NCBI RefSeq assembly: GCF_002243045.1
Contig: NZ_MBKP01000004.1
Coordinates: 1 to 64,000, forward strand
Reading direction: 5' to 3'
DNA length: 64,000 nucleotides
Source of the DNA: Methanolobus psychrotolerans
GTDB lineage: Archaea > Halobacteriota > Methanosarcinia > Methanosarcinales > Methanosarcinaceae
The notes below the pieces were generated by a model, which was not told the origin of the DNA, did no database searches, and saw nothing but the letters and a program-made list of their open reading frames with translations. Both the position numbers and the translations under genes were made by a program. Of this stretch, positions 1 to 64,000 are shown in pieces (positions within the stretch are counted from its first letter, which is position 1; every line of letters begins with the position of its first letter).

Positions 1-142
1 CAAGCATCTCTTCCAGATGCTTGACACGTTCTTCCAGTTTTTCTATTATCAAAAATAGCTGAGTAACAAGTTCGACGACTGCCTCAGGACCAGCATCATA
101 AACTGCAAGTATTTCTTCCCGTTCTATACAAATCCCCTCTGA
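1..142 (-). mobile_element. IS66-family transposase-like N-terminus, truncated by window edge
   Basis: Reverse-strand translation (I)CIEREEILAVYDAGPEAVVELVTQLFLIIEKLEERVKHLEEML resembles the N-terminus of IS66-type transposases; in-frame TGA at 145-143. Confidence 0.5.
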
Positions 143-441
143 TCAATAAAATCTTTTTTCTGAACGTTAAAATGAGGTCATAGTATATTGATTTTTACTT
201 TAGTGCTGGAAGGATGGCTGAATAGTTACAATTTTTCTTAATATAATCACAAACAGAATTGAAAATTTCCATTCGGGAAAATTATTATTTTTGTTCTTTC
301 TCCTCTTACAGTTCTTGTTGATAATGTTTTATAACGATATATTTATGTACAATGCACAGTTTCTTATTTCCTAACAATTGTAATCTTATTTATATAAAGT
401 AAAATTTACTCCGTACTACCTCTTAATAACGTGATTGAAAA

Positions 442-1224
442 ATGACATACATTCTGGATGATTATGCAGTATTAAGTCCATTGAGGTTCAGGAATAACTG
501 GCTGAAATTAGCTATAGTAACTTTCGGAATTCTGGCAGGTGTTTCATCTTCATCTCCGCTTGTTCCTTTAACAATAGCATTATGTATGAGTTTTACAACG
601 ATTCATTTTGGAAAGGTTCCTGCAAGGTTCTATCTCCATATACTTGCGGTTCCGGCAGGCTTTGTGCTTGTGAGTGTTGTTATTATTGCCTTCTTTTTTG
701 GAGACGGTACTAAAATTTTTTCATTTGATGTTTTTGGCTATTCTCTGGGTGTGGATCCACAGGGTTTGAATATGGCTCTGCTGATCCTTGCAAGAACAAT
801 TGGCGGTATGTCATGCCTGTTTTTCCTGTCATTGACAACTCCAATGATAGAATTGTTTGCAGTTTTAAAGAAGGCAAAATTCCCGGATTCCTTTGTAGAG
901 ATCTCAATGATGATGTATCGCTATATCTTTGTATTTCTTGATGTTGCAATGGGCATAAAATATGCTCAGGAAGTCCGTTTGGGATACAGGAATTTTAAGA
1001 CATCATTCAGGTCTATGGTGATGCTTGGTGCTAATCTTTTCATAAGGTCATGGGAGCAGGGTGAAAAACTCTACCTGTCTATGAATTCAAGATGTTATGA
1101 CGGTAAATTGATAATGTATGACGAAAAAAGACCCGTGAAGATGCCTGAACTCTTACTGACTGGAGCTTATTTTACTATTGTGCTTACAGTTTTCTATCTT
1201 ACAAGGGGAATGTCGCTTATTTGA
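442..1224 (+). CDS. cbiQ: Cobalt/nickel ECF transporter transmembrane protein CbiQ
   Basis: Hydrophobic 260 aa protein with CbiQ-like features (MNSRCYDGK), directly followed by an ABC ATPase. Confidence 0.85.
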   Translation: MTYILDDYAVLSPLRFRNNWLKLAIVTFGILAGVSSSSPLVPLTIALCMSFTTIHFGKVPARFYLHILAVPAGFVLVSVVIIAFFFGDGTKIFSFDVFGYSLGVDPQGLNMALLILARTIGGMSCLFFLSLTTPMIELFAVLKKAKFPDSFVEISMMMYRYIFVFLDVAMGIKYAQEVRLGYRNFKTSFRSMVMLGANLFIRSWEQGEKLYLSMNSRCYDGKLIMYDEKRPVKMPELLLTGAYFTIVLTVFYLTRGMSLI

Positions 1225-1233
1225 GGTGAAATT

Positions 1234-2571
1234 GTGGTTATTTTAGAAACAAAAGATCTCAGTTACTCTTATCCCGATGGTACTCTGGCCCTTGATGGCA
1301 TCAGTATAAAGATTGAGAAGGGAAAGAAAATAGCTTTTGTTGGTCGCAACGGGTCAGGAAAATCCACCCTTTTCATGACACTTAATGGTACTCACCGCCC
1401 TCAGAATGGTGAGGTGCTCTTTCATGGGAAAACCCTTAAATATGATTCAAAATCCCTCCGGGAAGTAAGAAAAAGTGTGGGTATCGTTTTCCAGAATTCT
1501 GATGACCAGATATTTGCTCCAACTATTTACCAGGATGTGGCTTTTGGCCCCACGAATCTTGACTATCCTAAAGATAAGGTTGCAAAGATAGTACATGATA
1601 CTCTGGAGTATGTAGGACTGACCCACCTAAAGGACAAACCTCCTCATCATTTAAGTGGCGGGCAGAAAAAGAGGGTAGCAATAGCAGGAGTGGTTGCCAT
1701 GGATCCCGAAGTAATAGTTCTCGATGAACCCCTTTCCAATCTGGATCCTGTGGGTGCCGATGAGATTATGGACCTCCTGAATGAACTGAATTATTTCGGT
1801 AAGACAATTATCATCTCAACTCATGATGTTGACCTTGCATACGGTTGGGCAGATTATGTTTTCCTTATGAACAATCGTAAGGTTATAAGTGAAGGCACTC
1901 CTGAGGAGATATTCAGGCAGACTGAGAAGTTAAAGGAAGCCTACCTTAAAAGGCCTATTACCCTTGAGATTTACGACGAGATCCGAAAAAGGGGTATTGC
2001 ACGTGCTTCGAGGCCACCTCGTGACATTCCTGACCTAGTCCATACTCTGAGGCCACAGAATCTCATGTGGGTCGATGTCCCTCCTGAAGTGAAGGAAGGT
2101 GAGATCATAAACATGGGTATCCTTTACGGGGAGTTTGCCCAGGACTCTATGTATGAAGCGGCAAATTGTAAAGTACTTCACATACACGATGACGGTCTTG
2201 CAATAGTTGAGATGGGAAGGAAAGCCCTAAGGGCAGGTTCGATTGGCATCTATGACACTTCCCGGTATGACAATGAAGAACTTCTAAAGATCATAAAAAG
2301 AGATGGTTTTGAATGTGTCGGTGCCATGGGTAAGAAAAGCAAGATAGTCGCTGAAAGGGACGAGATCTATCTTGATGTCACCGCAGGTGTCATAGACCGC
2401 TCGATCCTAAATGCACTTTCAGGTCAGCGCTGCCTTATTCTCACACACGGTGGCATGGTGGACCATGCTCTTGATAGGATAAACGGGTATATTGAAAAGA
2501 GCGGAATAAACCTTCATGTGGGAATTGTTAATGGTGGTATGAAAAAAAGTGAAGGCGAGGAGTCACAGTGA
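1234..2571 (+). CDS. cbiO: Cobalt ECF transporter ATPase CbiO with long C-terminal extension
   Basis: Walker [10 protein letters not shown], signature [14 protein letters not shown], Walker B VIVLDEP; about 170 aa extra C-terminus; GTG start. Confidence 0.88.
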
Positions 2572-2594
2572 TTGGAATCGAAGTTCATACAATC

Positions 2595-3431
2595 TCACAT
2601 GTTCTCATAGGTCTTTTTCAGCAAGAGTGCATCACCTTCGTTATCGGGGCTTTCACATATTAAAAGACCTTTTACTTTGAAGTCCTTCAATGCTTTCATC
2701 AGTCCGGTATATTCAAGATCAGAATCTTCAAGGTTAAGATGATTCTTCTCTCCTTTTTCACCATATTCGATACCTGATACATGCATGTGCATGTCATCAA
2801 GTCCTTCTCTGCCAAGTTTGTTTTCGACCAGTTCCAGCGTGGAAATGAATTCTTCGTAACAGTTCTCTTCTCCGCAGCTTCTTGCATGAAGGTGTGAAAA
2901 ATCAATACATGGTAGCACGTTCTCAAGATCAAAGCCAAGCATTACGCTCTCTGTGAGACTACCGAACTGTGTTGCCTTTCCAGTGGTTTCCGGGCGGAGG
3001 ATAACTTCGATGCCTTCATCTGCCAGTCGTGTAGTGAGCTGCTTTAATAATCCTGATACTCTGGCGTACACTATTTCCGATGTATCCTTCTGGTAGTATG
3101 CAGGATGGAACACGATATTCTTTGCACCACAAAGGCTTCCTATCCTTGCGGAGGTGTATATCCTTTCTATGCTCGCATCTACCTTTTCAGGTTCGGCTGA
3201 GTTGAGGTTGATGTAGTAAGGTGCATGCGCGCTCAGTGCAATATGTTCAGTTTTAGATTTCTCAAATACTTCTCGGGCGGTAGCTTCACCCATTTTTACT
3301 CCGCGGACAAATTCAAGTTCCATGCAGCCAAGTCCAAGTTCTCTTATTCTTTCAATGCCTGAGATGCTGTTACTTTTTTTTGAGCTGTTTGGAGTTCCTG
3401 CAGTTCCAAAAAGCAGTTTCGATGTTTTCAT
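2595..3431 (-). CDS. TIM-barrel AP endonuclease (endonuclease IV / xylose isomerase-like)
   Basis: SAHAPYYINLNS, NIVFHPAYY, CIDFSHLHAR motifs. Confidence 0.75.
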   Translation of the reverse strand: MKTSKLLFGTAGTPNSSKKSNSISGIERIRELGLGCMELEFVRGVKMGEATAREVFEKSKTEHIALSAHAPYYINLNSAEPEKVDASIERIYTSARIGSLCGAKNIVFHPAYYQKDTSEIVYARVSGLLKQLTTRLADEGIEVILRPETTGKATQFGSLTESVMLGFDLENVLPCIDFSHLHARSCGEENCYEEFISTLELVENKLGREGLDDMHMHVSGIEYGEKGEKNHLNLEDSDLEYTGLMKALKDFKVKGLLICESPDNEGDALLLKKTYENM

Positions 3432-3763
3432 TATGCTATGCCCAGCTTTGCTTTAAGTTCCTTCAATTTTTCAGTTGATAATTTAATCTCAACCAGTTCC
3501 ATGAAGGTGTCAATATCATCTTCTTCAAGTGAGCGGATGTCCTCTTTTCCTTCCATAGCAAGCTGAAACAGGTACTCCATTTCTTCCGGGTCCAGTTTAT
3601 CCATCCTGTTCCTGAAATCTGCTCCATCCTCTGCAATTTTGTGCGACAGGGGCCTGAGGATAAAAGGATAATTGTGTCCTGCTGAAGACACAGTATTTCC
3701 GCTAAGTTCAGGTGCAAGTTTGTTAAAGATCCTAGTGTCAATTTCGTTGAATACTCTACCCAT
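3431..3763 (-). CDS. Conserved hypothetical protein
   Basis: 110 aa ORF abutting the endonuclease gene, acidic C-terminus. Confidence 0.6.
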   Translation of the reverse strand: MGRVFNEIDTRIFNKLAPELSGNTVSSAGHNYPFILRPLSHKIAEDGADFRNRMDKLDPEEMEYLFQLAMEGKEDIRSLEEDDIDTFMELVEIKLSTEKLKELKAKLGIA

Positions 3764-3794
3764 GGTCTCTAGTTGTAAAAAATAGTTTATAAAA

Positions 3795-4265
3795 TTATGT
3801 GCTACAACCAGATTTCAGGTGACCGTGAATATCTATCTCTCCGTGGGCTATCCTTGTTGAAGAAATAGGTTTTTCGTCATCAGCAAGGACGTATTCAATT
3901 CTCACAACCTTTATGTCCTTCATACCATTCTCATTCCTGATTTTGTTGATCTTTAGGGCAACAGGATGTGTTTCTGGGGATACTACAATGTAGTCATAAT
4001 CTTGGACGAGGGTATTCCCATAAGGGTCATTAAGTTCTATTATACTATAGTCCCGTTTTTTTGAAATTTCATTAATGTATTTACAAACCCTTTCCTTCCG
4101 GATGCTGTAGTCAGGGACACTGCGGGATCGCTTGTTTGCCATCTCGTTGGATGTAAGGCCGATATCCACATTTCCATTTTCGGCAAGTTCGAATGCTTTT
4201 CTTAAAAGTTTTCTGTGTCCGTCATGGAGCCATTCAAAAGTTCCGCCAACTACTACTCTGGCCAT
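3795..4265 (-). CDS. coaD: Archaeal phosphopantetheine adenylyltransferase
   Basis: GGTFEWLHDGHRKLL and ISSTRI nucleotidyltransferase motifs. Confidence 0.85.
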   Translation of the reverse strand: MARVVVGGTFEWLHDGHRKLLRKAFELAENGNVDIGLTSNEMANKRSRSVPDYSIRKERVCKYINEISKKRDYSIIELNDPYGNTLVQDYDYIVVSPETHPVALKINKIRNENGMKDIKVVRIEYVLADDEKPISSTRIAHGEIDIHGHLKSGCST

Positions 4266-4413
4266 TGCTCCTTAATGCCTGCTTTTAATGATAAGCTTTG
4301 TGTTATAAATAATACTTTCACCCTGCTCTCTTCAGGTATATATACTCACAGATCAATTAGGTAATCGAATTGTGCACCAGAAGAAAACATGTGCACCCAT
4401 GGAGTTAAGATAA

Positions 4414-5391
4414 ATGTCAGAAGTGTTATTGGAAGAACTGGATCATGTAGGTCCTGCAACCGCACAGAAATTGAAAGATGCAGGATTTACGACGATTGAA
4501 GCAATTGCTGTATCCTCTCCGGCAGAGCTTGCAACTGCAGCCGAGATTGGTGAATCTACGGCATCAAAAATAATTCTTGCAGCTCGCCAGTCTGCTGATA
4601 TAGGTGGATTTGAGACGGGTGATGTTGTATTGGAACGCAGGAAACTGGTGGGCAAACTATCTACCGGATGTACCGAGTTCGATGAGATGATGGGTGGAGG
4701 TATAGAAACACAGGCAATCACTGAACTCTATGGTGAATTCGGGTCCGGAAAGACACAGGTTGCGCATCAGCTTGCTGTCAATGTGCAGTTGCCAAGGGAA
4801 ATGGGCGGACTTGGTGGTTCAGTAATCATCATTGATACTGAGAACACTTTCAGGCCGGAAAGGATTAAACAGATGGTAGAAGGTCTGTCTGAAGTATACG
4901 GTCAGGAATATGACCCCGAACAATTCCTTAGTCACATACATGTAGCACGTGCTTACAATTCCAATCACCAGATACTCCTTGTTGATTCGGCGATGGAACT
5001 TGCCAATGAATTGAAAGATACAGACATGCCGGTAAGGCTTCTTATTGTTGACTCTCTGACAGCTCATTTCAGAGCGGAGTACATAGGTAGGGGAACACTT
5101 GCTGATAGGCAGCAGAAGCTCAACAAACATCTTCACGGCCTGCAAAAGTGTGGAGATCTCTATAATTCATGTGTAGTAGTCACAAACCAGGTCATGTCCA
5201 AACCGGATGCATTTTTCGGTGACCCTACAAAACCAATCGGTGGCCATATTGTGGGACACACCGCAACTTTCAGGCTTTACCTGCGTAAATCCAAAGGTGA
5301 CAAGAGGATAGTCAAACTAGTAGATTCTCCAAACCTTCCGGATGGGGAAGCAATTATTTCGGTAACTACTCCGGGTCTGCGTGATCCATAA
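4414..5391 (+). CDS. radA: DNA repair and recombination protein RadA
   Basis: HhH N-domain, GEFGSGKTQ Walker [30 protein letters not shown]. Confidence 0.97.
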
Positions 5392-5560
5392 TTACGGATA
5401 ATTAAGCTGGGAATCAACGTAAGGGGATTCCATCTCCATTTTTAATATCTGATTTTAGATTGTCAATATTTCTTATTTTGCGATGTTTTTCATTTCCAGT
5501 TTGCCTGATGTACCCTGAGCATCGAAAACACTTTTATCTCTCTCTTGCAATCTATTTGTT

Positions 5561-6241
5561 ATGAAATTCAAGGCTCTTGTAATTGACATCGATGGCACTA
5601 TCACCCACATTGACCGTAGGCTCAGTCTGGAGGCCGCTGCTAAACTGCGTTCACTTGACATTCCTGTTGTGATAGCAACCGGAAATGTCCTCTGCTATGC
5701 CAAAGCCGCAGCCAAGCTTGTGGGCGTATGCTGCAATATCATTTCTGAGAATGGTGGTGTCATAGTCGATGGGTTTGATAAGGAGCCTATTGTTTCAGAT
5801 GTAATTCATGAATGTGAAGAAGCTTATGAATTCCTTTCCGGAACCTTTGATCTGGAGAAACTTGATTCGGTGCACAGGAAAACCGAAATCGTACTGAGGA
5901 ACAATTTTGATGTAGAAGACGCCAGGAAACTGCTGGGTTCACGTTTTCCCGGAGTGGAGATAATTGATACCCATTTTGCCATCCATATAAAGAGCAGGAA
6001 AATAAACAAGGGTACAGGACTCATTAAAATAGCAGAATTAATGGGGCTTAAAACTTCTGATTTTGTTGCCATTGGTGATTCAGTGAACGACCTTGAAATG
6101 CTTGAAGAAGCAGGTTTTGCAATTGCTGTAGGCAATGCAGATGATTCCTTAAAAGAAATCGCTGATTACATCAGCACAGCAACATATGGTGACGGTACAG
6201 CAGAAGCCATTGATTTCCTTTTATCAAAAGATCTTATCTAA
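5561..6241 (+). CDS. HAD-family phosphoglycolate phosphatase (archaeal type)
   Basis: DIDGTIT, VAIGDSVNDLEML motifs. Confidence 0.85.
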   Translation: MKFKALVIDIDGTITHIDRRLSLEAAAKLRSLDIPVVIATGNVLCYAKAAAKLVGVCCNIISENGGVIVDGFDKEPIVSDVIHECEEAYEFLSGTFDLEKLDSVHRKTEIVLRNNFDVEDARKLLGSRFPGVEIIDTHFAIHIKSRKINKGTGLIKIAELMGLKTSDFVAIGDSVNDLEMLEEAGFAIAVGNADDSLKEIADYISTATYGDGTAEAIDFLLSKDLI

Positions 6242-6271
6242 GCCTGCTCTAAATCAAAATCAGTGACAGAA

Positions 6272-6298
6272 CTGCAAAGGTGGGATCATGCTTTGCAG
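6272..6298. terminator. Intergenic hairpin between convergent genes
   Basis: CTGCAAAG-11 nt-CTTTGCAG perfect 8-bp arms. Confidence 0.4.
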
Positions 6299-6307
6299 CC
6301 TGATTAT

Positions 6308-6589
6308 TTATATACTGCTATGTTCTAAAGTCAATCCGCGTGCTATATTCTTGTCAACAACTATGTAGTCCTTTATTGCCCTGACGGATTCAAAAGGCAA
6401 TAATATATACTGTTCGTCAACTTTGTATCTTGATGTATCAAGACTCATATCCGGTTTAACTATCAGGTCTATAAGGTCTCCTGTCCTGATATCCATTACA
6501 ATATTGAACAGAATACCTATTTCTGTTCCATCTGTTGCCATTACCTGTTTGCTCGAAAGGTTCTTTGCAAAGACATTCGCCATTTTCAT
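6308..6589 (-). CDS. PRC-barrel domain protein
   Basis: SSKQVMATDGTEIGILFNIVMDIRTGDL PRC-barrel-like pattern. Confidence 0.8.
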   Translation of the reverse strand: MKMANVFAKNLSSKQVMATDGTEIGILFNIVMDIRTGDLIDLIVKPDMSLDTSRYKVDEQYILLPFESVRAIKDYIVVDKNIARGLTLEHSSI

Positions 6590-6630
6590 TCACCCTTTGA
6601 TATAAAAATCACATTTAAATTTTCATTTAT

Positions 6631-8868
6631 TTATCTGTATCCTATATAAGAACTTGCTTCTTCTTTCTTTATGCCGCCCTTGAAGTGTGCCTGTATTTTC
6701 TCATAATATTCCATCATGTTCTCAGAAAGCGTTGGTCTTACCTTGTTCAGTGCTTCCCTGAAATATTTCATGCCAATTTTTTCCACTTCAAAGTTCTCTC
6801 TCAGTGCAAGCATAACAGCTTCCCTGCAAACAGCTTCTATATCTGCTCCGACGAAACCTTCTGTAATGGCTGCAAGATCATCTATTGTTACATCATCATC
6901 CAGGGGTATATTCTTGGAATGTATCCTGAAAATATCTTTCCTGCCTGTTAAGGTGGATTGACCTACAAGCACCATTCTGTCAAATCGTCCTGATCTCAGG
7001 AGTGCCGGATCTATAATGTCAGGGCGGTTAGTTGCAGCGACTACAACTATTTCTTTTAGAGGCTCAAGACCGTCAAGCTCTGTTAAAAGCTGGTTCACAA
7101 TTCTTTCGGACACTTTAGAATCTTCAGACATCGTGCTTCTCATTGGTGCAATGGAATCTATCTCATCGAAGAATACAATGCATGGGGCTACCTGCCTTGC
7201 CTTTTTGAATGTTTCCCGGATGGCTTTTTCAGATTCTCCTACCCATTTTGAAAGCATTTGCGGTCCTTTGACACTAATGAAATTTGCATTTGATTCATTG
7301 GCAACTGCCTGTGCAATTAGTGTCTTTCCGGTACCCGGTGGGCCAAACAGTAAAACTCCTTTTGGAGGTTTAATTCCCATGCTGACAAATTTCTCAGGTC
7401 TTGTAAGTGGCCATTCCACAGCTTCCCTTATTTCTTGTTTTGCCTTGTCAAGCCCGCCGACATCATCCCACTTGACAGATGGTATTTCCACAAGCACTTC
7501 CCTCATTGCCGAGGGTTCTATTTCTCTCAGTGCATTCTCAAAATCGTCCTTGCATACCATTATAGTATCAAGTATCTCTTGGGGTATGTCTTCATCTTCG
7601 AGGTTGATATCAGGTAAAGCACGTCTCAGAGAACGCATTGCAGCTTCCTGTACAAGTGCAAGAAGGTCTGCACCGACAAATGCCTGTGTGTGTTTTGCAA
7701 TGTAATCCAGAAAATCCTGATCAACATCTTCAGCCAGGGGTACGCCTCTGGTGTGTATCTGCAGTATCTCAAGACGGTCATCGGTATCTGGAACGCCTAT
7801 CTCTATCTCCCTGTCAAACCTTCCAGGTCTGCGGAGTGCCGGATCAATGGCATCCAAACGGTTGGTGGCACCAATAACAACGACCTGTCCTCTTTCTTCA
7901 AGACCGTCCATCATTGTAAGCAGCTGGGCAACAACCCTGCGCTCAACTTCTCCTGTAACGTTCTGTCTTTTTGGTGCGATGGAATCGATCTCATCTATGA
8001 ATATAATTGAAGGTGCTTCATCTTCAGCTTCCTCAAATATCTTACGGATACGCTCTTCACTTTCACCGTAATACTTACCCATGATCTCGGGTCCTGCGAT
8101 GTAGAGGAAATTTGCCCTGGATTCATTTGCAACAGCTTTGGCAATTAGTGTCTTTCCGGTACCCGGTGGTCCGTAAAGAATTATTCCTTTTGGAGGTTCG
8201 ATGTTAAGTCTTTGGAAGAGCTCAGGATGTTTCAATGGAAGCTCTATCATTTCCCTGACGCGCTGCATTTCTGATCCAAGGCCACCGATATCCTCATAGG
8301 TTATTCCTCTGGTTGCACCATCATAACCGCGGACAGGTTTCTGGCGAAGTTCAATTTCTGTAAATTCTCCGACGATAAGAATCTCTTCCTTAGGTTCGGC
8401 ATCCACTGCTATAAGTGGTATTGCCTGTCCCCCTCCCATCTGGGTTGACATAGGCTGTGTCATCGAACTGATGATGGGGATTATGTCTCCTTCAACAAGA
8501 GGTCTCTTCATGATATTACGCTTGATTATTTCGCTGATATGGTCTCCGTACTCCATGGTGACGCCTTCAGGAGGTGCCAGCACAACTTTTGTAGCAGTTA
8601 CAACGTCGGCTTTCCTTACAGTTACTCTCTCACCAATTCCAACACCTGCATTCTGCCTGATAAATCCGTCTATCCTGACAATTCCCTGTCCCCAGTCCTG
8701 TCTCTCAGCTCTCCATACCTTGGCTGCGGTTTTTCTCTTTCCTTCTATCTCAACAATGTCTCCTGGTGAGAGTTGCAGGCTTAAGAGTGTAGTAGGGTCC
8801 AGACGGATAATTCCCCTTCCAAAATCATTAGGGTGCGCTTTTTCTACTTTGATCTGTACTTCGTCCAT
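6631..8868 (-). CDS. cdc48: Cdc48/VCP-like AAA+ ATPase
   Basis: N-domain plus two [14 protein letters not shown] modules with SRH regions. Confidence 0.95.
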
Positions 8869-9132
8869 TATTTACATCCCAAAAATCATTTTGAATCAAT
8901 AGTTGATTGTGATTTATATCTACCTATTTTATTCTAAAGAATAAATAAGATATGGTGTCCGTCTTTATCTCCACTATGTTTTCCTGTCAAGAACATTTAA
9001 ATACCTGTTGTGTATACTTATCGGTGTAAGATTTGATACTATTCTGGGATTCAGTAAAATTGGATTTTTAATCTATGGCGTTTTTCAGCATGGTCTTCAG
9101 TCTTAGTTTTGAATTAAAGGACGTGCATTATT

Positions 9133-9345
9133 TTGTTTAATAACAATGACAGAGAATCAACAGCTCCTGTAGATGTTGGAGAGACCTACGAAGTAACGAT
9201 TGAAGATATCGCAAGAGAAGGAGATGGCATCGCCAGGGTAGAAGGATTTGTTATCTTTGTACCACAGACACAAGTCGGCGACACTGTAAACATTAAGATC
9301 ACAAGAGTATTGCGTAAATTCGCTTTTGGAGAGAAAGAAGAATAA
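9133..9345 (+). CDS. TRAM domain protein
   Basis: GETYEVTIEDIAREGDGIARVEGFVIFVPQTQVGDTVNIKITRV; TTG start. Confidence 0.9.
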   Translation: MFNNNDRESTAPVDVGETYEVTIEDIAREGDGIARVEGFVIFVPQTQVGDTVNIKITRVLRKFAFGEKEE

Positions 9346-9352
9346 TTCTTTC

Positions 9353-9400
9353 AAGAATGGTTATTAACCATTCTTCATACTCTTTTTGTTTTATTTCTTA
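9353..9400 (+). terminator. Hairpin plus T-rich tract downstream of TRAM gene
   Basis: AAGAATGGTT-ATT-AACCATTCTT followed by CTTTTTGTTTTATTTCTT. Confidence 0.6.
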
Positions 9401-9458
9401 TTCATTTTCACGCATTCTATAGGAAACTTATTTATGTGCTAATATCTCATGTTTTGAT

Positions 9459-10121
9459 ATGGGGTTAAAAGCATTATTTCTCAATTGCACGCTCAAGCGT
9501 TCTCCTGAAATCTCAAATACCAGAGCTCTTATTGACAAAGCGGTCCGGTTATTTGGGGAAATTGGTGTTGAAAGCGAAGTTGTAAGAGTTACAGACTACA
9601 ACGTCATGTTTGGTGTTTCTTCTGATGAAGGGGAAGGGGACGAATGGCCCCAAATACTGGAAAAGATCAAAGCATGTGATATCCTTGTCATAGGCTCTCC
9701 AATATGGTTTGGTGTGCGTTCATCTGTGGCACAGATGGTTTTTGAGAGGCTTGACGGTACTTATGAGGAAAGTGACTCAGATACTGGGCAATTCCCTCTT
9801 TACGGTAAAGTAGCTGGTGCAATCATAACCGGCAATGAGGATGGAGCCCATGACGTCGCAGCAAACACTCTTTTCAACCTGACGCATCTTGGATGTACCA
9901 TACCACCGAATGTGGATAGTTATTGGGTCGGTCCGGCAGGTCCCGGTCCAAGCTATATTGAAGCCGGGGGTGAAAAGCATCTCTATACCAACAAGACAGT
10001 GCGGTATATGGTGCATAACCTTGCTTTCTTTGCGAAATTATTGAAAGATAATCCCATTCCTACAAATCTAAAGGAACTCTATGCTGATGCAGTAAAGGAA
10101 AGTGAATCGTCATTTCCATGA
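9459..10121 (+). CDS. Flavodoxin/NADPH-dependent FMN reductase family protein
   Basis: LFLNCTLKRSPEISNT; ILVIGSPIWFGVRSSVAQMVFERLDG. Confidence 0.8.
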   Translation: MGLKALFLNCTLKRSPEISNTRALIDKAVRLFGEIGVESEVVRVTDYNVMFGVSSDEGEGDEWPQILEKIKACDILVIGSPIWFGVRSSVAQMVFERLDGTYEESDSDTGQFPLYGKVAGAIITGNEDGAHDVAANTLFNLTHLGCTIPPNVDSYWVGPAGPGPSYIEAGGEKHLYTNKTVRYMVHNLAFFAKLLKDNPIPTNLKELYADAVKESESSFP

Positions 10122-10236
10122 ACGTTTGCAATTACATGAAATATTCCGACAGATATTATGCTATTTCAATAAACATAAATATCTATAAAACAATAATTCA
10201 TTATTAGTATATGGGGTTTAAAGGGAGGTGAGTATC

Positions 10237-10431
10237 TTGCCTGAGATGAAAACTTTGGACTTAGTAGCTTTGGTTCTGGTCATAATTGGTGGTCTTAACT
10301 GGGGACTTGTGGGTATAGCCGATTTTAACCTTGTTTCTGCTCTTCTGGGAACAGGAATCGTGGCAAAAATTATCTATATCGTCGTAGGCCTAGCTGCTCT
10401 TTATATGATTTATTTTGCAACCAAAAAATGA
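10237..10431 (+). CDS. DUF378 family small membrane protein
   Basis: LDLVALVLVIIGGLNWGLVGIADFNLV; TTG at 10237 preceded by GGGAGGTG. Confidence 0.85.
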   Translation: MPEMKTLDLVALVLVIIGGLNWGLVGIADFNLVSALLGTGIVAKIIYIVVGLAALYMIYFATKK

Positions 10432-10489
10432 TAAATACAGTTGTAAAATTTGGTTTATATTACGAGCTAAGCAATGGATTGATAATGGT

Positions 10490-12637
10490 TTATTCCATCA
10501 TCAATGTCATGAGACTTTCCCTTGCTTCTTTTATTTCTTCAGTGGTCAGTTGTATCTTCGAATCTCCTATTCTGATGCTCAATACATTTCCTCCAACAGT
10601 TCCAATTATTGCATGTGGTACATCCTTCAGGAGTTCTTTAACAGCATCAGGTTCAGAAGTAACTACCAGTGCTCTTGCATATGATTCGGAAAACAGGATT
10701 TCATCTGCCCGGAGGGTGTCTCCTACATTGGTCAGGTTAATATCCGCACCATAGGTTTCACACATTTCGCAAATTGCAGCTGCAATTCCTCCAAGTGATA
10801 TATCGTGTGATGCACTGAGTTTTCTGCTTTTTACAAGGCTGATGAGCGCATCTATGATCTTTGTGACATTCTCAGGTACCTGTGGGGCTTTTCCTTCCTT
10901 TGCCTTTCCGATGATGTTGTAGTATTCAGAACCACCAAGCTCCTCACTCGTCGCCCCTACCAGAATTATAGTCTCGCATTCTTTTGTGAATATTCCGGAA
11001 GGTGCCATACTTACATCTTCGATGTAGCCCACAAGGCCTATGGATGGTGTAGGAGCTATTGCGGTCTTGAATTCCCCGCTTTCGTTGTAAAGAGAAACAT
11101 TTCCTCCCACAACAGGTATTGTCAGGTCTCTTGCCGCATCTCCGAGTCCGCGGATTGCGTGCTTGAATTGCCAGTATATGTCCGGTCTCTCAGGATTTCC
11201 AAAGTTCAGGCAATCTACAATAGCAATCCCTCGCGCTCCTTTTACTGCAATGTTCATGGCATTTTCAATAACAGTTCCTTTTGCGCCGGAATATGGGTCA
11301 AGCAGGGTGTGTCTTGGGTTGCAGCCGCATGAGAGTGCTATACCCTCATTGCCGTCAATACGCAGTATGCCTGCGTCATCACCTGGCTTTCGGACAGTAC
11401 GTACCTGAACTTCATGGTCGTATTGCCTGTAGATCCATCTCTTTGATGCTACATTATGGGATGAGAGTACGTCAAGAACAGCCTTTTTAAGGTCCGTCGG
11501 TACATCTGGTTTTTCCCCGATCTCACGGGGTGCGGGAGCCATAGATGGACGTTCAAAGGTTGGTGCTCCTTCTGTTAATAGTTTAATTGGTATGTCTGCA
11601 ACAATCTCTCCTTTGAACACAACAGTGTAGTTCAGCTTTTGAGTGAGTTCTCCTATCATGCTTCCGTTAAGGTCGAACTTCGTTGCGATATCCAGAACAG
11701 CATCCACATTTTCAGGTTCTACTTCAAAAAGCATACGTTCCTGTGATTCTGCAATGAGTATCTCATAGGGTACCATGCCGGTCTCCCGCAGAATTACATT
11801 GTCAGCAATGATCCTCATTCCGAGGTTGCCTTTCGATGCCATTTCTGAACTTGCTCCTGCAAGTCCTGCGGCACCAAGGTCCCTGCATGACTTTACATAT
11901 CCTTTTCCGATGGCTTCGAGGGTTGCTTCAATTAACAGTTTCTCTGTGAAAGGGTCGCCTATCTGGATACTTGGCCTGTCCTCTGCCTCTGAATCTTCCG
12001 AAAGGTCCCTTGATGCAAAAGATGCGCCTCCAAGTCCGTCCCTTCCAGTAGTTGATCCTATCAATACAAGCTTGTTACCTGCTTTTTGTGCGCAGGCCGT
12101 TACAACATTCTCTTCACGTGCAAGTCCTACTGCAACCACATTTACCAGTGGGTTTCCACTGTATGATTTGTCAAAGAATGCCTCACCACGTACAACGGGC
12201 ACTCCGATACAGTTTCCATATCCTGCAATTCCCTCAATGATGTGTTCAAAGAGATAGAGGTTCTTAGGATTGTTAAGCGGTCCAAAGTATAGGGGGTCCA
12301 TAAGTGCAATCGGTCTTGCTCCCATGGAAATTATATCGCGCACAATGCCACCGACACCAGTGGCTGAGCCGTTGTATGGGTCTACGTATGAAGGATGATT
12401 GTGGCTCTCCATCCCGATTGCAAGTACCCACCCGTTTCCAAAATTTACAATGGCTGCGTCGTCTCCGGGACCAATAATGACCTTATCTCCGGTTGTTGTA
12501 AATGTCTTAAGCAGTGGTGCACTTGAGCGATATGAGCAGTGCTCACTCCACAGGTTCAGGAAACAGCCCTGCTCCACGAGATTTGGTTCCCTTCCCATCT
12601 TCTCTGTTATGATCTTAAAGTCATTTTCAGGTAACAT
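10490..12637 (-). CDS. purL: Phosphoribosylformylglycinamidine synthase II
   Basis: [45 protein letters not shown]. Confidence 0.95.
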
Positions 12638-12803
12638 TCATGTGCCTCAGGTTTAATATGATGATTAATTATAGTGGTTAAATACATTAATTAAATAAGT
12701 GCTTTTTCAGGGCTTTAAAGAACCCGGAATGTAATAAACGTTTCTTTGAACAGGTTTTAAGGCAGATTTCTATATTCTGGCCTATGTGCCGGCTATGCTC
12801 CTA

Positions 12804-13160
12804 TTAGCATTGATTCTCAAATTCAAATCTGTCGCCTGCACTGATTCCCATGTTCTGTGATTTACCGTGCGTAGTTTCGATGATGTATTTAACTTTATCT
12901 TTGCAGGAACATGTGCCAAGCCATGGACGCAGGCTTGTAGTCTTAATGACTCTTTTTTGCTCATCAAGAAAAATAGCATCAATGGGGAAATTAACAAAAA
13001 GCATGTGCAATGAGACTTTTTGTGTTTTTTTCATAACAAATACAAGGGCATAGTTATCATGTATCTTACTGCTGAACATGAGCCCTTTTACCTGCTTAAA
13101 TAAGCTGCAGGCAAAATCAATGTCCGTTGCTACTTCTTTACCATTAGATTTTAATATCAT
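12804..13160 (-). CDS. DUF192 family protein
   Basis: CSLFKQVKGLMF, MHMLFVNFPIDAIFLD-like motif; internal ATG at 13160 preferred over longer ORF. Confidence 0.75.
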   Translation of the reverse strand: MILKSNGKEVATDIDFACSLFKQVKGLMFSSKIHDNYALVFVMKKTQKVSLHMLFVNFPIDAIFLDEQKRVIKTTSLRPWLGTCSCKDKVKYIIETTHGKSQNMGISAGDRFEFENQC

Positions 13161-13249
13161 CGAAGTTTTACTCTTATCATCTATTTTAGTTAAATACACA
13201 TATATGGAGTGTTTAAAATAGATAATAATGTCGGAGGAAATACTGCAAG

Positions 13250-13558
13250 ATGAGTTCTGAAATGTGTTCAGTATGTGGATTGCCAAAAGAGCTTTGCATA
13301 TGTGAAGAAGTGGCAAAAGAACAGCAAAGAATAACTGTTAAAGTAAACAGAAGAAGGTACGGTAAGGAAGTAACAGTCGTAGATGGTTTAGATGCCCATG
13401 AAATCGATCTTCATGAACTTTCAACTTATCTCAAGTCTAAATTTGCATGTGGTGGTACAGTAAAAGGCAATTCCGTAGAATTGCAGGGCAACCACTTGAG
13501 CCGTATGAAGGACGTTCTTATTGAAAAAGGATTTTCTCCAGATCAGATCAAAAATTGA
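13250..13558 (+). CDS. Translation initiation factor aIF1 (SUI1 family)
   Basis: [15 protein letters not shown] zinc motif and SUI1 domain [21 protein letters not shown]. Confidence 0.93.
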
Positions 13559-13569
13559 TTTTATTCTCT

Positions 13570-13596
13570 AATGTGTGGAATATCCACACATTTTTG
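13570..13596 (+). terminator. Hairpin plus T tract after aIF1
   Basis: AATGTGTGGA-ATA-TCCACACATT then TTT. Confidence 0.6.
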
Positions 13597-13672
13597 CGGG
13601 ATGTATTCTGCCTGCACACAGTCCTGAAGGATATTTATTTATTGCAAGTCTTCTCTACTATTTGTAGATATT

Positions 13673-14830
13673 ATGAAGCGAATCTATATGGATCATAGTG
13701 CAACCACTCCTGTGGACACTTTGGTGGTGGACGCCATGTTACCTTACTTTAGTGAAATGTTTGGTAATTCCTCCAGTTTGCACTCATTTGGCATGGAGGC
13801 AGCAGAAGCTCTTTCCACGGCACGAAAGCAGGTTGCAGATGCCATTGGTGCCCTGCCAGAAGAGATTATATTCACATCAGGAGGAACAGAATCGGATAAT
13901 CTGGCAATAAGAGGTGTGATTACACATAATTCCGGAAAAAAACACGTTATCACATCAGTCATAGAGCATCCTGCAGTGCTCAATACGTGTGCTTTTCTTG
14001 AAAGCCTGGGTCATGAGGTAACATACGTCCCGGTTGATGCTGAGGGGTTGATAGTTCTGTCTTTATTGGAAAGGTCCATTCGTGAGAACACAGTTCTCAT
14101 CAGTGTCATGCATGCCAACAATGAGGTCGGTACCATTCAACCAATAAAGGAAATTGCACAAATTGCAAAGAAACATAATATTTACTTCCATACAGATGCA
14201 GTACAGAGTGTGGGAAAAATCCCTGTAAATGTGGACGACCTTGGGATTGATATGCTCTCCCTTTCGTCTCATAAGATCCACGGGCCAAAAGGTGTTGGTG
14301 TACTGTATGTCCGCAAGGGCACAATAATTGAACCAATTGTCTTTGGTGGCAATCATGAAAAAGGTATGCGCTCGGGGACTGAGAACATCCCGGGTATTGT
14401 GGGTCTTGGTAAGGCAATGGTTCTTGCGCAGCAGCGCCTGGATACTGATTCAAAGTACATGCAGCAAATGCGTGATGGTATTATAAGTAAGATATTTTGC
14501 TCAGTTGCGGATGTTCGTCTTAACGGTCATCCAACGCAACGTCTTCCTAATAATGTAAACTTAAGTTTCAAGTACGTTGAGGGTGAATCCATGCTAATGC
14601 TCCTTGATATGAAGGGAATTGCAGTATCTACCGGCTCAGCATGTTCTTCCAAATCCTTAAAGGCATCACATGTGCTTAGCTCTCTTAATATAGAGGACGA
14701 TTATATACATGGTTCCCTGAGGATAAGTCTTGGAAGAGAGAACACAATTGAAGATGAAGATTATCTGGTTGAGAGCCTGAAGGAAACAGTTTTTAGGCTG
14801 AGGATGATGTCTCCACTTTCCAGCCAATGA
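13673..14830 (+). CDS. nifS: Cysteine desulfurase NifS/IscS
   Basis: YMDHSATTPVD, SSHKIHGPKGVGVLYVRK (PLP Lys), STGSACSSKSLKASHVL (active Cys). Confidence 0.95.
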   Translation: MKRIYMDHSATTPVDTLVVDAMLPYFSEMFGNSSSLHSFGMEAAEALSTARKQVADAIGALPEEIIFTSGGTESDNLAIRGVITHNSGKKHVITSVIEHPAVLNTCAFLESLGHEVTYVPVDAEGLIVLSLLERSIRENTVLISVMHANNEVGTIQPIKEIAQIAKKHNIYFHTDAVQSVGKIPVNVDDLGIDMLSLSSHKIHGPKGVGVLYVRKGTIIEPIVFGGNHEKGMRSGTENIPGIVGLGKAMVLAQQRLDTDSKYMQQMRDGIISKIFCSVADVRLNGHPTQRLPNNVNLSFKYVEGESMLMLLDMKGIAVSTGSACSSKSLKASHVLSSLNIEDDYIHGSLRISLGRENTIEDEDYLVESLKETVFRLRMMSPLSSQ

Positions 14831-14847
14831 TGTAAGGAGGAGTAAGT

Positions 14848-15216
14848 CTGTATTCAAAGAAAGTTATTGAGGAATTCAGCAATCCCCAAAACGTGGGCAT
14901 CATAGAGGATGCTGATGGTGTGGGTGAGATTGGAAGCACCGTAGATGGCGATATAATAAATATCTCCATCAAGATTAAAGACAATGTGATTGAAGATGTC
15001 AAATTCAAGACATTTGGTTGTGTTGTTGCTATCTCCACATCAAGCATGGTTACGAATCTGGCAAAAGGAAAGACGATTGCTGAAGCTCTTGCATTAACAA
15101 ATAAAGATGTTATCACTGCTCTGGATGGTCTTCCTGAAGGAAAGGACAGGTGCTCGGGCTTTGCCCTTGATGCCCTTAAGCGGGCTATTGAAGATTACCA
15201 GCATAAAAATAAATGA
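14848..15216 (+). CDS. nifU: NifU/IscU-like Fe-S scaffold, probable CTG start
   Basis: (L)YSKKVIEEFSNPQNVG...FKTFGCVVAISTSS...RCSGFALDALKRAI; AAGGAGG 7 nt before CTG at 14848. Confidence 0.9.
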   Translation: MYSKKVIEEFSNPQNVGIIEDADGVGEIGSTVDGDIINISIKIKDNVIEDVKFKTFGCVVAISTSSMVTNLAKGKTIAEALALTNKDVITALDGLPEGKDRCSGFALDALKRAIEDYQHKNK

Positions 15217-15237
15217 CAACAAAAAAGGTGGCTTCTT

Positions 15238-15600
15238 GTGAAAACAACATGTGAGATCATGGTTCAACGGGTACTGCCTGCTATACGTGCAGAGCTTGCA
15301 AGATGCATGATCTGGGACCATGGGAAAAACCAGCAGGAAGTTGCGGAAGTACTGATGCTTTCAAGAGCAGCCGTGTCTCAGTACCTGAATGAAAAACGTG
15401 GGGCAGAGGTTGATTTTTCAGAGGATGCCCAGCAGGAGATACAAAGATTTGCTGCAAGCTTACTTGAAGGAATGAATTCCAGGGACCAGGTTGCTGGAAT
15501 GTGCAACGTTTGCAAGTTCGTCCAACGTTCCGGCTGGCTCAATAAGAACGAACCTGATGCAGGTTATTGTGTTCTTTGCGGAGATGGCGAGGACCATTGA
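15238..15600 (+). CDS. HTH transcriptional regulator with C-terminal CxxC...CxxC
   Basis: NQQEVAEVLMLSRAAVSQYLNEKRG HTH; CNVCKFV...YCVLCGDG; GTG start. Confidence 0.8.
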   Translation: MKTTCEIMVQRVLPAIRAELARCMIWDHGKNQQEVAEVLMLSRAAVSQYLNEKRGAEVDFSEDAQQEIQRFAASLLEGMNSRDQVAGMCNVCKFVQRSGWLNKNEPDAGYCVLCGDGEDH

Positions 15601-16823
15601 CTCCGAATCTTTGCATAAAATGTAAGGGGAAAGGTCTCTGTGGAAGGCCAAGATGCCCTATCCTGGAAAAATTCAAGTCTATAGAATCTGTAATCCCTAA
15701 ATCCTCAGGTGAAACTTCTATTTTTGGAGCATCTCCTCCATCGGTTTTTGTAGGGAGATACAATTATCCGGAGGTAAGGGCAGGCCCCATGATACCGCCC
15801 CAGCTTGGTGGGGATGAGGCAATGTTACTCGAAGACCCTAAAGCTTTGCTAAAAATGAATATACAGGATGTTATATCCTCCCGTTCCCAGCTTGTAAGGG
15901 CTAATACCGGCATTAATGTGAAAAATGCCCACTTACCTGATAATCCTTTGATCGAGAGATCACAGGAGCTAGCTCTTTCAAAAAAACCAGTGGATACTGA
16001 AGCCTGGTTCAATAAACCCATAAGTAACAAGCTCAAGTTCGATAATGTCCTGACGCCTATGGGTCCTTCAGGTGACCTGAAAAAATTCGATATAACGGAG
16101 AATCCCAAAGTCCCAAAGAAAGTGGATGCTCTGGTCTATGACACCGATGCACTTGCAAAGGATGCAATATCTGAATTATGGGACAGTAATATCCCGGCGG
16201 AACACATCACCCGCCTTCTTTCGATCGGGCTTTTGGGCCAGGAAAGAAAACTGGTTCCAACCCGATGGTCCATAACTGCAGTTGATGACATGGTGGGAAA
16301 AGACCTTCTTAGAGGTATAAGGGACTACCAGCAGTTAAGTGAAGTTCAGGTTTTCAATGGCGGTGTATTTGGCAACCACTTTGAGATCGTTCTCATTCCC
16401 CGTATGTTCTCATTTGAATTAATAGAAGTCTGGATGCCACGTACCGTCTGGTCAGGAGGGAACACGTGGATTGAAGCAGATAACGAGGGCTTTAGTGGGA
16501 AAAAGAATTATTCTAATCTTGCAGGCGGTTATTATGCGGCTCGCCTGGGTGCTCTTGAATATCTTCATTCCATACACAGGCAGGCAACTGTATTCATGGT
16601 GAGGGAGATAAGGCCTGAATACTGGGCACCTCTTGGTGTATGGGTTGTCAGGGAAGGTGTCAGGAAAGCTTTCAATAGTGAAGTCCGGAGATTTGAGTCC
16701 GTAGAACTGGCACTTGCAGATATTTCAATGCGTTTGAATACCTCTTCCTCGCAATGGATGCCAAAAACCTCTCTATTACCAGATATCCGCTTCCAGCGGA
16801 CACTTGATTCTTTCTTTAAATGA
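15597..16823 (+). CDS. nreA: Nre family DNA repair protein
   Basis: CIKCKGKGLCGRPRCPI zinc motif, SPSVFVGRYNYPEVRAGP-like region, C-terminal PIP-like QRTLDSFF; probable TTG start overlapping upstream stop. Confidence 0.85.
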   Translation: MTPNLCIKCKGKGLCGRPRCPILEKFKSIESVIPKSSGETSIFGASPPSVFVGRYNYPEVRAGPMIPPQLGGDEAMLLEDPKALLKMNIQDVISSRSQLVRANTGINVKNAHLPDNPLIERSQELALSKKPVDTEAWFNKPISNKLKFDNVLTPMGPSGDLKKFDITENPKVPKKVDALVYDTDALAKDAISELWDSNIPAEHITRLLSIGLLGQERKLVPTRWSITAVDDMVGKDLLRGIRDYQQLSEVQVFNGGVFGNHFEIVLIPRMFSFELIEVWMPRTVWSGGNTWIEADNEGFSGKKNYSNLAGGYYAARLGALEYLHSIHRQATVFMVREIRPEYWAPLGVWVVREGVRKAFNSEVRRFESVELALADISMRLNTSSSQWMPKTSLLPDIRFQRTLDSFFK

Positions 16824-16924
16824 TGTCTATATAGATTATATAGCACTATATATAATATGGCACGCACATTTATGTCAGTGGTTTCCCTTGCCATACTACA
16901 TCTATATAGTGGAGAATATTATCG

Positions 16925-17962
16925 ATGAGTCTTTTTGATCCTCTCGTATTGTTACTGGTTGCAGCAGGTCTGTATATGGCATGGAACATAGGTGCCAACG
17001 ACCTTGCAAATGCCATGGGAACGTCAGTAGGCAGTGGGGCGCTGTCTATCAAACAGGTAATAATCATCGCAGGTATTTGCGAGTTTGCTGGTGCCGTATT
17101 CTTTGGTAAAAGGGTCACGTCCACTATTGCCAAAGGTATTGTACCTGTTGATTCCATCAGTGCTATAGATCCGCATCTTGTGGCCGTTGGAATGCTTGCA
17201 GCAATCCTTGCAGCAGGTTTCTGGATCACTCTTGCTACTTTTTATAATCTGCCCGTATCAACAACTCATTCTATTGTGGGTGCAGTTCTTGGATTTGGTC
17301 TGATGGCAGCATATAAAGGCATCATTGGTTTTGAAGAGATCAGCTGGTCGGTACTTGGTAAAATAGTTGGCAGTTGGCTGGTCTCACCACTTCTTGGTGC
17401 ATTGCTTGCTTATATCATATTTTCTTTTATCCGGTATTTCATTCTGCAAAAAGCGGATGACCCTTACAGTATTGAGAAAAAATTCGTCTTTCTTCAGACA
17501 ATGACCGCATGTTACATTGCCTTTGCACATGGTTCCAATGATGTGGCAAACGCAATCGGTCCGCTTTATGCAGGATTGAACGCACTTGGTATGGCAGGTC
17601 TTAACATTCCTATTTGGGTAATGGTTCTTGGAGGGTTGGGGATGGTTGTAGGACTTGCGACATGGGGGCACCGTGTGATCGAAACAATCGGTACTCGCAT
17701 AACTGAACTGACTCCGACACGAGGTTTCTCAGCAGAATTTGCCACAGCTTCTGTGGTGGTCCTTCATAGTTACAGTTCCCTGCCGATATCAACGACACAC
17801 ACCCTCGTGGGTTCTGTTATAGGTGTTGGTCTTGCAGGCGGTCTTGCAGCGGTTGATTTAAGTGTTATCGGTAAGATAGCTGTTTCCTGGATAGTTACTG
17901 TGCCAGTGGCGGCACTTACATCTGCGTTAATATTTGCGGGACTATTGGGAGTTGGAATATGA
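16925..17962 (+). CDS. pit: Inorganic phosphate transporter (Pit family)
   Basis: [21 protein letters not shown] and [15 protein letters not shown] duplicated PHO4 signatures. Confidence 0.93.
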
Positions 17963-18651
17963 TAAAAAAAGAGTATATACGTTCTGTATTGAACATATTT
18001 GCGAGTTCTCCTTTCAAACCACTGGTAATGCATGCCAACAAAGGCGGCGATTGTGTCAGGAAACTTAATGAATCCCTGCTCGCTTTCTGCGATGGTGACA
18101 TGGAGAAAGTAGAGGCATTAAACCATGAGATCGATGTCATTGAACACGAAGCTGATGTCATAAAACAAACTATCCGCTCCGAGCTGTCCTCATCCATAAT
18201 GCTTCCCGTGCATGTAATTGACCTGCTCAACTTCCTCAAACCACAGGACTCAATATCAGATGATGCCCAGGAGGTATCATTCTGGCTTACTGTAAGGAAG
18301 TTCGAGGCACCTGATGATATACGTGACGGATTCAGGGAGTTAATGGCGAAGACACTTGAAACAGTGGAATTGTATGAAGATCTTGTCTCAACTCTTGGCG
18401 AATTACTGGAAACATCTTTCAGTAAGAGGGATGTTGAAGACACGCTTCATCTTGTAGTAAAAGTAGAGGAAATGGAACATCAGGTAGATGTTATCGAAAA
18501 AGACCTGACAAAAATGATTTTCAGAAATGAAGATACAATCGGGGCACTTGGTGTATATCACCTGGCTCGCCTTGTGAGGAGTATTGGTGATATTGCCGAC
18601 AAGTCTGAACATGCGGCCGACAGGTTAAGGACAATGATCTTGAGAAGGTAA
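17959..18651 (+). CDS. PhoU-like DUF47 (TIGR00153-type) protein
   Basis: [39 protein letters not shown]; 4-nt overlap with pit. Confidence 0.88.
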
Positions 18652-18665
18652 TAACCTTCTCCTTC

Positions 18666-20117
18666 TCACTTATGAAGGCATCCATCTTCGTTCATCTTTT
18701 TAAGTAATTCTATTATCGAATATGCCGCACGGGTAATTCCCATACTTCTTTTATCCGTATCGGTGCCTGCTGTATAAAGCCCTCTGATGGGTGTTCTCAC
18801 ATCGGCAAAATAACCATCTATTGTCACAGCTGCCTTTTCGGGGATGGTTATCTGGTTGTGCTTCATCTCGATATGGTCTTCAATTCCCGGAATTGCATTA
18901 TATATGGTCTCATATGCTTTTTTTATCTGGCTGTCTTCGCTCTTTTTCCCATCAATTATGAATGTGAAGCCCACAAGTTGTTTACCCTTTGGCGCCAGCG
19001 AAGCATCATAATTGCTGATGGGCATGGCCCAGTAGGGTGCGTTTTTAAACCAGATTTCTGATCCAATATAGCTGAATTCCTCCATCACAGAATCAAGCCC
19101 TGTCCAGGCGGTCAGGCTCTTGGTATGTACAACACCCTTGAGTTCCTGGATGTAAGAGTTTGGAAGACTCTCGATCATGGAGGGAAAGTCGGTGACAAAT
19201 CCTGTGTATATTACCCTCTGGGCATTGTATACTTCATCAGCCTCCACACCGGTAACCTTACCCTTTTCCGTTAGTATCTTCTTTACTTCACAGCCGGTTT
19301 TTATCTCTACTGTCTTTGGAAGTGAGAACAAAAGGGCATTGAGAAGTGCTTTTAATCCTCTTCTGGGATAACCCTGGGAATAGGCGACCTTGTTTGTTGC
19401 AAGTCTCCCAAGAGACGTAAATGGATTTGACACTTTATTGATCCTTGTCTGCAATGAAGCATGCAGGTTTGGTGGCAGTATGGATCTGGGGACAGGTTCC
19501 ACAGCCATCTTCTCATTTGATTTCATTATATTCTCAAGCTGCTCTTCCGGCACACTGTCGCGCACAAAACTGCTGCCTGCAAGAATCCTTTGCACAGATG
19601 TCTGTTTCATATCCTTGCCAGAAAGGAAGTGACAGATGGTATTGACGAAATCATATGTATCTGCTGAAAGGTTGCCTGGCATGAATTCATACACTGATTG
19701 TTTTGCCAGGTCAGTCCCAAATGTAGAAAGAGTAAGTGCCTTTGTGATGGCCTGCGTGAGAACTATCCTATCTTTGCGCGGAAGAATATCGAATGTGACA
19801 AATTCCTTGATATTTGAAGGAACTTTCATGAACTGGTTCTCAGTTCTGATGTAATAGTTTCCGTAATCCTCAAAGACCGGAACGTAATCAAAATAATTGT
19901 CCATGAGCCTTCTTAGAGGTCCTACTTCAAGGTGTGTGATTGCATGAGCGCCTGTATCTACCTGGAAACCATCAACCACGTAGCTGTTACAATTGCCGCC
20001 AACAAATTTGTTTTTTTCAAGTACAAGTACTTTATTTCCGTGTTTAGAAAGGGTGAGAGCGGATAAAAGTCCGCTTATACCTGCACCCACAACTATCACA
20101 TCGTAATTTTCCATCAT
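18666..20117 (-). CDS. FAD-dependent oxidoreductase, phytoene-dehydrogenase-like
   Basis: DVIVVGAGISGLLSALTLSKHGNKVLVLEKN Rossmann motif; C-term GLYTAGTDTDKRSMGI. Confidence 0.85.
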   Translation of the reverse strand: MMENYDVIVVGAGISGLLSALTLSKHGNKVLVLEKNKFVGGNCNSYVVDGFQVDTGAHAITHLEVGPLRRLMDNYFDYVPVFEDYGNYYIRTENQFMKVPSNIKEFVTFDILPRKDRIVLTQAITKALTLSTFGTDLAKQSVYEFMPGNLSADTYDFVNTICHFLSGKDMKQTSVQRILAGSSFVRDSVPEEQLENIMKSNEKMAVEPVPRSILPPNLHASLQTRINKVSNPFTSLGRLATNKVAYSQGYPRRGLKALLNALLFSLPKTVEIKTGCEVKKILTEKGKVTGVEADEVYNAQRVIYTGFVTDFPSMIESLPNSYIQELKGVVHTKSLTAWTGLDSVMEEFSYIGSEIWFKNAPYWAMPISNYDASLAPKGKQLVGFTFIIDGKKSEDSQIKKAYETIYNAIPGIEDHIEMKHNQITIPEKAAVTIDGYFADVRTPIRGLYTAGTDTDKRSMGITRAAYSIIELLKKMNEDGCLHK

Positions 20118-20147
20118 ATCCCCTCATTACGAGCAAAATGTGTGTGC

Positions 20148-20867
20148 TTATTCAAAGATCTCAGGCACTATACGCCTGGCAACTTCTTCGTATGCCTTGG
20201 AAAGGTCTCCCTTGTCAAAGCGGAAAATATCCTTGTCCATAGACTGGCCGGTGCTTTTATCCCAGAGACGGCATGTATCGCATGATATCTCATCTGCTAC
20301 AACGATCTTGCCGTCAACCCTTCCGAACTCAAGTTTGAAATCCGGGAGTAGAAACCCTTTTTTATCAAGGTATTTTACAAGTATATCATTGACCTTCAGG
20401 GCCATAGTGCGGATCTGAGCAATCTCTTCATAGGTGGCAATTCCCATGGCTACTGCGATATCTTCGTTAATCATAGGGTCGCCATGCTCATCGCTCTTGT
20501 AATCCATCACAAGTACAGGTGTTTTGAATACAGTACCTTCCTTAATAGGATACTTACGTGTAATGGAGCCCGCAGCAATGTTACGTGGAATTACTTCGAT
20601 CAGTATTATCTCGACAGCACGAACAAGCATCTCATTGTCAGATACCATGCTTATGTAGTGAGTAGGAATTCCTTCATCTTCAAGCATTTCAAAGATTTTT
20701 TTTGATATCTGGGCATTGAAATAACCCTTGTTCTTAGCTTCACTTTTCTTCTTGCCATCAAATGCCGTTAGGCTGTCCCTGAACTCGGATATAAGTTTTT
20801 CCGGGTCTTCAGTTTTGTAGATGGTCTTCGCTTTTCCTGAGTACAACTGTTCTTTTTTCATATGCAT
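20148..20867 (-). CDS. purC: SAICAR synthetase
   Basis: [35 protein letters not shown]. Confidence 0.95.
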
Positions 20868-20998
20868 CCTCTTTTTGTTAATGGCTTTGTTGGTTACTCT
20901 TTATACCAGATGTTCTATAATTATTTATGTCTTAATTTAAGTATAATAAAAGTATTATTACTGCATACTAAATGTTATTATGGTATGAATGATTATAG

Positions 20999-21430
20999 GT
21001 GAATCATATGGAACAGGAACTTATGCGCATAGGGGTATCGCTTCCCGAAAATCTTCTGACCAAATTTGACACGATCATCGAACAGAGGGGTTACTCATCC
21101 CGTTCAGAGGGAATACGGGACTCAATTAGGAACTATATTACTCATTATGAATGGATGAGTGATGTGAAAGGCAGGCGTGTAGGTACTATAACTTTGATAT
21201 ATGATCATACAAAACGTGGCCTTTCAAGTGCTCTAACTGAAATACAGCATGATTATTCTCATATTATTAAGTCTTCTGTCCACATTCATCTTGACCACGA
21301 CAACTGTCTGGAAGTCATCATACTGGATGGCGAAGGCGAAGAGGTAAAAGCGGTTGCAGAAAGGACAATGGCACTAAAAGGTGTCAATTACGTAAAACTC
21401 AATACAGCTCTTCCTACAGAGAAATTGTAA
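20999..21430 (+). CDS. nikR: NikR-type nickel-responsive regulator
   Basis: [39 protein letters not shown] plus metal-binding domain with [12 protein letters not shown]. Confidence 0.93.
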
Positions 21431-21432
21431 AC

Positions 21433-21792
21433 TCATATCTCTTTCTTGAATGAGGATTCAATTGTCCTCAACATTTTTTCCCCGGGCTCTGTAAGATAAT
21501 ATATCTGAAAATTCTTGTCCCGTCTTGAATCCACCAATTCTGCATCCTTGAGCAATTTCAGGTGATATGAGAGTGCAGAATGTTTATAATCAGTAATTTC
21601 CACTAGAACGCAGACGCACAGCTCACTAACCCGAAGGGCTTTGAGGATACGTATCCTGACAGGATCTGAAAGCACTTTAAAAAGGGAAACCAGAGTGTCA
21701 ACATTCTCTTTCATGACCTCATGGACTTTCAGAGTTGTTTCATCTGGAAGTATGTAAGGCTCCTGACATCCGTCGGTTTCCTGTATTGTCAT
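21433..21792 (-). CDS. ArsR family transcriptional regulator
   Basis: LFKVLSDPVRIRILKAL, ELCVCVLVE, SALSYHLKLLKDAELVDSRR. Confidence 0.9.
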   Translation of the reverse strand: MTIQETDGCQEPYILPDETTLKVHEVMKENVDTLVSLFKVLSDPVRIRILKALRVSELCVCVLVEITDYKHSALSYHLKLLKDAELVDSRRDKNFQIYYLTEPGEKMLRTIESSFKKEI

Positions 21793-21859
21793 CTGTTGGA
21801 TTATTAGGTTTAACGGATTAATAGGTTTTGCAATAAGATTTTGAAAACAAATAAAAAAA

Positions 21860-22267
21860 TTAGTTAACGCCTTTTTCTATAAACAGAGGTGCATACTTCT
21901 TATCTGTTAACTGGATATGTCCTACAAGCCATTCTTTAAGGAAGTTCAGTATTTCGTAGCTGACTCCAGCTTTCCCCTTCTCATATTCATCCCTGAATTT
22001 GAGCACATTTTTCACAAATTTTTCATGCTCAAGTTTGTGGTTAGAATAATCAGGATATGCAAAGCGCTGCATGTATTTCTCTTCAGTGGAAAAATGGAAT
22101 TTAGTGTATTCTGCCATTTTATTGATGATTTCCAGGGATACTTCTTTACTTTTTGCCTGTTTCATGGCTTCATGAAGATCATTGATCATTCCTACCAGGA
22201 CTTTGTGTTGGTCATCTATCTCTTTTATTTGCATACTGTATTTATCGGACCATGTAATAAGCGACAT
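21860..22267 (-). CDS. Bacteriohemerythrin
   Basis: IDDQHKVLVGMIN, KFHFSTEEKYM, HKLEHEKFV, GHIQLTDKKY. Confidence 0.92.
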   Translation of the reverse strand: MSLITWSDKYSMQIKEIDDQHKVLVGMINDLHEAMKQAKSKEVSLEIINKMAEYTKFHFSTEEKYMQRFAYPDYSNHKLEHEKFVKNVLKFRDEYEKGKAGVSYEILNFLKEWLVGHIQLTDKKYAPLFIEKGVN

Positions 22268-22364
22268 TGATTTTCACCATAATATAAAAGGCAATTAAAA
22301 TATATATATGTTAGTATATTACAGTTGTAATTTCTATCATGGTCTTGCTTTCAAGTACCATTCT

Positions 22365-25052
22365 CTAATTCCAATTTAAGTTTCTGCGACCTGTAATGTA
22401 TTTCAGACCCTCCGCGAAAAGGAATGTTGCAAAAGCAACACCAATGGGCATAATCCATTCACCCGGAGATAATGGCACCAATCCGAATGCTTCGTTCAGG
22501 CGGGGGATATACATGACTGACACAGTGGCAAAGAACGTAGCTAGCACGCCTGCTATCATGAGTCTATTGGTAAAGATGCCTATACTGATGATGGATCGCT
22601 CAAGTGACCTGAATGCCAGCGGTATGAAAAGTATCATGCTGACCACGGTTGCAAATGTTAGCGTTCTCGCCATGACAGTGTCGCCTGCCGGGTCGCTCAG
22701 GGCAAATACAAGGAAAGATGCTATTCCCATTATGAATGCCAGAGAGATTACCAGGAACAGGTTCCTTTTTTTCAGGAAATTATCATTCGGGTCCCGTGGA
22801 GGCTTTTTCATGATTCCGTCTTCAGAAGGGTCCAGTCCAAGTGAGATTGCAGGCATTATTTCGTTGAACATATTGATAAAAAGTATCTGTAGTGCCAGCA
22901 GCGGGATGAGGTCAAAACCAAGAAGGCTGATGCCCGCCATAATAAGTATGATCAGGGTAAAGTTCCTTGATATAAGGTATGTTATGAACTTCTCTATATT
23001 ATTGTAGATTGTTCTCCCACCTTTCACCGCTTCCACGATTGTGGCAAAATTATCGTCCTGCAGGATCATTACACTTGATTCCTTTGCAACATCAGTACCT
23101 TTGATTCCCATAGCAATACCGATGTCTGCTTTTTTAAGTGCAGGCGCATCATTGACACCATCCCCTGTCATGGCAACAATATGTCCTTTTCTCTGCAGGG
23201 CATCAACGATCCTGAGCTTCTGCTCCGGCATTGTCCTTGCATACACTCTGATGTTTTCCGCAACGATTGAAAACTCTTCATCACTCAACTCGTTAAGCTC
23301 ATCTCCCGTGACTGCACAGTCGGCTGCTATACGTTGCAGTTTTTCATCTTCATAAACTCCGCATCCCTTTTTTTCCTCAAAAAGTCCGATGCTCCTGGCT
23401 ATAGCTTTTGCAGTTTCCTGATTATCTCCTGTTATCATAATAACCTGGATACCGGCTTCTTTGCACATTTCCATAGCACCTTTTACCTCTTCACGCGGAG
23501 GGTCTATCATGGCAACAAGCCCGAGGAAAGTCATATCTTTCTCAAATTCCCCGTCCAGTTCCTCTCCTGGACTTTCTTTGCATGCAACTGCCAGCACGCG
23601 ATATGCCGAACTTGCAAATTCGAGGTTCTGTTCCAGTATTGTTTCCATGTCCTGCTGGTTCATGGCGTATAACTTACCTTTATTTTCAATATTGCTGCAT
23701 TTGGGAAGTACAAATTCAGGCGCTCCCTTTGTGAATGATATCATTCCATTTCCTGTTCTATGGACTGTTGTCATGAGTTTTCTTTCGGATGTGAAAACAA
23801 TCTCCTCGATCATCTCATAGTTCTTTGCCAGTTCATCTTTCCACAGTTCTCCCTTTGCAGCGGCAACAGTAAGTGCTATTTCTGTAGGGTCGCCGATAAC
23901 TTCCCATTTATCCTGTCTCTTTTCTATGGCAGAGTTGTTGCACATGGCAATGGAAGTTAGCAATTTGACAGAGGTAGGGTCACTTGTCACATCGATGGCA
24001 TCACCTCCTTTCAGGAACTCTCCTTTTGGCACGTACCCTGCACCAGTCAGTTCAAGCACGTTTCCGCTGACCAGTATTTTTTCCACGGTCATCTCGTTCT
24101 TGGTGAGGGTGCCTGTTTTGTCTGTGCATATGACTGTTGTGGATCCAAGGGTTTCAACAGCAAGCATCTTCCTTATAATGGCATTATGTCCTGCCATTTT
24201 CTTCATGCCGTATGCAAGGGTTATTGTAAGTGTAAGGGGCAACCCTTCGGGCACTGCTGCCACTGCGAGTGCAAGTGAGATTAGCAGCATATCTGCAAGT
24301 GGGGCGCCTATGGCAATACCTATGGCAAAAGTAATTGCAGAGGCAAATATTGCAAGTACTGCGAGGATAAGGGATAGTTTTGTTATCTTGATCTGTAAGG
24401 GAGTATCTTCCTCTTTTGTCTGTATAAGACTGGCTATCTGGCCAATCTTTGTCTGCATTCCTGTTGCATTTACCACTGCCTTGCATTTTCCGTGTACCAG
24501 TTGGGTACCGGCAAAGATATTCTCACTTTTGGCTTTACCGACAGGAACGCTTTCCCCTGTCAGGGCGGATTCATCTATTCTCAGGGCAACAACTTCAAAA
24601 ACGACGGCGTCTGCAGGGATTTTGTCCCCTGTTTCAAGGACAAGCACATCACCGGGAACGATCTCCTCGGTGAGTATTTTCCTAAGTTTACGATCCCTGA
24701 TTACAGTTGTTTCGGGCTGTACTATACTCTTGAGAGCTTCCATTGCCTTTTCAGCCCTGTACTCCTGAATAAAACCAAGTACAATAACAACGGTAATTGT
24801 GAACATTATCACCCAGAAATCAATCACTTCGCCTATTAGCAGGGAAATAACGGCAGCAGCTACAAGTACCCAGACTATCAGGTTCATGAACTGGCTGGCA
24901 AAGACCTTCAAAGCAGTAGTTTTCTTTTTCTCTTCAAGTTCGTTCTTTCCATACTTCTGCAACCTTTCAAAGGCTTCCTGCATGGAAAGCCCGGTTTCGG
25001 AACTCTGGAGGTCCTTGAATATATTCTCGATTTCCGTGGGTGCTTTTCCCAT
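22365..25052 (-). CDS. P-type cation-transporting ATPase (Ca2+-ATPase-like, P2)
   Basis: VICTDKTGTLTKNEMT, AVPEGLPLTLTITLA, VAMTGDGVNDAPALKKADIGIAMG. Confidence 0.92.
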   Translation of the reverse strand: MGKAPTEIENIFKDLQSSETGLSMQEAFERLQKYGKNELEEKKKTTALKVFASQFMNLIVWVLVAAAVISLLIGEVIDFWVIMFTITVVIVLGFIQEYRAEKAMEALKSIVQPETTVIRDRKLRKILTEEIVPGDVLVLETGDKIPADAVVFEVVALRIDESALTGESVPVGKAKSENIFAGTQLVHGKCKAVVNATGMQTKIGQIASLIQTKEEDTPLQIKITKLSLILAVLAIFASAITFAIGIAIGAPLADMLLISLALAVAAVPEGLPLTLTITLAYGMKKMAGHNAIIRKMLAVETLGSTTVICTDKTGTLTKNEMTVEKILVSGNVLELTGAGYVPKGEFLKGGDAIDVTSDPTSVKLLTSIAMCNNSAIEKRQDKWEVIGDPTEIALTVAAAKGELWKDELAKNYEMIEEIVFTSERKLMTTVHRTGNGMISFTKGAPEFVLPKCSNIENKGKLYAMNQQDMETILEQNLEFASSAYRVLAVACKESPGEELDGEFEKDMTFLGLVAMIDPPREEVKGAMEMCKEAGIQVIMITGDNQETAKAIARSIGLFEEKKGCGVYEDEKLQRIAADCAVTGDELNELSDEEFSIVAENIRVYARTMPEQKLRIVDALQRKGHIVAMTGDGVNDAPALKKADIGIAMGIKGTDVAKESSVMILQDDNFATIVEAVKGGRTIYNNIEKFITYLISRNFTLIILIMAGISLLGFDLIPLLALQILFINMFNEIMPAISLGLDPSEDGIMKKPPRDPNDNFLKKRNLFLVISLAFIMGIASFLVFALSDPAGDTVMARTLTFATVVSMILFIPLAFRSLERSIISIGIFTNRLMIAGVLATFFATVSVMYIPRLNEAFGLVPLSPGEWIMPIGVAFATFLFAEGLKYITGRRNLNWN

Positions 25053-25093
25053 TCTATTTACTCCCTGTGTGCTTTTCTGTATAATAGGATACT

Positions 25094-26038
25094 TTATACT
25101 ATAATTGTTACTGGCGATATATCCTTTTGAAACCTGGCAAAATCGTGGGATATATAGTTCTCATTGCTCATGCATACGTGAGATGAGAAATCAATCGCTT
25201 TTCCGATAATCTCATCCCATACCTGCTCAGTAATATTTTCCAGATTCCTGTCCTTTCTTGCATGCAACATGTAGACAATGCCTGCGTTGAAACTGTCTCC
25301 TGCACCCACTGTGCTGATAGTTTCTATTGCAGGGACTTTGTAGTATTTTGAACATGAAGGTGTCTTCAGATACACGCCATCGGAACTTGCGGTATATATA
25401 AGGTAATCACAGCCATTCTCTTTTATGAACCCGTATGCTTCCTCTGAGCTTCTGCAACCCTGTATCATTCTCATATCCTCATCTGAAGCTCTTACAATAT
25501 TTGAGTATGCTATGTTTTCGAATATCATGGATCTTATTTCCTCTATCCTAAAAAGTTGTGATGACCGGAAATTTGGGTCATACAGGACAGTGGAGCCGGC
25601 ATTCTTTGCAGCATTGATTAATTCTTCCAGCTTAGTCCTGGCTTCCTTTGTAACAGACAGGATGGAGCCAAACATTACAATGTCATCCGGAGAAAAGCAT
25701 GGGATATCTATTAGAAGGCGCTTTTTTGGAAACTTTTCGTAGAACTCATAGGTAGCATCATTCCTGTTGTCTAAAAAAGCAAGTGATAAAGGCGAGTTTC
25801 CGTCGTACAGGCAGAGATAATCGGTGGATACTTTGTTATCCCTGAGAAATTCAAATATAATATTTCCTATATTGTCACGGCCAAACTCACTTATAAGTGA
25901 AACCGGAACACCTGACCGTCCAAGTGAGATAGAACTATTGAGCATAGCTCCGCCCGGGCAGGCAGAAATAGGTTTCCCTTTAGTGAATATTATATCGTAG
26001 AAAGTTTCGCTTATTGCAAAAACGCGGGATATGCTCAC
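25094..26038 (-). CDS. PfkB family carbohydrate kinase
   Basis: CPGGAMLNSSISLGRSG, VLYDPNFRSSQ, STVGAGDSFNAGIVYML. Confidence 0.88.
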   Translation of the reverse strand: MSISRVFAISETFYDIIFTKGKPISACPGGAMLNSSISLGRSGVPVSLISEFGRDNIGNIIFEFLRDNKVSTDYLCLYDGNSPLSLAFLDNRNDATYEFYEKFPKKRLLIDIPCFSPDDIVMFGSILSVTKEARTKLEELINAAKNAGSTVLYDPNFRSSQLFRIEEIRSMIFENIAYSNIVRASDEDMRMIQGCRSSEEAYGFIKENGCDYLIYTASSDGVYLKTPSCSKYYKVPAIETISTVGAGDSFNAGIVYMLHARKDRNLENITEQVWDEIIGKAIDFSSHVCMSNENYISHDFARFQKDISPVTIIV

Positions 26039-26055
26039 ACCTGCCTTATTTCAGG

Positions 26056-26544
26056 TCATTGGTTATCGGTTATATCTTCCAGAACTCCCTGATAGTATAT
26101 GACCTTTCCATTCTCATCTCTCATAATAGCGGTTCTGTCCTCTACTATCCGCACATGCCCTTTTTTCGTTCTGAACCGATATGTCTGCCTGAGGTCATTC
26201 GCGCCTTCCAATGCATTCTCGATAAGTTCCAGGTGTATGCGGTCAGCATCATCGGGGTGTATAAGGTCTTTGAATGTAACTTTGCCGGAAGTGAAGTCTT
26301 CAACCTTATATCCAAGAGCTTCTATTCCTGTAGAAATGAATTCAAACGGTGCATCTTCCTTCGGGCTGCGCAGGAATGCTATCATTCCGCTGTTGTTCAC
26401 CAATCCCTCAAGGGCTTTAATACGAAGCTCCATCTTTTTGTCCATATCTATTGATTCGGTATTGCATTCCACAATTTCCGGATTTGTGTCTTCTTCCAGG
26501 CTATCTTCTTTTCTGTCATTATTGGAAAACTTACAAAATCCCAT
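26056..26544 (-). CDS. PAS domain protein
   Basis: FISTGIEALGYKVEDFTSGKVTFKDLIHPDDADRI...YRFRTKKGHVRIVEDRTAIMRDENG. Confidence 0.85.
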   Translation of the reverse strand: MGFCKFSNNDRKEDSLEEDTNPEIVECNTESIDMDKKMELRIKALEGLVNNSGMIAFLRSPKEDAPFEFISTGIEALGYKVEDFTSGKVTFKDLIHPDDADRIHLELIENALEGANDLRQTYRFRTKKGHVRIVEDRTAIMRDENGKVIYYQGVLEDITDNQ

Positions 26545-26642
26545 ATTATTAGTTATAATACTCCCTCCTTTACCAAAAGATGGTCCTTATTAATCATCTA
26601 ATTCAATAATTTAAGTAAATTGTTGTCCCGGATATTTGCCTA

Positions 26643-27812
26643 CTAAGATGCTATTAATCCTTTTTCTTTGTATCTGATGGACATTTCCAGTAGTATGGGG
26701 GAAATAATGATTGAAATGACAACCATCAATACAATGGCAGAGAATACTTCATTGCTGATTATCTCAAGTTCTTTTCCTATGGCTATGACCACAAGTTCAA
26801 CTCCTGCACGCGGCATCATGCCTATTCCAAATATCAGGCTATCCTTTGTAGTAAAACCTGCCAGTTTAGTACCAATGAATCCTCCTATCAGTTTTCCAGA
26901 AAGGGCAAATATGATAACAAGGATAGTAAAAGTCCCTGCTGTGAATAATACTTCGGTTTTCATCGAAAGCCCGATGAAAGCAAAGAACATGGGTGTAAAA
27001 AATCCATAGGCAATACCACTAACCTTTTTCTGTACGGTCTCTATCTTTGCAAGCGGCAGGTCTGAGAGGATTATCCCGCCAAAAAAAGCACCAATGACGG
27101 CATGCAGCCCAAAGACCTCGGCCAGGTATGCCGAGAACAGTGCAATGAGTAGCACAAAAGAGAACAGTGATTCTTTTGTGTGCATTTTTTGAATGTACTT
27201 AAAAAGAAAGGGAAATATCTTCCATCCCAAAAAGCCCATGATAAGTATGAACACCACTATCTGCCCTAGGGTCAAGAGTATCTGAATACCCGACGGGAAC
27301 TGGCTGATTGTTGCAACGGATATTACAATGGATAACAGGAATATGCCAATAATATCATCGAATACTGCTGATGTCAGCATCATTGAACCTGGTTTACTTG
27401 ATAGGTAATCAGTATCTATCAACGTTTTAACTACAACACTGATGCTTGTAGGACTGAAGGCAACAGCCATGAAAAGGCTCTCTGCAAACCCAAAACCAAA
27501 CATTTCCCCGAGCATGAATCCCAAGCCAAATGCAACAATTATTTGTGATGCTGTAGGAATAAGTGCACTTGTTGATGCAGCTTTCAGGTCTTTTACATGA
27601 ACTTCTTTGTAACCTGCAGTAAATAGCAGGAATATAGCTCCCAGTTCGGCAAAGAATGAAAAAGTCTCAATATCAGCAGGCTTTAAAACAAGTGCAAAGA
27701 TAAACCCGGCCCCTATCTCTCCAACGATACCGGGCAGCCCAAGTCTTTCACCAAATTCACTGAAGATCCTTGCCAAAAACAGTATGACCATTATCTGGAG
27801 AAGAGTTTCCAT
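26643..27812 (-). CDS. CPA2-family cation:proton antiporter
   Basis: LPGIVGEIGAGFIFALVL, multiple TM segments, FSPTSISVVVKTL. Confidence 0.88.
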   Translation of the reverse strand: METLLQIMVILFLARIFSEFGERLGLPGIVGEIGAGFIFALVLKPADIETFSFFAELGAIFLLFTAGYKEVHVKDLKAASTSALIPTASQIIVAFGLGFMLGEMFGFGFAESLFMAVAFSPTSISVVVKTLIDTDYLSSKPGSMMLTSAVFDDIIGIFLLSIVISVATISQFPSGIQILLTLGQIVVFILIMGFLGWKIFPFLFKYIQKMHTKESLFSFVLLIALFSAYLAEVFGLHAVIGAFFGGIILSDLPLAKIETVQKKVSGIAYGFFTPMFFAFIGLSMKTEVLFTAGTFTILVIIFALSGKLIGGFIGTKLAGFTTKDSLIFGIGMMPRAGVELVVIAIGKELEIISNEVFSAIVLMVVISIIISPILLEMSIRYKEKGLIAS

Positions 27813-27815
27813 TGG

Positions 27816-28403
27816 TCATTTTCCCCGTAATTCGTATATCTTTTTAATGATGTCTGATTTTGAAACGACACCAAGCAGTTTTTTATCGTGAACAACACAT
27901 AAGCGGTCAATATGGTGTTTTATCATGAGGTCCGCTGCATCACAGAGGCTGGCATCATGGAAAATTGTGACCGGGTGATGCACCATAAGGGTGGCTGCTT
28001 CTTCACTCAATGCCTTTATGGCCATCAAATGGGTATGGTGGTCTCGGTGGCTTCTTTCAAAAAAGAGTAATTCAAGTATGGTGTCCTGGTCGATAACACC
28101 AACCAGTTCCCCATCTGAATTCAGGACGGGGAAACTGTGGTAAGGTGTCCTTGCCATGAGTTCAATGATAGCTTCAATAGGTTCATCATCCTTTATGATA
28201 GTGGCCTCTTTTGACATTATCTGGCTGATCTTTATGTCCGCGCAGATATCGGATAATCTGTTCCTGTCTCTTGGACTATCTCCAGTGTCTTTTTCATTTT
28301 CTGTTTTTTCCAGGTTTTCCTCTTCCGCTGTCATATGAATTAGGATATTAGATATGGAAAAAAGATTATCAGGAGTATTTACAACTCCATTTTCACCAAT
28401 CAA
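27816..28403 (-). CDS. CBS domain pair protein
   Basis: ISQIMSKEATIIKDDEPIEAIIELM... MVHHPVTIFHDASLCDAADLMIKHHIDRLCVV. Confidence 0.88.
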   Translation of the reverse strand: MIGENGVVNTPDNLFSISNILIHMTAEEENLEKTENEKDTGDSPRDRNRLSDICADIKISQIMSKEATIIKDDEPIEAIIELMARTPYHSFPVLNSDGELVGVIDQDTILELLFFERSHRDHHTHLMAIKALSEEAATLMVHHPVTIFHDASLCDAADLMIKHHIDRLCVVHDKKLLGVVSKSDIIKKIYELRGK

Positions 28404-28418
28404 AAAGAATATTTTAAG

Positions 28419-28694
28419 TTACTTTATGTAAAGTCCGCATTTGCATGCGCCACGCATTTCAACATCTCTGGCTCTTGCAGCACACGGACAGATAATCTTT
28501 TTATCCTGTTCCTTGTCTCCGGTTCTTTTCTGGCAGAAGCAGTACCATTCACCATACTGTTTCTTATTGTTGCAAATGCCCTTTACGGCAGTTGTGATAA
28601 CATCCCAGTCAGTATTGAGTTTGTATCCGGTCGTTTCCGCATTTTTCTTTGACCTGTCATAGAATTCGGCTTCTAGATCATTTTCGAATCTCAT
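28419..28694 (-). CDS. Ferredoxin:thioredoxin reductase catalytic subunit-like protein
   Basis: WYCFCQKRTG, IICPCAARARDVEMRGACKCGLYI. Confidence 0.85.
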   Translation of the reverse strand: MRFENDLEAEFYDRSKKNAETTGYKLNTDWDVITTAVKGICNNKKQYGEWYCFCQKRTGDKEQDKKIICPCAARARDVEMRGACKCGLYIK

Positions 28695-28739
28695 TTTAAC
28701 ACTCTCGGTATTTTCATATCAACATTAATTTCCATTAAT

Positions 28740-29957
28740 TTAATATTTTGCATTCTCTTTAGCCATTTCACCAAGCTTGTAGCCGATATCACGGCAAGCT
28801 TTTTTATCTTCTTCATAAGGTCTGAATTTAACCTGCATACTTTCCATGGCAAGTTCGAATTTTCCGCTTTCCAGCTCCTTCTCCATTCCCTTTACAGCCC
28901 CGCCGCCCCATCCGTAAGAGCCGAACAGGAAGTATTTCTTGCCTTTGGGTCGCAGTCCTTTCATATAACTGAGAAATCCGGACACGGTAAAGAACATTCC
29001 GTTGTTCATTGTGGGTGAGCCTATCGCAACGACCGGTGCATCCATGAGTTCTTTCATGGTCATGCTCCAGTCGTTCTTACGCAGGTGCCTCAGACGCACT
29101 TCTACCCCTGTTGCTCTTGCCCCTTCAACTATCTCCATAGCCATTTTCTCAGTGCTTCCCCACATGGTGTCATAGATAACAAGCACTTTCGGGACAGTAT
29201 CTCCCCTTGCCCACTTTTCATATGCTTCCACAATTTCCTGTATACTCTTTCTCCAGATCACTCCATGTGCTGGGGCTATCATTTGAGGGTTGACATCAAG
29301 CTTTTTCAGCTTGTCAACATATTTGAGTACCTGTGATCCGAATGGTAACAGGATGTTAGCATAGTATATGCCCGCATCTGCCATTACATCATCAACTTCA
29401 TCATCAAAACGTTTTGAGGTTGCAATATGCTGCCCGAAAGCATCATTTGAAAAGAGAATCCTGTCCTCTTTCACATATGTCTGCATGCTGTCCGGCCAGT
29501 GCAGCATAGTGGCTTCTATGAACATTAAAGTCCTTTTACCAAGGCTCAATTCATCCCCGGTCCCAACTATTCGCAGATCCCATTTGTCAAAACCTTCCTC
29601 TTTGTAATACTCGGAAAGTCCTGTCTGTCCTTTGGATGATGCAAACAACTTTGCGTTGGGCGCAATGTCCATAATAGTTGATATGGAGCTAGAATGGTCC
29701 ATCTCAACGTGGTTGGAAATAACATAGTCTATCTTTGCTGGATCGACTATCTGTCTGATGCGTTTGAGCATCTCTTCTGCAAAAGGTGCTTTTACAGTAT
29801 CTACTAGGGCAATTTTCTCATCAACTATAAGGTATGCGTTATAACTGCCACCTTTTGGTGTTTCGTATCCGTGGAAATCACGCAGGTTCCAGTCAACTAC
29901 ACCTACCCAGTATATACCTTTGGCCAGCTCGAGTGGTTTGTAATCATCCATAAACAT
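28740..29957 (-). CDS. fprA: F420H2 oxidase / FprA-type A-type flavoprotein
   Basis: SNHVEMDHSSSI metallo-beta-lactamase, flavodoxin VLVIYDTMWGSTEKMA. Confidence 0.93.
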   Translation of the reverse strand: MFMDDYKPLELAKGIYWVGVVDWNLRDFHGYETPKGGSYNAYLIVDEKIALVDTVKAPFAEEMLKRIRQIVDPAKIDYVISNHVEMDHSSSISTIMDIAPNAKLFASSKGQTGLSEYYKEEGFDKWDLRIVGTGDELSLGKRTLMFIEATMLHWPDSMQTYVKEDRILFSNDAFGQHIATSKRFDDEVDDVMADAGIYYANILLPFGSQVLKYVDKLKKLDVNPQMIAPAHGVIWRKSIQEIVEAYEKWARGDTVPKVLVIYDTMWGSTEKMAMEIVEGARATGVEVRLRHLRKNDWSMTMKELMDAPVVAIGSPTMNNGMFFTVSGFLSYMKGLRPKGKKYFLFGSYGWGGGAVKGMEKELESGKFELAMESMQVKFRPYEEDKKACRDIGYKLGEMAKENAKY

Positions 29958-29966
29958 CCCTCTGAT

Positions 29967-30455
29967 TCATGTCTGCATTCTGAATTCAGTTGCAGCGCCA
30001 AGTAACTCGTCAATTATCATGTAATGACCTCTTTCAGCAGCAGCCACCTTCTCAAAGAATGCTCGCTGCTCATCATCCTCTGCTCTTTTTGCAAGCTCTG
30101 TATAGAAATATTCGCTCTTGTGTTCAAACCGTAAGGCTGCAAGAAGTATGCCTACTTCTTCGAGTTTCTCATCTGAGAATTCCTCGGTGAAAGATGCCTC
30201 GAATTTAGGATAAATGAATTCAACTTCCGGGATCTGCTTGCTTTCCCTATATTGCATAAGGTAACCGGAATGTTTTTTCTCTTCGTCGGCAAGGAATATG
30301 TATAATTTGCTTGCAGTCTCGTTCTTCATAACGGATGCTTTTTCGCTGTAATACTCCATCCCCTCCTCTTCAAGTTCTATTGCCAGAGCAATTGCTTGGT
30401 CTATTGATTTTAGTTTATCCAGCTCTTCTGCGATCTCGTGTAGTATATCTTTCAT
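29967..30455 (-). CDS. Ferritin-like/rubrerythrin-domain protein
   Basis: AIALAIELEEEGMEYYSEKA, EKKHSGYLMQY, EKVAAAERGHYMIID. Confidence 0.85.
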   Translation of the reverse strand: MKDILHEIAEELDKLKSIDQAIALAIELEEEGMEYYSEKASVMKNETASKLYIFLADEEKKHSGYLMQYRESKQIPEVEFIYPKFEASFTEEFSDEKLEEVGILLAALRFEHKSEYFYTELAKRAEDDEQRAFFEKVAAAERGHYMIIDELLGAATEFRMQT

Positions 30456-30727
30456 CTTAAAATCTCCTATAGAGCAATTAGTTATCATACTTAAAGTACC
30501 AACGCCCGCCTGTCGAACGAAGGCAAAACCCACTGTGTTAAATATTATTTAATTCTGGCTTAATATATCTTTCGAGCTCTGCTTCATCTTCCTGCAATTA
30601 TATTCCCATATAAAAGTTGGCAACCATCCCCTATTTAGAAAACTTTTTATTTGTAACAATACATTAATGTGCTTATATTTATCTGTCATTGGTTTTAAAA
30701 AATCATTTTTATTATAGAGGTAGTTGA

Positions 30728-31831
30728 ATGGACAAAATCAAGATCGCAATTGCAGGCATTGGTAATTGTGCAAGCTCTCTGATTCAAGGCATTGAATATT
30801 ACAAAAACAAAGAGGAAAAAGATGCAGTAGGTCTTATGCACTGGGATATTGGTGGGTACAGGCCATTTGACATTGAAGTAGTTGCTGCCTTTGATATTGA
30901 CGAAAGGAAAGTTGGAAGGGATGTTTCGGAGGCCATTTTTGCACCACCTAACTGTACGGCGGTATTTTGCCATGAGGTGCCTAAAACCGGTGCAATCGTC
31001 AAAATGGGGTGTATTCTTGACGGTGTTTCTGAACATATGCTAAATTACAGCGATAACCGGAGATTTATTCCTTCCACTGAAAAGGAAGCCAACAAAGAAT
31101 TTGTAGTGAATGAATTGAAGGAGTCAGGTGCAGATGTATTACTTAATTATCTTCCTGTAGGCTCTGAACAAGCCACCTGTTTCTATGCTGAATGTGCCCT
31201 TGATGCAGGAGTTGCATACATTAACAATATGCCTGTTTTCATCGTAAGCAATCCAGAATGGGCTGAGAAATTCAAGAAAAAAGGTATTCCCATAATAGGT
31301 GATGACATAAAGGCTCAGCTTGGTGCAACTATCACCCACAGGACCCTTGTAGACCTCTTCCGCAAACGTGGTGTCAAACTCGAGAGGACATACCAGCTTA
31401 ACACGGGGGGAAACACTGACTTCCTTAACATGCTTAACAGGAGCAGGCTTGCTTCAAAGAAGGAGTCAAAGACCGAAGCGGTCCAGTCCGTAGCTGGTCA
31501 GAGAATGGACGATGACAACATCCACGTCGGTCCTAGTGACTACGTGCCATGGCAGAACGATAACAAAGTCTGCTTCCTTCGAATGGAAGGTAAGCTTTTC
31601 GGCGATGTGCCTATGAACCTGGAGCTTCGTCTCTCAGTAGAGGATTCTCCAAACTCCGCTGGCGTGGTCATTGATGCTATCCGGTGCTGTAAGATTGCCC
31701 TTGAAAGGGGTATCGGTGGCATTTTGTACTCTCCGTCATCCTATTTCATGAAGCATCCCCCAAAGCAGTTCACAGATGATGAAGCCTATGTGATGACAGA
31801 TGAGTTCATCAGAGGCCTGCGCGATAATTGA
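30728..31831 (+). CDS. myo-inositol-1-phosphate synthase
   Basis: IAIAGIGNCASSLIQGIEYY, GDDIKAQLGATITHRTLVDLF, NTGGNTDFLNML. Confidence 0.93.
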   Translation: MDKIKIAIAGIGNCASSLIQGIEYYKNKEEKDAVGLMHWDIGGYRPFDIEVVAAFDIDERKVGRDVSEAIFAPPNCTAVFCHEVPKTGAIVKMGCILDGVSEHMLNYSDNRRFIPSTEKEANKEFVVNELKESGADVLLNYLPVGSEQATCFYAECALDAGVAYINNMPVFIVSNPEWAEKFKKKGIPIIGDDIKAQLGATITHRTLVDLFRKRGVKLERTYQLNTGGNTDFLNMLNRSRLASKKESKTEAVQSVAGQRMDDDNIHVGPSDYVPWQNDNKVCFLRMEGKLFGDVPMNLELRLSVEDSPNSAGVVIDAIRCCKIALERGIGGILYSPSSYFMKHPPKQFTDDEAYVMTDEFIRGLRDN

Positions 31832-31844
31832 ACCGGAATTATAC

Positions 31845-32672
31845 ATGACCTTTGATGCTGCCGGAAGAACACGCAGAATATATGGAGTTGATTTCAGTGG
31901 TGCAAAGGATGCAGGCCGCAAAATATGGATAAGTGAATGTGTTGCAGAGGGAGATGCACTCTTCCTTCTCAACTGTTATCCTGCATATGACCTTGTTCCT
32001 GGTAAGTTCAAAGATCGTGAGCTTTGTCTTTCTGCTTTGTGTGACCTGATTGTTTCAAGCAGAAATTCTGTTTTCGGGATGGATTTTCCTTTCAGTCTTC
32101 CGGAACAATTGATGTCCGGAAAGGACTGGTATTCTTTTGTATCTGATTTTCCTTGTGAGTATCACTCTGCAGACGAATTTCGAAAGGCTATGCAGGCAGC
32201 AGGGGGGAATACTGAGTTAAAGCGTCTGACAGATGTTGAGGTCAAAGCACCTTTTAGCGTGTATAATCTCTGGGTATTCAAACAGACATATCATGGGATT
32301 TGTGATGTTGTGCGTCCTCTTGTAATGGCTGGTAAAGTCTGTGTACTGCCAATGCAGAAACCACTGAATGATAAACCGTGGCTTATGGAGATATGTCCGG
32401 CATCAACACTAAAAAGTGAGGGCCTGTACATTACTTATAAAGGCAGGTCTGAAAAAGAGAAAAAGACAAGAGAACATATCCTGGATGAAATGCTCTGCAA
32501 AGGAATAACTATCCCGGAAATCCTCAGGGAAGAAATCATACATAATAAGGATGGGGATGCCCTGGACAGTTTCATTGCGGCATATGCCACATTCCGGTCT
32601 GTCAGGAAACTGGGCGATATAGTTGGCAATCTGCCCGATATCTATCTCCGGGAGGGTTATACTTTCTTCTAG
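31845..32672 (+). CDS. DUF429 family protein
   Basis: RIYGVDFSGAKDAGRKIWISE, DALDSFIAAYATFR; start at 31845 is approximate. Confidence 0.7.
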   Translation: MTFDAAGRTRRIYGVDFSGAKDAGRKIWISECVAEGDALFLLNCYPAYDLVPGKFKDRELCLSALCDLIVSSRNSVFGMDFPFSLPEQLMSGKDWYSFVSDFPCEYHSADEFRKAMQAAGGNTELKRLTDVEVKAPFSVYNLWVFKQTYHGICDVVRPLVMAGKVCVLPMQKPLNDKPWLMEICPASTLKSEGLYITYKGRSEKEKKTREHILDEMLCKGITIPEILREEIIHNKDGDALDSFIAAYATFRSVRKLGDIVGNLPDIYLREGYTFF

Positions 32673-33214
32673 TCCTTACTGACGCCAAGTAATTCATAGA
32701 TGTCTTCAGGTTTTTTGAGTACAGTTATGTTCTCCATCTGCATGAGTTTCTCGGTATTGGATACATCTACTTCACGCATTTTTAATTCCATCACACGTCC
32801 TTCCGGGGATACTGTCTTCAATGTGCCTCTTTTCTGGTCAACAGGAAGGATGTAAATGGGTGTTTTTCCCTTTGCGGTTTGTGCAACAACGTTTGTGACA
32901 AGGGTATCTGCAATGCCGTATACAATCTTAGCCACGGTGTTTGAGGTTGTAGGGGCAATGATAAGGGCATCGTAATATCCTACTTGCAAGGGGCCAGCGA
33001 TGAAAGGAGAATTAGGTCCTGCATCAGTCTTGAAATTAGGAAAGTCCTTTTGTATATCATTCCACATACGGTACCATTTCATGACGGTTTCGCCTTCCTT
33101 GGACAAGAATACCATTATCTCGATGTTGCTCTTCTTCTTGATATCGACCATTACGTCGTATGTTTCTTTTATCAGGTCTCCTGACCCGGTAATTCCCCAT
33201 GCTATTCTTTTCAT
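32669..33214 (-). CDS. Archaeoflavoprotein AfpA / DmrX-like flavoprotein
   Basis: IAWGITGSGDLIKETYDVM, ALIIAPTTSNTVAKIVYGIADTLVTNV. Confidence 0.82.
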   Translation of the reverse strand: MKRIAWGITGSGDLIKETYDVMVDIKKKSNIEIMVFLSKEGETVMKWYRMWNDIQKDFPNFKTDAGPNSPFIAGPLQVGYYDALIIAPTTSNTVAKIVYGIADTLVTNVVAQTAKGKTPIYILPVDQKRGTLKTVSPEGRVMELKMREVDVSNTEKLMQMENITVLKKPEDIYELLGVSKD

Positions 33215-33243
33215 AATCCTTCCTCACCTCATGTATAGCTTAA

Positions 33244-33942
33244 TTAATATCCTATCAACGATTCCTTGTTGATCTTGCTATCGGATATTTGTATATTGTG
33301 TAGCATCTCCATCATTGAATCCACCATCGGGGGTGGCCCGCAGACGTAGAATACCCTCTCTGCATAATCCGGCACTTCTCTCAGGAGCAGGTTCTCACAT
33401 ATACGCTCCCGGCATCCTGTCCATTCCTCTGAGGCTCTTGTGAGGGTATTGAACACTTTCAGTCCGGGATTCTTCACTTTCATTTCTTCGAGTTCTTCTA
33501 CAAATATCATGTCCTGCTCAGTCTTGTCACTGCATATCAGCATAATATCCGTACTGAGCTTCATATCAGTGCAACATTTACATATGCTGATCATCGGGGT
33601 GATGCCGATTCCACCGCTCAGGAGTGCTATCTTCTCATATTCTCCTTCAAAGGTCATCTTTCCAAAAGGTCCTTTTATATCTGCGACATCTCCTGTTTCC
33701 ATGTAATCCAGCATATTGGAGAATTCATGACCTGTAAGCTTCTTTGTAAATTCAATATGGTCTTTTTCAGTGGGACTGCTTGACAGGCTGAACGCCTTGC
33801 TCATCTTTTTCCCGTTGGCATTGAGTGCGACTGTGATGTATTGCCCTGCTTTGTAAACAAATCCATCAGGCCTTCTGAACCGGAAGCTCTTCACATTGTA
33901 TGCTCTTTTTATTATTTCGGTTACAGGTTCTTCAAACTCCAG
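33244..33942 (-). CDS. FNR-like FAD/NAD(P)-binding oxidoreductase, probable CTG start
   Basis: FKPGQYI-like KAGQYITVALN, AFSLSSSP, GDVADIKGPFGKM, LLSGGIGITPMISI, YVCGPPPMVDSM; AGGAGGTG 5' of CTG at 33942. Confidence 0.85.
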   Translation of the reverse strand: MEFEEPVTEIIKRAYNVKSFRFRRPDGFVYKAGQYITVALNANGKKMSKAFSLSSSPTEKDHIEFTKKLTGHEFSNMLDYMETGDVADIKGPFGKMTFEGEYEKIALLSGGIGITPMISICKCCTDMKLSTDIMLICSDKTEQDMIFVEELEEMKVKNPGLKVFNTLTRASEEWTGCRERICENLLLREVPDYAERVFYVCGPPPMVDSMMEMLHNIQISDSKINKESLIGY

Positions 33943-33953
33943 GCTTGCACCTC

Positions 33954-34574
33954 CTACCGGATATTTTTCATTGTGATGGCAGTCTTCATTAGTTTGTTGA
34001 TGGTTCTGTGAAGGCTTCGGATCCCTTCTGAATCTTCAGCAACTCCTTCAGCACCCTTGTCCTTTGACCAGAAAGTTCCTCCCAGGTTCGATCCAAAGGA
34101 GCCGCCTCCAACGGGTATCATCTCACTGATAACATAAAAGTTGATAATTGCCTGTATTGCCGGTTCCTGCCCTCCGATCCTGTCTCCGCCAACTGCAGTT
34201 GCGGCACCTACTTTGTTCATGAAGGCCTTCGGGTCACGGGCAACAACCGCACGGCACCGGTCAATTATGGTTTTTGTCTGGGCACTTAAAGTGCCTTGAT
34301 ATACGGGAGTGCCAATTATCCAGGCATCAGCCCAGAGCATTTTGTCATAGAGCTCCACAAGGTCATCCTTGTGAATGCATCCTTCTTTTTTACGGACACA
34401 GTAATCGCAATGAATGCAGAATTTCATGTTCTTGCCACTAGCAGAAAAATATTCAATTTCTGCACCATATTTTTCATGTGCGTATCTAAGAGCTTCATTG
34501 ACAATATAATCTGTAGATTTCTTCCGGGGGCTGCCTGAGATTCCCAGTAGCCGAATGCTGGTGTCATCGGACAT
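33954..34574 (-). CDS. Iron-sulfur flavoprotein (Isf-type)
   Basis: GISGSPRKKSTDYIV flavodoxin fold; compact Cys motif CIHCDYCVRKKEGC. Confidence 0.87.
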   Translation of the reverse strand: MSDDTSIRLLGISGSPRKKSTDYIVNEALRYAHEKYGAEIEYFSASGKNMKFCIHCDYCVRKKEGCIHKDDLVELYDKMLWADAWIIGTPVYQGTLSAQTKTIIDRCRAVVARDPKAFMNKVGAATAVGGDRIGGQEPAIQAIINFYVISEMIPVGGGSFGSNLGGTFWSKDKGAEGVAEDSEGIRSLHRTINKLMKTAITMKNIR

Positions 34575-34594
34575 TTATGGCACTCCGTTTTGTC

Positions 34595-34786
34595 TTAGTC
34601 CAATGTTATTGCTTCTGTGGGACAGGCATCAACACAGTTGCCGCATTCCACACAGTCATCAGGGCGTGCGATGACGGATTTGAGTTCTCCGTTCTCGTCT
34701 GCTTCAATGTCTATAACATCAGTTGGGCATGATTCAGAACATGCACCTATTCCTTCACATTTGTTCTTATCTACCTTTGGTGGCAT
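34595..34786 (-). CDS. 2[4Fe-4S] ferredoxin
   Basis: CEGIGACSESCP and CVECGNCVDACP. Confidence 0.93.
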   Translation of the reverse strand: MPPKVDKNKCEGIGACSESCPTDVIDIEADENGELKSVIARPDDCVECGNCVDACPTEAITLD

Positions 34787-34801
34787 TTTTCATTTCCTCC
34801 T

Positions 34802-36208
34802 TTATTTTCTGTTAATGTACATCCTCAGGATAAGGGCGATTGTAGCAGTAAAGGTGCTAAATCCTGGCGTTGGCTCTGTTCCCTCTTTAGGAGATGCATC
34901 AGGATGGTATATTGTATTGGAAGCTTCGTTCATCTGTATTACAGGTACTTCATAAGTTCCCTTCTCAAACAGTTTATCGATAAGTTCCTGGGATGCTGAC
35001 CTGTAATTCAGGCTGGTTTCCACCTTCAGCGGATAAACAACATCTTCGGAGAGGATGAATGTGTGCTTTTCCTCCACAGTTTTCTCTGGTCCTATCCTGT
35101 TATCCTCCAGTACCCTGTCAGCCAGCCAGAAGCTTTCGGTTGCGGTACCTTCACTGTCGCCGAGTACATTATTGTAAATTCTCTTTGCTGACTTGATACT
35201 TCCCTCGGTGTCAAGGGTTCCGGCACTGTAAATCTCATGACCTTCAGCGTCTGTGACTACCATTTCAAGCCATATTTGCCTTATCTCGGAAACCCCGGTT
35301 GGTATATTGTGCCCGGCTCCAGAATTTGTGATGGATACTTCAATAATTACCTCTTCTCCTGCGGATGCAACTTCCGGTGCTCTTACCTCTAGGGTAGCAG
35401 CGTTCTGAAGTCTTTCAGTAGCCATTTTAGCTACGTCTTCAGCACCAAATATCATGGGGATGAATGCATTTCCACCCGTTATTGCATGTAATGAGATGTG
35501 TTCTCTTTTAGGGGCACCTGACCCCGAGCGTCCGGGATTTGCTTTATACTCTGTGATGCCTTCTGTCATATGGCAATCCTGGCAGACCACATTGTCTTTG
35601 CCATACTGGCTGTCCTTCCAGGTTGAATACGTGTCATCTATAACAAGTCCGTTTACGGGATGTATCACTTCATGGCACATGCCGCAATATTCTGCCTGGG
35701 TGTATAGCTTGAGGTATTCAGAATCATGATATGCAGATTTTGAGTCTTCAAATGGTCCCCATTTAATATCTCCGGGGGTAATTATGAAGGGTGCATTGCC
35801 TATTCCGTCACTTCCTGATATTACATGGCAGAAATCACACTGTACTCCAAGCTTGGAAATGTCACTCATTCCTGATCCGTCTATGGGTGGTATCTCACCT
35901 GATACAACGCCTATAGGTGTGTGGCAACGAGCACAAAATTCGTCTACAAGTCCGTCAGTGTCTATGCTTGCAACTTTTACTTCTTCCAGGTAGAAAGGGT
36001 CCAGATATGCATTGAAATGCATTGTGCCTTCCCATTGTCCATAAATAATGGCATGGCATTGACGACATCTACTCTCATATGTAAAGTCATCAGCAGAATA
36101 TTCCCCAAACTTTGTAGCTTCTGCTGCAGCTGTAAAACTGCTGACCACAGATGCTAATATGATGGCTGCCAGTAAAAACAGCCCCCATTTTACACTAGTC
36201 CCCTTCAT
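34802..36208 (-). CDS. Exported pentaheme cytochrome c with PGF-CTERM-like tail
   Basis: Signal peptide; CRQCH, CARCH, CDFCH, CGMCH, CQDCH; C-term PTPGFSTFTATIALILRMYINRK. Confidence 0.9.
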   Translation of the reverse strand: MKGTSVKWGLFLLAAIILASVVSSFTAAAEATKFGEYSADDFTYESRCRQCHAIIYGQWEGTMHFNAYLDPFYLEEVKVASIDTDGLVDEFCARCHTPIGVVSGEIPPIDGSGMSDISKLGVQCDFCHVISGSDGIGNAPFIITPGDIKWGPFEDSKSAYHDSEYLKLYTQAEYCGMCHEVIHPVNGLVIDDTYSTWKDSQYGKDNVVCQDCHMTEGITEYKANPGRSGSGAPKREHISLHAITGGNAFIPMIFGAEDVAKMATERLQNAATLEVRAPEVASAGEEVIIEVSITNSGAGHNIPTGVSEIRQIWLEMVVTDAEGHEIYSAGTLDTEGSIKSAKRIYNNVLGDSEGTATESFWLADRVLEDNRIGPEKTVEEKHTFILSEDVVYPLKVETSLNYRSASQELIDKLFEKGTYEVPVIQMNEASNTIYHPDASPKEGTEPTPGFSTFTATIALILRMYINRK

Positions 36209-36285
36209 TTCCTATCCTCAGTAGCATATGGATGTCAAATTAAATAAGCTCAAAAGGGATCAGACAGGTCCCTTAACAGATTTTC

Positions 36286-36657
36286 TTACTTCAGCAGTTT
36301 CAATGCATCTCTGCATGCAGCAACTGCAGGAGCACCAGATGTTATGAATATAACATCCATTGTCTCCATTATTTCTTCTTTAGTTGCTCCGTTTTTCAGT
36401 GCACTCTTCATCTGTGATGCAACACAGCGTTCGCACTGCTTTGATGCAACGACCGCAAGAGCCATCAGTATCTTTGTTTTAGCAGGCAGTGCTCCGTCAC
36501 TGAGTATCTTGTTATTGCACATATTGTATTTGTGAAGGAATTCCGGTTCAAGCTCTCCAAGGATTTCCAGTATCTGAGGTGTGAATCCTAATTTTCCGGA
36601 CATGTCATCAATGATCTCTCTGTGTCCGCATCCTCTTCCTTTATTTTCTCCGCACAT
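36286..36657 (-). CDS. Carboxymuconolactone decarboxylase (AhpD-like) family protein
   Basis: [41 protein letters not shown]. Confidence 0.88.
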
Positions 36658-36692
36658 AATTTTCCTCCTTATTGTTACGTATGACTGTATAA

Positions 36693-36911
36693 TTAGTCAA
36701 ATGCATCTTCAATCGTCTGGTTAAAACAGTAGTGACACATGATCCTTGGCAATCCTTTTGGAAGCCTTTTAACATGAGGCGGCTGTCCTACTGATACAGG
36801 AAGTTCGAGTTCCTTTACATGTTCGGTACAAAGACCTTTTCCGCAAGTAATACATACACAAGTTGCTTCAGTGTCTTTCGCTTCTTCCATGCAGTCATAA
36901 CATTTCATCAT
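36693..36911 (-). CDS. DUF2180 family Cys-rich small protein
   Basis: [31 protein letters not shown]...IMCHYCF. Confidence 0.75.
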
Positions 36912-36919
36912 GATATCAC

Positions 36920-37177
36920 CTAATAGTTCTCTACAAGTGCCTTATGGCAGGGCATGCAGAGCACTTTCTTCCAGTGCTGGACATCTTTGTAATCGCAGGC
37001 TATTCCCATGCCGCACTTTAGTTTTATGCTGTATTCACCTTCCCATACGGGTGTTTCTTCCCTGACCAGGTGTTCCTTACAGACACCTCTCCCACAAATT
37101 ATGCAGATAGCCAATGTATCACTATCTTTCCCATTTTTTGAACATTCATAGCATTTCATGATGGTCACTCTATTCAA
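36920..37177 (-). CDS. DUF2180 family Cys-rich small protein (paralog)
   Basis: MKCYECSKNGKDSDTLAICIICGRGVCKEHLV...VLCMPCH. Confidence 0.75.
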   Translation of the reverse strand: MNRVTIMKCYECSKNGKDSDTLAICIICGRGVCKEHLVREETPVWEGEYSIKLKCGMGIACDYKDVQHWKKVLCMPCHKALVENY

Positions 37178-37538
37178 AATTCAATTTAGTCTCAAACAGT
37201 TCTCTTATTTGTTTCATATCTTTGCAGATATGTGAATGCTTATCCTGAGTAATAACTCAGTAACTCCCAACACCCTCACCTCCTGCAAATATGAACAATA
37301 TGTGAACATTATTTCTTCTGACATTTACTGGATATATCTGTAACGGTAAATGCATGTTCATTTTATACATAGTGTTAGTTTCTAGCAGTTCTTCATGATA
37401 TTACTGGCAGGCCTGATCATTTGCACTTTTGGGAGTATTTTAGTCTTGCTCTTTGCGAATTATATTTCTATGTTCTGCCAGTATCAAACCAACAAAGTTT
37501 TAAATATGTATAGATACCTGATTAGCAACACACTTTAG

Positions 37539-38534
<996 letters not shown>

Positions 38535-38557
38535 GAAAAGAACGTCGGAGGCAGTTA

Positions 38558-39586
38558 ATGGCCCATCCAAAGATATTAGAGGTCATTGAGCACGACGTCT
38601 GTACTGCTTGTGGGGCATGTGTTTCAGCATGCCCTGCTGGCGCAATTGTTATGAACAAGCGTGCAGAAGTCCGTGACCCTGATAATTTAGAACTGTACGT
38701 CAAAGGAGCAGCACCTAATGTATGTGAAGGATGCCTCACATGCGGCAGACTCTGTCCTGTAATTGACGGGTATATGGAAGACGAATTTGCAAATGTAAAA
38801 GAGTTTTTTGGAGCAAAGAGCACTATTAAAGGTCAGGACGGTGGAGTAACCTCAATACTGGCAAAGGCTTTGCTTGAGACTGGTACGGTAGATTGCATTG
38901 TCGGTATCACCAAGGATGATAAATGGGGTACTGAGCTTATAGTCATGACCAAACCGGAAGATGTTGACAGAACAACAGGTACCAAGTATACTTATGATTC
39001 AGTTCTATCAGCTCTCAGGGAACCATTTGAAAAATATGATAAAATAGGTGTTATTGGAGTTCCTTGTCAGGCACATGGTGCACGTCTCCTTGTTGAGAAT
39101 AACAACGACAAGATCGTTGTGATCCTTGGTCTGTTATGTATGGAAAGTTTCCATCATGATGTTATGACCGAGAAGATTGTTCCTGAGGTCATGGGACTTA
39201 ACCTTGATGATGTCGTCAAGATGGATTTCGGTAAGGGTAAATTCTGGAACTACACAAAGGACGGTGAAGCCCACAGTGTGAAGATTCCTGAAGTCGCTCA
39301 CTACGCAAGGAATCCATGTCACCACTGCTGTGATTATACATCAGTATCCGCAGATATCTCACTTGGTTCAGTCGGTACTCCTGACGGATGGAATTGTGTG
39401 CTTATACGCACAGATGTAGGCAAGAAGATATTCGAACTTGTCAAGGACAGGGTTGAGATCATGGAAGATCCAAAGCCAGGAATGGACCTCATCCAGAAAC
39501 TTGCCAAAATGAAACACGATAACAACTCAGGACACTATCTTGAAGTGTGTGAGAAGTTCACATTCGATGAATGTGGCATTCACTGA
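38558..39586 (+). CDS. fpoF: F420H2 dehydrogenase subunit FpoF / FrhB-type
   Basis: CTACGACVSACP, CEGCLTCGRLCP, FrhB domains, adjacent to mer. Confidence 0.92.
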   Translation: MAHPKILEVIEHDVCTACGACVSACPAGAIVMNKRAEVRDPDNLELYVKGAAPNVCEGCLTCGRLCPVIDGYMEDEFANVKEFFGAKSTIKGQDGGVTSILAKALLETGTVDCIVGITKDDKWGTELIVMTKPEDVDRTTGTKYTYDSVLSALREPFEKYDKIGVIGVPCQAHGARLLVENNNDKIVVILGLLCMESFHHDVMTEKIVPEVMGLNLDDVVKMDFGKGKFWNYTKDGEAHSVKIPEVAHYARNPCHHCCDYTSVSADISLGSVGTPDGWNCVLIRTDVGKKIFELVKDRVEIMEDPKPGMDLIQKLAKMKHDNNSGHYLEVCEKFTFDECGIH

Positions 39587-39598
39587 TGGTTATCATAT

Positions 39599-40117
39599 AT
39601 GTACATGAGAAGGGCGTTCTATATAGGACGCTTTCAACCATTCCATCTCGGGCATTATTCTATAATTAATGATATTGCCCGGGATGTGGATGAGGTAGTA
39701 ATTGGTATAGGAAGTGCGCAGAAAAGCCATGAGCCTATGAATCCGTTTACTGCAGGTGAGCGCGTAATGATGATCAAGCACGCTCTTGAGACAGCTGATG
39801 TGAAACATTATGCAATACCTATAGAAGACCTTCAACGGAATGCCGTGTGGGTCTCTCATATCATTTCTATGACGCCGCCTTTTGATGTAGTTTATTCTAA
39901 CAATCCGCTTGTTGTGCGTCTTTTCAAGGAAGCAGGTATCACTGTCAGGCAACCTCCCATGTACAAGAGGGAAGGTTATTCCGGCAGCGAAACAAGAAGG
40001 CGAATGTTGAATGATGAGGACTGGAGGTCTCTTGTTCCGCAGGCTGTTGCTGATGTCCTCGATGAGATAGATGGTGTGAACCGGCTTAAAAGCGTTTCAA
40101 AATCGGATATAGATTAG
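39599..40117 (+). CDS. nadM: Nicotinamide-nucleotide adenylyltransferase
   Basis: RAFYIGRFQPFHLGHYSII, NPFTAGERVMMI, YSGSETRRRM. Confidence 0.95.
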   Translation: MYMRRAFYIGRFQPFHLGHYSIINDIARDVDEVVIGIGSAQKSHEPMNPFTAGERVMMIKHALETADVKHYAIPIEDLQRNAVWVSHIISMTPPFDVVYSNNPLVVRLFKEAGITVRQPPMYKREGYSGSETRRRMLNDEDWRSLVPQAVADVLDEIDGVNRLKSVSKSDID

Positions 40118-40154
40118 GTGTTTTATATTTTCAGATCCATTTTTAGTTTTCTTT

Positions 40155-41591
40155 TTAACCCTTTCTCCACTTCGTGCCGTCATTTCCATCTTCAATGATG
40201 ATGCCTTTCTCCTTCAGTTCATCCCTGATTGCATCGGCCTTTACCCAGTCTTTACCCTCACGTGCCCTGTCCCGAAGTCCTATCATCTCCATTATTTTAT
40301 ATTCAGGTAGTCCCTCCGGTATATTTTTGTAAGCTTCATGTTCCTCCTCGCCAAATATGCCGAGTATCCCATCTATCTCTGAAATGAATTCCAGTACATC
40401 TTCAAGTGCAGCACGACTGTGCGCTTCGTTGGAAACTATATAATTTACCTTGCGGCTGAATACAAAAAGATTCCCTATCGCTTCTCTTGTATTGAAATCA
40501 TCATCCATGGAATTAATGAGTGTTTCTCTGGTCTCATTAATCAATTCCGTAAGTCTGCAATCATTTCCATCTTTATGGGCTTCATTCAGGGCATGTTTTA
40601 CGTTCGAGATTGTATTCAACAATCTCTTCCTTGCCCTGGCGGCCTCTTCCAGACTTTCCCCGCTGAAATCAATGTTGTTCCTGTAGTGTGTATAGACTAT
40701 AAAGAATCTGATAGTTCCGGGAGAAAATTTATCAAGCACTTCTTTGATGGTAAAGAAATTACCAAGGGACTTTGACATCTTTTCCTTATTGATAGTTAGA
40801 AAACCATTGTGAAGCCAGTACTTGCTGAATGGATGTTTTCCGGTGCAGCTTTCAGACTGGAGTATTTCAGCTTCATGGTGCGGAAAAATGAGGTCCATAC
40901 CGCCGCCATGTATATCCAACTGCTGCGAACCATACTTCATAGACATAACGGAGCATTCTATATGCCATCCCGGGCGACCTCTGCCCCAGGGGCTCTCCCA
41001 TCCAGTTTCTCCCTGGGGTGCAGATTTCCACAGGACAAAGTCAAGCTGGTATTTTTTATCGTTTTCAACCTCAATCCTGCCGCCGGAACCTTCCAGAAGT
41101 CCTTTCACAGTCTGGTGGCTCAGGGTCCCTATTTTCTCCTCTGATCTCATTAGGTCATAATACACATTGCCTTTGTGGGTTGAGTACGCAGTACCTTTGT
41201 TTATCAACGTTTCCACCGCTTCAATAATCTCAGGTATGTGCTCCGTTACTTTGGGCTGGGCGTCTGGAGCCAATACCCTGAGAGCTTTCATATCTTCAAT
41301 GAAAGATTCAGTAAACTTCCGGGACAGGGCAAAAAGGTCTTCACCTTTTTCTTTTGCGCGGTCTATCACCTTGTCATCGATATCCGTTATGTTGGATATA
41401 TAGTTTACATCATATCCTCTGTAAATGAGATACCGTCTTATGACATCAAAAGAAACGTAGCTTCTGGCATGTCCCAGATGACAGTGGTCATATACTGTTG
41501 GGCCACAAATATACATGTTTACTTTTTTTCCACAAAAGGGAATAAAGTTCTCCATCTCCCTTGTCAAAGTATTGTAGACCCTTAATACCAC
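40155..41591 (-). CDS. cysS: Cysteinyl-tRNA synthetase
   Basis: YICGPTVYDHCHLGHARSYVSFD, WHIECSVMS, KMSKSLGNF. Confidence 0.97.
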   Translation of the reverse strand: MVLRVYNTLTREMENFIPFCGKKVNMYICGPTVYDHCHLGHARSYVSFDVIRRYLIYRGYDVNYISNITDIDDKVIDRAKEKGEDLFALSRKFTESFIEDMKALRVLAPDAQPKVTEHIPEIIEAVETLINKGTAYSTHKGNVYYDLMRSEEKIGTLSHQTVKGLLEGSGGRIEVENDKKYQLDFVLWKSAPQGETGWESPWGRGRPGWHIECSVMSMKYGSQQLDIHGGGMDLIFPHHEAEILQSESCTGKHPFSKYWLHNGFLTINKEKMSKSLGNFFTIKEVLDKFSPGTIRFFIVYTHYRNNIDFSGESLEEAARARKRLLNTISNVKHALNEAHKDGNDCRLTELINETRETLINSMDDDFNTREAIGNLFVFSRKVNYIVSNEAHSRAALEDVLEFISEIDGILGIFGEEEHEAYKNIPEGLPEYKIMEMIGLRDRAREGKDWVKADAIRDELKEKGIIIEDGNDGTKWRKG

Positions 41592-41621
41592 ATTAAAACT
41601 CCCACGAACTATATATGCGAA

Positions 41622-41694
41622 TGCCGAGGGGAAGATTCGAACTCCCGGAAAACCGCTCTGCAGGCGGTCACATTAGCCACTCTGTCACCTCGGC
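41622..41694 (-). tRNA. tRNA-Cys (GCA)
   Basis: Cloverleaf GCCGAGG...ACCGC-CTGCAGA-GCGGT...GGGAG-TTCGAAT-CTTCC-CCTCGGC-A; anticodon GCA. Confidence 0.95.
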
Positions 41695-42125
41695 AAAGAA
41701 ATATCAGATTTATATTATAACTGAATACTTACTGGCAGCTTTATTTAGTTTTTGATTAATATTCATACAGTACTACTCTTTATTGCATACTTCTTAAATG
41801 AAGGACTATTGTAAAAAAGGGATGCATATCCTGAAGTTGCATTGTTTACAAGGTTTTTGAAAGTATACATAAGGATATTTTCAGTTTAAAAATAAAAACC
41901 CAGCTCATAATTTTTATTTCAACCTCCTATCATTTATATATAATAAACATTCATAATTGATATTCATGAAATATGTATTAACTACACACAAAGCCAGGTT
42001 CTATTCGATCAGTTCTCTTCAGATCTCAGGTATGTTCGATCGTCCTTGGAACTTTTCAGTTTCATAGTTACGAATAATGCAGAATTCAGGGATAGGTAGC
42101 ATGCAAGTAAAATTCACAGGTATTT

Positions 42126-45100
42126 TTGACATGGGGGTTTTGTATGAACATTGAAGCGTTATTGTCTCTGATAAACAATGCAGCTCTGCTTCTTGCTTTA
42201 GTTGTCCTGTACGATGTCCTTTTTTTCAATATGAATATTAACACTCGCTTAAAAGGAGCAGTAATCGGGATTTTCATTGGCATGATAGGCATTGCTTTGA
42301 TGTTAAACCCCTGGGAACTATCCTCCGGAATCTTTTTTGATACACGTTCCATTCTTCTGAGCATAACTGCTCTTTTCTTTGGTTTGATCCCAGCGGTCAT
42401 TGCAGCAGTAATTGTCGGTTTTTATCGTTTTTACGAAGGTGGTGCTGGTGCCTGGCCGGGTATCGCTGTAATAGCAAGCTCTGTGATAATAGGACTATTA
42501 TGGCGTCATTTTCATGATAGATTCAAAAAAGTCTTTAGTTGGTCCGAGTTATATATTTTAGGTATTCTGGTCCACATTGCTATGCTGATATGCATGTTAT
42601 TGCTCCCATGGTCGATTGCTATTGAAGTTTTAAGCAATGTAAGTTTTCCTGTCATGCTTGTCTATCCAATAGGTACTGTTTTACTGGGAAGCCTTCTGAA
42701 TAATCAGAATTCTCGGAAAAAAGCGTATGATATTGTAGAAGAGAATAAGGTAAAGCTTCAAAGCTTCATAGACAATGTACCTGTAGGCATTTTTCGCACC
42801 ACTTCCAAAGGAAAAATGATCCAGGCAAATCCTGAAATGGCAAAGATTGTGGGTCTGAGAACCTCAGAAGAAGCTGTTGCTTATTTTCAGGATATAGGAA
42901 CACAACTATATGTGAACCCGGATCGCCGTAATGAATTCCTGAACATCCTGAAAACTCAGGGTCATGCAGAGAATTTTGAATATGAGGCTTTAAGTGCAGA
43001 TGGCAACCACATCTGGTTATTAATGAATGCAAGAGTCAGCGATGAATTGAACGATGATGGATTCATTATCGATGGTTTTATCCTTAATATAACTGAACTG
43101 AAAAACACCGAAAAAGTACTGAAAAAAACAGAGTCCCTTTTATATGAGGTCAGCTCGATAGCTCATATCGGTGGCTGGGAATTTGATGTTTCTACTGGTG
43201 AAGGAACATGGACCTCGGAAGTTGCATGTATCCATGATGTTGATCCTTCCGATGAAACTAATAAAAATATCGGATTGAGCTTTTATGCCCCCAGCTCAAA
43301 AGAGATTATCGAGAAAGCTATCCATGATGCAATCGAAAAAGGTGAACCTTATGATGTTGAACTGGAATTGATATCTGCTAAAAAGATTCACAAATGGGTA
43401 CGTACACTTGGACGTCCGGTATTTAAAGATGGTAATGTTGTGAAGTTGACAGGCTCCATGCAGGATATAACAGAGCGTAAAATTGCCGCAGATAAGTTGC
43501 TTGAGAGCGAGGGGCGTTTCCGTGCCACTTTTGAGCAGGCAGCAGTGGGAATGTGCCAGTCAACCATGGAAGGTAGCTTCATTCAGGTCAACAAGCGTAT
43601 GTGTGATATCACAGGTTACAGTTCCAAAGAACTGCTCTCTATGAACTTCGCAGACATTACATATCCTGAGGACTACCCAAAGGAAATCTATCATGTTGAA
43701 AACATTCTTGCCGGAAAAATAAATGATTATTCCATTGAGAAAAGATATGTCTGCAAGGATGGAAAGGTCGTATGGGTAAACTTGACCGTGGCTATCGTAC
43801 GTCATCAAGATAATAAACCTTTGTATTTTATCGGTATCGTTGAGGATATTGATAAACGTAAGCATGCAGAGAAAGAAGTAAAGCATTATAATGAACGTCT
43901 TAATATGCTGCATGAGATAGATAAAGGTATAATCTCCTCTTTCTCCTCGGAACAGATTGCAAACACTGTGCTAAAACATTTGCGTAAACTCATTTCCTGT
44001 TCTCTTGCCCGTCTTATGTTAGTGGATAAGGACACAGATGAAATATTTGTCTTTGCCATGGATTCCGGTCATGTGTCTCAAATCCGTATCGGCACACGTG
44101 TGAAGCTAAATCATAATAGACAGCTTGATCAATTGCGATCCGGCAGGTCGTTGGTCTTTTCTGATCTGAGTATATTGGAGGAACCCACTTCTCCTATGGC
44201 AAGCATGTTAGTAAAAGAGGGTATATGTTCAGGTCTCAGTGTACCACTCATAATCAAAGAAGAAATGATAGGTATTCTGAATCTAGCTTCTTTCACACCT
44301 GGGTTCTTTAATCCGGACCATCAGGCAATAGTTGAAGAAGTTGCAACTCAGCTTTCAATAGCAATCCGTAACTCACATCTAAACGAGCAGGTCCGCAAGC
44401 ACACGATTGAACTGGAGAGATATGTCAAGGAGCGTACTTCACAGCTGGAAGAAGCCAACAGTGAGCTTGAGGCATTTACTTATTCAGTGTCTCACGATCT
44501 TCGTTCTCCCCTGCGGGCCATCGATGGTTTTTCAAGGATAATAATAGAAGACTATGGTTTTCTCTTTGATGAGGAAGGCAAACGCCTGTTTGATATAATC
44601 AGGACAAACACACAAAAAATGGATAAGCTCATCACGGATCTGCTGGCATTTTCCCGGATTGGCAGAAATGAAATGAATTGCATTGATATTGACATGAATG
44701 CCCTGGTAAAATCGGTTTTTGCTGATCTTATAGTGCATGAAGACAAAAAAGTTGTATTTACAGTGGCTGATCTTCCGGGTGTTTGTGCTGACCCTACGTT
44801 GATCAGGCAGTTGTGGACAAATCTTCTGTCCAATTCTTTAAAGTACAGTATGCGCAGTGAAGAGCTGATAATTGATGTGGGGGCATATGCTGAGAATGGC
44901 ATGAATGTCTATTATGTAAAGGATAATGGTGTGGGCTTTGATCCAAAGTACAGCCACAAACTCTTTGGGATATTCCAGCGTCTGCACAACGAAAAAGATT
45001 TTGAGGGGACAGGTGTGGGGCTTGCTATTGTCCAGCGTATAATTCACAGGCACGGTGGAAAGGCATGGGCTGAAGGGAAAGTAAATGAGGGTGCTACATT

Positions 45101-45149
45101 TTATTTTTCATTACCGGTAATGGAGAAAGAATATGTGTGCGGAGAATGA
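42126..45149 (+). CDS. Membrane-bound PAS/GAF multisensor histidine kinase
   Basis: N-terminal LytS-like TM region, several PAS, GAF, H-box [16 protein letters not shown], HATPase [19 protein letters not shown]. Confidence 0.92.
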
Positions 45150-45579
45150 AGTAGAGATCTTACTTGTGGAAGACAACTCCAATGATGCAGAGTTGGCTCT
45201 GAGGGCTTTGAAAAAGAATAATATTGCAAACAATATAGTTGTTCTTGGGGATGGTGAACAGGCTCTTGATTTTATCTACGGCCGGGGAGAGTTTGCGGAC
45301 AGGGATGTAAATGCACATCCCCGTTTGATTCTCCTTGACCTGAAGCTCCCAAAGATTGATGGGCTTGAGGTTCTGAAAGTAATAAAAAGTGACATGGATA
45401 CTAAAGCCATCCCGGTTGTTATGCTGACATCTTCAAAGGAAGAATGTGATATTGTGGAGAGCTATCGCCTGGGTGTGAATAGTTATATTGTAAAACCTGT
45501 AGATTTTGACAACTTTGTAGAATCTATTAATAAGATTGGTTTTTACTGGTTACTTATGAATGAATTTAAAAGGTGCTAG
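45133..45579 (+). CDS. Stand-alone receiver domain response regulator (Rcp1-like)
   Basis: [51 protein letters not shown]. Confidence 0.93.
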
Positions 45580-45591
45580 AGGTCCACACCT

Positions 45592-47166
45592 ATGGGAAAC
45601 GATTCTAATATCCATATTTTGTTTGTTGAGGATATTCCCTCAGATACTGAATTGGCAGAAAGGATTCTTATAAAGGATGGAATACAATTCCAGTCAAGAA
45701 GAGTGGAAACAAGTGAGGATTTTTCAAGGGAACTTGCAGAATTTGCTCCTGATCTGGTGATATCGGATTATAGTCTTCCTGCGTTTGATGGTATGCAGGC
45801 ACTGAAGATTTTGCAGGAATTTGACGAGAAGATACCTTTTATAATCTTCACTGGTTCTTTGAATGAAGAAACAGCTGTCACATGCATGAAGGCAGGAGCA
45901 ACCGATTATGTTCTGAAGGATCGGATAAGAAGACTGTCGTTCTCTGTCAGGGAAGCCCTTGATAAAAAAGCTGCTCTTATGGCACAGGAAAGAGCAGAGT
46001 CTTCGCTTTTGAAAAGTGAGGAAAGGCTTAAACTTGCAATGGAAGTCTCAAAGCAAGGTTTCTGGGACTGGGATATGGACACAAACGATGCATATTTCAG
46101 TTCTGGCTGGTACTCCATACTAGGTTATGATCAGGATGAGCTTCCCAGGACATTTGAAACATGGAAATCCCTTCTCCACCCAGATGATCGTGAGTTTATA
46201 GTTTCAACATTACTGGGGCAGCTAACCAAGCTGGAGGTTTTCCAGATGGATTTTAGAATGCAATCCCGGTCAGGGGGATGGATATGGGTGACAGGCCGTG
46301 GGAAACCGTTTGATGTAGATCAAAATGGTGTTCCTCACCGGGCTATCGGGACTTTCATTGACATAACCAGCAGAAAGCTTGCTGAACAACAGATGTTGCG
46401 CGCAAGGATAGCTGCAGAAGAAGCCAACCGTTATAAAAATGAGCTACTGGCAAACATTAGCCACGAACTGAGGACTCCATTGAGTTCTGTAATAGGTTTT
46501 TCAGACGTGTTGCTGGAAGGCTTATCGGGCAATTTGAACCAGACACAGAAGAAACATGCATTGTCAATCTACAAAAGTGGTAACAGATTGCTTGAGCTTA
46601 TTAATAAGATGCTGGACCTTTCCAGAATAGAGTCAGGGCAAATGGACCTTAGTTTTGAGAGCTTCGATCCAAGGTATGTCCTGTCTGTAGTTCTCAGCAG
46701 AACCCGTTCAATGGCAGCCAAAAAGGGTATTGTTATCATCACAAGGATAGACCCGAATCTGATAGAGCTAATAGCCGATGTTGATAAAATAACAGAGATC
46801 CTTTATAATCTGGTGGAAAATTCTCTGAAATTCACGCAAGAAGGTGGCAAAGTATCAATAAATATACAAAAAGAAGGTGACAGTATATTCATATCTGTTT
46901 CAGATACCGGGATTGGTATAAAAGAAAATGACAAGGAAAGGATATTTGAGCCTTTTGTACAGGTAGATGGTTCAGCAAGCCGTACGCACGGGGGTATAGG
47001 TTTGGGCCTAATGCTTGTCCGGGAATATACAAAAATGCATAATGGTGAGATCCGGATGGAAAGCGATTATGGTAAAGGCAGTACATTCACTCTGAAATTA
47101 CCGGTATGTCCAAAAGATAATTCCTGGCAGATTTTTCAGGAAAAAAGTGTTAGGGATGACATCTAA
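45592..47166 (+). CDS. Receiver-PAS-histidine kinase hybrid
   Basis: ILFVEDIPSDTELAERIL, PAS, ANISHELRTPLSSVIGFSDVL, HATPase. Confidence 0.92.
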   Translation: MGNDSNIHILFVEDIPSDTELAERILIKDGIQFQSRRVETSEDFSRELAEFAPDLVISDYSLPAFDGMQALKILQEFDEKIPFIIFTGSLNEETAVTCMKAGATDYVLKDRIRRLSFSVREALDKKAALMAQERAESSLLKSEERLKLAMEVSKQGFWDWDMDTNDAYFSSGWYSILGYDQDELPRTFETWKSLLHPDDREFIVSTLLGQLTKLEVFQMDFRMQSRSGGWIWVTGRGKPFDVDQNGVPHRAIGTFIDITSRKLAEQQMLRARIAAEEANRYKNELLANISHELRTPLSSVIGFSDVLLEGLSGNLNQTQKKHALSIYKSGNRLLELINKMLDLSRIESGQMDLSFESFDPRYVLSVVLSRTRSMAAKKGIVIITRIDPNLIELIADVDKITEILYNLVENSLKFTQEGGKVSINIQKEGDSIFISVSDTGIGIKENDKERIFEPFVQVDGSASRTHGGIGLGLMLVREYTKMHNGEIRMESDYGKGSTFTLKLPVCPKDNSWQIFQEKSVRDDI

Positions 47167-47723
47167 TCCCCGAAAAATTCGCTCCAGTCAACAGTTCCCG
47201 GTCTGTATCTATTTTCCAGTTCATTGGTATCTCCCATGCGAATTCCCATTATTATTTTTCCTATATCCTTGACAGTTCTTTCCACATTTCCTTCGGTTGT
47301 ATCGAGTTCAAAGACCTTCTCGCACCAGTCCACCGCTTCTGCCAGGATGATATCGAGAGCTTCTGCTTCGAGGTTTTCCCGTACTTTTTCAACAGAATAC
47401 TTCCTTTTTTCCAGTCTTTCTTTTAGTTTTGCAGGCGATGTTCTCAGTACGATTACAATATCAGCAATATGATGTGAGAGATGACTGTCAATTATGGTTA
47501 CAGGATACGATATATCCTGTAGTTCAAGGACTCTGTTGTACACCATGTCCATATCAGCAACGACACAGTCTCTTTCAGTATCCACCTCGGAGTAGAGTTT
47601 CTCTTCTTTGATGAGTTCGTTGAGGTGGATCACCTGATACATATAGTCCTTTTCAAGCAACTTTGTCACCGATGTCTTTCCAGTTCCCGGTGTTCCTGTG
47701 ATACCGATAAGCATAGTTAACAA
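47163..47723 (-). CDS. AK6-type adenylate kinase
   Basis: IGITGTPGTGKTSVTKLL, VTIIDSHLSHH. Confidence 0.88.
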   Translation of the reverse strand: MLTMLIGITGTPGTGKTSVTKLLEKDYMYQVIHLNELIKEEKLYSEVDTERDCVVADMDMVYNRVLELQDISYPVTIIDSHLSHHIADIVIVLRTSPAKLKERLEKRKYSVEKVRENLEAEALDIILAEAVDWCEKVFELDTTEGNVERTVKDIGKIIMGIRMGDTNELENRYRPGTVDWSEFFGD

Positions 47724-47738
47724 TAAGTCCGCAAATGC

Positions 47739-48329
47739 TTAATTCTTGTGCATACCATCAGCTATTTTCAGGAAGTTCTTGATTATCTTCAGTCCTTCAT
47801 CTGTAAGGATAGATTCGGGATGGAACTGCACACCGTACACTGGGTACTTCCTGTGTTCAACTGCCATGATTATGCCATCATCTGTTTTTGCAGTGACTTT
47901 CAGGTCATCAGCCAATTTTTCAATCGCAAGGGAATGGTATCTTCCTCCCTTGAATTTTCCAGAAAGCCCGTCAAAGAGTGGTGAACTCTCATGGATTATA
48001 TAGGATGTCTTTCCATGTACTGGTCCACTCTTCGCATGACCAATGGTCCCTCCAAAAGCGGCATTTATGGCCTGGTGCCCAAGACATACTCCAAGTACGG
48101 GTATCTCTGAACCAAAATCCCTAATGATGTCAAGGGATGTTCCGATGTCATCTGATCTGTGAGGTGTGCCGGGTCCGGGTGAAACAACGATAGCATCCGG
48201 GTTAATAGCTTTAACTTCTTCAAGGGAAATGGTGTTAGGAACTACAACGGTGTCTGGCTCGTATATGGAAACATAGTCCACAAGGTTCCAGACGAAAGAA
48301 TCCTTGTTGTTGATGAACAGTACTTTCAT
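47739..48329 (-). CDS. trpG: Anthranilate synthase glutamine amidotransferase component
   Basis: VVSPGPGTP, VLGVCLGHQAI, GVQFHPESI. Confidence 0.95.
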   Translation of the reverse strand: MKVLFINNKDSFVWNLVDYVSIYEPDTVVVPNTISLEEVKAINPDAIVVSPGPGTPHRSDDIGTSLDIIRDFGSEIPVLGVCLGHQAINAAFGGTIGHAKSGPVHGKTSYIIHESSPLFDGLSGKFKGGRYHSLAIEKLADDLKVTAKTDDGIIMAVEHRKYPVYGVQFHPESILTDEGLKIIKNFLKIADGMHKN

Positions 48330-49897
48330 TATTTGCCTCCTATCGCTTTTATCATTGCAGCCATTTTCCTTTCCGTTTCATTGTATTCGTATGTCGGGTC
48401 CGAATCAGCCACGATGCCTGCTCCTGCCTGTACATAAGCTGTGTTATTCTTTATCAGTACTGTCCTTATGACAATTGCAAAGTCTGCATCACCATTCCAT
48501 GAATAGTATCCAACGCCTCCGCCGTAAATTCCTCTTGATTCCGGCTCAAGGTCGTCTATTATTTCCATTGCCCTTATCTTTGGTGCACCGGAAAGAGTGC
48601 CCGCAGGGAATATAGCTCTTGTGGCGTCGAACTGGTCGCATTCATCCCTTAGTTCTCCGCTTACTGTGCTCTCAATGTGCTGGAGATGAGAATATTTGAC
48701 AATGCTCATGAGGTCATCAACCTTAACGGTCCCGCTCTTTGAAACCATCCTGACATCATTACGTCCAAGATCAACTAACATAACGTGCTCAGCACATTCT
48801 TTTTTGTTATTCAGCATTTCCGAGGCAAGCAATTTGTCCTCTTCATCGTTCTTCCCGCGAGGACATGTGCCTGCAATCGGATTTGTGATGACTTTCCTGT
48901 CAAAGACTGTCATAAGGGTCTCAGGACTTGCACCCACGATGCCAATGTCCTTGAAGTTGAAGATATACATATATGGGCTTGGATTGATGTTTCTGAGCCT
49001 TATGTAGAGTTGTAGGGGTGTCTGCTTCATCTTAACAGTATACCTGCGGGAGACTACTACCTGGAAGATGTCACCGTCGATGATGTGCTGTTTAGACTTT
49101 CTCACTGCTTCTTCATAGGCTTCCTGGTCCATGTTAGCGACAGGTTTTTCAGAATCTGCTGCCGGGATGTCTTCGCTAATGCCTATGACGGATGCCATCT
49201 GCAACGATCTCTCCATTAATTGCGCCTCTGAGTCCGCATGGGCGTAAACAGCTTCCAAGTCGCTGGTTTCTGTTATAAACGGTGTGATGACTATGTAGGT
49301 CTGGTTGGTTATATGGTCAAAGATAAAGGTCTTTGTCATTATTGCAAAGTGCATATCCGGCGTGTCAGAATCTGGCTTTTTGCCTATGTCCATCCAGGAA
49401 TCGTAGACAAGGTCATAACTGTTGTACCCAATTGCTCCTCCAAGGAAGGTCTGCCTGTCAAAACGCTTCTGGTTAAGGATTGTTGTATCGGTACTTGTGG
49501 GGTATATCCTGCGGAATGCCGCAAGAGCATCATCATTCTCGCTGAATTTAACTCTGAACTTGCCGCCTATAAGGGATTCAACATTTCCCATAAACTTGAG
49601 TTTGCTGTAGATGTGTTTTGTAAGCTCGGAGTTCATCTGGCATTCGATGGTCAGGTAGCGGTCCTTTATAGACACTACCATTTCCGGTTCGTAACCTACA
49701 AATGAATACCGAGCATGTCTTTTTTCTTTCTCGACGGATTCAAGGAGATATGAATGTCCTGCATTCTGCAGGGTTGCGTACAACTGCAGGGGTGTACATA
49801 TCGTATCCACTTTAGTCATAAGCTGCACGATTGCAGGCTTCTGTGAATTTTCAATAAGGGATATGAAATCCTCTTTACTAAAATCAAAATCAACCAT
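48329..49897 (-). CDS. trpE: Anthranilate synthase component I
   Basis: GDIFQVVVSRRY, GTCPRGKN, GTLSGAPKIRAMEII. Confidence 0.95.
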   Translation of the reverse strand: MVDFDFSKEDFISLIENSQKPAIVQLMTKVDTICTPLQLYATLQNAGHSYLLESVEKEKRHARYSFVGYEPEMVVSIKDRYLTIECQMNSELTKHIYSKLKFMGNVESLIGGKFRVKFSENDDALAAFRRIYPTSTDTTILNQKRFDRQTFLGGAIGYNSYDLVYDSWMDIGKKPDSDTPDMHFAIMTKTFIFDHITNQTYIVITPFITETSDLEAVYAHADSEAQLMERSLQMASVIGISEDIPAADSEKPVANMDQEAYEEAVRKSKQHIIDGDIFQVVVSRRYTVKMKQTPLQLYIRLRNINPSPYMYIFNFKDIGIVGASPETLMTVFDRKVITNPIAGTCPRGKNDEEDKLLASEMLNNKKECAEHVMLVDLGRNDVRMVSKSGTVKVDDLMSIVKYSHLQHIESTVSGELRDECDQFDATRAIFPAGTLSGAPKIRAMEIIDDLEPESRGIYGGGVGYYSWNGDADFAIVIRTVLIKNNTAYVQAGAGIVADSDPTYEYNETERKMAAMIKAIGGK

Positions 49898-50567
49898 TGA
49901 TACACCTGATTTCTTCTATAAACCTGCACACTTTGGCAGGATCTTTTTTTCCATCGCTCTCTACACCCGAGGCAGTATCCACGGCAAATGGCATTACCTC
50001 TTTTACTGCATTTCGCACATTTTCAGGATTAAGTCCGCCGGCTAGTATTACGGGTGCATCAGTGTTATCGACCACCTGCCTGCTGATGGACCAGTCATGC
50101 ACCATACCGGTACCGCCACTGGCACCTGCTTTGCCGGAGTCCAGAAGTATTCCATCTATAAGGTTACTATCAAGCAGTGCATTCATCTGTGAAATCATGT
50201 CTGCTGGCAGGTCTTTGCTTTTAACAGGTATGACAAATGTCCTTATGATCTTCTGGTGAGTGCCGTTGCGTATGATCTCTATTTCCTCAGCACTGAGCTC
50301 ATTATGAATCTGAACTACGTCAGGTTTTACCTTCTCTATGAGGTCGAGTGCCTGTAGTCCGTTAGCTGGCATTATCACAAGCACTGAGTCTACAAATAAC
50401 GGCACAGTCCTGACAAGGTATGCTGCTGTCGGTGCATCAAGTTTCCGGGGCGTGTTCACAGGAACCTCTGTGATAAAGCCAACAGCATCAGCTCCGCAGC
50501 TCGCTGCAAGTTCTATATCTTCAGCACACCGCATTCCGCATATCTTCACTCTTGGAAGCTGCTTCAT
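49890..50567 (-). CDS. trpF: Phosphoribosylanthranilate isomerase
   Basis: VKICGMRCAEDI, ILLDSGKAGASGGTG, ILAGGLNPENV. Confidence 0.93.
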   Translation of the reverse strand: MKQLPRVKICGMRCAEDIELAASCGADAVGFITEVPVNTPRKLDAPTAAYLVRTVPLFVDSVLVIMPANGLQALDLIEKVKPDVVQIHNELSAEEIEIIRNGTHQKIIRTFVIPVKSKDLPADMISQMNALLDSNLIDGILLDSGKAGASGGTGMVHDWSISRQVVDNTDAPVILAGGLNPENVRNAVKEVMPFAVDTASGVESDGKKDPAKVCRFIEEIRCING

Positions 50568-51582
50568 TTATAACCTCATGAGTGATGTCTTCATCACTGA
50601 ATTCCAATAGTTTCTTCATGGCTTTACCGCTGTCAATTATTTCTTCTACTATTGGTATGGCTTCTTTTATGGAACCAGCCTTGCCAGCAACATAAAGAAC
50701 TGCTGCAGAGTTCATTACAATTATATCCCTCTTAGGTCCTTTCTCACCTTTGAGGATGTATATTATATCAAGTGCATTCTCTTTCGGCGTACCACCTACG
50801 ATCTCATTTGCTTTTGCCCTACTGATTCCAAGTTCTTCAGGAGTGAGGGTATAGGTAGTGATCTTTCCGTTCTTTAGCTCGGCAACGTACGTCTCGGATA
50901 TGTTTGATATTTCATCCATGCCGTCCCCATGAACTACCATTGCCCTTTCTACTCCAAGTTTTTTCATTACCTGTGCAAAAGGTTCGCATAGTTTCTGATC
51001 ATAAACGCCAACAAGCTGCACCTTTGCGTTTGCAGGATTTGTGAGTGGTCCAAGTATATTGAAAACAGTCCTGATTCCCATTTCCTGTCTAATGGGTCCG
51101 ACCCTTTTCATTGCAGGGTGGAAGATGGGGGCGAACATGAAACCGATACCGTTCTTTTCAATTGATCCCATTACCTCTTCAGGGGATTTATCTACTTTTA
51201 TGCCGAGTTCTTTCAACACATCAGCACTTCCTGAAAGTGAAGTGATGGAACGGTTGCCGTGTTTTGCAACAACAACTCCGGCAGCTGCAGTAACAATAGC
51301 AGATGCAGTTGAGACATTAATGGTATTGTGTCTGTCGCCGCCAGTGCCTACAACATCCACGAGCACTCCTTTGACATCAGGTTTGATGGTATTTGCGGCC
51401 TTTTTCATCCCTATCGCAAAACCCGCAATCTCATCAGCAGTTTCTCCCTTCATTTTCAGGGCTATGAGGAGGCCGGCGATCTGTGCGTCTGTAGCATCAG
51501 TGAATATCTGTGTGATGGCATCCTCTGCTTCCTGTATTGTAAGGTTGTTATTTTCACTTACTTTCTTTATGTAATCCTTCAT
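50521..51582 (-). CDS. trpD: Anthranilate phosphoribosyltransferase
   Basis: DVVGTGGDRHNTINVSTASAIVTAAAGVVVAKHGNRS. Confidence 0.95.
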   Translation of the reverse strand: MKDYIKKVSENNNLTIQEAEDAITQIFTDATDAQIAGLLIALKMKGETADEIAGFAIGMKKAANTIKPDVKGVLVDVVGTGGDRHNTINVSTASAIVTAAAGVVVAKHGNRSITSLSGSADVLKELGIKVDKSPEEVMGSIEKNGIGFMFAPIFHPAMKRVGPIRQEMGIRTVFNILGPLTNPANAKVQLVGVYDQKLCEPFAQVMKKLGVERAMVVHGDGMDEISNISETYVAELKNGKITTYTLTPEELGISRAKANEIVGGTPKENALDIIYILKGEKGPKRDIIVMNSAAVLYVAGKAGSIKEAIPIVEEIIDSGKAMKKLLEFSDEDITHEVINEAASKSEDMRNAVC

Positions 51583-51776
51583 GTTAGCACCACGCAATGC
51601 ATCAATGTATATTATTGTACAGCAATGATTAAAAATGCTTAATTCTATTTAAGGTTTATGGCTTTGCCGGGTGCGGCACAAAATGATGCGAACAGAAGGA
51701 TGAGAATCAGCGAGCCCAGAAACTTATGAATACATGGATGACCCTAAAAAAAAGAAGAAAAATATGTTACCAGTTA

Positions 51777-52082
51777 TCAGGACAATCCTTCACAGATTGC
51801 CCTGCCTTTTTCCGTGAGGCTGTATGACTTTATTTTACTGTTCCTTGCAGATAGTTCGGGACCTGCGCAGAGCTTTGAGCACGCCATGCAGTTCCCTGCG
51901 CAGTTGATCGCACCTTCAGTGACACATTTTATATCTCCTTTATTTACCATGATGTTCAGGAGGTCCCTGAACTCATCCTGTCTGAGGTTGAGCCGGTTAG
52001 CAATGGTCCTGATGGTGAGATTCTCTTTTGAATCCATTATTGTGGCCATTCTTCGCAGGAAGAATCTGTAACCGACTACCAT
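51777..52082 (-). CDS. Small winged-helix protein with Cys cluster (FeoC-like?)
   Basis: HTH-like LTIRTIANRLNLRQDEFRDLLNIMVNKGDIKCVTEGAINCAGNCMACSKLCAG. Confidence 0.7.
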   Translation of the reverse strand: MVVGYRFFLRRMATIMDSKENLTIRTIANRLNLRQDEFRDLLNIMVNKGDIKCVTEGAINCAGNCMACSKLCAGPELSARNSKIKSYSLTEKGRAICEGLS

Positions 52083-52585
52083 TATGCTCCCTCCCGGAAA
52101 ACAAGCACTTCATTCAAAGAGAACCTGTCTTTCCAATACAGTATTCCTGCAAGTGAAAGTATTCCCAGGTAAATTCCCGGCCTGAATGTTTCCATTATGC
52201 TCCATCCTTCGTAATCTTGCGGGACTATGAAGGAATCAAGCAGGTTCCCTCCCATTATTAGCAGATAGACCATCATGAATAACAGGGACATGAGTATTCC
52301 AACATACAGGAAAGAAACTCCTGCATTTATTCCCTGCATCATTTCTTTGAATCCGTAAAGGAATACTCCTCCTGTGACCACAAGGCAGAATCCACCCAGT
52401 ATGTCCCCTGGGATGAACAATGATCCTGCCATTCCTTCATATATCCCGATATCTATACCAATCCCTTCAGCTATGTGATACATCCCTAATATTGTATACA
52501 GCACCCCGGCAAGTGCAGCAAAGGTGATTTCAGTTTTTCCGTAGTGTTGTTCCATTTCTGTCACTCTCCTTGTTGATTCAGGCAA
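52082..52585 (-). CDS. Polytopic membrane protein of the feo cluster
   Basis: Several hydrophobic segments; overlaps feoB stop and wHTH start. Confidence 0.7.
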   Translation of the reverse strand: MPESTRRVTEMEQHYGKTEITFAALAGVLYTILGMYHIAEGIGIDIGIYEGMAGSLFIPGDILGGFCLVVTGGVFLYGFKEMMQGINAGVSFLYVGILMSLLFMMVYLLIMGGNLLDSFIVPQDYEGWSIMETFRPGIYLGILSLAGILYWKDRFSLNEVLVFREGA

Positions 52586-54599
52586 ACAAACCTATCCTGC
52601 TGCCCACCTGGTACAATACAAATGCGAATATCCATGCAAGTCCTGTGCCGTAGAGCAATTGGAAGACTGTCCATTTCCAGGATCCTGTTTCCCTTTTGAT
52701 AACACCTATACAGGCAAAGCATGGCACGTACAGCAGGGTGAATACCATAAGTCCCAGGCCTGCAAGAGGTGTCATTGCTCCGGCGGCGAGTATTTCGGTA
52801 AGGCTGTCCTCATTGTCACCAACTCCGTATAACACTCCCATTGAGCCGACTACGATCTCCTTGGCAACAACACCAAACATCAGTGCAACTGCGATCTTCC
52901 AGTCAAATCCAAGTGGTGCTACTAAAGGTTCTATGATCTGCCCGATGAAACCTATCATGGAATCTGTGGTGCCGTATATCTCTTCTGAAGCAAAGGTGCC
53001 GCCACTTCCAGGGGCAGGTATGGATGCAAGGAGCCAAATTCCTACAACACCGATGAGTATTATACCACCTGCTTTTTTGAGGTAGATCTTGCCCCTTTCC
53101 CACATGTGGAGGATACTGCCTTTCAATGTAGGGATCTTGTATGAGGGCAGCTCCATAATAAAGGGTGTATCCTCTCCTTTTACTATGGTGCTGCGCATGA
53201 GCTTTGCGCTGATGAGTGCAACAAATATGCCCAGGGCATACAGGCCAAAGATCACGATACCGGCATCCCTTCCAAAGAAGGCACCTGCCAAGAGCACATA
53301 AACTGGCAGCCTTGCGCCGCATGATACAAAAGGAGCGATTAGTATCGTGATGAGCCTGTCCCTGCTGTCTTCGATGGTGCGTGTTGCCATTATGGCAGGG
53401 ACGTTACACCCGAATCCCATTATGAGCGGGATGAATGATTTGCCGTGCAGCCCTATCTTACTCATGACCTTGTCCATGATAAACGCAGCTCTTGACATGT
53501 ATCCACTGTCTTCCATGAGCGATATCATGAAGAAGAGCAACAGGATATTTGGAAGGAATATCAGTACGGAACCGACACCTGCTATCATGCCGTCCCCAAC
53601 AAGGGAGGCCAACCAGGAGATAGTTATCACATCGGAGGCAGTTTCTGCAAGCCATCCGAAGAATATGTCTATTATATTCATGAAGGGGGTGGCAAAAGTG
53701 AATGTGACCTCAAAAGCCGCCCACATCAAAGACAGAAATATGGGAATTCCCAGGTATTTGTTGGTAACCACACGGTCGACCATGTCCGAGCCGCTGAGGT
53801 GGTCCGTGTTGATGTTACATACCTGCCTCAGCATTGTCTGTATGGTCTTGTATCGCTGGTCCGCTATCTTAGCCTCAAAACTGTCGGCATCGGTCCTTTG
53901 TAGTATTTTCCTTATTTGCGGGTAGTTTCCACTCTCCTTTGCTTTCTTAATGATATTTTCGTCTCCCTCAAGCAATTTCATGCTGAACCAGCGTGAAGGA
54001 TAATGTGAATAATAAGGGTCATCTGCAAGGACATTTCCCAGTTCATCTGCACTTTTCTCAATTTCCCCGTCATAAACGAAGACATTCTCGTTTGTTCGTG
54101 TCCTGTGTATCTCCTCGGTGATAGAGTCCAGAAGATCCTCTATTCCTCCACCTCTGCTTCCAATCGTTGATATAACAGGTACCTCAAGGAACTCCTGCAT
54201 TTTCTGAACCTCGATACTGTCTCCTTTTGCAAGGGCCAGATCGGTCATATTGAGCGCTATTATCAGCTTGGTGCCCAGTTCCATCAACTGGGTTGTCAGG
54301 TAAAGGTTCCTTTCAAGGTTTGTTGCATCTATAACCTGCACCACGATGTCAGGCTTTTCTTCAATGATGAAATCACGTGCTATTATCTCATCAAGGGAAT
54401 ATGCCGTAAGACTGTAAGTCCCTGGCAGGTCCACGATCTGCATTTCAATGTCTTTGTGCTTCCTTTTACCCATTTTTCTTTCAACGGTCACTCCGGGCCA
54501 GTTTCCTACATGTTGTTTTGAGCCGGTTATTGCGTTGAATATGGAGGTCTTCCCTACATTCGGATTTCCGGCCAGGGCAACGGTTATCTTTTCTGTCAT
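52578..54599 (-). CDS. feoB: Ferrous iron transporter FeoB
   Basis: GNPNVGKTSIFNAITG, DLPGTYSL, GCNVPAIMATR, APFVSCGARLPVY. Confidence 0.96.
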   Translation of the reverse strand: MTEKITVALAGNPNVGKTSIFNAITGSKQHVGNWPGVTVERKMGKRKHKDIEMQIVDLPGTYSLTAYSLDEIIARDFIIEEKPDIVVQVIDATNLERNLYLTTQLMELGTKLIIALNMTDLALAKGDSIEVQKMQEFLEVPVISTIGSRGGGIEDLLDSITEEIHRTRTNENVFVYDGEIEKSADELGNVLADDPYYSHYPSRWFSMKLLEGDENIIKKAKESGNYPQIRKILQRTDADSFEAKIADQRYKTIQTMLRQVCNINTDHLSGSDMVDRVVTNKYLGIPIFLSLMWAAFEVTFTFATPFMNIIDIFFGWLAETASDVITISWLASLVGDGMIAGVGSVLIFLPNILLLFFMISLMEDSGYMSRAAFIMDKVMSKIGLHGKSFIPLIMGFGCNVPAIMATRTIEDSRDRLITILIAPFVSCGARLPVYVLLAGAFFGRDAGIVIFGLYALGIFVALISAKLMRSTIVKGEDTPFIMELPSYKIPTLKGSILHMWERGKIYLKKAGGIILIGVVGIWLLASIPAPGSGGTFASEEIYGTTDSMIGFIGQIIEPLVAPLGFDWKIAVALMFGVVAKEIVVGSMGVLYGVGDNEDSLTEILAAGAMTPLAGLGLMVFTLLYVPCFACIGVIKRETGSWKWTVFQLLYGTGLAWIFAFVLYQVGSRIGLFA

Positions 54600-54636
54600 T
54601 CGGTCACCATCCTAATCTTGCTCCTGTCTTTTCCGT

Positions 54637-54873
54637 TCATTCTATGATCTCAACAAGAACTGTTTCTGCTTCTTTTTTCCTCAGGGACAGGTTGTATCCC
54701 TTCAGCTTGAATTCGACGGGATCTCCTAATGGTGCCCGGCGGATGACCTCTACTCTTGTTCCGGGGGTTAGTCCCATGTCAAGTATCCTCTTTCTTGAAG
54801 ATTTCTGTCCAGTGACTTTCAACACCTTTACAGATGTTTCGGGTTCGATGAAGTTCAGTGTTTTTTCCTTCAT
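54637..54873 (-). CDS. feoA: Ferrous iron transport protein FeoA
   Basis: RILDMGLTPGTRVEVIRRAPLGDPVEFKLKGYNLSLRKKEA. Confidence 0.94.
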   Translation of the reverse strand: MKEKTLNFIEPETSVKVLKVTGQKSSRKRILDMGLTPGTRVEVIRRAPLGDPVEFKLKGYNLSLRKKEAETVLVEIIE

Positions 54874-55127
54874 AGTTTCTCCTTTGTAGTCTTATACTTT
54901 GTAGATATGCCTAATACAAGTAAACAAGTATATATTCGTTTTGTTTAACTTTGAATAATAGGGTCTTTTAAACTGATTATCTATGATAAAATGTTAATAT
55001 TCAGGTTGCAACGGGTATGTTTACTGCAGTGTCTTGAAAAAAGCCAGAGCTACAGGTTCGAATAGAAAAATCACTGTAAAAAAAGAGAAATCTGCAGCAG
55101 CTACTGCAATTCAAAAAAGGCTAAAAA

Positions 55128-56612
55128 TCATTCCTGATCATCGATGAGTTGGTATATTTTCTTCATATCCAGGCAGCTCTCCACAACTTCTGCAAGTTCT
55201 TCGTAGGCTTCTTCTTCGGTTGTGACTGTTTCAGGATGGTACTCTATTCCCTTCTTTTCAGCCAGATATATCATGAGTGCATGCCTGATGTTCTCATTTT
55301 CGAAAAGTCCGTGCAGGTATGTGCCCACCACAGTTCCACTTTCATCAATGCTGCCGTCATCTCCAAACACAGTTCTTGCTGTCTTTGTTGCGCCCATGTG
55401 TATCTCATAGCCCCATATCTTGTCACCTTTGATATTCTTAAAAATGGGGCCATCGGCAACGATATCTTTCTGTACCTGGACTGTCCTCTTTTTGTATTCT
55501 CCAAAAGTGGTTTCGGTATCAAGAAGTCCAAGACTTTCGTAGTCTGCCTCAACTCCGTTCTCTACTCCGGAATCGTGGATAACCTTGCCAAGCATCTGGT
55601 AGCCGCCGCAAATCCCGAAGATAACTGCTCTACCTTTGAGATTGCATATTTGTATGTCCATGCCGCTCTCTTTAAGATCCAGAAGATCGCTGACCGTATT
55701 TTTTGTACCGGGGATAATCACACAGTCTGGTGTTCCCAAGTTTTCATCAAGGTCAACATACCTGACATTCGCAATCCTCTCAAGTGGCTCGAAATCGGTA
55801 AAATTTGAGATCCTTGGCAGGCGTATGATTGCAATGTCAATATCATTAATATTTTCTTTATCAGCTCTGCCTTTCTTCTTCCTGATGGCCATGGAATCTT
55901 CTGAAGGTATCTTGAGCTTGTAATATGGCAGTACTCCAAGAACAGGTATTCCTGTCAGGTCTTCAAGCTGTTTTAATCCGGGTTCGAGTATTGCAGGGTC
56001 ACCCCTGAACTTGTTGATGACAAATCCCTTCAGGTTCTTGCTGACGTCATCGGGCAGCAGTTCCTTGGTGCCGTAAAGGCTTGCAAAAACTCCTCCGGAT
56101 TCGATATCTCCGACCAGTATGATGGGTGCGCCTGTTATGCGCGCAGTTCCGATGTTGACGATATCGCGGTCATAAAGGTTGATTTCTGCAGCTCCTCCGG
56201 CTCCTTCCATAATAATGAGGTCATATTCGGATTCTAGCCTTCCAAGAGCTCCTCTGAGCACGCCATGCATTTCTTCTATAGAATCATAATAATTGCCCGC
56301 AGTTTTGTCTGCATAAGGCTCACCAAGCACGATAACCTGTGACGTCCTGTCTCCTTTGGGTTTGAGAAGCACAGGGTTCATATCAGCAGTTGGCTCGATG
56401 CCGGCAGCTTTGGCTTGTATTGCCTGGGCAATTCCGATCTCTTTTCCATCCTTTGTGATCCATGAGTTCAGGCTCATGTTCTGGGCCTTAAATGGTGCAA
56501 CCTTATATTTTCTGGAAAGTATCTTGCACAGGCCGGTGACCATTATACTCTTGCCGACATCCGATGCAGTGCCCAATACCAGTAACTTCTTTGCTTTTTT
56601 CTTGTTTTCCAT
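55128..56612 (-). CDS. cbiP: Cobyric acid synthase
   Basis: LVLGTASDVGKSIMVTGLCKIL, AQNMSLNSW, GFVINKFRGD, GICGGYQMLG. Confidence 0.95.
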   Translation of the reverse strand: MENKKKAKKLLVLGTASDVGKSIMVTGLCKILSRKYKVAPFKAQNMSLNSWITKDGKEIGIAQAIQAKAAGIEPTADMNPVLLKPKGDRTSQVIVLGEPYADKTAGNYYDSIEEMHGVLRGALGRLESEYDLIIMEGAGGAAEINLYDRDIVNIGTARITGAPIILVGDIESGGVFASLYGTKELLPDDVSKNLKGFVINKFRGDPAILEPGLKQLEDLTGIPVLGVLPYYKLKIPSEDSMAIRKKKGRADKENINDIDIAIIRLPRISNFTDFEPLERIANVRYVDLDENLGTPDCVIIPGTKNTVSDLLDLKESGMDIQICNLKGRAVIFGICGGYQMLGKVIHDSGVENGVEADYESLGLLDTETTFGEYKKRTVQVQKDIVADGPIFKNIKGDKIWGYEIHMGATKTARTVFGDDGSIDESGTVVGTYLHGLFENENIRHALMIYLAEKKGIEYHPETVTTEEEAYEELAEVVESCLDMKKIYQLIDDQE

Positions 56613-56725
56613 TGCAACCGCCCTAAATATTTTTGAATTGCTATACTATTTCGTAATAATGCAACAGTTTTATGAAGGACAACTTATATCTACTTAACTC
56701 CAGTTTATCTTAGTTAAGGTGGAAT

Positions 56726-57280
56726 ATGACAGAACTTTTGCACGTAAGTGGCGGTCCGACGAAGCCGGAGATAATTGCAATATCCCTATCAAAACTTGAT
56801 TTAGTAGATAATTGCAGATTTTTCGACATTGGTTGCGGTACGGGAGCTGTGTCAATAGAAGCTTCAAAAATGGTACATAATATAAATATATGTGCCATGG
56901 ATGCAAGGGAAGAGGCAATTGATGTAACGAAGAAAAATTTCGAAGCATTTAAGATTACCAATGCCCAAGTGTTTTCCGGTGAATCTTCTGAGATCCTGGA
57001 AAAGCAGGATGTCGGGTCTATCGATTGTGCATTCATCGGTGGCACAAAGAATATTTCCCGCGTGCTTGAAGTGCTTGCTGAGAAAAAGGCAAAGAGTATC
57101 GTAGTGAATGCAGTCAGGATCGAAACGGTCGTAAACGTAATAAATAAGATGAAAGAACTTGACTTATTCGATGAGGTACTGCATGTGATTGTCTCACGTG
57201 GTGCACCGATTACTGGTGAAACGATGTTCAAACCTGAAAATCCGGTATATGTTGTTGTCGGAAAAGCAGGTAAAAATTAA
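56726..57280 (+). CDS. cbiT: Cobalt-precorrin C15-methyltransferase (decarboxylating)
   Basis: GGPTKPEIIAISLSKL, FFDIGCGTGAVSIEA. Confidence 0.93.
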   Translation: MTELLHVSGGPTKPEIIAISLSKLDLVDNCRFFDIGCGTGAVSIEASKMVHNINICAMDAREEAIDVTKKNFEAFKITNAQVFSGESSEILEKQDVGSIDCAFIGGTKNISRVLEVLAEKKAKSIVVNAVRIETVVNVINKMKELDLFDEVLHVIVSRGAPITGETMFKPENPVYVVVGKAGKN

Positions 57281-57299
57281 TCATAATGGTGATAAAAAA

Positions 57300-57911
57300 A
57301 TGCTTGTTGGAGTTGGACTTGGTCCGGGAGATCCGGAGCTTCTCACATTGAAAGCTGTTGAAAGCCTGAAAAATGCATACAAAGTATATGTTCCCGGTCG
57401 CCTCGCAGCTGATCTGGTGGCACCATATGCAGAAGCGGAAATCTTGGAATTCCCCATGCTGACAGATTATGATGTGCTTACATCCGTCTGGAAAAAGAAT
57501 GCTGACATGCTTGCTGAAGAATCAAAGGATAATCTTGTAGTTTTCGGCCTGATAGGCGATCCGAACTTCTTTTCAACATTCACTCATTTGAAAAGAGTGA
57601 TGAAAAAATTCTATCCTGATGTGGAAACAGCAACAATTCCGGGTATAAGCTCAATTACTTCATTTGCTGCACAGACCGGAGCGGAAGTAGACTCTTCCTT
57701 TGAGGTCAGCGATGGCTCGGACAGCAAGTATAAGATCAGGCTGAAGGCCAGCCGTCCACACGAGATCATCAGTTCATTTGAAGAGGAAGGCTATAACAAA
57801 TTCACATTTTGTGAACGTCTTTTCAGCCCAAATGAAGTAATAATCACAGAAAGAGAAAAGATTCCTGAAAAGGGTAATTATTTCAGTATTATCTTTGCAG
57901 AAAAAGAATGA
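57300..57911 (+). CDS. cbiL: Cobalt-factor II C20-methyltransferase
   Basis: MLVGVGLGPGDPELLTLKAVESL; GISSITSFAA; ATG 57300 preferred to longer ORF. Confidence 0.9.
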   Translation: MLVGVGLGPGDPELLTLKAVESLKNAYKVYVPGRLAADLVAPYAEAEILEFPMLTDYDVLTSVWKKNADMLAEESKDNLVVFGLIGDPNFFSTFTHLKRVMKKFYPDVETATIPGISSITSFAAQTGAEVDSSFEVSDGSDSKYKIRLKASRPHEIISSFEEEGYNKFTFCERLFSPNEVIITEREKIPEKGNYFSIIFAEKE

Positions 57912-57928
57912 TCGCAAGGAGAATCCAG

Positions 57929-58663
57929 ATGACAAACAAAAAAGTCTATTTTGTAGGTTCCGGTCCGGGAAACGCAAAGTATATCACTGTAATGGGTAAG
58001 GAGCTTCTTGAAGGAGCAGACCTTGTAATATATGCAGGTTCCCTTGTGAATCCGGAAGTACTTAATTATTCAAAAGGGGAAAAGATCGATAGTTACGGAC
58101 TGACCCTCGATGAAACTAACAAACTGATCTTGGACAATCTCAATGCAGGCAAAAAGGTAGTCAGGCTGCATAGCGGAGATCCGTCCCTATATGGTTCCAT
58201 TGTGGAGCAGATGGCAGAGTTAAAGGACGCAGGTGTTGAGATCGAAATAATACCAGGTGTCTCTTCAGTATTTGCAACTGCAGCTGCATTGCAGACACAG
58301 CTTACCCTGAACGATGTTTCAGAGACTCTGATAATCACACGCCCGGCAGGTAAGACCCTGGAAAAGGACCAGATTAAGGAATTGTCAAGGCACAATGCAA
58401 CCATGGCTGTTTTTCTGGGCACCCAGAAAATAGAGGAGATCATGGAAAAGGTAGAATATGCACCAGATACCCCGGTTGCAGTTGTTTTCCATGCATCCTG
58501 GCCTGATCAGAGAATCATTAAGGGCACTGTGGCAGATATCGCCGGAAAGGTCAAGGAAGCAGGCATTAAGCGCTCCGCAATGATCCTTATTGGCGGTGTT
58601 GTGGACCCGGTGAACTATGGGAGGTCTTACTTATACGGAGTGGCACAAGAACCGCTGTTATAA
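57929..58663 (+). CDS. cbiF: Cobalt-precorrin-4 C11-methyltransferase
   Basis: VYFVGSGPGNAKYITVMGKELLEGADLVIYAGSLVNPE. Confidence 0.94.
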   Translation: MTNKKVYFVGSGPGNAKYITVMGKELLEGADLVIYAGSLVNPEVLNYSKGEKIDSYGLTLDETNKLILDNLNAGKKVVRLHSGDPSLYGSIVEQMAELKDAGVEIEIIPGVSSVFATAAALQTQLTLNDVSETLIITRPAGKTLEKDQIKELSRHNATMAVFLGTQKIEEIMEKVEYAPDTPVAVVFHASWPDQRIIKGTVADIAGKVKEAGIKRSAMILIGGVVDPVNYGRSYLYGVAQEPLL

Positions 58664-59172
58664 CCTTTGAGAGAAATCTTGAGGTTGCAGAGCGTCTGGC
58701 AGGACATCTGAATGCTGATGTCCTGATGTATGACAAAAGTATCTTCAAAAAGGCCTTTGAGCAGTATGATGCTATTGTGGCAGTCTTTGCCACTGGCATC
58801 GTGGTTCGCGAGATTGCGCCTCTTATTGTGGACAAATGGAAGGATCCCGCAGTCATTGTGGTTGATTCGAACATGAATTTTGCAATTCCTCTGCTTGGCG
58901 GTCATCATGGGGGCAATGAGGTTGTCCGGAAGATAGCTGAGATTGGGCCCATCCCTGTTGTCACAACGGCTACTGAGGTTCATAACAGGAACTCTGTCGA
59001 GGGCATTGCCAAGGTACTTGGTTGCGATATCGTTAACAAGCCTTCCACTGTGCAAGTTAACTGCGCTCTGCTTGATGAAGATGTTGAGGTCCTTGAGATA
59101 AAAGGTCCCAAAATCGTCATTGTCGGGGATGATGTATCTGTCCTGAAAAAGGAAAAGGCTGAGAACTCATGA
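58633..59172 (+). CDS. cbiG: CbiG N-terminal/central portion (start uncertain)
   Basis: TAVITFERNLEVAERLAGHLNADVLM...VAVFATGIVVREIAP...VPLLGGHHGGNEV-type CbiG motifs; family N-term lies upstream of ATG 58726. Confidence 0.78.
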   Translation: MRSGTRTAVITFERNLEVAERLAGHLNADVLMYDKSIFKKAFEQYDAIVAVFATGIVVREIAPLIVDKWKDPAVIVVDSNMNFAIPLLGGHHGGNEVVRKIAEIGPIPVVTTATEVHNRNSVEGIAKVLGCDIVNKPSTVQVNCALLDEDVEVLEIKGPKIVIVGDDVSVLKKEKAENS

Positions 59173-59522
59173 TAATTGGTATCGGGGCCCGAAGGGGTAT
59201 CAACAGCCAGGAAGCTATTGATGCAATCAACAATGCACTTGTGGAGGCAGGCAGGAGCATCGATGAAGTGGAAGGGCTGGCATCTGCAAAATTGAAAGAG
59301 AACGAGGCTGGTCTCCACGAGGCAGCAAAGATTCTCGATCTTAAGATTACGTTCATAGAACATGATGAATTAAATAATTATGATACGCCGTCGGCTTCGC
59401 AGGCAAAACGCTTCGGGCTTACAGGTGTGGCAGAACCTGCCGCGCTGGCGTTGTCGGAAAAAAAAGAATTAATACTAAGGAAGAAGGTTTATGGAAGGGT
59501 CACAATCGCAATCGCAGAGTGA
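59169..59522 (+). CDS. CbiG C-terminal domain as separate ORF
   Basis: IIGIGARRGINSQEAIDAINNAL...VEGLASAKLKENEAGL...AEPAAL; ATGA overlap with preceding ORF. Confidence 0.88.
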   Translation: MIIGIGARRGINSQEAIDAINNALVEAGRSIDEVEGLASAKLKENEAGLHEAAKILDLKITFIEHDELNNYDTPSASQAKRFGLTGVAEPAALALSEKKELILRKKVYGRVTIAIAE

Positions 59523-60288
59523 AGCAAAAGGAAAGCTTTACATCATTGGTATAGGTCCTGGTTCAGTCGATCACCTGACAGTCAAGGCCAGAGACGTAAT
59601 CATAAACTCAGGTTATGTTGTTGGAAACGGCACTTATCTGGATCAAATGGCAAGTCTGCTGGATAAACAGAAGATCGTTCGCAGTGCTATGGGTAAGGAA
59701 GTTGACCGCTCACGCAAGGCAGTGGAGCTTGCACAGGAAAATGTTGTTTCCATGATAAGCGGCGGGGATGCAAACATTTATGGGATGGCAGGTCTTGTCC
59801 TTGAAGTGGCAGAGCACGCAGGTCTGAATGTTGAAATAGAGGTCTTACCGGGTGTTACAGCTATCACGGCAGCAGCGAGTGTACTGGGTGCACCTATCGT
59901 TAACGACATGTGCACCGTAAGTCTCAGTGACCTTCTGACGCCGTGGGAAGTAATTGAGAAAAGGCTTGATGCAGCAGCGTCAGCAGACTTTGTAATGTCA
60001 CTTTACAATCCAAAAAGCCGCCAGCGCAATTCTAATTTTTCAAGAGCTATCGATATCATCAGACGTCACAAGGATGCTTCCGTTCCTGTAGGTCTTGTAA
60101 AGAATGCCCTGAGGGACAGCGATCAGGATTATATAGTTACTACCCTTGGCGAGGTCATGGAATATAATGACTGGGTGGACATGAGTACTACTATCCTTAT
60201 CACGACCAACGATTCCCGCATATGGGATTCACCATACGGCAAGAGAATAATAACTCCAAGGGGGTATCATCGGAAATATGACTACTGA
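59491..60288 (+). CDS. cbiH: Cobalt-precorrin-3 C17-methyltransferase
   Basis: KLYIIGIGPGSVDHLTVKARDVI, SGGDANIYGMAGLVLE, PGVTAITAAASVLGAPI. Confidence 0.94.
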   Translation: MEGSQSQSQSEAKGKLYIIGIGPGSVDHLTVKARDVIINSGYVVGNGTYLDQMASLLDKQKIVRSAMGKEVDRSRKAVELAQENVVSMISGGDANIYGMAGLVLEVAEHAGLNVEIEVLPGVTAITAAASVLGAPIVNDMCTVSLSDLLTPWEVIEKRLDAAASADFVMSLYNPKSRQRNSNFSRAIDIIRRHKDASVPVGLVKNALRDSDQDYIVTTLGEVMEYNDWVDMSTTILITTNDSRIWDSPYGKRIITPRGYHRKYDY

Positions 60289-61000
60289 ATCCAAAAAGCA
60301 AACTGACACAGGTCTTGAAGAGCTTGTGGAAATGACTACTGAGATCGATCCGGAGCTTATTGCTATCTGTACTGACCTTGGGGCACAAACCGATGAAGCA
60401 AAGGCAATTTACATGACCAGTCGTAATATTGCTAAAAAACTCGTTGGTGATGAGACTATTGAGGACAAGGTCAGACAGCGCTGTGTAACCTCAACAGGTG
60501 ACCCGGCAGTTGCAGATATCATGCGTTTTGTCAACGATCCTATGAAAGCAGGCGTAGAAGCTATCAAAAAAGGTGTTCCTATTCTTGTAGATATCAATAT
60601 GGTCAAAGCAGGTATTACCAAGAGGGGTCACAATTGTGAGATCATCTGTGTACTTGATAAGGATGAGGATGCAGAACTTGCCCGCAAGTACGGTATTACA
60701 AGGACCGCAGCAGGTTTCCTGAAATGCAAAGACATACTTGAAGGTTCAATTGTTGCTATCGGCAATGCGCCATCAGCTGCTTTTGCAGTTTGCAGGATGA
60801 TAGAACACGGTATCAAACCGGCAATTATTGTTGGTACTCCTGTGGGATTTGTCAATGCCGCAGAATCAAAAGAAGCTGTCAGGAACGCACCGGTACCTTC
60901 CATCACATGTGTGGGGACACGTGGCGGAACACCAATGGCAGTTGCCTGCATCAATGAACTTGTGGCAATGGCAAATGAAGATGAATGTGTCATTGATTAA
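60278..61000 (+). CDS. cbiC: Cobalt-precorrin-8 methylmutase
   Basis: VTSTGDPAVADIMRF, VDINMVKAGITKRG, GNAPSAAFAV, GTPVGFVNAAESKE. Confidence 0.94.
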   Translation: MTTESKKQTDTGLEELVEMTTEIDPELIAICTDLGAQTDEAKAIYMTSRNIAKKLVGDETIEDKVRQRCVTSTGDPAVADIMRFVNDPMKAGVEAIKKGVPILVDINMVKAGITKRGHNCEIICVLDKDEDAELARKYGITRTAAGFLKCKDILEGSIVAIGNAPSAAFAVCRMIEHGIKPAIIVGTPVGFVNAAESKEAVRNAPVPSITCVGTRGGTPMAVACINELVAMANEDECVID

Positions 61001-61038
61001 GCACATTCATCATTTCAAAACTGAATACTACTTTTTTC

Positions 61039-62808
61039 TTATTTTCTCTTTTTGGCAATATATGAGCTTACGGCTATGACTACAGTTGCCATCATTCCTG
61101 TGAATCCGGGTCCTTCTTCCTGATCTCCTTGTAGTGCATTGTTGTCATTGCCAGCAAATTTGAAATTTCCATTTGCTCCGATAGTGAAGACTCCCAAATC
61201 AGGTGCTCTGTCGTACAATGTCCTGCCATATTTATCAGGATTTATGTACACCGAACCATTCTCCTTTCTCAAAGAATCAGGTATATCTGCCCCATAAGGG
61301 ACCATGGCGGTTTCGATAAAGATATTCATATTTCCGTCATCAGGCACAAATTCCGCTGGAATACTTAGGTACATCTTGTTTCCCTGCATCGTTATAAGAT
61401 GAGTTGCCTCCCTTACATTATATTTTCTATCATATGTCCCGAAGATTGTTCCGGAGAGTTTTCCACTGTGTAGACCAAAGCCAATTAAGTAATCCATGCT
61501 TTGGTCTTGATCAGTATCAAAATAAATTGTGGTGATCGCCCCGTCATCCATGCTTAGGCTTGTATATTCAATAGTGATAAGCATGGTATTATCAGTAAAG
61601 CCAACATCAGCAGAAACAATATCATCTCCGTCATACCCAAAGCCAGTGGAATCACCTGCGGCATCAGTTAGTGTCTTCTTGTCTGCACCATATGACAGGA
61701 GGGGCTTTATTGACCCATCTGCAGCATTAAGAGCACCTTGCCCGTTGTCCGGTACGCTATCCATGGCTCCACTAAGCGAACCCTGCAGGGTGAAGGAATC
61801 GGCTGTCAGGTACATATTCCCATCGTCATTTCCAAGCAGTGTAAGAGGTATTCCCAGGGATGCTTTATTTCCTGATACTTTGAAGGTAGCATCGTTGTAG
61901 GGGATTCCAAGGGGTATATTCTTTGTATCCGAGTACCCCATTTTTTGCATATCTGAACCAGTTTTCATCATCTTAATGCTTGCATCGGTTCCTGTAAGGC
62001 TGCCTACTGCATATTCGATTCTATAATCCACTCCAAATGTAGGGGGTGCCTGCTCGGTATTTGAAAAGCCGGTTGCAAGTTTCTGGTCTGCATCAATAGA
62101 TATCCAGCCGCTGATATCTTCTCCGTAAGAATATCCGCTAGGTTCTATATTGTGGTTGTAGGTTATCTCAAGGTTCAGGACACCATTCGTTACACTAGCA
62201 CTGACCTCTTCAATGTCACCTGAGCTGCTGTCTCCGGTTCTATCGCTAATACTTCCGCCTCTCAGGTTGGGACCTGTTGTTTCAACTTCTCCGCTTGCAG
62301 TGTTGAAGATTCCATGATCAGGTGCCCGATCAAATTCGAGGGCTTTTACTATTTGGTCATGGACTGCAACAAAAACATTGACGTTTCCATCGTCATTGCC
62401 CAGTATCGAAAGGGGCAGTGTGATGAAAATATTGTTTCCTTGTGCTTGCAGTGTGTTCATGTACAGCGTATCATCGTTCAGTGTCGTAGTTATTATGGGG
62501 TCAGAATAGATTATGCTCATGTAACTGAACTGGTATACGTAATCTGCTCCGTTGTCAGAATATCCGGTCCGGCTGTTCTGGTCAGTGTCAACAAACACCG
62601 CCCCATAGAAACTATAATCTGCGACATCCTCTGTGCATGTTATCACTATATTGAGATTATTTCCATCATTTGAAACCTCAAGTGAACTTATATCTGGAGA
62701 ATAAAAGTCTCCGATAGTGTCAGAAATGGCTGCAAATGCCGTGGTTGCCATCCCAATATATATCGTAATAACTATTCCTGTAAATAATATTTTTTTAAAT
62801 ATCATCAT
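61039..62808 (-). CDS. Secreted repeat protein with PGF-CTERM-like anchor
   Basis: Signal peptide; three D-x2-GD...V(F)DTDQ-type repeats; C-term GPGFTGMMATVVIAVSSYIAKKRK. Confidence 0.8.
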   Translation of the reverse strand: MMIFKKILFTGIVITIYIGMATTAFAAISDTIGDFYSPDISSLEVSNDGNNLNIVITCTEDVADYSFYGAVFVDTDQNSRTGYSDNGADYVYQFSYMSIIYSDPIITTTLNDDTLYMNTLQAQGNNIFITLPLSILGNDDGNVNVFVAVHDQIVKALEFDRAPDHGIFNTASGEVETTGPNLRGGSISDRTGDSSSGDIEEVSASVTNGVLNLEITYNHNIEPSGYSYGEDISGWISIDADQKLATGFSNTEQAPPTFGVDYRIEYAVGSLTGTDASIKMMKTGSDMQKMGYSDTKNIPLGIPYNDATFKVSGNKASLGIPLTLLGNDDGNMYLTADSFTLQGSLSGAMDSVPDNGQGALNAADGSIKPLLSYGADKKTLTDAAGDSTGFGYDGDDIVSADVGFTDNTMLITIEYTSLSMDDGAITTIYFDTDQDQSMDYLIGFGLHSGKLSGTIFGTYDRKYNVREATHLITMQGNKMYLSIPAEFVPDDGNMNIFIETAMVPYGADIPDSLRKENGSVYINPDKYGRTLYDRAPDLGVFTIGANGNFKFAGNDNNALQGDQEEGPGFTGMMATVVIAVSSYIAKKRK

Positions 62809-62917
62809 ACCACCAAAAAACTATATTTATCAAATCATTTTAATCTAATTTAATTAAAATAGTAATTGGTTGGTATTTATCATTTGTGTAATTGTTTAGG
62901 GAACAGCATAAACCGGA

Positions 62918-63568
62918 TTATAAGTAAGCGGCAATATGGTTTGTGTAGGCCATCCACAAGCCTGCAAGTACAAGTATCAATCCTGCCGCTTTTTTCATTT
63001 CAATGTCATATTTGGATAATCTGCTAAGTCTGTCGCCGGATATTTTTGCAGAATATGCAATGAGGATCATTGGGATGGCAAAACCTAGGGAGTATATAAA
63101 TAGAAGTCCTGCACCGTAAAGGATATCACTTTCCATTGCCACCAATGTGAGAATGGAGGCAAGAATGGGTCCCACACATGGGACCCAGACAATTCCAAGT
63201 GAGATCCCAACGATTATTCCTCCCAGAAGTCCTTTTCCTTCAGTATGGAATTTTCCTGTGTAATGTGAAAAAAAACCAAACATGTCTTTTTCGATAAGCA
63301 TTGAAATTCCGATGGAAATTATCATGACCTCTGCAATTATTCTAAGCTTGCTAATATGAGTCCATAGCAATGTCCCAAAAGCAGAAGCTGCAATGCCCAT
63401 GACTGTAAATGATACGGTAAGCCCAATTATTATTGCAACAGGACGAAATTTGCTGTCGCCTGTTGAATAGGCAAGCACTATTGGTAGCAATGGGAGTACG
63501 CAAGGCGATAGTACGCTCACAATCCCGGCAAAAAAAATCGCAAGTGGTGTGAATGAACTCGCTTCCAT
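62918..63568 (-). CDS. ccdA: CcdA/DsbD-like transmembrane thiol-disulfide transporter
   Basis: FFAGIVSVLSPCVLPLLPIVLAY, GIVWVPCVGPILASIL. Confidence 0.92.
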   Translation of the reverse strand: MEASSFTPLAIFFAGIVSVLSPCVLPLLPIVLAYSTGDSKFRPVAIIIGLTVSFTVMGIAASAFGTLLWTHISKLRIIAEVMIISIGISMLIEKDMFGFFSHYTGKFHTEGKGLLGGIIVGISLGIVWVPCVGPILASILTLVAMESDILYGAGLLFIYSLGFAIPMILIAYSAKISGDRLSRLSKYDIEMKKAAGLILVLAGLWMAYTNHIAAYL

Positions 63569-63587
63569 TATTTTACCTGCCTATTAA

Positions 63588-64000
63588 TCATTGCCTATAA
63601 TCAATTGCTGCATCAAGAAGATTTGTCAGTGTTTTCCTGGCAGTCAGGCCTATGAACCTTGCTTCATTTCGATTATTTGTTGTTTGTCCATCTGTTTTCA
63701 TGTAGATGTAGCCATCGTCACTCTTTGCAGCAATGACAAAGATGTCAGGAATAGAATATATATTGAAGCTGCCAGCTAAAGCCGGGCTTTTCCCGGAATT
63801 AATATATATAACGGTGGCTTTGCCCCGATAATCGTTTGCAATATCTATCATGATAGGTTTTTGAGCAATGCATGCAGGGCATGTATCTGTGCCAATTTCT
63901 ACTAGAACAGGACCTTCTTTAAGGGCATCATTTAATTGCTGTATGTTGCTAACAGTGGTGAGTGCACTGTTTTCATTTGCTTCTTTATTGTCTCCTATAA
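63588..64000 (-). CDS. Thioredoxin-fold protein, truncated by right window edge
   Basis: Open frame past ATG 63851: VLVEIGTDTCPACIAQKPIMIDIANDY, CPAC active site. Confidence 0.82.
   Translation of the reverse strand, partial: IGDNKEANENSALTTVSNIQQLNDALKEGPVLVEIGTDTCPACIAQKPIMIDIANDYRGKATVIYINSGKSPALAGSFNIYSIPDIFVIAAKSDDGYIYMKTDGQTTNNRNEARFIGLTARKTLTNLLDAAIDYRQ

Follow-up and report, generated by a model that had tools for sequence, protein, structure and literature searches.

Eight open reading frames lie on the minus strand at 32669–37177 of the window, the 64,000-nucleotide stretch of Methanolobus psychrotolerans DNA analysed here, in the order and with the short gaps that an earlier sequence-only reading had described as one redox block. 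Just past the block, at 28740–30455, are a ferritin-like gene and an FprA gene, from which the AfpA gene is separated by two opposite-strand genes, one inositol-phosphate-synthase-like and one DUF429. The features are listed below from high to low coordinates.

37330..37347, minus: conserved BRE/TATA-like element ACCGTTACAGATATATCC, promoter-like; almost the same letters precede DUF2180a in most Methanolobus sequences
37213..37295, minus: structured 5' leader, arms TTCATATTTGCAG and CTGCAAAGATATGAA around GGAGGTG; arms conserved
36920..37159, minus: DUF2180 protein a, 79 aa, zinc-finger-like CxxC; PF09947, 1.2e-22
36693..36911, minus: DUF2180 protein b, 72 aa; PF09947, 3e-21
36286..36657, minus: MdrA-like protein, CMD/AhpD fold; PF02627, 3e-19; conserved CxxC; synteny with locus L068
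36252..36274, minus: hairpin AAGGGA...TCCCTTTT and T-run in the MdrA/cytochrome gap; terminator- or attenuator-like
34802..36208, minus: exported pentaheme c-type cytochrome of PHC type, 468 aa; five CxxCH; matches to 5ze8
34595..34786, minus: seven-cysteine ferredoxin (predicted 3Fe/4Fe); Fer4; motif I in orthologues
33954..34574, minus: Isf-type iron-sulfur flavoprotein; PF03358, 1.2e-32; CX2CX2CX6C
33244..33942, minus: FNR-like FAD/NAD(P) reductase, CTG start; PF00970/PF00175; start from orthologue comparison
32669..33214, minus: archaeoflavoprotein AfpA; TIGR02699, 272.6 bits against a cut-off of 192.45
29967..30455, minus: ferritin-like/rubrerythrin-family protein, counted to the same island; PF02915 over its cut-off; follows AfpA directly in Methanosarcina loci
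28740..29957, minus: FprA-type flavodiiron F420H2 oxidase, which turns O2 into water; homologue of the last ORF, FprA/FpaA-type, in the M. acetivorans-type block of L068; its homologues are ODP-flavodoxin proteins

Profile matches and motifs bear out the families first assigned to these genes (two DUF2180, a CMD/AhpD fold, five CxxCH, Isf-type, FNR-like and AfpA); the ferredoxin type, two start codons and the idea of a single transcript required correction. MdrA is a disulfide reductase with a CMD fold, a CxxC motif and an Fe-S-controlled oligomer, and the gene previously called CMD/AhpD-like, the syntenic orthologue of M. acetivorans MA3736, is better named MdrA-like. Isf proteins combine an FMN_red fold with a compact CX2CX2CX4-7C motif, within which the spacing found here falls. 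The ferredoxin had been taken for a canonical 2[4Fe-4S] protein, which would carry two CxxCxxCxxxCP motifs and eight cysteines. Its motif I reads C-x5-C-x3-CP, and every intact orthologue has Ile, Val or Ser in place of the second ligand cysteine; seven ligand cysteines are left, so that a 3Fe/4Fe type is most likely. DUF2180a most likely starts at ATG 37159 rather than at TTG 37177, as a conserved sequence resembling a ribosome-binding site precedes the ATG. The FNR-like reductase starts at about 33942 (CTG) and not at GTG 33894, and its orthologues have TTG, CTG or ATG at this position.

We infer that ACCGTTACAGATATATCC serves as the promoter of the block. Two Methanolobus groups keep the arms of the leader that follows, and a U-A pair is changed to C-G. 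The sole Rfam match over the window is a tRNA-Cys, and the leader therefore does not belong to a known RNA family. The hairpin between the MdrA and cytochrome genes recurs in most Methanolobus sequences by structure, not by sequence; its dinucleotide-shuffle z is -0.27 for the window copy alone, which is not significant, and averages -1.9 over 21 sequences. Its position makes a single eight-gene transcript doubtful and points instead to two or more transcript segments, divided here.

The cytochrome consists of a five-heme domain with CxxCH motifs at residues 48, 92, 124, 175 and 209, an Ig-like domain and a PGF-type C-terminal anchor, and it belongs to the PHC family. It matches T. tepidum c552 (5ze8) by sequence (4.5e-26) and, over the whole protein, by fold (4.2e-20, TM 0.57/0.69), the AlphaFold model having a pLDDT of 87. 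The description of the protein as surface-anchored holds: there is a signal peptide, a tail with a PGF motif, a hydrophobic stretch and a basic end is found in nearly all orthologues, and archaeosortase A (ArtA, 264 bits) is encoded in the genome, as are cytochrome c assembly genes. The PGF-CTERM HMM itself gave no match to the cytochrome at E<=0.01. Apart from those in the CxxCH motifs, the invariant histidines are 64, 161, 241 and 300. These are only four candidate distal ligands for five hemes, which suggests that one heme may be open, with no fixed distal ligand. For related PHCs of cable bacteria a pentacoordinate heme has been predicted and O2 reduction suggested (PMC11976967).

PHC and c554-type folds are distantly related to cytochromes of the nitrogen and sulfur cycles, in keeping with weak sequence matches to 1bvb, 4rkm and 3ubr. 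A sulfur role has been suggested for T. tepidum c552, and sulfur-handling TusA/DsrE/NifS genes occur in the block of some relatives. The cytochrome might thus detoxify another species outside the cell, such as nitrite, NO, hydroxylamine or sulfur oxyanions. We consider this most improbable, as no nitrite, sulfite or NO genes were recognised in the island, and FprA-type proteins, which could handle NO, are F420H2 oxidases in methanogens.

The order of the block, divergent from mer-fpoF, is kept in Methanolobus, Methanococcoides, Methanohalophilus, Methanomethylovorans and Methanosarcina, and across Methanosarcinaceae it can be written as DUF2180a-DUF2180b-MdrA-(SOR)-cyt-(TusA/DsrE/NifS genes)-(fdx)-isf-(fnr)-(Rbr)-afpA-FtnL-FprA. 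An order conserved in dozens of genomes is not due to chance, and the co-conservation among relatives that had been named beforehand as a check upholds one conserved redox block. Further members of the block in relatives are superoxide reductase (SOR), rubrerythrin, a ferritin-like protein and FprA, an F420H2 oxidase that reduces O2. For M. acetivorans, a putative oxidative-stress operon that closes with FpaA has been described, MA4664/MA3734-3743, and the redox regulator tested there, MaMsvR, did not bind the promoters of this cluster (PMC3729527). The cytochrome is lost or a remnant in four loci (L049, L179, L181 and L182) in which Isf, FNR and AfpA are still there; several methanogens have thus lost it and kept the remaining genes, which indicates that it is optional.

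This conserved gene set, held in common with SOR, rubrerythrin, ferritin-like and FprA genes and divergent from mer, makes it highly probable that the block is an island for O2/ROS defence and redox repair. Of the functions allowed by the sequence-only reading, it is the bracketed alternative, detoxification, that this context supports. In the cytosol, the FNR-like reductase (from NAD(P)H), the seven-cysteine ferredoxin, Isf and AfpA would pass electrons to the enzymes that remove O2 and peroxide, namely FprA, rubrerythrin-type proteins and superoxide reductase, or would recycle them, while MdrA would repair disulfides. Outside the membrane, the archaeosortase-anchored cytochrome would act independently of this set. 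It would draw on the membrane pool for its electrons, by way of methanophenazine or some membrane partner, and would consume O2, H2O2 or oxidised species at the putative open heme before they enter the cell. That the putative oxidant-reducing activity is real we regard as somewhat short of an even chance, and the specific electron route is doubtful.

The same genes had been read as a possible path from cytosolic NAD(P)H, ferredoxin and flavin to the outside heme protein. In such an extracellular electron transfer (EET) system, NAD(P)H, ferredoxin and the flavoproteins would feed the surface cytochrome, which would pass the electrons on to humics, Fe(III), electrodes or partner cells. The multiheme protein does face outward and carries an anchor, its family includes Geobacter ExtKL, proposed to act in EET (a partial match to NF040886 at 7e-17 and 61 bits, below the curated cut-off of 250 bits), and the transcript of the orthologue MA3739 is raised with DIET and 4.1-fold on AQDS. 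However, deletion of MA3739 or of M. mazei MM0633 left electron transfer to AQDS, electrodes (cathode), Fe(0) and syntrophic partners (DIET) unaffected (PMC6703419, PMC8546582, PMC10989991, PMC6962339). The block encodes no membrane-spanning electron carrier, so nothing that it encodes links its proteins in the cytosol with the one outside, and among relatives there are losses of the cytochrome without those of the flavoproteins as well as the reverse. The proposed path is therefore unsupported and EET is rejected as the main function; we judge such a system very unlikely. Of the earlier interpretation, the conserved redox block and the detoxifying role are retained and the electron path to the outside is not.

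Another reading gives the cytochrome a subsidiary task in respiration, as a carrier close to methanophenazine or to mer/fpo metabolism (on acetate, for instance), and takes the stress genes to share nothing with it but the locus. Adjacency to mer-fpoF throughout the family is consistent with it, as are a rise of 80% in MA3739 in an mmcA mutant and, in so far as it is cited in PMC4350412, the elevation of the M. mazei cluster on acetate (Hovey 2005). The MM0633 knockout, however, had no phenotype on methanol or acetate, and in ANME and Methanoperedens the cytochrome adjoins SOR, FprA or catalase and not mer-fpoF, which leaves this reading with little probability. We note that the transcript rises on AQDS, in the mmcA mutant and on acetate count against an oxidant role and could point to one in electron transport.

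The cytochrome also has superoxide reductase, FprA, catalase, peroxiredoxin or ferritin as a neighbour, in other gene orders, in ANME-1, Methanolliviera and Methanoperedens, an association that is apparently unreported. SOR, FprA, Rbr, ferritin-like or MdrA genes occur within 5 kb of the cytochrome in 21 of 24 loci outside Methanosarcinaceae, these being the groups listed as archaeal, although L148, one of the three without defence genes, is actinobacterial in the tree. The SOR gene is often 58–158 nt from that of the cytochrome. Catalase, AhpC/peroxiredoxin and ferritin genes adjoin it in ANME-1 and Methanolliviera; Methanoperedens has two to three FprA matches per genome, one of them divergently adjacent to the cytochrome in all four genomes. 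With SOR downstream of the cytochrome in ANME-1 but upstream of it in the Methanosarcina/f3 lineages, the association recurs in differing orders. The cytochrome genes of ANME-1, Methanolliviera and Methanoperedens are without FNR and mostly without the flavoproteins, while SOR, FprA or catalase is kept. Among bacterial loci the association is weak (3/20 by BLAST, plus a rubrerythrin beside a scanned Aquicultor copy), and the bacterial neighbours scanned show no consistent theme. This weakness, together with the lack of MaMsvR binding in M. acetivorans, also counts against an oxidant role.

In our view, the explanation that fits best overall, and a likely one, is a Methanosarcinaceae island for O2/ROS defence and redox repair in its Methanolobus form, with an independent, oxidant-consuming surface cytochrome, which probably serves oxidant handling rather than wiring to outside electron acceptors. 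More speculatively, methanogens and methanotrophic archaea may share an extracytoplasmic oxidant reductase: an archaeosortase-anchored cytochrome of PHC type, one of its hemes open, would use electrons of the membrane pool to reduce O2 or H2O2 on the cell surface. If so, the cytosolic SOR/FprA/rubrerythrin system would have a partner outside, and the existence of an orphan multiheme cytochrome with no EET phenotype would be accounted for. Repeated EET tests of MA3739/MM0633-type cytochromes have been negative, and their genome context suggests instead that they handle oxidants at the surface, an alternative that is open to direct test and covers methanogens and several ANME lineages. In these archaea, a multiheme cytochrome should not automatically be scored as an EET gene. 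Furthermore, the survival of strict anaerobes in oxygen bears on methane emission from oxygenated sediments.

Several known systems resemble parts of the block. In Archaeoglobus fulgidus, Ding and Ferry are said to have placed an AfpA gene near a ferredoxin gene in 2004, with the ferredoxin as likely electron donor; the Methanolobus pair is alike in this, but its ferredoxin has seven cysteines, and Isf and FNR intervene. MmcA of M. acetivorans is likewise a surface multiheme c-type cytochrome of Methanosarcinaceae, but has seven hemes and is encoded in the Rnf operon, whereas the Methanolobus protein has five and lies in a stress island; deletion of MmcA abolishes growth by AQDS reduction and that of MA3739 does not. 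With the PHC family (T. tepidum c552, Geobacter ExtKL and GSU2801, cable-bacteria sPHC) the cytochrome shares five CxxCH motifs, the Ig-like domain, the whole-protein fold and a conserved GHxxPTG loop. It differs in its archaeal PGF-type anchor and O2-defence context and in having neither a truncated hemoglobin nor Sec, the position of MccSep Sec325 being V306. The closest counterparts are MA4664/MA3734-3743 (MdrA MA3736, pentaheme MA3739, FpaA MA3743) and M. mazei MM0628-MM0633, which occupy the same position divergent from mer and share two DUF2180 genes, MdrA, the pentaheme cytochrome, Isf and AfpA in order, then ferritin-like and FprA genes. Compared with these, the Methanolobus block adds the seven-cysteine ferredoxin and the FNR-like reductase, and has the two intervening genes before ferritin-like/FprA. 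SOR is absent between MdrA and the cytochrome, as in several other block-bearing genera, and two SOR genes lie elsewhere in the genome; the block is for this reason a variant of the M. acetivorans cluster and not identical to it. Methanolobus has here its own version of a gene set, described in part before, for defence against O2 and peroxide in methanogens.

All eight open reading frames of the proposed minus-strand block were found within 32669–37177, with neighbours overlapping, abutting or separated by at most 77 nt. Pfam and NCBIfam searches bear out the family assignments of the sequence-only reading for two DUF2180 proteins, an AhpD-like protein (CMD/AhpD fold with CxxC), a cytochrome with five CxxCH motifs, an Isf-type protein (FMN_red, showing the cysteine motif typical of Isf), a Fer4 ferredoxin, an FNR-like reductase and an AfpA scoring above its NCBIfam model cut-off. 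The ferredoxin had been described as 2[4Fe-4S], but the second cysteine of its motif I is missing in all intact orthologues, making it a seven-cysteine protein, probably of the 3Fe/4Fe type. We note that this gene is frameshifted in one Methanolobus MAG (locus L079, 8887–9071), with intact neighbours. The most likely start of the FNR-like reductase is CTG 33942 (minus strand), a position at which orthologues carry TTG, CTG or ATG; that of the first DUF2180 gene (DUF2180a) is most likely ATG 37159. The AhpD-like protein of M. acetivorans, MA3736, is the disulfide reductase MdrA reported by Lessner and Ferry 2007 (cited in PMC5615479).

The assembly holding the window is a 3.16 Mb Methanolobus genome, and a relative of the cytochrome is present in 100 of the 186 genomes of the order. 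Synteny comparison agrees with the proposal of a conserved block: around the cytochrome the order DUF2180a, DUF2180b, AhpD-like, cytochrome, (ferredoxin), Isf, (FNR), AfpA is kept across the Methanosarcinaceae. Wherever the examined stretch covers that region the block is divergent from mer-fpoF-nmnat, with few exceptions, among them locus L062, where mer does not adjoin it.

The theme of the block is revealed by extra genes within or next to it in relatives. In Methanosarcina and the lineage f3, the AhpD-like gene and the cytochrome are separated by a superoxide reductase (SOR) of the desulfoferrodoxin type; in Methanococcoides-type and other genera, FNR and AfpA flank a rubrerythrin that includes a rubredoxin domain. 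Downstream of AfpA, relatives carry a ferritin-like protein and then FprA (F420H2 oxidase). In the window, the genes beyond AfpA are as follows.

28740–29957, minus strand: FprA (F420H2 oxidase), on the strand of the block, two opposite-strand genes away from AfpA
29967–30455, minus strand: ferritin-like protein, likewise on the strand of the block and separated from AfpA by the same two genes
30728–32672, plus strand: inositol-phosphate-synthase-like and DUF429-like genes, between AfpA and the ferritin-like/FprA pair

The plus-strand insertion is kept in most genera except Methanosarcina. In several Methanosarcinales (L053, L054, L056, L035, L070) genes for TusA, DsrE-like and NifS-like proteins and IscU/thioredoxin-reductase fusions lie 3' of the cytochrome, which suggests Fe–S or sulfur repair within the same island. 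In M. acetivorans MA4664/MA3734–3743 has been published as a putative oxidative-stress operon with FpaA at its end (PMC3729527). In M. mazei MM0628 is Mer and MM0633 the multiheme cytochrome (PMC4350412); this map fits the island, the four genes between being two DUF2180, AhpD-like and SOR. The block is genuine and conserved, and is best read as a variant of an oxygen-defence island that has been published in part.

Candidate regulatory elements lie at two places.

36252–36274, minus strand: terminator-like hairpin with T-run, between MdrA and the cytochrome
37213–37347, minus strand: conserved promoter of TATA/BRE-like type, then a structured leader with GGAGGTG between its arms, 5' of DUF2180a in Methanolobus

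The form of the hairpin recurs in most Methanolobus sequences with differing letters; the window copy is not significant by itself, and the mean z is −1.9 over 21 sequences. It may split or attenuate the block transcript. The structured leader, which has no match in Rfam, could have a regulatory function for the island. In M. acetivorans, the redox regulator MaMsvR does not bind the promoters of the corresponding cluster (PMC3729527).

Cytochrome and flavoproteins are not obligate partners. MdrA, Isf, FNR and AfpA are retained, in an otherwise intact block, in two Methanolobus genomes (L049, L179) where the cytochrome has decayed to a C-terminal remnant and at two loci (L181, L182) where it is absent; in ANME-1/Methanophagales, Methanolliviera and Methanoperedens the cytochrome occurs without FNR and mostly without flavoproteins, a few having Isf or AfpA.

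Apart from the rest of the block, the cytochrome tracks oxygen-defence genes on its own. Outside the Methanosarcinaceae, SOR, FprA, rubrerythrin, ferritin-like or AhpD-like genes lie within 5 kb of it in 21 of 24 loci listed as archaeal, several of which have short flanks and one of which (L148, among the three negatives) is actinobacterial in the tree. In many of these loci SOR and cytochrome are 58–158 nt apart, and in ANME-1 and Methanolliviera catalase, AhpC/peroxiredoxin and ferritin adjoin the cytochrome. FprA is divergently adjacent to it in all four Methanoperedens genomes, each with only two to three FprA matches; we estimate the chance of FprA in a given 10 kb neighbourhood of a 2.1–2.6 Mb genome at about 1%, the four genomes being related and non-independent. 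Gene orders differ, SOR lying upstream of the cytochrome in Methanosarcina and f3 and downstream in ANME-1, and in the tree the Methanoperedens/ANME-1 sequences form a group apart from that of the Methanosarcinaceae. The link is weak in bacteria (3 of 20 loci by BLAST, plus a rubrerythrin next to the scanned Aquicultor copy). We found no published description of this association in the open-access papers covered. In our view, the part worth following is this orphan surface pentaheme cytochrome, recurrently paired with oxidant-removing genes in methanogens and ANME.

The analysis establishes gene content, co-conservation, surface features and fold; beyond this, we propose that cytosolic FNR, ferredoxin, Isf and AfpA would pass electrons to O2- and peroxide-removing enzymes and that MdrA would repair disulfides. 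The cytochrome might reduce oxidants outside the cell, drawing on the membrane electron pool, and this step is the least certain. As to extracellular electron transfer, MA3739 transcripts are higher on AQDS and in DIET (PMC6703419, PMC8546582), but deletion of MA3739 leaves AQDS reduction, DIET and Fe(0) use unaffected (PMC6703419, PMC8546582, PMC10989991). M. mazei has a single multiheme cytochrome, MM0633, and its deletion changes neither growth nor DIET nor cathode use (PMC6962339). Such a role is unlikely, and induction by AQDS is at least as compatible with a redox-stress response.

Surface anchoring of the cytochrome is well supported because orthologues end in a PGF, hydrophobic and basic tail and the genome encodes archaeosortase A and cytochrome c assembly genes; the PGF-CTERM model itself gave no match to the protein. 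Across 48 homologues, four histidines outside the CxxCH motifs are invariant (64, 161, 241 and 300) against five hemes, which by this alignment leaves one heme without an invariant histidine ligand. The AlphaFold model (mean pLDDT 87) has one whole-protein match in the PDB, the T. tepidum pentaheme cytochrome c552 (5ze8; fold E 4.2e-20, TM 0.57/0.69), also matched by sequence across the heme and Ig-like parts (E 4.5e-26). Geobacter ExtKL and cable-bacteria proteins belong to the same pentaheme cytochrome (PHC) family; these proteins have been classed as potentially catalytic on the basis of a predicted pentacoordinate heme, and have been linked to O2 reduction (PMC11976967).
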